IMG/VR virus record: IMGVR_UViG_3300030090_005839
Span: 1-23,849 of that record
Length of the DNA: 23,849 nt
Direction: 5' to 3' (one strand)
Source of the DNA: a virus
The stretch's first letter is position 1; every line of letters begins with the position of its first letter. This document shows positions 1-23,849 of this stretch, piece by piece. A model generated the notes under the pieces. The model saw nothing but the letters and a program-made list of their open reading frames with translations. It ran no database searches and was not told where the DNA came from. The position numbers and the translations under genes were made by a program.

Positions 1-2511
1 CATCGACAAGTTCAAAGTGTTTTTGCTTTGGGGGCATATGACCTTTTTGAAAAACGGTTGTACGCACTACAGGATTTCATTCTTACTGCTTTGCTTGAGC
101 CAGCAACAACTAAAAAGCAGGCAGCGGAATTTACAAGAAGGCAAGCAGCTTTACAAGCGGCAGGATTAGGTAGGGAATATTTTGCTCAAGACGCACTGGC
201 TTTAGCTGCTGTGTCAGGCTCTGCTAAAAATACAGGTTTAGTATTCAATACTACCGTAGCTAAAACAGGCGCTAATAAGGGTAAACGTGTTTTTACAAAA
301 GCAAAAAGAAACGGCCCTTTTAAAGGTCAGGTAGTTGACGAGGCTATAAACTCACCTAGCTGGAAGGAAACATATGGAGACATAGAATTTGGGACGTATG
401 CCCCAGGCCTAGACGAGTTCGTTTTAAAGGCTGATACGCCAGGCATAGATGGTGCGGATGAGTTGCTAAAAGCAGCAACAAAGCGATATAGAGTTGGCAA
501 AAAGGAATACTTAATGCCGACTGATATGAAAGAGGCTTTGCAAACTGTCTCAAGCCCAACTCAAATGAGTGGTATTTTTCATTTAGGAGAGTTTTGGAAC
601 TCTATGTGGAAGCCTTATGTTACTACAATGACTATTGGAGGAATCCCGTTATTTCCTGCTTTCTATACACGAAATGCTATCGGGCTAATGTGGAACAATA
701 TGTTGGCGGGAGTATGGAACCCACTGGACTATATTGATGCTGGTAAAAATATTTTGCAAAATACAGATGAGATTATCATCCCCATGCAAAACCAAGCGCA
801 GGATCAACTACAACGTCAAATATCAACAATTAGCGCTAAATATGGAAGCGAGTTTGCAAGAATAGATGAGTCTGGCGGGCTGGTTATTAGGCGCGGAGTT
901 AATAAGCGTGGGCAAGAGGTTAGTGCTAATGAGATTTTTCGTGAAATGCTGGCAGATGGGGGTTTATTTAGTAAACCTTCATGGGAGGCTGGAGGTGCAA
1001 CCAGGGGTGGAGGGGCGGCCCCTGCGATGGGCCTTGGTGCTCGCTGGAAAGATTTAACACTGAGGTTAAGGGGCAAAACGGCAGAAGCAGATGAGTTAAG
1101 GCGAGCAGAAATACACGGCATTTCAATGGATCGCTGGAGGGATCAAATTGACTCCTTGGGCTTAGACTTAGCGCAACGCGAGCAAAGCGCACTTGATAAA
1201 GCGCTTGCTATCGGGCCAACAGTTATGGGAAGAAAAGAAAGAGTGCTGAGTCCTGTGCGATGGGGTAGAACTCTGAATGAGTTAATGGACAATGTTGCTA
1301 AGGTTGCTCACGTTAGAGCTAAACTTGCTTCAGGGGCAACTTTTGAAGAGGCAATAGCTTCGGCCAACAAATTCATAGGTGATTACAGCGCTATATCCCC
1401 CAGCATACAAAAAATGTCTGCGGTTATCCCCTTTTACCGCTGGACAAGATTTAACCTGCCTTTACAAATGGAAATGCTAATTAAAAAACCGCAAATAGCA
1501 TCAAAAGTGGCTATTCTTGAAGACACTGTTGGTGGGGCTGGAAGTGAAAACAATCAAGTGCTTGAGGGTATTTACTCTGAAGGCGCAAGTTTACCTGATT
1601 ATTTAATGGAGAGGCTTGGGGTAATTTGGGGTACAAATACTGATGGTACTGTGCGTATTATTCGTGGGTTTGGGTTACCGATAGAGGATCTCAACAAAGT
1701 GTTCTCATTGGATTTAAAAAATACTATTGAGAATTTAGCGTCTGAGGTTACACCAATTTTACGTGCTCCATTAGAGCTTGCCACTGGGCATTCATTCTTT
1801 ACTGGCAAGCCTATTGAGGATAAGTCGTTTAGTAATTTTTATAGAAGAGCGCATAACTGGCAAGATAAGGCCCCAGGGTTGCGAGAATTCTTTGGGGTCA
1901 GAAAGCATGAAAGTGCAGACGGTACTGTTAGGTACTCGTCTACAGAGCCGATGCGGATGTATTTATTAGGGTCAGTATTTGGGCGCGTAGCCCTTACTGC
2001 ACACGACGGCGTACAACTTGTTAGTGAAGAGCAAGATCGTGTTTCTACAGGATTAAGTTTTTTAACAGGAGTTAAAGTTAGGGATACTCACCTTAGATAC
2101 GATCAGAAAGAGCCACTACAAGATCAATTAAACAAGGATCCTGACTTACAAGCTATTTATGACGCATATAAAGCAATTCCTGTTTACCCAGACTTTGAAA
2201 ATGTAGAAGATAGTAATAAGGCTGTGCGCGCAATGTCAGACATACAATCTATTGCTCGCTTAATGGCCCCACAATTCCCAGACGCCACAAAAGAAGGTTT
2301 GTTCGATTTTGCGGCTAGGGTATATGAGGACAAGGGAAATGCAGAGGGGGCGTTTTTGGCGCGACAAGTTAAGTCTGAAGGCTACAAGCGCACTGGGGCT
2401 AAGGCAAGAAGTGAGTTTGTAGAAGCCTACCCTATACTTCGCGCTGCCTTAGAGGGAGTGTCACCCCAGGCTTACGAATGGTACACGGGTCGGTTTGACG
2501 ATGAGTTCTAA
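1..2511 (+). CDS. Large virion-type/polyvalent phage protein, 5' end missing
   Basis: The reading frame is open from base 1, with no stop upstream of the first possible start (TTG at 28), so the gene enters from the left; 836 codons are visible. I recognise no catalytic motif. The protein is mostly helical-looking. A hydrophobic/aromatic stretch near residues 200-240 (around IPLFPAFYTRNAIGLMWNN) and a segment near 460-500 (around VIPFYRWTRFNLPLQMEM) resemble the C-terminal parts of very large phage proteins called polyvalent or MuF-associated, usually packaged in the head. Its place just upstream of scaffold and capsid genes fits an internal or ejected virion protein. That role is inferred from size, composition and position. 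The family assignment is weak, and the missing N-terminus may hold the informative domain. Confidence 0.75.
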   Translation, partial: HRQVQSVFALGAYDLFEKRLYALQDFILTALLEPATTKKQAAEFTRRQAALQAAGLGREYFAQDALALAAVSGSAKNTGLVFNTTVAKTGANKGKRVFTKAKRNGPFKGQVVDEAINSPSWKETYGDIEFGTYAPGLDEFVLKADTPGIDGADELLKAATKRYRVGKKEYLMPTDMKEALQTVSSPTQMSGIFHLGEFWNSMWKPYVTTMTIGGIPLFPAFYTRNAIGLMWNNMLAGVWNPLDYIDAGKNILQNTDEIIIPMQNQAQDQLQRQISTISAKYGSEFARIDESGGLVIRRGVNKRGQEVSANEIFREMLADGGLFSKPSWEAGGATRGGGAAPAMGLGARWKDLTLRLRGKTAEADELRRAEIHGISMDRWRDQIDSLGLDLAQREQSALDKALAIGPTVMGRKERVLSPVRWGRTLNELMDNVAKVAHVRAKLASGATFEEAIASANKFIGDYSAISPSIQKMSAVIPFYRWTRFNLPLQMEMLIKKPQIASKVAILEDTVGGAGSENNQVLEGIYSEGASLPDYLMERLGVIWGTNTDGTVRIIRGFGLPIEDLNKVFSLDLKNTIENLASEVTPILRAPLELATGHSFFTGKPIEDKSFSNFYRRAHNWQDKAPGLREFFGVRKHESADGTVRYSSTEPMRMYLLGSVFGRVALTAHDGVQLVSEEQDRVSTGLSFLTGVKVRDTHLRYDQKEPLQDQLNKDPDLQAIYDAYKAIPVYPDFENVEDSNKAVRAMSDIQSIARLMAPQFPDATKEGLFDFAARVYEDKGNAEGAFLARQVKSEGYKRTGAKARSEFVEAYPILRAALEGVSPQAYEWYTGRFDDEF

Positions 2512-2528
2512 AGTAAATGGACAGAAGT

Positions 2529-2556
2529 AACCCAAATAGTTCACTCTATTTAGGTT
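2529..2556 (+). promoter_or_regulatory. Stem-loop abutting a start codon
   Basis: AACCCAAATAG (2529-2539) and CTATTTAGGTT (2546-2556) pair over 10 of 11 positions around a 6-nt loop. The right arm ends on the base before the ATG at 2557. No T-tract follows, so it is not a typical terminator. The following gene has no good Shine-Dalgarno, and its only AGG lies in the stem, so the structure may control its translation. That role is inferred. Confidence 0.5.
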
Positions 2557-3189
2557 ATGCAACTAGATAATTTATTCAAACAAAAGCTCCCGCTTGGAAT
2601 TCTTCTAAGTAACGCAGGTTTAATTATTGCTGCTGTTTATGCAGCCACTAACATGCTAAACCAATTTGAGCGCAACACTGACACTATTGAATCCCTTAGC
2701 TGGCAGGTGCAAGCTGTGGAAGAACGCATGGTTGAGCGCATGGAGCTTGATGACGCTCTAATGAGAGTGGACAACGCTATTACAAATGCTTCTTATGTTT
2801 CAGAGCGAATACAGCGTTTAGAAACACTACGTGAAAACGAGGAGGGTGACGCCTGGACTAAGGAGGAGGTAGACCGACAGATCACAGAACTCAAAGAGCG
2901 ACTAGCTGTTGTTGATGTGAATATCCAAAAGATGCAAGAAGATTTGTGGGAGATAGACGACATTAACTACTTAAAGGAAAGACTGGCGGTGCTTGAGTCG
3001 CAAGTAGTAACAGTCGATTTATCGCACGTAAATAGTCAAATAGATGAAGTCAGGCGAATCGTGGCTGATATGTGGGGGCCACTAACTGATGTAGAGCAAA
3101 GTGTCTTTAGTTTAGAAGAGAGAGTTCTATTATTGGAAAATATTGGCAACCACGCCAAGCTAATAGAAAAAGCCAATAAGAACCGATGA
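2557..3189 (+). CDS. Membrane-anchored coiled-coil protein
   Basis: The 210-aa protein has a short charged N-terminus, one hydrophobic segment at about residues 11-32 (LPLGILLSNAGLIIAAVYAA), then a long acidic heptad-rich coiled coil to the end. This suggests a single membrane anchor with a rod-like soluble domain; no enzyme motif is visible. An in-frame TAG at 2551-2553 makes the ATG at 2557 the first usable start, despite poor Shine-Dalgarno complementarity. The gene overlaps the next by 4 nt (ATGA), so the two are probably translationally coupled. The next protein has the same layout and a similar start (KLPLG versus KLPIG), which suggests a duplication. A spanin-like, entry-related or structural role is possible; none can be chosen from sequence. 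Confidence 0.8.
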   Translation: MQLDNLFKQKLPLGILLSNAGLIIAAVYAATNMLNQFERNTDTIESLSWQVQAVEERMVERMELDDALMRVDNAITNASYVSERIQRLETLRENEEGDAWTKEEVDRQITELKERLAVVDVNIQKMQEDLWEIDDINYLKERLAVLESQVVTVDLSHVNSQIDEVRRIVADMWGPLTDVEQSVFSLEERVLLLENIGNHAKLIEKANKNR

Positions 3190-3518
3190 ACAGTATTACC
3201 AATGCAAAACTACCTATAGGTTTAGTAGTTGCTGTTGTAGCCCAGGCAATGGGTATTGCTTTCTATATAAGTCAGTTACAGGCTGACTTGAGTGCAGCGC
3301 AACAAGCAGCCGAGGCAGCCTCAATTGAGGTTGCTGCACAAAATGAGCGCATACGTGAAGTCGAAACTGCACTAGCAGTCCTAAACGACCAATCTAAAAT
3401 GATAATGGCTGAACACGGGCAGTTCGCTGGCGCTATGCGTGAGATATGGGACGCTATTGAAGGGAGAGGCAGTGCGCCTGTTCCCGCAGCTACAGAAAGA
3501 GGATACGGGTACGATTAA
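3186..3518 (+). CDS. Small membrane-anchored coiled-coil protein, probable paralogue of its neighbour
   Basis: The 110-aa protein begins with a short polar stretch and a transmembrane segment at about residues 9-29 (LPIGLVVAVVAQAMGIAFYI). An Ala/Gln/Glu-rich coiled coil follows to about residue 90, then a Pro/Ala and Gly/Tyr-rich tail (ERGYGYD). The ATG overlaps the previous TGA by 4 nt. The previous protein has the same order of segments and the same KLP(I/L)G motif before the membrane helix. The stop is followed directly by the ATG of a third membrane gene, so the three form a tight set upstream of the scaffold gene. Function unknown. Confidence 0.8.
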   Translation: MNSITNAKLPIGLVVAVVAQAMGIAFYISQLQADLSAAQQAAEAASIEVAAQNERIREVETALAVLNDQSKMIMAEHGQFAGAMREIWDAIEGRGSAPVPAATERGYGYD

Positions 3519-3698
3519 ATGGGTAAAAACACTAAAGATGGACTATCAGCAGTCCTAGTAGTTTGGGTTTCGGCCTTTTTGACAATGGCTTTTTTGTTAG
3601 CTCCAGAGCAACGAGAACTACTAACTGGTGCTGGGATTAGCAACGCCTCAATGGTATTTATTTGGTTCTTTAAAAAGGCAAGTAGTACCGACAATTAA
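3519..3698 (+). CDS. Two-helix small membrane protein (59 aa)
   Basis: The ATG follows directly on the TAA of the previous gene, and the frame runs 60 codons to TAA at 3696-3698. Two hydrophobic segments are visible: about residues 9-28 (LSAVLVVWVSAFLTMAFLLA) and 43-51 (ASMVFIWFF). They are separated by a short polar loop (PEQRELLTGAG), and the tail is basic then polar (FKKASSTDN). This hairpin topology and size are compatible with a holin-like or other small phage membrane protein. It lies about 10 kb from the endolysin, so a holin role is only a possibility. Hydrophobicity pattern and seamless spacing support a real gene. Confidence 0.65.
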   Translation: MGKNTKDGLSAVLVVWVSAFLTMAFLLAPEQRELLTGAGISNASMVFIWFFKKASSTDN

Positions 3699-3719
3699 TC
3701 CATGTAGACAGCTTTATAT

Positions 3720-3760
3720 CTAATCTGTTTTGCTACAGCAGTATCGGCATGACAGATTAG
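3720..3760 (+). promoter_or_regulatory. 9-bp inverted repeat overlapping the scaffold-gene ribosome binding site
   Basis: CTAATCTGT (3720-3728) and ACAGATTAG (3752-3760) are perfect inverse copies, 23 nt apart. The right arm covers the first two bases of the AGGAG (3759-3763) that serves the GTG at 3773. As RNA, the stem would partly mask the Shine-Dalgarno; as DNA it could be an operator. No -10/-35 pair stands out in the 74-bp gap. Confidence 0.45.
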
Positions 3761-3772
3761 GAGAAATATATC

Positions 3773-4699
3773 GTGTCGCAATCCGATGGCGCTGCTTTGC
3801 AGAATTTAGCAGTTGACCCTAGCCTTCTTCAGGAGGCTCAATCTCAAGGCTTTACCGAGGCCGACATTCTAGGGCTTGTAGGCCCCACCGAGTCGGAACA
3901 ACCCGTCGATGAGCCTGAAGATTCCCTCCCTGGAGCAGACGAAGGGCAAGATGCTGAAGAGTCTGAAGAGACAGATAGCACAGAAGAACCACAGGCAGAA
4001 GCGGAAGTTGCTGAACAGGAACCTGTTGAGGAACCACAAGCTGAAGCCACAGAGCAATCCGAGGCACCAGATGACCTGGCGTCAAGGATTGAACAACTAG
4101 AGCGTTTAACACGCCAGTATCAATCAGACAAGGATCGTGCGGATGCACGAGCTAAGTCTGCTGAGACGCGCGCTCAAACGCTTGAAGCCGAAAGGCAAGA
4201 GGCAGAGCGACAACGCTTGCTGAGCATGGACGACCACGATTTAGGTGCGTATTTTCGATCTGAAATGGCGCGCCCTAAAAGTGAGGCGGACTTACAGCGA
4301 GAGGCTCAAGTCTCTCATTTGGAACAGCAGATGCTGGGCTTGGAACAATATTATGGTTCGCGTGAAGAATGGCAAAAGGCTATGGGCGAACTAAATAACG
4401 TTTCTGATCTTGACGAGTTAAGATCACAACTTATTGAGGCCCGTGTCCGCGAGGAATTAAATCTTGAGCGTGATGCTCAAGTAAATACTCGCGCTGCTAA
4501 AGCTGCTAAAGGTGCGCCTGCCGTACCCGATAGCGGGGGCGAGGGTAGTCCTCCTCCAAGTTATAACAGTGTTGTAGATAGCTGGGTTGAATCTGGTGGA
4601 ACTTCTGATGCCGAACTGAAGGCGCTAGTCGAGGCTGCGAAGCGTAGTGGGTCGTTAGATCCTGCTCTTCTAGCTGAAGCCGAGCGTATTTTTAATTAG
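3773..4699 (+). CDS. Capsid scaffolding/assembly protein
   Basis: The 308-aa protein is very acidic in its first 100 residues, a low-complexity run of Glu/Gln/Ala/Pro. A Lys/Arg/Gln/Glu coiled coil follows at about 105-150, and a helical, less charged C-terminus ends it. Absence of a catalytic motif, this composition, and a position 18 bp upstream of the major capsid gene are typical of phage scaffolding proteins, which guide procapsid assembly and then leave. The start is GTG, with AGGAG 9 nt upstream and no closer ATG. The assignment rests on composition and gene order, since scaffold proteins are poorly conserved. No protease motif is seen. Confidence 0.8.
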   Translation: MSQSDGAALQNLAVDPSLLQEAQSQGFTEADILGLVGPTESEQPVDEPEDSLPGADEGQDAEESEETDSTEEPQAEAEVAEQEPVEEPQAEATEQSEAPDDLASRIEQLERLTRQYQSDKDRADARAKSAETRAQTLEAERQEAERQRLLSMDDHDLGAYFRSEMARPKSEADLQREAQVSHLEQQMLGLEQYYGSREEWQKAMGELNNVSDLDELRSQLIEARVREELNLERDAQVNTRAAKAAKGAPAVPDSGGEGSPPPSYNSVVDSWVESGGTSDAELKALVEAAKRSGSLDPALLAEAERIFN

Positions 4700-4717
4700 T
4701 TATAAGAGGTTAAACAA

Positions 4718-5608
4718 GTGGCAATAAACAGAGCTACAGACCTTTCCAACGCTTCCAATGACTTGTTATTGGCAAGTGTTATCACGGAAAGAGTCGCTAC
4801 TGTAATGCGACCATTGGTTACGGTTAAGACCATTCCGCAAGGACGTAACCAAATAACCGCCAACACTTTCGGAACAGTTAGCATCTCTGCGCTGACAGAC
4901 GGTGTGGACTTGGCTGCGCCAAGCTCATTCACCCCAACTCAGTTCACGCTAACCGCTTCAGAGCGTGGCGCTATGGTTGTTATTACGGACAAAGCCCGAC
5001 GGGAAACTGTCGGCAACGTTGAGTCAGATGCAGGACAAGAACTTGGTAATGCACTAGCTGAGGACTTTGACACTCAGTTGTTCGGCCAGTTCGACTCCTT
5101 CTCGACCAACGCATTAGGTTCATCGAGTACCGAAATAACACTGGTGTATGCCCTTTCAGGCTACTCCTTGCTGTACGGAAACTCAACACAGCCTGTGCCA
5201 GCAACAGGGAAAATTTCCTATGTTGGCCACACATTTACCATTGCTAAACTCCAGAGCTTGCTATCTATACCAGGAACTTCAAACATTCCTCCGAGCTTAC
5301 AGGGAGCAGCCCTCGAAGCAGGCATTGGTCGAGGTAAATACCAGGTCGGCGTATTGTTCGACATGGGTGTCTACCATTCCCCGAAACTAACGGTTGCCTC
5401 TAACGCAGCTAAAGGTGCTATCTTCCACGAGCAAGCCCTTTATGTTGCCGAGGAAGCTCGCCCACGTATCGAGGAAGAAAGAAACGCTTCATTGCGAGCC
5501 ACAGAATATGTGATCGTTCGTGACGACGGCGTTGGAATTCGTGAAAACGAGTGGGGCTGCGAAATGCATTTCGATGCAGCAACTCCATCTGGAACAACCA
5601 CACTTTAG
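4718..5608 (+). CDS. Major capsid protein (probable HK97 fold)
   Basis: At 296 aa the size suits a small-phage coat protein. The N-terminus (about 1-60) is helical and leads into a beta-rich part with TNxGxVxx-like strands. A typical segment near residues 75-110 (TASERGAMVVITDKARRET) resembles the P-domain/spine-helix region of HK97-fold coats. The C-terminal part (about 245-290) carries the acidic, Arg-rich run seen in such proteins. It follows the scaffold gene and precedes a decoration protein, as expected. The start is GTG with AAGAGG 8 nt upstream. Fold and role are inferred from gene order and pattern; a structure prediction should settle it quickly. Confidence 0.8.
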   Translation: MAINRATDLSNASNDLLLASVITERVATVMRPLVTVKTIPQGRNQITANTFGTVSISALTDGVDLAAPSSFTPTQFTLTASERGAMVVITDKARRETVGNVESDAGQELGNALAEDFDTQLFGQFDSFSTNALGSSSTEITLVYALSGYSLLYGNSTQPVPATGKISYVGHTFTIAKLQSLLSIPGTSNIPPSLQGAALEAGIGRGKYQVGVLFDMGVYHSPKLTVASNAAKGAIFHEQALYVAEEARPRIEEERNASLRATEYVIVRDDGVGIRENEWGCEMHFDAATPSGTTTL

Positions 5609-5628
5609 TCATTAGGAGGCTAGTTATT

Positions 5629-5934
5629 ATGTCTATCGGTGCTCCTTCCTACAGAGACTCCAACACGGAAACTCTGTCAGGAAATAAGACCCTGACTTTT
5701 AACGACGCTCGCACACAGGTCTTAGACCCAGGTGGGAGTGGTCGGAACGTAGTCCTTCCTGCTGAAACCAGTGGTGTTGAGGTAATAATCTCTAACACTG
5801 CTGACGCATCGGAGGATCTTACTGTTCAAGATGATGGATCAAGTACGGTCGTCACCGTTTCCCAAAACGAAGACGTCTTCCTAACGTCAGACGGTTCTGG
5901 CTGGGTAGCAGTACTATCTAAGGGCGCAACTTAA
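5629..5934 (+). CDS. Capsid decoration / head-fibre-like protein
   Basis: This 101-aa, all-beta-looking protein is rich in Ser, Thr, Asp, Val and Gly. Its pattern (GGSGRNVVLPAET, VIISNTADASEDLTVQDD, VFLTSDGSGWVAVL) is common in small capsid decoration or fibre-head domains encoded just after coat genes. I chose the ATG at 5629 because AGGAGG (5614-5619) lies 9 nt upstream; an in-frame extension to 5551 would run into the capsid gene and has no such site. The protein probably binds the outside of the capsid lattice. It is the last gene before a strong terminator. Confidence 0.7.
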   Translation: MSIGAPSYRDSNTETLSGNKTLTFNDARTQVLDPGGSGRNVVLPAETSGVEVIISNTADASEDLTVQDDGSSTVVTVSQNEDVFLTSDGSGWVAVLSKGAT

Positions 5935-5948
5935 AAACTGCGTTCTTT

Positions 5949-5988
5949 GGGGTGGGGGTTCTTCGGAACCCCTGCCCTTCACTTTTCC
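5949..5988 (+). terminator. Intrinsic terminator after the capsid genes
   Basis: GGGGTTC (5955-5961) and GAACCCC (5966-5972) pair perfectly around a TTCG tetraloop. The stem extends outward through two G-U pairs and three G-C pairs to about 5950-5977. A T-rich stretch (TTCACTTTT) follows. The cUUCGg loop is exceptionally stable. The site would limit read-through from the abundant capsid transcripts into the epimerase and tail genes. Confidence 0.85.
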
Positions 5989-6001
5989 TGTAAACTACAG
6001 G
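5987..6001 (+). repeat. Short palindrome CCTGTA-AAC-TACAGG
   Basis: Perfect 6-bp arms around a 3-bp centre lie between the terminator and the ribosome binding site of the epimerase gene. It could be a protein-binding site controlling what follows, or chance. I could not find a convincing promoter beside it. Confidence 0.35.
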
Positions 6002-6022
6002 TGTGTCCAGAGAGGAAGTGTT

Positions 6023-6970
6023 ATGTCAATTTTAGTTACTGGTAGCGCTGGCTTTCTTGCCAGCCACCTAATTCCACTTTTAGAAAAGCAAGAGCATACC
6101 GTTCATGGTATCGATATTAAGAATAATAAAAAGGATGACCTGTCGAAACTTGCTGCTGCTACAAGAATTGCTAAAGGGTTAAAAGGCCCAGAACTACTAT
6201 TCCATTTAGCGGGTGTGGGAAGTGATTCAGAGCAAGGTGCACTTGCATCAGGGTCAGCAGAAAATAATTTATTGGCTTATGTCAATATATTGCAGGCTGG
6301 CATAGAGCATGGCTTAAAACATGTATGTCTTGTAAGTGATGTCGCAGCGTATGGGACAAGCACTCGCAGCAGAGATGAAAACGCTGCTTTATTCCCACAT
6401 AGTGTGTATGGTTGTATGAAGGCAGCGATGGAGCATGTGACCGCTGCTATCTGTGGTGACAATCGCATTACTTACACTATTTGTCGTGTACACGATATTT
6501 ATGGGCCTGGATTTAGCCTTTCTTCCCCAGGCACCACACAAATAAATGAATGGATACGACGGGTTTCTAAGGGGGAATCATTAATCGTCACTAATGAGGG
6601 CCGCCAACTAAGGCAACCGACTTATGTGACTGATGCGGTTACGGGTATTGCTAATATAGGGCTACACCCTTTAGCTAAAAATAAAGTTTTGAACATAGGG
6701 CATAACCATGCTTATAGGATGATAGATGTCGTGAGGTTAATTGGTTTGCACTGTGGTGGGAAGGGTTACGAACTAGAGTATGCAGAAGGGTCTCCCCGTG
6801 AGATAATTGATACACGAGTAATGCACAGTCAAGTAGAGCAAGTTTTTAAACACCATTGTCGAACCACCTTTAATGTGGGTTTAGAGCAAACCTGGGATTG
6901 GATAAAAGAGTTTCATGGGAATACTAATAACTCCGTCAAGCAAAGGACGGCACAAAAAGCCAAAGTCTGA
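6023..6970 (+). CDS. NAD-dependent sugar epimerase/dehydratase (extended SDR)
   Basis: The 315-aa protein is a full-length extended short-chain dehydrogenase. The Rossmann signature TGSAGFLA gives G7, G10 and A13, and D31 follows in HGID for the NAD ribose. Next come HLAG (61-64), catalytic Ser105 in LVSD, and the Tyr129-x3-Lys133 pair in SVYGCMK. RVHDIYGPG (155-163) matches the usual R-x-x-N/D-x-YGP motif. Such enzymes act in the cytoplasm on nucleotide sugars (4-epimerases, dehydratases, reductases); substrate cannot be read here. AGAGGAAG lies just upstream of the ATG. The gene follows a terminator and overlaps the next gene by 56 bp. A metabolic enzyme between capsid and tail genes is unusual; it may alter host surface sugar or supply sugars for virion glycosylation (inference). 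Confidence 0.9.
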   Translation: MSILVTGSAGFLASHLIPLLEKQEHTVHGIDIKNNKKDDLSKLAAATRIAKGLKGPELLFHLAGVGSDSEQGALASGSAENNLLAYVNILQAGIEHGLKHVCLVSDVAAYGTSTRSRDENAALFPHSVYGCMKAAMEHVTAAICGDNRITYTICRVHDIYGPGFSLSSPGTTQINEWIRRVSKGESLIVTNEGRQLRQPTYVTDAVTGIANIGLHPLAKNKVLNIGHNHAYRMIDVVRLIGLHCGGKGYELEYAEGSPREIIDTRVMHSQVEQVFKHHCRTTFNVGLEQTWDWIKEFHGNTNNSVKQRTAQKAKV

Positions 6971-7334
6971 TTATGTCCCTAAAGGGGGTAAATTAGATGA
7001 GTTAATCGAGGATAGCACTGCTCCATCCTTCTTTGTGCGTAGTTACGACCCCGCCAGTGCAAAGCCCACACAAATACAGCGCACCAAGGTAAATGGGAAA
7101 ACGGTAATCGCTGCCACACACTGGAACGACTCTAAATCCCATGAACAAGAAGCAGCAGATATCTTTGCTGCAAAAAGAGAGCAAATAACCTCTCGTATGG
7201 ATAAGGGGTTAGCCTTCCATGAGAGAGTTGAAGAAGGACGGTTGGAATTCGACCAGGGAGAGGCTAGTAGCTTCAAGGACACACGGTCTCACAAACAAGC
7301 TCCAAAGCCTAAAAAAGTGGAGCCTAATGATTGA
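6915..7334 (+). CDS. Small hydrophilic protein of unknown function
   Basis: This 139-aa protein is rich in Lys, Glu, Asp and Gln, with a basic N-terminus (MGILITPSSKGRHKKPKSDY) and a Lys/Pro-rich C-terminus (QAPKPKKVEPND). No enzyme motif or membrane segment is visible. It begins 56 bp inside the end of the epimerase gene; only a weak AAAGAG precedes the ATG. It overlaps the next gene by 8 bp. Its position between capsid and tail-adaptor genes suggests a minor structural or assembly role, which is inference. A later start is possible, but the long overlap is supported by the compact arrangement around it. Confidence 0.7.
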   Translation: MGILITPSSKGRHKKPKSDYVPKGGKLDELIEDSTAPSFFVRSYDPASAKPTQIQRTKVNGKTVIAATHWNDSKSHEQEAADIFAAKREQITSRMDKGLAFHERVEEGRLEFDQGEASSFKDTRSHKQAPKPKKVEPND

Positions 7335-7839
7335 CCAAAAGTTAAAGGCAAAATTAGTACGTGACGCTGTTAAGGCAGGCGGGGGAATTATCCGCACAAC
7401 AAAACCCATTGAAACTGTGTGGCTTTTAGATAAAGATCGCTTAGGAACTTCACGGGTACCGAGGGAGTCTGCTCAATATATGGTAGAGAGGGGATATGCT
7501 CACTGGCCTGCACCTAACGAGATTAATCTGGAGACAGGAGAGTTTTTAGATGGGCGATCCAGGGATGATTCAGCGAAGTTAAAGGCGGGGGAAGCCTTAC
7601 TTGCTGCGGAGCAGCAAAAAGCAGAAAAAGAAGTTGAAACAGATAAAGTTGAAGAGAAAAAGCCAATTCCGTTTCCAGGTATAGACCCAGATTCACATGA
7701 CAGTGGCCCCGTAAATCCTGGCGTACCAATGAAGCGTATAGAAGAAGTAGAAGCCAAACTGGAAGAACTTGGGATGCGTGTTGACAGCAAACTTGATTTA
7801 ATAATGCAGGCGTTAAATTCACCGTCTGAGCGAGATTAA
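7327..7839 (+). CDS. Hypothetical protein with C-terminal coiled coil
   Basis: The 170-aa protein has a small N-terminal domain (about 1-75) containing GGGIIRT, TVWLLDKDR and a MVERGYAHW helix, then a Glu/Lys-rich linker and a Pro/Gly region. The end is a predicted coiled coil (about 135-165, around RIEEVEAKLEELGMRVDSKL). I set the start at ATG 7327, where the gene overlaps its predecessor by 8 bp and has GTGGAG just upstream. The frame is open further left, but that would put 108 bp more inside the previous gene. It ends in TAATG shared with the next gene. A head-tail connection role is possible from position only. Confidence 0.7.
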   Translation: MIDQKLKAKLVRDAVKAGGGIIRTTKPIETVWLLDKDRLGTSRVPRESAQYMVERGYAHWPAPNEINLETGEFLDGRSRDDSAKLKAGEALLAAEQQKAEKEVETDKVEEKKPIPFPGIDPDSHDSGPVNPGVPMKRIEEVEAKLEELGMRVDSKLDLIMQALNSPSERD

Positions 7840-9107
7840 TGGCAGTTACAAGAGAAGCTATACGTGGAGAGGTGCTGAAGCGGATTCGTGGCGGCATAAC
7901 AGGTACAGCAACAGGTGGAACTACAACCACTTGTGTTGTGGCTAATGATGTGCGATTTGATGACGGAGGAGGATCTATTCTTGACTCTACGTTATATGAA
8001 GGCGATTACATAAGATTTACCAGTGGCGATGAGGATGGCACTATTGCCTTGATTTCTGATTTCACGCCAAATGGTGGGACTTTAACTTTAAAGCCCACAC
8101 TGTCTAACGCTATTGCAAATACAAACACCTTTGAGATTCACAGGCGACTACACCCGAATGAGTTAGACGATTGTATTAGTCGTGCTTTAAGGGCTATGTA
8201 CTACGTAGACTTCTATCCGTTGTCTTTAGTTAGTGACCCTGACATGGAAGCAAGTGGTGTGTCTGGTTGGACTAATAGTAATGCTACTCCAACCAAAGAC
8301 ACAGATGCAGCAGATAATGTGGATGCGCTGGGTGGCGCTCAATCACTACAGGTAGTTACCTCTTCTACAAACGGATATAGCTATGTAGCTACTGTTGATG
8401 TGCAGTCAGAGTCAGCTTATAGCCTTTGGGTGATGGCTAAAGCAGATGGAGCTTTTACGGCTAGTGTAATCGCTTACGACCAAACTAATAGCGCAGCTAT
8501 TGATTCTAAGACGTGGGCACACAGGGACTGGGGCATTATTGAGTTCGGGTTTCAAACACCGAGTAATTGCGATCAAATAAGTATTAGATTGGGCGCCGAG
8601 GAAACTAGCGCTACGGTGCATTTTGATAACCTTATAGTTCAGCGCAATGCCAGGCACAGCTACGAGCTACCTTCTTGGCTAGCAAACCCTGAAGCAGACA
8701 TTATTGATATTGTTCGCTATAACGGTACTACTCCATTTAATTTAACTAGTTCATCTGTGCAAGACGACTCTCAGCTTGTATATAGCCCAACTGCTGCCAA
8801 CCCAGCATCGGTTGTGTTGGACACTGGGACTTCTGGTAAGCCTGTGTTTGTTAAAGCGGTTCGGCCTTTTCTCGCTGAAAACGGTGCCCTATCTACTGAC
8901 GCTACAACTACAGATGCTAATTTTGAATGGGTGTGCGCTAGGGCAGTTATTAATGCCTTCAAATTATTAAAAGATCAAGCTCCTGGTAGTGAAACTAGGG
9001 AATGGGAAAACCTGTACGCACAAGCCACCCGTGAGGCTCGTCGTCAAAATAGACGTTGGGATCCAAGGGGTGCTAACGCTGGTGGCAAAAAGCCCGAGGT
9101 ACGCTAA
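7839..9107 (+). CDS. Probable tail adaptor/connector protein with inserted jelly-roll-like domain
   Basis: The 422-aa protein begins with a helix (TREAIRGEVLKRIRGG) and a beta region. It has a helical segment LHPNELDDCISRALRAMYYV (about 107-126), and it ends in long helices rich in Arg (about 365-410, LYAQATREARRQNRRW). Helical ends of this kind are seen in podovirus adaptor proteins (T7 gp11-like). Between about 130 and 270 lies a domain that looks separate. It starts with SDPDMEASGVSGWT and ends with SATVHFDNLIVQ, a pattern typical of carbohydrate-binding jelly-roll modules. Start and end are shared TAATG junctions. The adaptor call is inference from order (before a large tail protein of about 800 aa); the jelly-roll reading is from sequence pattern. 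Confidence 0.6.
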   Translation: MAVTREAIRGEVLKRIRGGITGTATGGTTTTCVVANDVRFDDGGGSILDSTLYEGDYIRFTSGDEDGTIALISDFTPNGGTLTLKPTLSNAIANTNTFEIHRRLHPNELDDCISRALRAMYYVDFYPLSLVSDPDMEASGVSGWTNSNATPTKDTDAADNVDALGGAQSLQVVTSSTNGYSYVATVDVQSESAYSLWVMAKADGAFTASVIAYDQTNSAAIDSKTWAHRDWGIIEFGFQTPSNCDQISIRLGAEETSATVHFDNLIVQRNARHSYELPSWLANPEADIIDIVRYNGTTPFNLTSSSVQDDSQLVYSPTAANPASVVLDTGTSGKPVFVKAVRPFLAENGALSTDATTTDANFEWVCARAVINAFKLLKDQAPGSETREWENLYAQATREARRQNRRWDPRGANAGGKKPEVR

Positions 9108-11545
9108 TGCCCCCTCGCAAAGCAACCTGGGATGTTAAGATAAATGGTGTTGGATATCAATTAGCAAATGCTGGGCCTGTAACGCCCGATGGTGGTATAA
9201 GGCCTTCTTATGGGGAGCAATCTATTGAGTACCCTGCTGCTCGTCAGGCTAGCGGAACTCAAAGCTATGGAAACTGGCCAGCGCAAGTGGAAGCCGTCTG
9301 GCTGGTTACGGATGCGTCTGAGGGTTTCGGCCAGAAAGTATTTGATAGCGCCAATGGTCGCTATTATTACGGTTTTGCAGACACTCGCATCCCTGGACAA
9401 GTCACTCTTCCGCCCCAAGTAAACTCCACAGCAGTTACCGCTGAAGTTCGTATTTTCGATCACTTTGAGCGCACGATTAGTGGTACAGATACATTGTTTC
9501 TGTGTGCTGGCCGATACGTTAAATACCTTACAGATCCTACCAGTCCCGATGCTAACTCCAAGGATTTAGGAACTGGAGTCAATGCTACTAGTGCTGCGAC
9601 TTTCCAGGGAGGGCACCACACACCGCTAACATTTGTAGCACAGCAAATGGCGACTGGTGTTCCGCAGCCGTACTACACCTACGACGGTAGCTCAAACACA
9701 GGGACTTGGGCGCTAGATTCCAGGGATAGTACTGTAGCGCCACGAGATTGTGTCTTTTCGGACAATGGCTCATTTACCGTTGATAATGCAGCTCCAATGA
9801 CACTGACGTTAAGTAGCCTCAATGCCTCACAAGACAAGGTTTATGTGACAGGGACACAGCCATTTGAGGGCATCAAGGTGGATATGAACGCTGCTAACGC
9901 CGATACCACCACATTAACCGTAAAGTATTACAACGGTAGTGCCTACACAGCGGTGTCAAGCCTGAGTGACGGAACTTCGGCAAGCAGCACATCTTTTAAT
10001 CAGGACGGCAGTATTACATGGACGCTACCTACTGACTGGGTTCCTGACACTATTACGGATAGTTCTGATTCAACAGTGTCAAGTAATGGGTACCACGTCG
10101 AACTAACCTGGAATAACAACTTTGACAGTGATGTAACTACCACGGATATAGATTTAATACAGCGTGACACTGCTTTGTTCTTTGAAGTCCATAACGAGAA
10201 ACTATTTAGAATTAGTAAGGAGTCTGATGGGTTTAAGTTAAGCACCAGTGTTGATGGGGCGCTAACTGCGACCTGGCAAGCCGTAGCCACTGTCACAGAC
10301 CTTAGCAACCCCGTGACAAACATGAAGTCTGCTGGGAATAGGCTTTACATTACCAGTGAAAAAGGGCTGCACGTTCTAGCAGGCAACGGAGCATCTATTT
10401 CTAACGAGGTATGGCCTCACCCACGAGACTTCAGGGATGCTAGCAATGGTATTGGTGGCTCTGCATGGAGAGGGCAGTTCTGGTCGCCATCAAGGTTTGG
10501 TCTATACGCCTTTAGTGACACCAATGGGTACATTGTTATTAACACTAAAGTAAACCCTGCTGCGTTATTAGAAAATGATAGTCCGATCGCAGGGAAAGTA
10601 ACTTGTTTTGCTGGAGACGACTTCTTCGGGTACGCGATTGTTCGTAATGAGGAAGACTCAAAGTCCTATTTACTAAGTTATAACTTTGACAATGAATCCT
10701 GGCATACTTTAGTTGATTTAGGTGACATTACATCCAGGCAGATGTGGGTATCTGATGTGGGCCATGCTAGTAACCCATTGTTGTATTTTGCTGCTGGCGA
10801 CGACATTAGGTATGTGGTACTACCAAGGCACTCACCTAACCCGTTACAGGATTCTAATTGTCGCTTTGATACAAGCTCTACTAACGTTGGCCAAATCTAC
10901 TTGGGTCGATTTAATGCAGCTTTTGAATACGAAATTAAAGCGTTCCTTACAGGTAAGGTTATGGCTGACAACATGTCATCTACCGAAACACTTACTTATG
11001 AGTACCGTGTTGTAGATGGCGGAAGCTGGAATTCCCTTAGCTCCTTCCAGGTTAGCCCTGTTGGAACAGCTAACTTTGGCACGACAGTTGTTGCTAGGTG
11101 GATTGAGGTGCGAGCCACTTTAGCCTCTGGCTCTACGTCGACGACCCCTGTTCTTCGCAGTGTTTACACCTCGTTTAACATTAGGTTCCCCTTTAAAAGA
11201 ACCTTTAACGTTGCAGTACAGTTACGGGAGTTAGGCTCAGAAAACCAGGGGCGTATAAATCAAGTTGGCAAAATAGCTACATTCAAAGATACTTTAAAGA
11301 CAGCAATGTCCAGTTCGTCTCCAATCGAATTTATTCCGTTGGATAAAACTGAGTCATTAGAAGTAATTGCTGTGGATTACCGTGTGTTTTCCATCAATAA
11401 TACGGCGAGTAAATCGCCAGAATATATAGGATACTGCGAATTTATAGAGCATCAGGCCACAGTGAGAGGTACTCATGCAAGATTGAGTGCTTACACACAC
11501 GCTGCATTAGCGGCATATACGCATGAGGAGCTACAGACGCTTTAA
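9107..11545 (+). CDS. Large beta-rich tail protein, possibly tail nozzle (tubular protein B-like)
   Basis: The 812-aa protein has many short beta-strand segments, and regularly spaced aromatic and Gly/Asp turns suggest a beta-propeller core (about 330-560, including LFRISKESDGFKL, LYITSEKGLHVLAGNG, FGLYAFSDTNGYIVIN). Size and place, directly after a putative adaptor and before a fibre, match the nozzle protein of short-tailed phages (T7 gp12 is of similar length). I did not recognise a diagnostic motif. The C-terminus has a short internal repeat: SAYTHAALAAYTHEEL. GAGG precedes the ATG, which shares a TAATG with the upstream gene. Confidence 0.65.
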   Translation: MPPRKATWDVKINGVGYQLANAGPVTPDGGIRPSYGEQSIEYPAARQASGTQSYGNWPAQVEAVWLVTDASEGFGQKVFDSANGRYYYGFADTRIPGQVTLPPQVNSTAVTAEVRIFDHFERTISGTDTLFLCAGRYVKYLTDPTSPDANSKDLGTGVNATSAATFQGGHHTPLTFVAQQMATGVPQPYYTYDGSSNTGTWALDSRDSTVAPRDCVFSDNGSFTVDNAAPMTLTLSSLNASQDKVYVTGTQPFEGIKVDMNAANADTTTLTVKYYNGSAYTAVSSLSDGTSASSTSFNQDGSITWTLPTDWVPDTITDSSDSTVSSNGYHVELTWNNNFDSDVTTTDIDLIQRDTALFFEVHNEKLFRISKESDGFKLSTSVDGALTATWQAVATVTDLSNPVTNMKSAGNRLYITSEKGLHVLAGNGASISNEVWPHPRDFRDASNGIGGSAWRGQFWSPSRFGLYAFSDTNGYIVINTKVNPAALLENDSPIAGKVTCFAGDDFFGYAIVRNEEDSKSYLLSYNFDNESWHTLVDLGDITSRQMWVSDVGHASNPLLYFAAGDDIRYVVLPRHSPNPLQDSNCRFDTSSTNVGQIYLGRFNAAFEYEIKAFLTGKVMADNMSSTETLTYEYRVVDGGSWNSLSSFQVSPVGTANFGTTVVARWIEVRATLASGSTSTTPVLRSVYTSFNIRFPFKRTFNVAVQLRELGSENQGRINQVGKIATFKDTLKTAMSSSSPIEFIPLDKTESLEVIAVDYRVFSINNTASKSPEYIGYCEFIEHQATVRGTHARLSAYTHAALAAYTHEELQTL

Positions 11546-11555
11546 GTAGGAGTTT

Positions 11556-12782
11556 ATGAGTACATCAACAGAAGGAATAGCACTTACAAAACCAGCAACA
11601 ACTGAGACTTATGATGTCTCTATTGTTAATGCAAACTCTGACCTTATAGCTAACTTATTGTTTGGTGGAGACAAGGGGTCAGATGCTAGTAGCGCAACAG
11701 CCCTTGTCATAGGTGACGGTAGTGTGTTTGACGTAACTGGGACAACAACTATTACTAGTATTGACGCTGCAAAGAACTATGCAGGTCGCGTAGTCCTGTT
11801 GCAATTTGATGGTGCGCTTACATTTACAAATAACACTACAACCTTAAAGCTACCTGGTAACGCAAATATAACTACCGCTGCTGGGGATCTAGCACTAATG
11901 GTTTCTGAAGGTAGTGATAACTGGCGTTGCGCTGTGTACACCAAGTATTCAGGCGCTGCTATAAAGATAGCGGATGAAAGCGTTGACTCGGATGCGTTTG
12001 TGGACGGTAGTATTGATGCAGCGCATATAGCTTCAAATGCAGTGACCACTGCGAAGATTAACGCAGATGCTGTAACGGGAGCTAAGATTGCCGATGATGC
12101 ATTAGACAGCGAGCATTACACGGATGGCTCAATTGATACAGCCCATCTTGCAGCCGATGCGGTCACAGGAGCCAAGATAGCTGACGACGCTCTTGACTCT
12201 GAGCACTACACTGATGGATCAATTGATACCGCACATATAGCAGACAACCAGGTCACGCTTGCGAAATTATCTGATGGGACACAAGGCGGCATCCTCTATT
12301 ACGCAAGCGGCGGTGCGCCAACAGAACTCTCCGCTGGAACTAGTGGTTATTTTCTTAAAACACAAGGTGGGTCAGCTAACCCTGTTTGGGCAGAAGTAAC
12401 CTCTATTTCACAGGCGAACCAATCTGCTATTGAAGGCGAAACAAATGAAGATACTTATATCCCGCCTGATCTGATAAAACATAGTCCTGGCGTTGCCAAG
12501 TTTTACGTAAAGTTTAATTATAGTGGAACTGTGCAGGGAACAGCTTATAATACAACTAGTGTTGCTGATAATGGTACAGGTGATTTAACGGTGACAATTG
12601 CAGATGACTTTAGTAGTGCCAACTGGGTAGCAGGATACACCACTGAAACTGCGTACACCAGATCGACAAATATTGAAAATGGTGGGCAAGCCGCTGGTAC
12701 ACTCCGTATAAGAACAACGGACAACAATGGAACTGCCTCCGATGGAAACTACGCCCATGTATTCGGGCTTGGAGATCAATAA
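11556..12782 (+). CDS. Tail fibre / receptor-binding protein with tandem repeats
   Basis: In this 408-aa protein, residues 1-130 form a beta-rich N-terminal domain, presumably for virion attachment. Residues about 140-235 hold a 30-aa repeat with two near-identical copies (core GAKIADDALDSEHYTDGSID) and degenerate units on both sides. Repeats of this TxAKIADxAxxSxH kind form triple-stranded fibre shafts in many phages. SAGTSGYFLKTQGG (about 265-278) is another common fibre motif. The last 120 residues probably form a host-contact tip. A good GTAGGAG lies 5 nt before the ATG. The gene ends in TAATG shared with the putative chaperone gene. Confidence 0.85.
   Translation: MSTSTEGIALTKPATTETYDVSIVNANSDLIANLLFGGDKGSDASSATALVIGDGSVFDVTGTTTITSIDAAKNYAGRVVLLQFDGALTFTNNTTTLKLPGNANITTAAGDLALMVSEGSDNWRCAVYTKYSGAAIKIADESVDSDAFVDGSIDAAHIASNAVTTAKINADAVTGAKIADDALDSEHYTDGSIDTAHLAADAVTGAKIADDALDSEHYTDGSIDTAHIADNQVTLAKLSDGTQGGILYYASGGAPTELSAGTSGYFLKTQGGSANPVWAEVTSISQANQSAIEGETNEDTYIPPDLIKHSPGVAKFYVKFNYSGTVQGTAYNTTSVADNGTGDLTVTIADDFSSANWVAGYTTETAYTRSTNIENGGQAAGTLRIRTTDNNGTASDGNYAHVFGLGDQ
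12063..12242 (+). repeat. Two tandem 90-bp repeat units in the fibre gene
   Basis: Units 12063-12152 and 12153-12242 encode 30 residues each, identical at 29. By my count 17 of the 29 conserved codons differ at silent positions. A degenerate unit (DGSIDAAHIA, then TAKINADAV) precedes them and a partial one (ADNQVTLAKL) follows. Confidence 0.9.
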
Positions 12783-13258
12783 TGGCTGATAAACGCATTG
12801 TCTACGCTGATCCATCCACTTCTAATGTGGTTGTAGTAACGCCAACAGCGGTTAGGTTAGAGGGTGAATCAGACGATGATTACGCCAATAGAGTTGCAGG
12901 TCTGGTCGTACCTAATGGAGTGGCTCATTCAGTAGTAAACTTTGACTCATTACCAACCGACAGAAACTTTCGCAATGACTGGGCTATATCAGGCGGATCT
13001 GTGAGTGTAGATATGGCTGCTGCAAGAACTACACATATGAACAACATCCGCACAGCCCGTAATAAGAAGCTAGAAGAACTAGATGTAACTTTTATGAGGG
13101 CTGTTGAGGCTGCTGATAGTGACGCGCAGGCTTCTACTGCAACAGAAAAGCAAGCCCTACGAGATATACCAGCGACGTTTGATCTTTCAGGCTTTGACAA
13201 TGCTGCAGATCTTTACGCTGCATGGCCTGACGGGTTGCCGAGACCCGCAGAAGGCTAA
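12782..13258 (+). CDS. Probable tail-fibre assembly chaperone
   Basis: The 158-aa protein has an N-terminal beta part (about 1-75). The C-terminal part (about 85-150) follows the pattern of phage tail assembly chaperone proteins: helix with RTARNKKLEELD, then a variable stretch, then EKQALRDIPATFDLSG and a Trp-Pro near the end (AAWPDGL). In that family, R-x-x-R-x-x-x-L-x-x-x-D followed by ALRDIP is characteristic. These proteins help fold or trimerise the fibre and usually sit directly after its gene, as here. GGAG lies 7 nt before the ATG, which overlaps the fibre stop (TAATG). The fibre and chaperone genes may be exchanged together as a host-range unit (inference). Confidence 0.65.
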   Translation: MADKRIVYADPSTSNVVVVTPTAVRLEGESDDDYANRVAGLVVPNGVAHSVVNFDSLPTDRNFRNDWAISGGSVSVDMAAARTTHMNNIRTARNKKLEELDVTFMRAVEAADSDAQASTATEKQALRDIPATFDLSGFDNAADLYAAWPDGLPRPAEG

Positions 13259-13275
13259 CACTTAGTGGTGCAGAG

Positions 13276-13479
13276 ATGAATCGAAAGCACCGATCACATG
13301 CTTATAGTCCCGCTGGCAACTTACTTCCGCCAGAAGTGTTAATAAAAATCCTAGAAAATGATATGATTCATTTAGAGGAACGAGTTGGTCGTATTGAAAA
13401 GCTCGTTTGGGCGGGTAACTGTGGTGTTATTGCTGTACTAGTCTCTGTTGTATTGCAGATGCTGGGAATGGGCCTATGA
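13276..13479 (+). CDS. XhlA-like lysis-associated membrane protein
   Basis: The 67-aa protein has a basic N-terminus, then an amphipathic helix (about 18-44, ILENDMIHLEERVGRIEKLV). One C-terminal transmembrane segment follows (about 46-66, AGNCGVIAVLVSVVLQMLG). A short coiled coil followed by a C-terminal membrane helix is the layout of XhlA-type proteins, which act with holins and endolysins at the cytoplasmic membrane. The amidase gene 150 bp downstream supports a lysis role. The Shine-Dalgarno is weak. It could itself be the holin. Confidence 0.65.
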   Translation: MNRKHRSHAYSPAGNLLPPEVLIKILENDMIHLEERVGRIEKLVWAGNCGVIAVLVSVVLQMLGMGL

Positions 13480-13480
13480 A

Positions 13481-13612
13481 ATGTTTCGCAGATTTATGTG
13501 TTGGTTACAATTACATGACTGGTTTTTAGTAGTAGACTCTGGCGGTCACGCTTTAATTTGTAATTGGTGCGGAAAGCATCATAGGAAGTATCGTAATTGG
13601 AAGGATGAATAG
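13481..13612 (+). CDS. 43-aa Cys/His microprotein in the lysis block
   Basis: The frame runs from ATG at 13481, one base after the previous TGA, to TAG at 13610-13612; that TAG overlaps the AGGAG used by the endolysin. The protein contains LHDWFLVV (11-18), then CNWC at 27-30 followed by GKHH at 31-34, and a basic tail. The HDW ... C-x-x-C-G layout resembles small phage proteins such as the DUF1660 type (from memory), which probably bind a metal ion. Only one CxxC plus His residues is present, so zinc binding is plausible but unproven. The seamless fit between two genes argues that it is real. Confidence 0.55.
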   Translation: MFRRFMCWLQLHDWFLVVDSGGHALICNWCGKHHRKYRNWKDE

Positions 13613-13622
13613 GAGTTAGTAA

Positions 13623-14435
13623 ATGGCTAAAGGTATTGTAGTTGTTGATGCGGGACATGGAGGGAAAGACCCTGGGGCTTTAGGTCATGGGCTTAGGGAA
13701 GCGGATGTGAATTTGGGTGTTGCTTTGGAAATGCGTCGTAGGCTTATAGCTCGTGATTACACTGTTTTATTAACCCGTATGAAAGATGAGTTCATCCCCT
13801 TGGGTGAGCGTCAGGTTACGGGGCAAATGGCAGACTGCTTTGTTTCTATTCATTGCAATGCTTTCAATGGGGCAGCTCATGGGCAGGAGGTGTGGTACCA
13901 AAAGGGTGACCCTACAAGTAAGGACTTTGCTTCTATTCTTAATAGGTACATGGTTGGCCAGTTCCCAGCTATACGTGACAGGGGATTAAAGGAAGGAAGC
14001 CCAGAAAACTACACAGACTGGTATACATTTGATTCAGGTAAAGCTGACTGCTTAGTCGAGTTAGGGTTTATAGATAACGTAAAAGACGCCAAGTTTTTAG
14101 AAAGAAAATATTGGAATGATTGGGCCTTGGCTTTAACGAATGCAATAGACCAGTATGTTTCTGGGCAAGCTCCTACTGACACAACTCCATTACCAGCAGA
14201 AGATAAGTCGGTCAATATTCCGCAAGGGCAACCGCAAAACAGCTCTGAATACGACCGTATGATTAAGTATGAAGCAATGGTACAGCGTGTGTTAAATCAC
14301 GTATTACCGCATCGTCATTTACTTCCTGCTGATGCTCAAAAATTACTACGTCGTGACGAAATAGAATTCGTTTATGATCGTGGGCATATTAACGAGGAAG
14401 AACGAGACCGCTTAATCACTGAAGAAGGTTTGTAG
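13623..14435 (+). CDS. Endolysin: N-acetylmuramoyl-L-alanine amidase (Amidase_3)
   Basis: The 270-aa enzyme would cut the bond between N-acetylmuramic acid and L-alanine in peptidoglycan at the end of infection. The catalytic domain is about residues 4-175. Zinc ligands of the family are present in order: His12 (VDAGHGG), Glu26 (READ) and His77 (SIHCNAF); Glu146 in VELGFIDN is the catalytic glutamate. A linker rich in Pro/Thr/Gln (about 178-205) leads to a C-terminal helical domain (about 208-270, YDRMIKYEAMVQRVLNH and HLLPADAQKLLRRDE), unfamiliar to me, that may bind cell wall or regulate activity. No signal peptide is present, so release depends on a holin. AGGAG (13611-13615) lies 7 nt before the ATG. 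Confidence 0.93.
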   Translation: MAKGIVVVDAGHGGKDPGALGHGLREADVNLGVALEMRRRLIARDYTVLLTRMKDEFIPLGERQVTGQMADCFVSIHCNAFNGAAHGQEVWYQKGDPTSKDFASILNRYMVGQFPAIRDRGLKEGSPENYTDWYTFDSGKADCLVELGFIDNVKDAKFLERKYWNDWALALTNAIDQYVSGQAPTDTTPLPAEDKSVNIPQGQPQNSSEYDRMIKYEAMVQRVLNHVLPHRHLLPADAQKLLRRDEIEFVYDRGHINEEERDRLITEEGL

Positions 14436-14437
14436 TG

Positions 14438-14671
14438 ATGCGGGCCAATGGATTCGGCCCGTTTCAGGATGCGGACCTAAGTACGAAGTATTGCTTTTTG
14501 TGCGGAAAAGAAATTAAGAACCTCCCTCCCTTTCTCGTAGAAATGACCTCAGTATCTACCAATGACGACAATAATGCTTTTGTTGGTGCTACATACCACC
14601 CTGAGTGTTATATAGAGAAGAACTCAATCGGATTCCACTACGAGGAATCTGGACATATCGACGAAGCCTAA
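14438..14671 (+). CDS. Small zinc-ribbon-like protein
   Basis: This 77-aa protein has CFLC near residues 18-21 and a later HPEC (C-x-x-C ... H-x-x-C), a typical treble-clef or zinc-ribbon ligand set. The rest is acidic. I place the start at ATG 14438; a GTG at 14435 overlaps the amidase stop and is also possible. AAGG lies upstream at workable spacing. It is the last plus-strand gene of the structural block, and its stop overlaps the end of the convergent resolvase gene by 4 bp. Role unknown; DNA binding or a lysis function are both possible. Confidence 0.65.
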   Translation: MRANGFGPFQDADLSTKYCFLCGKEIKNLPPFLVEMTSVSTNDDNNAFVGATYHPECYIEKNSIGFHYEESGHIDEA

Positions 14672-15075
14672 ACCTTTTCTGCTCTTCGGCGGACTATCTG
14701 CACTTCCATCAAGTCTGTCGGCCCATACCTTCGATCTGTTGTGAATTCGAACTTGGAGTCGTCTACCCCTAATGCCTCCTGAAGTGCGTCCCCGAGACAC
14801 TTAACAGCGTTGTCCACATCTGACCTTCTATATGTTGAGCGTTGCCAGGTGAGGAAGATGCGCAGGTATGATTCTCGTTTAGGCATTGGAACAGGAATAG
14901 CCCAGTCGCCGTTTTTCTTTATGGCCGATTCTACGATCTTTTTTACCTCGGCAATTTGAGCTTTGTACTCTTTCGTTCTAGCCAAGGCACAACGACTACC
15001 TTTGCGTATTAAGATCAGCCTTGCGTTACCCGACAGGGGCTTGCCAGGAATTGTGAACTCTAGCGTTTCGCTCAT
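14668..15075 (-). CDS. rusA-like: RusA-family Holliday junction resolvase
   Basis: This 135-aa protein starts FTIPGKPLSGNAR (7-19), the usual RusA opening. It carries the active-site pattern DVDNAVKCLGDAL: Asp86, Asp88, Asn89, Lys92 and Asp96, with further acidic residues at 105-106. RusA dimers cut four-way DNA junctions with Mg2+, resolving recombination or replication intermediates before packaging. I chose the ATG at 15075 because the family begins there and an AAGGGAA site precedes it. This leaves a 50-bp overlap with the end of the upstream gene. It is the last gene of its minus-strand block, ending tail-to-tail with the structural block. Confidence 0.88.
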   Translation of the reverse strand: MSETLEFTIPGKPLSGNARLILIRKGSRCALARTKEYKAQIAEVKKIVESAIKKNGDWAIPVPMPKRESYLRIFLTWQRSTYRRSDVDNAVKCLGDALQEALGVDDSKFEFTTDRRYGPTDLMEVQIVRRRAEKV

Positions 15076-15532
15076 GAGTCTGGTTCCCTTCAACTGTGTA
15101 GCTAATAGTGACCATGATACCACCTCGGAGCACAGCTTTGGGATCAAGCTCCTTCATTAAAGTGGGAGTGAGGTCTATAACCCTTCCGTGCATCCGCCAG
15201 TCAGGGTGAGTGTCGCCCGCCCACATAGCATCAAGACACAGGCACTGAACCTCGTTACCGTTATTGGCCCTGACAGTAATCCATTTACCTAGTGGAGAAT
15301 ACCTCCCCTGCCTGTTTTCCCACATCACTCTATGCAATGCACAAGACCGTTGCCAGTCATGGCCTACTGGATAACGTATTTCACCCCAGCTTTCCCGTAG
15401 CCTGGCGGTCTCCTCCCAGGGGTAGTAGGCATTGCCTACATGAGTGGCTAGTCCGTATTTCTCGTGATACGTCAGGCCATCTGGAGCTGTCCACACGATC
15501 CAGCCTAGCACCATAGCCATTAACCAGCCCAT
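15026..15532 (-). CDS. RlpA-like double-psi beta-barrel protein with N-terminal membrane/signal segment
   Basis: In this 168-aa protein, residues 1-15 (MGWLMAMVLGWIVWTA) are hydrophobic, a signal peptide or anchor lacking the usual basic start. Residues about 25-145 follow the order of RlpA-like double-psi barrels: GLATHVGNAYYPW near the start, a small-residue/His turn, GKWITVRANNGNEVQ, the Asp in CLDAMWAGD, then HGRVIDLTPTLMKEL and a closing GGIMVTISY. RlpA proteins cut glycan strands lacking stem peptides, so an exported wall-active role is suggested. Its place next to recombination genes is odd. Residue-level activity cannot be confirmed, as the family DRGP motif is not intact. GAGAGG lies upstream of the ATG. 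Confidence 0.6.
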   Translation of the reverse strand: MGWLMAMVLGWIVWTAPDGLTYHEKYGLATHVGNAYYPWEETARLRESWGEIRYPVGHDWQRSCALHRVMWENRQGRYSPLGKWITVRANNGNEVQCLCLDAMWAGDTHPDWRMHGRVIDLTPTLMKELDPKAVLRGGIMVTISYTVEGNQTHERNARVHNSWQAPVG

Positions 15533-15535
15533 AAT

Positions 15536-15826
15536 TTAGTAGCCTCTCTCCCTTCGCAGACGTTCCATTGCTCGTTTAGAATAAGCACGTTGTCTCTCAG
15601 TAGTATGCTGCCCCACCCTTTTTAACCACCGCCTGTTTTCAGCCTCCTGCTTTTTATATATTTTAGTTATAGAAAGGCCCACTTGGGTTGAATTCATTTC
15701 CTTTTCCACAGCATCATGAACCAATCCTATTTCCTTGCGCTCCTTTAATGATAGAGACGTTGCTTCCTCAATTTGCTTATCAATTTCTTTAAACTCTTCT
15801 TGTGTAGGCAGTTTGTATTTGGGCAA
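15536..15826 (-). CDS. Small basic helical protein, function unknown
   Basis: The 96-aa protein is highly charged and predicted almost all helical, with an acidic first half (EEFKEIDKQIEEA) and a basic, Arg-rich end (RQRAYSKRAMERLRRERGY). The basic tail could touch nucleic acid. No motif is recognised. The start is TTG at 15826, supported by GAGG 5 nt upstream; no in-frame ATG lies nearby before a stop. It is followed 3 bp later by the RlpA-like gene. Confidence 0.6.
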   Translation of the reverse strand: MPKYKLPTQEEFKEIDKQIEEATSLSLKERKEIGLVHDAVEKEMNSTQVGLSITKIYKKQEAENRRWLKRVGQHTTERQRAYSKRAMERLRRERGY

Positions 15827-15846
15827 TTCATCCTCATTTTATTACC

Positions 15847-16005
15847 TCAGTACCATTTACTGGGGTGGGACTCTTCCTGCTCATAAATATAGCAATCATC
15901 GCACAGCATGTCGTCCTTGTAGAATCCTTGGTCTTCTACAGTGTTGTATTGTGATAGCTCTTCTCCGCAGCTATCACAATAGCTTTTTTTGTTTTTGTCG
16001 GGCAT
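15847..16005 (-). CDS. 52-aa zinc-ribbon microprotein
   Basis: ATG at 16005 begins 53 codons ending in TGA at 15849-15847. The protein has CDSC at residues 10-13 and CDDC at 35-38, giving a C-x2-C ... C-x2-C set with 21 residues between pairs, flanked by Tyr and acidic residues. That is a normal spacing for a small zinc ribbon. The first 32 bp overlap the end of the upstream gene. An AAGGAGG lies further upstream than ideal, with AAGTGG closer in. The paired CxxC motifs make coding likely. Function unknown; a role in transcription or replication contacts would be guesswork. Confidence 0.6.
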   Translation of the reverse strand: MPDKNKKSYCDSCGEELSQYNTVEDQGFYKDDMLCDDCYIYEQEESHPSKWY

Positions 16006-16717
16006 TGCTACGACCACTTTTTTCACCCTCCTTATTTTGCTGTGGAGCTTTCTGGCTTAATTCGTCAGCTCTGCTTGCTATGCGCCCAGATAGCTCTTTG
16101 TGGTACTTATGTTCTTTACCAAAGACATTTACTGAGTGATTGTAAATCTCATCTAATCGCTCTTGCGTCTCTGCCTTTCTCACCTGCCCAATAGCCTGCT
16201 TAAACCTGGATGTTGGGTCGTCCCCCACCGTTAATCCTGTATCATCAGGATGATCCTGTGAATACATAGAGCTTGCGCCAGTAGCAATTAAAATACCACC
16301 TACATAAGCTCGTTTTTGCGCCATTTTTTGAATTGTATTCTTAATATCAAACGGGTCGGCCCTACGATATTTACGCTCTTTACTGTTGCAAGACCCTGCG
16401 CTCTCAATATGGACTATCGACTCTTGTGTTCCCGCTCTACGGATATTGCAGTTGTATTCATAATCTATGTAGGGCGGGTCATGAGTAACAGTTTTATCAG
16501 CAACTGATAATTCCACATCTAAGTTAAATAGCCTGGCCAGTAGTTCGGCACCAGGCTTTAGTAGCGTGGGCTTATCTGATCCAGGCCATGCCTTACCTAT
16601 GTGAGTTCCGTCCTCAAAGTGCTGAGAAGTGAACTCCCGCAGCCTACCAGTTAAGGACTGTGCCCCCTTCAAGTCTAATTCTTGTATCGGTCTTTCGATA
16701 ATTGCTGCTTCTTCCAT
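15974..16717 (-). CDS. Putative phage recombination/ssDNA-annealing-type protein
   Basis: The 247-aa protein shows a pattern I have seen in phage and bacterial proteins of uncertain annotation: LLKPGAELLARLFNL (about 52-66), an Ala/Gly-Ser-Cys turn before KERKYR, and KMAQKRAYVGGILIATGAS (about 132-150) followed by a Gln-Asp (YSQD). The last helix group resembles the KMAxKRAxVxA signature and is comparable, loosely, to Rad52/Sak-type annealing proteins. The C-terminus (about 205-247) is disordered and Lys/Gln-rich, suited to nucleic acid or protein contact. Neighbours (RusA, SSB, initiator) fit a recombination role. Treat the annealing function as a hypothesis. The start has GAGG 10 nt upstream. 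Confidence 0.5.
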   Translation of the reverse strand: MEEAAIIERPIQELDLKGAQSLTGRLREFTSQHFEDGTHIGKAWPGSDKPTLLKPGAELLARLFNLDVELSVADKTVTHDPPYIDYEYNCNIRRAGTQESIVHIESAGSCNSKERKYRRADPFDIKNTIQKMAQKRAYVGGILIATGASSMYSQDHPDDTGLTVGDDPTSRFKQAIGQVRKAETQERLDEIYNHSVNVFGKEHKYHKELSGRIASRADELSQKAPQQNKEGEKSGRSNARQKQKKLL

Positions 16718-16719
16718 TA

Positions 16720-16983
16720 TTAAATTTCCTCTCTAAGGCCCCTAGAAGCCCCATTCTGGGACGTTTCCCCTATATTTGATGTATGGCTACCCTCATTTGG
16801 ATAAACCTCCTCAAACCAGCTTGTTACTTTCTCGGGCACCCACCATACAAGGCCGTACCCATCATGCTCTGCTGGTGGTAATGATTGCCCAAGCCGTCTG
16901 CGGTCATAAAACCACTGCCTTGATTTTCCACAACCCTCTGCAACCTGGGTTATAGACTTATAAACTTTTATATCACTAGCCAT
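16720..16983 (-). CDS. Small HTH DNA-binding protein (excisionase/MerR-like)
   Basis: In this 87-aa protein, residues about 8-55 form a winged helix-turn-helix-like domain: YKSITQVAEGCGKSRQWFYD (first helices and recognition helix), a loop, then VWWVPEKVTSWFEEVY. This is the usual shape of Xis/AlpA-type DNA-binding proteins. The C-terminal 30 residues are polar and likely flexible. AGGAG precedes the ATG, which overlaps the upstream gene by 8 bp. A regulatory role is likely. It is not evidence of lysogeny, as no integrase is visible. Confidence 0.6.
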   Translation of the reverse strand: MASDIKVYKSITQVAEGCGKSRQWFYDRRRLGQSLPPAEHDGYGLVWWVPEKVTSWFEEVYPNEGSHTSNIGETSQNGASRGLREEI

Positions 16984-17182
16984 CTAATTCTCCTTTTTCA
17001 TCACGGCTACCACTAAGCTCAAGAACCACGTCGATCCCCACTGCAAGTTTGCATAATTGGTCTCGTACGGTAATTAGTTGCTCGTCAGTAAAACCTACTG
17101 GCAGAGCCTCCTTGATATTGCTTTCATTGACAGGACGGCTGTCAAGAAAGACAAACGTTTTTCCTACATCTAAATCAGACAC
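16976..17182 (-). CDS. Small protein of unknown function
   Basis: The GTG at 17182 is chosen over an earlier TTG (17239) because GAGGAAGGAG lies 5 nt before it, while the TTG lies within a promoter -35 box. The 68-aa product starts MSDLDVGKTFVF and has a central stretch LPVGFTDEQLITVRDQLCKL. It is acidic overall with one Cys. No motif is recognised. The gene overlaps the HTH gene by 8 bp, so both are probably read from the promoter just upstream. Confidence 0.55.
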   Translation of the reverse strand: MSDLDVGKTFVFLDSRPVNESNIKEALPVGFTDEQLITVRDQLCKLAVGIDVVLELSGSRDEKGELDG

Positions 17183-17211
17183 TTTGTCTCCTTCCTCTAG
17201 ATTCGTAAGGT

Positions 17212-17239
17212 AGTGTACCAAACCCACAAAATGTGTCAA
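17212..17239 (-). promoter_or_regulatory. Sigma-70-like promoter
   Basis: On the minus strand, TTGACA (17239-17234) and TACACT (17217-17212, 4 of 6 to TATAAT) are 16 bp apart. The perfect -35 box lies in the gap after the phosphoesterase gene. It would start a short leader ahead of the GAGGAAGGAG/GTG at 17182 and could drive the whole minus-strand run down to the resolvase gene. Confidence 0.5.
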
Positions 17240-17242
17240 GCC

Positions 17243-18268
17243 CTACTTGTTATACAGCTTTGCCATTGCTTTCCAGTCCATGTCTGGGCTGAGTAGGTAT
17301 GGGTGCAGGTGGTCGTCAGTGCTGGCCTTGAGGATTACTGCTCCTTGCTGCATCTCTGAGGTTGTCCCATCAGTTTTTAACTGGTATGGGATTAGGTCGG
17401 GATTTGCAGACATTCCGCAGTCTATAGCGTAGTAGTAGCCTGAGATGTCACGGCCCATAGAATTTAGGTGTTGGTGTGCGACGATGGTGTTGCACCTTTT
17501 TTTGGTTGCTAGTTGCCTGGCAAAACTAAGGGGGGTGGCTCTGCCCCTACGAGGATGGGAAACCCTCCACTTATCCTTACCGTGAACAACTTCGACCCAC
17601 TCAAAATCGGTTAGTGTGAGTGAGCCTTTTTGCCACCACTGCTCCCACAGGTAATGGCCAATAGGTGAGGATTTCATTAGTCTGATTTCATGGTTCCCCT
17701 GCATATGGAACACTCGCTCGAAGGTGTTTTGTAACGCCTCCATAGCTTTACTGGATTCCAGCATTTCAATTTCAAAGCTATCTGTGTCATCCGCTGCTGT
17801 ATTTGCATGCGTACTAAACGCATCGTTGTTGATAAGGTCACCTGCAAGCAGCACATCTTTGACCCCCCAGGACAAAGCAAGATCAATGCATTTATTCATT
17901 AGTTCATGGTCTTGGGAAGGAATATGGCAGTCACTAAGAATCAACAACCCATCAGTTTTAATACGAGCACCAATCGTTCTGGGTGTTCGGGGAGATGGGG
18001 CTATCCTGGAAGCAGAGACCCTTCTGGCTTTAGGGGTGTCCTTTGCTATCGCAGCCAGCGTTGCTTGTCCCTCAGCAGCTCTTGCAGCAGAAGCCTCACG
18101 CCTCTTGTTGCGCCATTGATTGATACGCCTTGGCACATCAGTCTCTGCTAAGAGGCCTTGTCTTTTTAATTCCCCCCACTTGACCTGAAATTTAACAAAC
18201 GTATCTGTGGCTTCGTCGGCTGCTAAACGTGTTTCAGCCTCGTTCCAATGTTGATATATGCGTGGCAC
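17243..18268 (-). CDS. Calcineurin-like metallophosphoesterase
   Basis: The 341-aa protein has the catalytic domain from about residue 105. Family metal-binding motifs appear in order: SDCH (Asp113, His115), GDLINND (Asp144), GNHE (Asn192, His193) and AHQH (His265, His267), so all main ligand groups are present. It should hydrolyse phosphoesters with two metal ions; nuclease, phosphatase and cyclic nucleotide activities all occur in this family. The N-terminal 100 residues are helical, Arg- and Ala-rich, with a Pro/Ser/Arg linker (about 78-100), possibly a nucleic-acid-binding extension. The start is GTG, with GAGGAAG 4-5 nt upstream. Its place among recombination genes favours a nucleic-acid substrate, but this is inference. 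Confidence 0.85.
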   Translation of the reverse strand: MPRIYQHWNEAETRLAADEATDTFVKFQVKWGELKRQGLLAETDVPRRINQWRNKRREASAARAAEGQATLAAIAKDTPKARRVSASRIAPSPRTPRTIGARIKTDGLLILSDCHIPSQDHELMNKCIDLALSWGVKDVLLAGDLINNDAFSTHANTAADDTDSFEIEMLESSKAMEALQNTFERVFHMQGNHEIRLMKSSPIGHYLWEQWWQKGSLTLTDFEWVEVVHGKDKWRVSHPRRGRATPLSFARQLATKKRCNTIVAHQHLNSMGRDISGYYYAIDCGMSANPDLIPYQLKTDGTTSEMQQGAVILKASTDDHLHPYLLSPDMDWKAMAKLYNK

Positions 18269-18296
18269 AGCACTTCCTCGCTGAAGCCTCCCTCAA

Positions 18297-18313
18297 AAGA
18301 TCATTAAGATCAT
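18297..18313 (-). repeat. Direct repeat of AAGATCAT with a 9-bp period
   Basis: AAGATCAT occurs at 18297-18304 and 18306-18313, in the 117-bp gap upstream of the phosphoesterase gene. This could be an operator pair. A TATGAT next to it on the minus strand might be a -10 box, but no -35 is clear. Confidence 0.3.
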
Positions 18314-18385
18314 ACCCTACTAGAGCAAATCTAAGCCAGTTTTTTATATTGGTGATCTGTCGATTTGCTTTGTAAAGATGTCTCG

Positions 18386-18586
18386 CTATTTAGCTAATTG
18401 TGCTCTAATAGCTTTATCCGCTGCTACAAGTAGAGCGGTAACTGCAACCTGGGTACTTGTACCGACTAGCTCGGTTAGTTCTGGGCCACCAAAAATTTTA
18501 ATTAACTCTGGTGACAGAACACCGACCACACCTGCAACTAATACCCGTATGAACCGCTTACTAGCGGATTTACTGCCAGTTCCCAA
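18386..18586 (-). CDS. Holin-like small membrane protein
   Basis: The 66-aa product starts at TTG 18586, not at the upstream ATG (18601), because AGGAG (18598-18594) lies 7 nt before the TTG and inside the first codons of the longer version. After a basic N-terminus (SKSASKRF) come two hydrophobic segments: about residues 13-30 (IRVLVAGVVGVLSPELIK) and 43-57 (TSTQVAVTALLVAADKA). A basic end follows. Two-helix proteins with an N-terminal KRF(L/I)R are common small phage membrane proteins, some of them holins. The opposite strand also has a frame open here, but it lacks a ribosome site. Confidence 0.6.
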   Translation of the reverse strand: MGTGSKSASKRFIRVLVAGVVGVLSPELIKIFGGPELTELVGTSTQVAVTALLVAADKAIRAQLAK

Positions 18587-18619
18587 ATAAATTCTCCTCA
18601 TTGGAAATGGTGCTCTGAC

Positions 18620-18650
18620 ACCTTACTCGCTTGCGTTATGTTTCTGTCAA
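18620..18650 (-). promoter_or_regulatory. Weak divergent promoter candidate with perfect -35
   Basis: On the minus strand TTGACA (18650-18645) is a perfect -35 box. The best -10 is TAAGGT (18625-18620) at a long 19-bp spacing, so it would be weak or need help. It overlaps the plus-strand promoter for the replication genes and would serve the holin-like gene. Confidence 0.3.
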
Positions 18651-18659
18651 CCCTATATT
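18631..18659 (+). promoter_or_regulatory. Sigma-70-like promoter for the replication genes
   Basis: TTGCGT (18631-18636) and TATATT (18654-18659, 5 of 6 to TATAAT) are separated by 17 bp. The first initiator codon at 18685 is 25 bp past the -10 box, with AGGAAGGAG between. This is the only leader of the plus-strand replication pair. Confidence 0.55.
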
Positions 18660-18684
18660 AGTTGTCCAGAGGAAGGAGATTAAC

Positions 18685-19353
18685 TTGGGAACATGGATTC
18701 GATTTGACACCACTCTGACAAGGCATCCGAAGGTGATTCGTTTGGCAACCCAACTGGGTGTTCCAAGGCATCAGGCAATAGGGATTCTCTGTGAGTTATG
18801 GAGCTTTGCAGTTAACTACGCTGAAGATGGTGACCTAAGTCAGTTTAGTGACGCTGAGATTAGTTATGCGTTGGAGCAAAATGGAAACACTGTAAAAGCG
18901 TTAGTTGCTGCTGGGTTCATAGAGGAGAATGATAATGGGGGTAGACATCTGCACGACTGGCATGAATACCAAGGGGCTTTAATCCATCAGAGACTTCGCA
19001 ATAAAGAGAAACAAAAGCGGTATAGAGAGCGTAACCGTAACGTACCCGTTACGTTACGGGTACATGACGGGGCTACAAGACAAGACGAGACGGAACGAGA
19101 CGAAACTATAGAAAAAGAAAACGTGGCCACTGTGAAAAAGGCAACACGTATTACAGACAAGTTTGTGCAAAAAATGATTGATAGGTATAGGTCGCAAAAG
19201 CCTCAAGCTGTACAAGACGCTATTGCAGATGCTCGTGGGCATAGTAGTTATAAAAAGTGGTCTGATAAGCAGAGATATGTACAAAACTGGCTTCAAAGAA
19301 GGTGGCCTGAAGCTACAACTGACCTTAGTAATTGGGGAGATAGAGAATTATGA
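18685..19353 (+). CDS. Phage replication initiator-like protein (winged-helix N-domain)
   Basis: This 222-aa protein starts at TTG 18685 with a strong AGGAAGGAG; the frame is open further left only through the promoter. Residues about 1-105 are a predicted winged-helix domain (WIRFDTTLTRHPKVIRLATQ, AIGILCELWSFAVNY, VKALVAAGFIEE), as in DnaD/replisome-organiser proteins. A basic, low-complexity linker (about 106-150) includes the segment ATRQDETERDETIEKEN. The C-terminal part (about 155-215) is helical, with KKWSDKQRYVQNWLQRRW, likely for helicase loading. The next gene is DnaB-type helicase, overlapping by 4 bp, which supports an origin-binding/loader role. An origin-like repeat block sits in the linker DNA. 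The catalytic details of loading are inferred. Confidence 0.75.
   Translation: MGTWIRFDTTLTRHPKVIRLATQLGVPRHQAIGILCELWSFAVNYAEDGDLSQFSDAEISYALEQNGNTVKALVAAGFIEENDNGGRHLHDWHEYQGALIHQRLRNKEKQKRYRERNRNVPVTLRVHDGATRQDETERDETIEKENVATVKKATRITDKFVQKMIDRYRSQKPQAVQDAIADARGHSSYKKWSDKQRYVQNWLQRRWPEATTDLSNWGDREL
19030..19123 (+). other. Candidate replication origin inside the initiator gene
   Basis: Four copies of CGTAAC/GTTACG lie within 29 bp: 19030-19035 and 19036-19041 in one direction, 19048-19053 and 19053-19058 in the other. The outer part forms a perfect palindrome CCGTAACG (19035-19042) / CGTTACGG (19052-19059). At 19075-19104 follow six pentamer units (ACAAG, ACAAG, ACGAG, ACGGA, ACGAG, ACGAA), all purine-rich on one strand. 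An A-rich stretch (19103-19121) comes next. Binding sites followed by a strand-biased A-rich stretch inside an initiator gene is the layout of the lambda origin. Function is inferred. Confidence 0.45.
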
Positions 19354-20603
19354 ATGACCATGTAATAAATGAGGCGGAGAAGTCTTTATTGGGGGCACTC
19401 TTACTGAGGCCCGAAGAAATCCTGGAGGTAGCAGATAAATTACAGCCAGAGCAATTTAGCTCGGCCCAGCACAAAGCTATTTACTCTGCCATGTGCAGCC
19501 TTGATGTTGACGGGGAGGGAGTAGATCCGATTTCTATTGCAACTAAATTGGCAGGAAAGCAGGAGCTAGATGTAGCTGGTGGGGAGTCGTATGTGTCTGG
19601 GTTATTAAGTGACGCTCCAATGATGATAGACACAAAGCAATACATCAAAATTATTACGCAGGCTGCTGGGTTGAGGCACATTTTAAATGTAACAAGAAGG
19701 GCTACGGCTTCAGTAGAGCAGGGGGGTGAACCTGCTGACATAGCTGCAACGTTAGTTTCTGAGGTTTCAAAAGGAGCATTGGCAGAGCAAGATGAAGTGT
19801 GGCTTAAAGATGTGCTTTTAGAAATGTCTGACACAGGACATAAACCAATGGAGGGGACGCTAACCACAGGGATAACTCGGTTTGATAGCGAGTTGGGCGG
19901 TTGGCACCCTGGGGAGCTGATTCTTATTGCTGCCAGGACAAGTGTGGGCAAGACGGCCCTGGCTTTACAGCTAGCAAATCATATAGCTGGGTGTGACAAA
20001 GCACTACTTTTTGTGACACTAGAAATGAGTAACCGACAGTTAGCGGAGAGGTTATTGGCTTCTGAAACAGAGGTCTCTACTGCCTATTTTAGGAACCCTA
20101 ACGAACCCGACATGGATTTATCTAGGGTGGGGCCTGGTTACGCAAAGCTATACGAGTACCCGTTCATACTGACAGGAACAAGAGAAATAAACAGGCTTGC
20201 TGCCCAGGCAAAAAGATTAAAGGCACAGCATGATATTGCTGCGATTTTTGTAGACTATGTTCAGCTCATGCGCTCCACGGAAAAGACAAATAGAAGACAC
20301 GAGGAAGTGGGCCTTATTTCAAATGGGCTAAAAGCAATAGCGAACAACTTAGAGATCCCAGTTATAGCCTGTACACAGGCAAACAGGGATGCAGCTAACG
20401 AACCGCTACAGCTTCACCACCTCCGAGAGTCAGGCTCCCTTGAAATGGATGCGGATATTGTGCTTCTGCTACACGAGGATGGAAATGACCATGTCAAAGT
20501 TAAGGTTGCTAAAAACCGCAACGGACGGGCAGGGTCAGTCGTTACATTCCGTTTCAACAAGGCTTATGGAATTTTTACTCATGTTCCAACGGCTGACTTC
20601 TAA
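19350..20603 (+). CDS. dnaB-like: DnaB-type replicative DNA helicase
   Basis: This 417-aa protein would be a hexameric ATP-driven helicase opening the fork and recruiting primase. The N-terminal domain (about 5-145) has the DnaB signature EKSLLGALLLRPE and the following helices. The RecA-like domain shows Walker A ARTSVGKT (195-202, Lys201), the catalytic Glu225 in TLEMS, Walker B IFVDYVQLM (299-307, Asp302), then CTQANRDA and RESGSLEMDAD as later motifs. At 417 aa it is slightly shorter than bacterial DnaB (about 470). The ATG overlaps the stop of the initiator gene by 4 bp. No primase is seen in this window. Confidence 0.93.
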   Translation: MNDHVINEAEKSLLGALLLRPEEILEVADKLQPEQFSSAQHKAIYSAMCSLDVDGEGVDPISIATKLAGKQELDVAGGESYVSGLLSDAPMMIDTKQYIKIITQAAGLRHILNVTRRATASVEQGGEPADIAATLVSEVSKGALAEQDEVWLKDVLLEMSDTGHKPMEGTLTTGITRFDSELGGWHPGELILIAARTSVGKTALALQLANHIAGCDKALLFVTLEMSNRQLAERLLASETEVSTAYFRNPNEPDMDLSRVGPGYAKLYEYPFILTGTREINRLAAQAKRLKAQHDIAAIFVDYVQLMRSTEKTNRRHEEVGLISNGLKAIANNLEIPVIACTQANRDAANEPLQLHHLRESGSLEMDADIVLLLHEDGNDHVKVKVAKNRNGRAGSVVTFRFNKAYGIFTHVPTADF

Positions 20604-20941
20604 CCGTATGTCTGAGAAGTCGACATCATCGAACTCATCGAACTCTACATCTGTCAGTCAACTGGATACTAGGGTATACCCCTGAGACCCGTCTTAAGTG
20701 TCTTAAGTGTCTTAATCACTGTCGTTTTACCCTGTAATAAGACGGGTAAGACGGGTAAGACGGGTATTCGGCATGGTACCCCTGGCAGAGACAGAGTAAG
20801 TCCCACTACCTGTGGTGGGGGACAGAATATCAGTCGTTAACAGCTAACAGATTCTCATCAATTATGGCTTATTACAAAATATTCAGTTTATAGATAGTGG
20901 GACTCAATACGTAGTATGCCAGCTTTTGAAGGGAAATACAA
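20604..20941. other. Convergent intergenic region with repeats
   Basis: Between the helicase and the convergent coiled-coil gene lie 338 bp without a gene I trust. They hold TCATCGAAC twice (20626-20643), the palindrome GGTATACC, the 3+3 inverted 9-bp array described separately, and an inverted pair AGTCCCACTA (20799-20808) / TAGTGGGACT (20895-20904). A short stem near 20800-20822 could end transcription, but no T-tract follows. Both neighbours end here, so the region does not carry their promoters. It may carry an origin, a partition or packaging signal, or a bidirectional terminator. Confidence 0.7.
20687..20765. repeat. Inverted array of 9-bp repeats (3 + 3)
   Basis: Left: GTCTTAAGT (20691-20699), GTCTTAAGT (20700-20708), GTCTTAATC (20709-20717). 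Right: AAGACGGGT three times (20739-20747, 20748-20756, 20757-20765). The left set reads outward as ACCCGTCTT (20687-20695), the exact inverse of the right unit. All units keep the core GTCTTA/TAAGAC, with a 9-bp period on each side and about 21 bp between the arms. Confidence 0.85.
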
Positions 20942-21223
20942 CTAAGCCTTGTTCTGATCCAGAGCTTCAGACAGCCTGGTAGACACACTCTTATATTCAG
21001 TAGCGTGAATCCGCTTCAACTCTTTTGATAAAGCTATACAGATATGCTTCAAGTTTCTAACCTCAAGCTCTAGCTTGTAGATCCGTTGCTCATGGGACTC
21101 GGGTGCCTCTAATAGCTCTATCTCAGCCTCTAACCTAGCCTGTTGCTCGGACTCTAGTAATCGATTGTCCCAAATAGGCAAGTCTTCCTGGAAGGGTAGG
21201 TCTTGGTCGTGTCCGTTTGGCAT
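20942..21223 (-). CDS. Coiled-coil protein following ssb
   Basis: This 93-aa protein is mainly one amphipathic helix (about 20-90): EQQARLEAEIELLEA, YKLELEVRNLKHICIALSKE. It is probably a dimeric coiled coil. I start it at ATG 21223, one base after the ssb stop, which suits translation re-initiation; the frame is open for about 29 more codons inside ssb, so a longer form (ATG at 21256) is possible. No enzyme motif. Being next to ssb suggests an accessory role in replication, by position only. Confidence 0.6.
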   Translation of the reverse strand: MPNGHDQDLPFQEDLPIWDNRLLESEQQARLEAEIELLEAPESHEQRIYKLELEVRNLKHICIALSKELKRIHATEYKSVSTRLSEALDQNKA

Positions 21224-21224
21224 A

Positions 21225-21605
21225 TTAAAATGGTTGATCGTCAAATGGCAGCTCATCGTCTCTTCTTTTTTGTGGCTGGGATCTGGTGCGGGATCGCTCA
21301 GGCCCACCATGCCATTTTGTGCGATCAGATACTACATTGATATCAGTAGCTTCTGTCCCATCATTTTTGACCCAAGAATTAAGGAATGCCTCTCCAGAAA
21401 CGGTTATCTCGGCTCCTTTTTTTAGGTGGTTATAAATCGCTACACCTGGCTTTCCATAGACAGCCACTTGAAACCAGGTGGTTTCATCTTTTCTGTTTAC
21501 CCCCACAGAAAAACGGCACAACTTTGCACCACTACTAGTGTCGTAAAGTTTTGGATCGGTGCCCATGTTGCCTGATATTGTGATTGTCGCTAAACCGTCA
21601 GCCAT
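21225..21605 (-). CDS. ssb: Single-stranded DNA-binding protein
   Basis: This 126-aa protein has one OB-fold domain (about 1-95): ATITISGNMGTDPKL, CRFSVGVNRKD, WFQVAVYGKPG and GAEITVSGEAF are the standard strands of bacterial-type SSB. A basic linker (about 98-112) follows, and the tail DDELPFDDQPF is the acidic tip that SSB uses to bind partner proteins. It coats exposed single strands during replication and recombination. The ATG at 21605 is chosen because SSB proteins begin there and AGG-rich DNA precedes it; the frame runs on upstream through the leader, where it loses SSB likeness. Confidence 0.93.
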   Translation of the reverse strand: MADGLATITISGNMGTDPKLYDTSSGAKLCRFSVGVNRKDETTWFQVAVYGKPGVAIYNHLKKGAEITVSGEAFLNSWVKNDGTEATDINVVSDRTKWHGGPERSRTRSQPQKRRDDELPFDDQPF

Positions 21606-21641
21606 TATCTTACCTGTCCTTCTGTATGTATGGCTTCCAAG

Positions 21642-21671
21642 GGAGAGGGGGTGTGGGAGACTCCCCTCTCC
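21642..21671 (-). promoter_or_regulatory. Stem-loop in the ssb leader
   Basis: GGAGAGGGG (21642-21650) and CCCCTCTCC (21663-21671) are perfect inverse copies around a 12-nt loop, 37-66 bp upstream of the ssb ATG on its transcript. No T-run follows in either direction, so it is more likely a translational or stability element than a terminator. Confidence 0.45.
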
Positions 21672-21737
21672 GCAGGAATAATGAAAGATAGAAATGGGTG
21701 AATTACCAGGAAGGCGGTGCATTCACTCTCGCTTTCT

Positions 21738-21774
21738 ATAATATGATGTTATCAGAAAAGTGCCTTAGAAACAA
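21738..21774 (-). promoter_or_regulatory. Candidate ssb promoter (weak)
   Basis: On the minus strand TTGTTT (21774-21769) and TAACAT (21751-21746) are 17 bp apart; a closer TATTAT (21743-21738) could be the -10 box instead. The site lies in the 170-bp gap upstream of ssb, downstream of a microprotein stop. Confidence 0.3.
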
Positions 21775-21775
21775 G

Positions 21776-21904
21776 CTAGCAGATAAATGCACAGTGTCCA
21801 GCAGCCAATAAGGCAACGTACAGTGCTCCTCCATAGACCAAGAGAACACCGATAGCTACTGCCACCTTGACCAGCAGTTTTTTTAATAGAAAATCAACGT
21901 CCAG
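21776..21904 (-). CDS. 42-aa membrane microprotein with a probable CTG start
   Basis: The minus strand has a frame open from just after a TGA, with no ATG, GTG or TTG until deep inside it. A CTG at 21904 lies 6 nt after AAAGGAG (21917-21911), a canonical site overlapping the last codons of the upstream gene. The product has a short amphipathic start (DVDFLLKKLLVKV), then one strong transmembrane segment (VAIGVLLVYGGALYVALLAA), and ends in HCAFIC. It overlaps the upstream gene by 11 bp. Hydrophobicity, ribosome site and position support a real gene; the non-standard start lowers my confidence. Confidence 0.4.
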   Translation of the reverse strand: MDVDFLLKKLLVKVAVAIGVLLVYGGALYVALLAAGHCAFIC

Positions 21905-22154
21905 AGTCTTCTCCTTTATGTGTCAACAACTCCAGTAGCCATTCATAATGATTCAACGCATCATGCACGGTCTCGGTCAGGTCGTCTATCTGCTTTTGCA
22001 GCGATCTATTTGCCTCAATTACGGTGTCTAGTTTTCGGCTAGCCTCCGAGGTTAAAAGTTTCCCTTTATACCGCTCATGAGAGGATCTTTTCTGCTCTGC
22101 AACGAGCAGGTCGGTCTCTCTTTGTGCCAGCCAGCTAGGTTTGCCTCGTTTCAT
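21894..22154 (-). CDS. Small coiled-coil protein
   Basis: The 86-aa protein has a basic start (MKRGKPSWLAQRETD) and a long helix (about 35-75, ASRKLDTVIEANRSLQKQID) typical of a coiled coil. I start it at ATG 22154, where GGAGTGG is 8 nt upstream and the ATG overlaps the TGA of a 31-aa membrane peptide gene. A GTG 4 codons earlier falls within the ribosome site and is less likely. Function unknown. Confidence 0.6.
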   Translation of the reverse strand: MKRGKPSWLAQRETDLLVAEQKRSSHERYKGKLLTSEASRKLDTVIEANRSLQKQIDDLTETVHDALNHYEWLLELLTHKGEDSGR

Positions 22155-22246
22155 AGTAATAACCACTCCAAAAATCTAATAAGTACGGCTACAAATATCG
22201 CCAGTAAAATCGTATGGGTAACCCAAGTAAAGTCCTGTTTAAACAT
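22151..22246 (-). CDS. 31-aa membrane microprotein
   Basis: ATG at 22246 opens 31 codons to TGA at 22153-22151; the TGA overlaps the next ATG (ATGA). The product begins MFKQDFTWVTHT and continues with a single hydrophobic helix (ILLAIFVAVLIRFLEWLLL) to the end. AAGGGAG lies about 10 nt upstream, with AGGA right before the ATG. One membrane pass, a ribosome site and a 4-bp coupling junction argue for a real gene. Small single-pass phage peptides often inhibit or modify host membrane complexes, but no specific role can be read here. Confidence 0.55.
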   Translation of the reverse strand: MFKQDFTWVTHTILLAIFVAVLIRFLEWLLL

Positions 22247-22265
22247 TCCTATCTAACTCCCTTTC

Positions 22266-22538
22266 TTAGGGCATTCCTACAGTAGCATCTTCGTGTAGTG
22301 CTAATAACATAACCAAACTGAAAACCCATCGAACAATTGGCTCGAATGCAATAGCTGAAAGTATGCACACTGTGATGCCGAACAAACCATATGCAAACCA
22401 GTAAAGTGTTCTCCAAATCTTGATAATTACGTATTCCGAGGTGCTAACAACCTCCACAGCTCTAAGAGGCGTTTCCGCCTTCAAAGTACCTATGTGGTGA
22501 ATCTTGAGCCTTCTCTTATTGCTGATTAGTTTTGGCAT
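22266..22538 (-). CDS. Small membrane protein with two hydrophobic segments
   Basis: In this 90-aa protein, residues 1-40 are soluble and basic (LISNKRRLKIHHIG). Two hydrophobic segments follow: about residues 45-62 (LYWFAYGLFGITVCILSA) and 67-80 (PIVRWVFSLVMLLA). AAAGG sits 7 nt before the ATG. The start overlaps the end of the methyltransferase frame by 23 bp but begins 3 bp after the stop of the alternative frame in the same gene. Function unknown. Confidence 0.65.
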   Translation of the reverse strand: MPKLISNKRRLKIHHIGTLKAETPLRAVEVVSTSEYVIIKIWRTLYWFAYGLFGITVCILSAIAFEPIVRWVFSLVMLLALHEDATVGMP

Positions 22539-23313
22539 TATTTAGCCTTTCTCTAAGTTCTTGCCATGCCTTTGCTGCCACTGCTGGTACGACTGCGTTT
22601 CCAAGGGCTGCAATCCTGTCCACCCTATGGGGAATCCCATTAGCCATTCGACAAATTGCGGGTTCAAGGCTCGCTTCGATGCGTAAAACTTTTGCCCAAG
22701 CATCGGCGTCCTTGGGGCTTGGCGGCCAAGTAGGCAGTTCGTCGGCTCCTTTAGTGACGGATTGAACCCGTCCTTGTGATCTCGGCTTGTCGGTGTTGCC
22801 CATAGCTTTGTCGGGACTGGTGTGGGCATATATGAAAAGTCGCTCCCGCTTATGTGGCGAGCCAACCTCCTGCGCCGAATAGATTCCTGCCTCAACCGTG
22901 TAGCCCATTGCGCAAAGGTCTCGCCATACTGATTCAAATCCGATCCGAAGATGGTTGGCCACGTTTTCGAAGAAGCAGAATCTGGGTTGTACTTCTCCGA
23001 TGATTCGCCGAATATCAGGCCAGAGGTGTCTGGGGTCATCTTCCCCTTTCCGACTGCCTGCGCTGGAAAATGGCTGGCACGGGTATCCACCAGTGATGCA
23101 ATCCACGACGCCACGCCACGGCTTGCCATTGAAGGTTTTAACATCGCTCCATATTGGAGCATCGTCGAGATAACCTTCTTGAATACGGGCGAGCGTCGCA
23201 GCGACGGGGAAGGCCTCTCTCTCCACGTAACAGCATGTGCGAGCGTTTGGCTCAGCGAGTCGCAACCCGAGTTCGATGCCTCCGATCCCACTACATAGAG
23301 CCAAGACATTCAT
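22516..23313 (-). CDS. DNA (cytosine-5) methyltransferase
   Basis: In this 265-aa enzyme, ordered C5-MTase motifs are visible: motif I LALCSGIGGIELGL (4-17), motif IV GYPCQPFS with catalytic Cys79, motif VI FENV (115-118, Glu116), motif VIII QEVGSPHKRERLF (148-160), a short target-recognition region (about 160-225), then motif X-like ALGNAVVPAVAA. It would transfer methyl groups from S-adenosylmethionine to cytosines in a specific sequence, probably to protect phage DNA; no nuclease partner is seen. I chose ATG 23313 because it overlaps the previous TGA (ATGA) and matches the family start; a second in-frame ATG 10 codons earlier has no spaced ribosome site. The region looks richer in G+C than its neighbours. 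A second frame overlaps nearly the whole gene. Confidence 0.93.
   Translation of the reverse strand: MNVLALCSGIGGIELGLRLAEPNARTCCYVEREAFPVAATLARIQEGYLDDAPIWSDVKTFNGKPWRGVVDCITGGYPCQPFSSAGSRKGEDDPRHLWPDIRRIIGEVQPRFCFFENVANHLRIGFESVWRDLCAMGYTVEAGIYSAQEVGSPHKRERLFIYAHTSPDKAMGNTDKPRSQGRVQSVTKGADELPTWPPSPKDADAWAKVLRIEASLEPAICRMANGIPHRVDRIAALGNAVVPAVAAKAWQELRERLNNAKTNQQ
22542..23309 (-). CDS. Possible overprinted 255-aa protein within the methyltransferase gene
   Basis: An alternative minus-strand frame opens at ATG 23309, 4 bp after the methyltransferase ATG, and stays open for 255 codons to TAA at 22544-22542. Its stop is 3 bp before the ATG of the next gene, a cleaner junction than the methyltransferase offers. 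The product contains WATPTSRDHKDG and NPQFVEWLMGFPIGWTGL, followed by PLETQSYQQWQQRH, patterns I recall in proteins annotated in phages as separate genes. In the two frames the last parts align: ALGNAVVPAVAA opposite PLETQSYQQWQQRH. It could be a real overlapping gene, or an alternative translation that databases carry along with the enzyme. I cannot tell which without expression or codon-constraint data. Confidence 0.4.
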   Translation of the reverse strand: MSWLYVVGSEASNSGCDSLSQTLAHAVTWRERPSPSLRRSPVFKKVISTMLQYGAMLKPSMASRGVASWIASLVDTRASHFPAQAVGKGKMTPDTSGLIFGESSEKYNPDSASSKTWPTIFGSDLNQYGETFAQWATRLRQESIRRRRLARHISGSDFSYMPTPVPTKLWATPTSRDHKDGFNPSLKEPTNCLLGRQAPRTPMLGQKFYASKRALNPQFVEWLMGFPIGWTGLQPLETQSYQQWQQRHGKNLEKG

Positions 23314-23645
23314 TTTGCCTTCGATCGGAAACTGTCCAGCCATACCTCACGGTCGTATGGTGTATGGATTGTTCCTAGGTAATTCTCCCAATCATTCCCA
23401 GTGCAATTATCTGGGCATGACATAGAGCAATCATGCTCTATGTCCTTTCCCAATAGCACTCTGTCTACTATCCAATTAGGAGCCAGATCCCCCCATTTAT
23501 CCACACAATCCTTGGCCTGCTCAAAGGTGAGTGCCTCTAAATTGGTAGGAGGTAAATACACTGCTGCGTTTGTTCTCTCCTTCTTTCTCATCAATTCTAA
23601 AATGCGTTTTGTTAGTTGCTTTGCGTTTTTAATGTCGCCGTCCAT
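23310..23645 (-). CDS. Hypothetical acidic/basic mixed protein
   Basis: In this 111-aa protein, the first 25 residues are a basic helix (KNAKQLTKRILELMRKKER). The middle is acidic with Trp (CVDKWGDLAPNWIVDRVLL), and the Cys-containing part CSMSCPDNC (about 73-81) could bind a metal. AGGAG lies at good distance before the ATG, which overlaps the upstream gene by 1 bp (TAATG). It ends in an ATGA junction with the methyltransferase. The CSMSC region is encoded by a perfect 11-bp inverted repeat (23419-23444). Function unknown. Confidence 0.65.
   Translation of the reverse strand: MDGDIKNAKQLTKRILELMRKKERTNAAVYLPPTNLEALTFEQAKDCVDKWGDLAPNWIVDRVLLGKDIEHDCSMSCPDNCTGNDWENYLGTIHTPYDREVWLDSFRSKAK
23419..23444. 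repeat. Perfect 11-bp inverted repeat inside a gene
   Basis: GACATAGAGCA (23419-23429) and TGCTCTATGTC (23434-23444) are exact inverse copies with a 4-bp centre ATCA. It lies inside the hypothetical gene upstream of the methyltransferase and could form a strong hairpin in its mRNA or be a protein-binding site. Confidence 0.75.
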
Positions 23646-23830
23646 TAGTGAAATCTCCTATCTGTTGTAAGACTTTTAAAATTTACGTTTAGAATGCTTG
23701 CTAATTCTCTTAATTTTTTCTCCTCGCCTTGTGTTCGTGTTTTCGATAATCCTAGCTCTATGAGCACGTCTAACGATATCGTTGGATACTTCAATAGCAT
23801 CTCATGTACTGCGCTAGCTTTATTAGCCAT
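23645..23830 (-). CDS. Small HTH-like regulatory protein
   Basis: The 61-aa protein carries a helix-turn-helix-like pattern: KASAVHEMLLKYPTISLDVL, IELGLSKTRTQGEEKKLREL. It resembles small phage regulators but no family is recognised. The start is ATG 23830, with AGGGAG 5 nt upstream; a TTG 5 codons earlier has no spaced site. It is the first gene of this minus-strand block within the window, so it could control the block. Confidence 0.55.
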   Translation of the reverse strand: MANKASAVHEMLLKYPTISLDVLIELGLSKTRTQGEEKKLRELASILNVNFKSLTTDRRFH

Positions 23831-23849
23831 TGTTACTCCCTTCAATGTG

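Follow-up and report, generated by a model that had tools for sequence, protein, structure and literature searches.

The DNA at 19030-19123 of the window is very probably a theta-type origin of replication, placed in the DNA that encodes the linker of its own initiator and carrying an unwinding element specific to that initiator, with a mechanism of the kind proposed below. Its function as an origin is deduced from the sequence, and the best reading of its kind is the lambda/RepA_N type. The window is the entire virus record (23,849 bases), and there is no genome beyond the record ends. An earlier note on this DNA had drawn attention to an origin-like layout inside the initiator gene. That layout is real, and it is far wider among phages than was noticed at first. 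The features are as follows:

18685-19353, plus strand: replication initiator gene, 222 amino acids (PHROG 9474 profile over residues 20-170, E 4.8e-31; AlphaFold2 model)
19009-19026, plus strand: codons of the basic helix K109-Q110-K111-R112-Y113-R114, in which X1 (Q110) and X4 (Y113) track iteron type
19030-19035, plus strand: iteron 1, CGTAAC (from sequence)
19036-19041, plus strand: iteron 2, CGTAAC (from sequence)
19048-19053, minus strand: iteron 3, CGTAAC (from sequence)
19053-19058, minus strand: iteron 4, CGTAAC, sharing one base with iteron 3 (from sequence)
19072-19111, plus strand: pentamer tract, NNNA[C/G] eight times, the proposed unwinding element (from sequence and the register of relatives)
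19107-19123, plus strand: A-rich DNA at the distal end of the tract (from sequence), a putative site of first melting or helicase entry
19350-20603, plus strand: DnaB-type replicative helicase gene (Pfam DnaB_C 4.5e-60 and DnaB 5.4e-24; PHROG 19)

The four hexamers lie in opposing pairs, with spacings of 6, 12, and 5, and they are exactly where the earlier note placed them (19030-19058). This is the single place in the window with four copies of one hexamer in 29 bp, and none of 200 dinucleotide shuffles of the window matched it. The six pentamers that the note listed at 19075-19104 (ACAAG ACAAG ACGAG ACGGA ACGAG ACGAA) are also correctly located, and A-rich DNA does follow them, to about 19123. 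The best lag-5 stretch of the contig begins at 19075, with 21/27 matches; none of 200 shuffles reached 21, and their maximum was 19. In the register conserved among relatives, 19072-19111 reads GCTAC AAGAC AAGAC GAGAC GGAAC GAGAC GAAAC TATAG. The note called the pentamers purine-rich, which is only one flavour of this longer NNNA[C/G] tract.

The initiator ORF has a TTG start preceded by AAGGAG at 18673-18678, and the start of the helicase gene overlaps its end by 4 bases. Pfam Phage_rep_org_N was matched below threshold only. We modelled the window protein with AlphaFold2, using 52 relatives as further input. The model has a confident winged-helix-like domain (residues 1-118) with a long helix at its end, a low-confidence linker (about 119-149), and a helical C-terminal domain (150-211); pLDDT is under 50 for residues 133-155. 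The iterons and tract encode residues 116-147, which are mostly this linker between two folded domains, as the earlier note had supposed. Nearby on the minus strand are genes for a RusA-like resolvase (14668-15147), a metallophosphoesterase-like protein (17243-18268; a match at the Pfam threshold, divergent from the initiator operon), and SSB (21225-21722).

The kinship of the initiator was less distinct. The family profile weakly matched DnaD-like C-terminal domains of solved structures (2zc2, E 0.0014), and 15/53 relatives matched Pfam DnaB_2. RepA_N plasmid initiators led the structural list for the N-terminal part, with a low Z of only about 5. A Foldseek search of the PDB gave no significant match, the Pfam scan did not contain the RepA_N domain, and neither Pfam nor the PHROGs matched the window protein to the lambda O family. 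Some relatives (L281, L238, and L293) have an N-terminal domain of PHROG 9474 joined to a C-terminal one that matches the lambda O-like phrog_345 and phrog_678. Therefore, such relatives have exchanged domains on either side of the linker.

A single-sequence search of viral contigs found no close relatives, and so we used alignments as queries. Relatives were chosen by protein similarity alone: ten annotated phages and two groups of 80 viral contigs each, one of the window type and the other of the epsilon15 type. For an independent set, bacterial and MAG assemblies supplied 80 loci, of which 64 were left once short or duplicate genes had been removed. The linkers of the relatives are not conserved as protein, but a DNA plan is common to most members of all sets. 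Short motifs in both orientations come first, then a five-base tandem tract, and then, often, A-rich DNA. The opening pentamer of the tract, GCTAC, occurs in the window and in many window-type relatives. The element has a recurring anatomy, is conserved at the DNA level, and keeps its position and polarity, and its iterons correlate with a helix of the initiator. In two cyanophage relatives (L006 and L008), a six-base tract (CCAGAG; CCTAAG/CCTATG) replaces the five-base one.

The five-base period was measured in 102 nonredundant genes. Against codon-order shuffles, the mean Z at lag 5 was 3.3 for the window type and 5.7 for the epsilon15 type; against synonymous shuffles it was 2.3 and 4.2, respectively. 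Lags 10 and 15, which are multiples of 5, and lag 11 also stood out. The mean Z at lags 3, 6, and 9 was below 1 (at lag 3, 0.65 for the window type and 0.83 for the epsilon15 type). In the 64 genes of the independent set, the mean Z at lag 5 was 3.7. The best lag-5 stretch fell within the initiator in 42/52, 35/35, and 52/61 loci, a total of 129/148, compared with 28 expected by length. In all four complete genomes (Harrison, Olaya, Lagaffe, and epsilon15), the tract of the initiator had the top lag-5 score, and the runner-up was 3 to 5 matches lower.

A clear tract was present in 139 of the 170 protein-selected genes and wanting in the other 31. In those 139, 94% of pentamers are NNNA[C/G] in a single phase, with A at position 4 in 95% and C or G at position 5 in 97%. 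The strand of the tract is fixed relative to the gene, the T[C/G] version accounting for 2%. Its start falls in each of the three codon frames (in 62, 31, and 46 genes). The encoded peptides are diverse. The window's tract (AAGAC/GAGAC/GGAAC) is translated as TRQDETERDET, a CTAAC/CGTAC/CAAAC tract as PNLTIPNQT, an AAGAG tract as REEKRREE (also REEKRREEK), a TAGAG/TAGAC tract as SRVDKSRV, and a GTTAG/GTAAG tract as VRLGKVRLGK.

Codon choice is constrained as well. Our first test of arginine codons was circular for genes that had been found by an AGAGA string, and it was redone on protein-chosen genes. In 37 epsilon15-type genes picked by peptide, the arginines of REEKRRE are encoded by AGA or AGG in 111/111 cases, compared with 135/720 elsewhere. 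Among 39 genes of the REEKRRE type, the same residue has the same codon in 84% of comparisons within the element; for the N-terminal domain the figure is 54%, and for the C-terminal part it is 44%. The arginine codon bias and the codon identity within the element indicate that selection acts on the DNA.

The iteron sequence varies by phage (GTAAC, GTCAC, CGTGC, or GTCCGC). The top hexamer upstream of the tract has at least four copies in 155/301 genes, compared with 17/1505 codon-shuffled versions. Such clusters are one sided: at least four iteron copies lie upstream of the tract in 86/199 genes and downstream in 9/199. Among 177 nonredundant genes with at least three copies, same-strand copies occupy at least two reading frames in 154, and both orientations occur in 128. 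The lag-11 signal of the window type (mean Z 3.3) fits the iteron spacing. In many relatives (L025, L035, L013, L016, and others), the iterons are spaced at 11 bp, about one helical turn. The earlier note proposed that the linker sequence is shaped by DNA sites, and suggested a search for repeats that are conserved despite protein drift. The outcome of that search was clearly positive: iterons in several frames, a period of five in most relatives, and high codon identity together support its proposal.

An R-X1-X2-X3-X4-[R/K] segment sits directly after the winged helix. By counts that shared descent inflates and that have exceptions (including L417, L437, and L468), X4 is aromatic or His in 11/11 GTAAC members of the window's family, compared with 0/21 members of other classes, and in 11/15 GTAAC members of the epsilon15 family, compared with 0/50. 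By the same kind of count, K at X1 with S at X4 is found in every one of the 11 window-family members with GTCAC iterons, X1 = K pairs with TCCGC in 44/44, and X1 = M is typical of CGTGC. In the independent set, GTAAC accompanies 7/11 aromatic-X4 cases, compared with 1/30 others (p = 1e-4). The window has Q110 at X1 and Y113 at X4, which is the GTAAC pattern, and its own CGTAAC iterons agree. The association is seen separately in two families. When X1 and X4 alone were used to predict the iteron class across families, success was 0.25, compared with 0.12 by chance, a modest gain, one reason being that the commonest class is almost without an equivalent in the other family. A mutual-information analysis of the entire N-terminal domain recovered only family membership, and we dropped it. 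The strongest indication in this analysis that the encoded protein would read these iterons is the correlation between helix and iterons.

We also took a blind approach and scanned 2.9 million viral contigs for the 18-base string AGAGAAGAGAAGAGAAGA, with no protein information. It occurred in at least 120 stretches. Among the matches listed, 113/120 were inside ORFs with 100 or more residues, and the purine strand was the coding one in 106. PHROG 9474 alone fitted 80/106 proteins from the listed matches, and other initiator families were among the remainder. We then took the ten proteins that looked least initiator-like by eye. Replication or primosome families account for six of them. Of the other four, two had no match, one fitted families of unknown function only, and the last is a ribonucleotide reductase, plainly a hit by chance. 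A looser scan, with (CNNAC)x7, retrieved initiators and DnaD-like loaders, plus many arrays outside long ORFs. Therefore, this pattern alone is not specific. Long CNNAC arrays in some contigs (L179, L185, and L233), with up to 40 overlapping matches, lie outside long ORFs and appear unrelated to initiators.

We propose the following mechanism. The initiator would bind the four CGTAAC iterons through its winged helix and the basic helix around Q110 and Y113, as the covariation suggests. On the model of TrfA and the DnaA-trios, the bound array might then spread one way onto the adjacent NNNA[C/G] pentamers, with each pentamer probably serving as one contact unit on one DNA strand, and the duplex would open at the tract and its A-rich end. 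The C-terminal domain would pass the exposed strand to the phage's DnaB-type helicase, which is encoded by the next gene. The linker peptide would be largely a by-product of the DNA element.

An origin within an initiator gene is already known. The lambda origin has iterons in the middle of gene O and a one-sided A-rich unwinding stretch, as do those of Stx phages, and extra iteron copies lengthen the O linker (PMC6022878, PMC7466680). In-frame deletions in the AT-rich part of the lambda origin abolish its function, although the O protein still complements (PMC6022878), and O binds iterons and single strands alike (PMC7466680). The earlier note called the window's layout lambda-like. This describes the arrangement, with iterons inside the initiator gene and A-rich DNA after them, but it does not extend to the protein, which Pfam does not match to lambda O and which belongs to a different family, or to the iterons. 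Those of lambda are 18-bp hyphenated palindromes, whereas the window has CGTAAC hexamers, two of which overlap. The A-rich tract of the lambda O gene has no clear period of five, in contrast to the window's. Lambda uses gene P as its loader, whereas the window encodes its own DnaB-type helicase.

Other systems resemble different parts of the element. Rep of pSK41 uses a DnaD-like winged-helix domain to bind four boxes located centrally in rep, and its linker is origin encoded and dispensable in trans (PMC5703833). The sites are thus in the middle of the initiator gene in both this RepA_N plasmid and the window, but the iterons differ, and the pSK41 review describes no pentamer tract (PMC5703833). 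TrfA binds iterons and one strand of the adjacent repeats at the 13-mers of RK2 oriV (PMC4081077), and B. subtilis oriC has DnaA-trios and a DnaD recognition element, short one-strand repeats beside initiator boxes (PMC10201434). The conserved A of each pentamer recalls the DnaA-trio, but the period is 5 in the window's tract, 13 in the TrfA 13-mers, and 3 in the trio. No involvement of DnaA is known for the window's tract, unlike DnaA-trios, and engagement of one strand is suggested here by analogy. We examined rep of TP901-1 as a control with a known origin. The initiator of this phage is DnaD-like, and the DNA for its linker contains repeats, after which come GCTAC, as in the window, and then AC-rich DNA. 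However, its repeats are 14-bp direct repeats, unlike those of the window, and we did not find a strong lag-5 tract in the gene. Its linker-DNA repeats are reportedly essential for replication.

An origin is not the only possible explanation for these sites. They might be an operator through which the initiator or another regulator controls its own operon, with the origin elsewhere. Small inverted sites close to the start of an operon would suit a regulator, and autoregulation by initiators is common. However, the sites are about 350 bp into the gene, far from its start, and always come with a one-sided pentamer tract, and the equivalent position is the origin in lambda and pSK41 (PMC6022878, PMC5703833). 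We consider an operator alone unlikely, and it is possible that the iterons serve as both origin and operator. The pentamer tract might instead act in the mRNA, its five-base period read by a ring-shaped RNA binder or by a translation or antitermination factor. TRAP is a ring-shaped RNA-binding protein that acts on NAG repeats, such proteins would naturally suit a five-base period, and the strand of the tract is fixed relative to the gene. Against this, the tract goes together with iterons of a DNA type, which occur in both orientations, its C-rich, purine, and GTTAG versions have only A[C/G] in common, and no ring-shaped RNA binder of the TRAP sort was identified. A role in mRNA is quite unlikely in our judgment.

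It might also be argued that a flexible, low-complexity linker simply accumulates neutral products of slippage, which readily yields tandem repeats, or that selection acts on linker charge; the linker is indeed predicted to be disordered. However, mismatches among the pentamers of one tract are frequent at positions 2 and 3 (46% and 39%) and rare at positions 4 and 5 (9% and 12%), and 99/139 tracts have at least three different pentamers. Variable positions beside near-fixed ones count against simple slippage. Charge fares no better, because the tract peptides have from 0 to 10 charged residues of 10. Synonymous choice is constrained, and the period is five rather than arbitrary. This explanation is very improbable. 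An origin in the linker-coding DNA is the reading that we prefer. Cumulative GC skew, which the earlier note had suggested as a check, did not support an origin. In the window, the local shift (at about 18.5 kb) falls where gene direction changes and was therefore set aside, and none of four complete relatives has cumulative-skew extremes at the initiator gene.

The open-access literature that we searched does not describe the pentamer rule, its occurrence across initiators with different iterons and hosts, or the helix code; key older reviews were outside that scope. The chances are about even that these proteins form a very large, host-diverse group of phage and prophage initiators with a new strand-specific NNNA[C/G] unwinding element, one pentamer per contact, and iterons set by the X1/X4 helix code. 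If so, the charged or PNxT-rich linkers would be the translation of a DNA element, and sequences such as REEKRREEK and PNLTIPNQT would be explained as shadows of DNA. Few origins of tailed phages have been mapped. The pentamer and iteron rule would give the position and polarity of the origin for many phages with such initiators, and sequence by itself would suffice to read off both origin and iteron type for thousands of uncultured phages. Initiator specificity would become predictable from the helix code, and the group would offer a testable case of an initiator that opens DNA by a five-base unit.

Elsewhere in the window, a gene for an NAD-dependent epimerase/dehydratase (6023-6970, plus strand; Pfam 3.9e-34) lies amid structural genes, downstream of the capsid gene. 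A C5-cytosine methyltransferase gene is at 22516-23343 on the minus strand (Pfam 5.5e-32), and a 255-codon open frame (22542-23309) overlaps it in another frame of the same strand.

Follow-up and report, generated by a model that had tools for sequence, protein, structure and literature searches.

A phage C5-cytosine methyltransferase gene with a second, selected reading frame proposed to encode its target-recognition polypeptide

In a stretch of viral DNA of 23,849 nt (hereafter, the window), a cytosine methyltransferase gene is open in two frames, and the sequence makes it very probable that these are overlapping genes for two subunits of one C5-cytosine methyltransferase, started together at the paired start codons ATGAATG. 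We refer to the enzyme frame as alpha and to the second frame, which is +1 relative to alpha, as beta. The locus contains the following features:

23310..23645, minus strand: upstream gene without a family match; its stop codon overlaps the alpha start.
22516..23313, minus strand: alpha, C5-cytosine methyltransferase, catalytic polypeptide (PF00145, M.HhaI match, phrog_363).
23307..23313, minus strand: ATGAATG, paired start codons 4 bp apart.
22542..23309, minus strand: beta, a 255-codon ORF in the +1 frame of alpha; proposed target-recognition and motif IX polypeptide.
23266..23301, minus strand: alpha motif I, ALCSGIGGIELG (homologue alignment).
23065..23091, minus strand: alpha motif IV with the catalytic Cys, GGYPCQPFS (P88, C89 and Q90 invariant in the alignment).
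22960..22971, minus strand: alpha motif VI, FENV (E126 invariant in the alignment).
22834..22863, minus strand: alpha motif VIII, GSPHKRERLF (G161, R166 and R168 invariant; the M.HhaI similarity stops here).
22668..22847, minus strand: proposed TRD (VIII-to-IX region), read in beta (codon-position flip to the beta frame; module family in divergent genes).
Within 22668-22802, minus strand: module WATPTSRDHKDGFNPSLKEPTNCLLGRQAPRT inside the proposed TRD (family common to many other genes).
22620..22667, minus strand: beta motif IX, LNPQFVEWLMGFPIGW (beta-frame constraint in this bin; IX-X of relatives aligns to DRM methyltransferases).
22585..22602, minus strand: alpha motif X, GNAVVP (N249 and V252 invariant; alpha-frame constraint in this bin).
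22266..22538, minus strand: downstream gene without a family match; overlaps the alpha end by 23 bp.

The alpha ATG (23313-23311) and the beta ATG (23309-23307) both lie within GGCAAAATGAATG, where the TGA of the upstream gene (23312-23310) overlaps the former and directly precedes the latter. Beta ends 3 bp before the ATG of the downstream gene (22538), and alpha runs on to 22516. These coordinates bear out the first-pass annotation, which had described two ATGs 4 bp apart with both frames open, the second for 255 codons, a second ORF ending 3 bp before the next gene and an enzyme overlapping that same gene by 23 bp. The alpha ORF is open back to 23343 (full open span 23343..22516, minus strand); comparison with homologues suggests that its start is 23313, residue M11 of the longer ORF, and not 23343.

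In alpha, only the first half matched PF00145 (E 5.5e-32), the match stopping at position 166 of 324; alpha also matched phrog_363. Its similarity to the M.HhaI and M.HaeIII structures likewise extended only up to motif VIII and was followed by GNAVVP, which is motif X. The C5-methyltransferase motifs I, IV (PCQ), VI (ENV), VIII and X were all found in alpha; motif IX and the TRD were not on the same chain, motif IX being read in the +1 frame as LNPQFVEWLMGFP. The initial statement that the first frame has all the main motifs is thus correct for I, IV, VI, VIII and X but not for motif IX, which belongs to the second frame. Given these motif placements, the canonical order I-VIII, TRD, IX, X is kept in the DNA, with the TRD-IX piece one base off.

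The openness of beta exceeds what the enzyme sequence would produce by chance. None of 500 synonymous-codon shuffles of the enzyme gave an open run as long as 255 codons. The second frame of the window gene had 2 stops, both outside the beta ORF, versus 6.9 expected from the shuffles, and the third frame was unremarkable (14 stops versus 14.8 expected). Because circularity was to be avoided, 80 further viral loci (the best 80 of the scan) were picked and fetched with alpha alone. A beta match was present in every full-length gene sampled in this way (74 of 74, window included), and these genes had 1.6 second-frame stops per gene versus 6.6 expected, with an ordinary third frame. Second-frame stops in relatives with an intact enzyme, proposed at the outset as the observation to look for, were absent: across motifs I-VIII in 76 alpha-selected genes (11,660 codons), 0 beta-frame stops were counted versus 187 expected, and 591 third-frame stops versus 525 expected. 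The final stop test of the TRD region made no demand for a continuous alpha ORF and kept the beta-picked loci apart; across 151 beta-selected loci it gave 25 alpha-frame stops versus 435 expected, and the alpha frame was stop-free through the TRD in 145 of the 151, versus 19.7 expected. Canonical single-chain methyltransferases, used as a control, had 495 stops in the +1 frame versus 517 expected; these controls came mainly from bacterial genomes, because the viral-contig scans yielded none and three loci. The start codon of beta is itself conserved, since 88 of 90 alphas starting NTG-Asn used AAT, the codon that creates the beta ATG, compared with 75 of 233 later Asn codons in alpha (p 1e-30, a value that is too strong because the sequences are related; part of the set was also picked via beta). 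Together, these sequence tests confirm beta as a real, selected and presumably translated protein.

The two frames are constrained over different parts of the gene. Homologous genes were aligned as nucleotides, and their differences were assigned to positions 1/2/3 of the alpha codon (the third beta position coincides with alpha position 1); the rates use many related pairs, with non-independent counts, and it is their pattern, not a p-value, that serves as evidence. In the catalytic region the rates (.207/.124/.425) followed an ordinary alpha pattern. The VIII-to-IX (TRD) region showed the pattern of a beta-frame gene (.310/.154/.117;.342/.128/.149 in the window's own clade), as did the motif IX bin, the ten codons right after the TRD (.331/.063/.095), and the alpha pattern returned in the motif X bins (.143/.105/.352 and.105/.114/.279). 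The TRD region of the canonical single-chain control had rates of.175/.105/.470, without a flip. Over motifs I-VIII, little amino-acid constraint specific to beta was seen in its N-terminal half. The codon-position check proposed in the first-pass annotation therefore did detect second-frame constraint, over the TRD and motif IX, and the rates show that both frames are kept by selection, each constrained over its own motifs.

The first-pass annotation had placed motifs of the second frame in annotated phage proteins, and they were indeed found in such proteins and in PHROG families. The best conserved beta stretch, LNPxxVEWLMGxPxGWT, lines up without gaps with motif IX of M.HhaI. The IX-X piece of beta from a relative (L119) aligned to plant DRM methyltransferases over LEPDEVEMLLGFPKNHTRGGGISRTDRYKSLGN with an E value of 5e-4, and that of another (L102) aligned at the same DRM place more weakly (E 0.55). 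Beta had no family match in Pfam or NCBIfam, and a PDB profile search with it returned a chance match only. Modelled alone with AlphaFold2, beta gave low confidence (mean pLDDT 58.9 and 56.9), and a Foldseek search with the model gave no meaningful fold match; such a low-confidence fold would fit, short of proof, a subunit that needs its partner. The sequence evidence points to beta as the target-recognition and motif IX subunit.

The region upstream of motif IX in beta has a modular composition. Modules starting with WxTP, counted by regular expression, numbered 1-9 in 212 of 213 betas, and in 120 pairs of modules the identity was 65% or higher, the genes concerned being less than 50% identical in the catalytic region. 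The window beta has one or two modules by the same expression, and the family of its main module, WATPTSRDHKDGFNPSLKEPTNCLLGRQAPRT, was found in many other genes. These patterns of sequence identity suggest that the WxTP modules are exchangeable target specificities.

The arrangement is found in hundreds of sampled phage and bacterial loci, in most of which it is unannotated. From at least 527 viral-contig loci confirmed by beta, the best 80 were sampled, and in each of these a methyltransferase overlapped beta at the same +1 offset; every scan retained its best 80 loci, so the counts describe the sample. In relatives from phage records the methyltransferase and beta ORFs also overlap at +1, usually with the same ATGAATG start. 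The bacterial loci (best 80 of the scan) showed the +1 overlap in 78 of 80. One of the two exceptions, L193, is a fragment at a contig edge. It alone has a beta but no alpha, and no standalone beta was found; the other exception, L238, was considered as a true in-frame beta and rejected, the alpha N-terminus lying in the beta frame in what looks like an indel. The protein search that had been suggested to ask whether matches of the second-frame product always overlap methyltransferase genes thus gave an affirmative answer, at +1, bar the contig-edge fragment and the indel-like case. A beta match was obtained in 6 of 185 gammaproteobacterial genomes drawn, and one of these (L317) was rejected as a chance match and not a real beta; on this draw, the spread is wide but the arrangement is uncommon in host genomes. 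Literature searches in PubMed Central turned up nothing that describes such an arrangement for phages.

We propose that ribosomes would start at both ATGs, 4 bp apart, to make two chains. Alpha (frame 0) would provide motifs I-VIII, for SAM binding and catalysis, together with a terminal motif X; beta (+1) would provide the VIII-to-IX region with the TRD and motif IX. The two chains would assemble into one enzyme, whose sequence specificity beta would set through exchangeable WxTP modules, and the phage would likely use it for self-methylation against host restriction. True overprinting with a partner of the enzyme, one of the options offered in the first-pass annotation, is supported by the stop counts, the codon positions and the +1 overlap of the matches.

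The same motif layout could be read as a single chain produced through two programmed frameshifts, with frame 0 up to motif VIII, +1 through TRD-IX and frame 0 again for X. Such a product would explain why the canonical motif order is kept in the DNA and why each frame is constrained over its own segment only, and it would suit four relatives described below (the L028 group), in which the alpha frame is not open through the TRD, yet motif X is kept. However, it needs neither an open beta frame over motifs I-VIII (0 versus 187 expected stops) nor an open alpha frame through the TRD (25 versus 435), nor a conserved beta ATG, and M.EcoHK31I is biochemically two polypeptides (PMC3404938); we consider frameshifting unlikely.

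Alternatively, beta could be a genuine protein that does something else, for instance regulating or inhibiting the enzyme, as its N-terminal half, which has no known domain, might allow. This we regard as very unlikely, given that beta carries what alpha lacks (motif IX and the TRD) at the corresponding position along the DNA; the earlier suggestion of a regulator is unsupported on the same ground, beta carrying the TRD region and motif IX. That the second frame is untranslated, open and similar between genes as a by-product of enzyme composition and conservation, is the least probable account and can be set aside almost entirely. Part of the second-frame sequence is indeed dictated by conserved motifs of the enzyme, but the by-product effect is absent in the synonymous shuffles and in the third frame, canonical enzymes are without an open +1 frame, and over the TRD and motif IX the coding pattern is that of beta and not that of alpha. 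On the shuffles, the third frame and the canonical controls, the view of beta as the enzyme's shadow was rejected.

Several relatives divide the motifs differently. In L102:1960-3030 and L119:600-1660, beta runs in frame through motif X; this placement of TRD, IX and X in beta is close to the partition of M.AquI. Several alpha-frame stops interrupt the TRD region in L028:1254-2790, L186:2050-3480, L190:2289-3640 and L197:428-1880, and one such stop each was found in L187 and L200. In the first four, motif X is still in the alpha frame and beta is fully open; their motif X may come from a frameshift or a re-start, or may be kept for another reason.

Compared with the single-chain enzymes M.HhaI and M.HaeIII (PF00145), alpha shares motifs I, IV, VI, VIII and X, but the TRD and motif IX lie in a different frame from the catalytic motifs. 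The multispecific C5-methyltransferases of Bacillus phages carry TRD arrays. As in those enzymes, exchangeable modules, several of them, lie between motifs VIII and IX in the present class; here, the module array is in an overlapping frame. In M.EcoHK31I the gene for the small subunit overlaps that for the large subunit in another frame. The window differs from M.EcoHK31I in the placement of beta, whose start lies 4 bp behind that of alpha and which covers almost all of the gene. The motif partition of M.EcoHK31I (YGGCCR), as given in the background to a research paper (PMC3404938), is a large subunit with motifs I-VIII and X and a predicted TRD, and a small subunit with motif IX only. The window resembles it in having a large polypeptide with I-VIII and X and, if both chains are produced as we infer, a smaller one with motif IX; it differs in that the TRD is constrained in the beta frame and is absent from the large polypeptide, where the same source places the predicted TRD of M.EcoHK31I. 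The locus would thus work like M.EcoHK31I, and with beta-frame constraint over its TRD region it is described as M.EcoHK31I-like by motif partition and not as a proven member. M.AquI has a natural split near the variable region, resembling this locus, and its small subunit contains part of that region and IX-X (PMC3404938); the window, unlike M.AquI, has motif X in alpha and not in the smaller polypeptide. The two-polypeptide split with motif IX in a small subunit is already known, and what is new here is the TRD region in the overlapping frame. The ShiLan case is a mobile out-of-frame HNH insertion in mycobacteriophage methylases (PMC11855218), which likewise puts an overlapping frame within the gene of a phage methylase; that paper, on an insertion in an actinobacteriophage methylase, makes no mention of a subunit or of target recognition. 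Unlike this insertion, beta spans the whole gene and occurs in essentially all relatives, and it has no Pfam match to an HNH endonuclease.

We consider it likely that these loci form a large class of C5-methyltransferases, widespread among phages and bacteria, in which one and the same DNA encodes catalysis in one frame and target choice in another. Specificity modules would then evolve and shuffle in their own frame and be read as filler in the other, and in most of these loci the annotated enzyme would be incomplete by itself. To our knowledge, long overlaps between genes on the same strand are few in phages and bacteria. The class would offer a strong model for two frames sharing one DNA, because it is found in hundreds of sampled loci and the constraint switches frames along the gene. 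If this is true, many annotated phage cytosine methyltransferases, cloned as the annotated frame alone, would be inactive or without specificity, and target-deciding modules may have been missed so far.

Public records often name one frame only: beta in L001, L003 and L004, and alpha in L002, L005, L006 and L007. Both frames are annotated in Paenibacillus phage Bloom (L249), and beta is sometimes named DNA-cytosine methyltransferase. The suspicion of a widespread mis-annotated frame therefore holds in so far as public records differ in which of the two frames they name, but the second frame is itself selected. The Mycobacterium phage Zerg methylase (L251:1013-1726) contains an open, unannotated beta frame with motif IX. 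Elsewhere in the window, positions 11556-12782 (plus strand) encode a tail-fibre-like protein with internal repeats (DGSIDTAHI...AKIADDALDSEHYT), for which a Pfam search gave no match, and an NAD-dependent epimerase/dehydratase gene (PF01370, E 4e-34) lies at 6023-6970 (plus strand) in the phage structural region.
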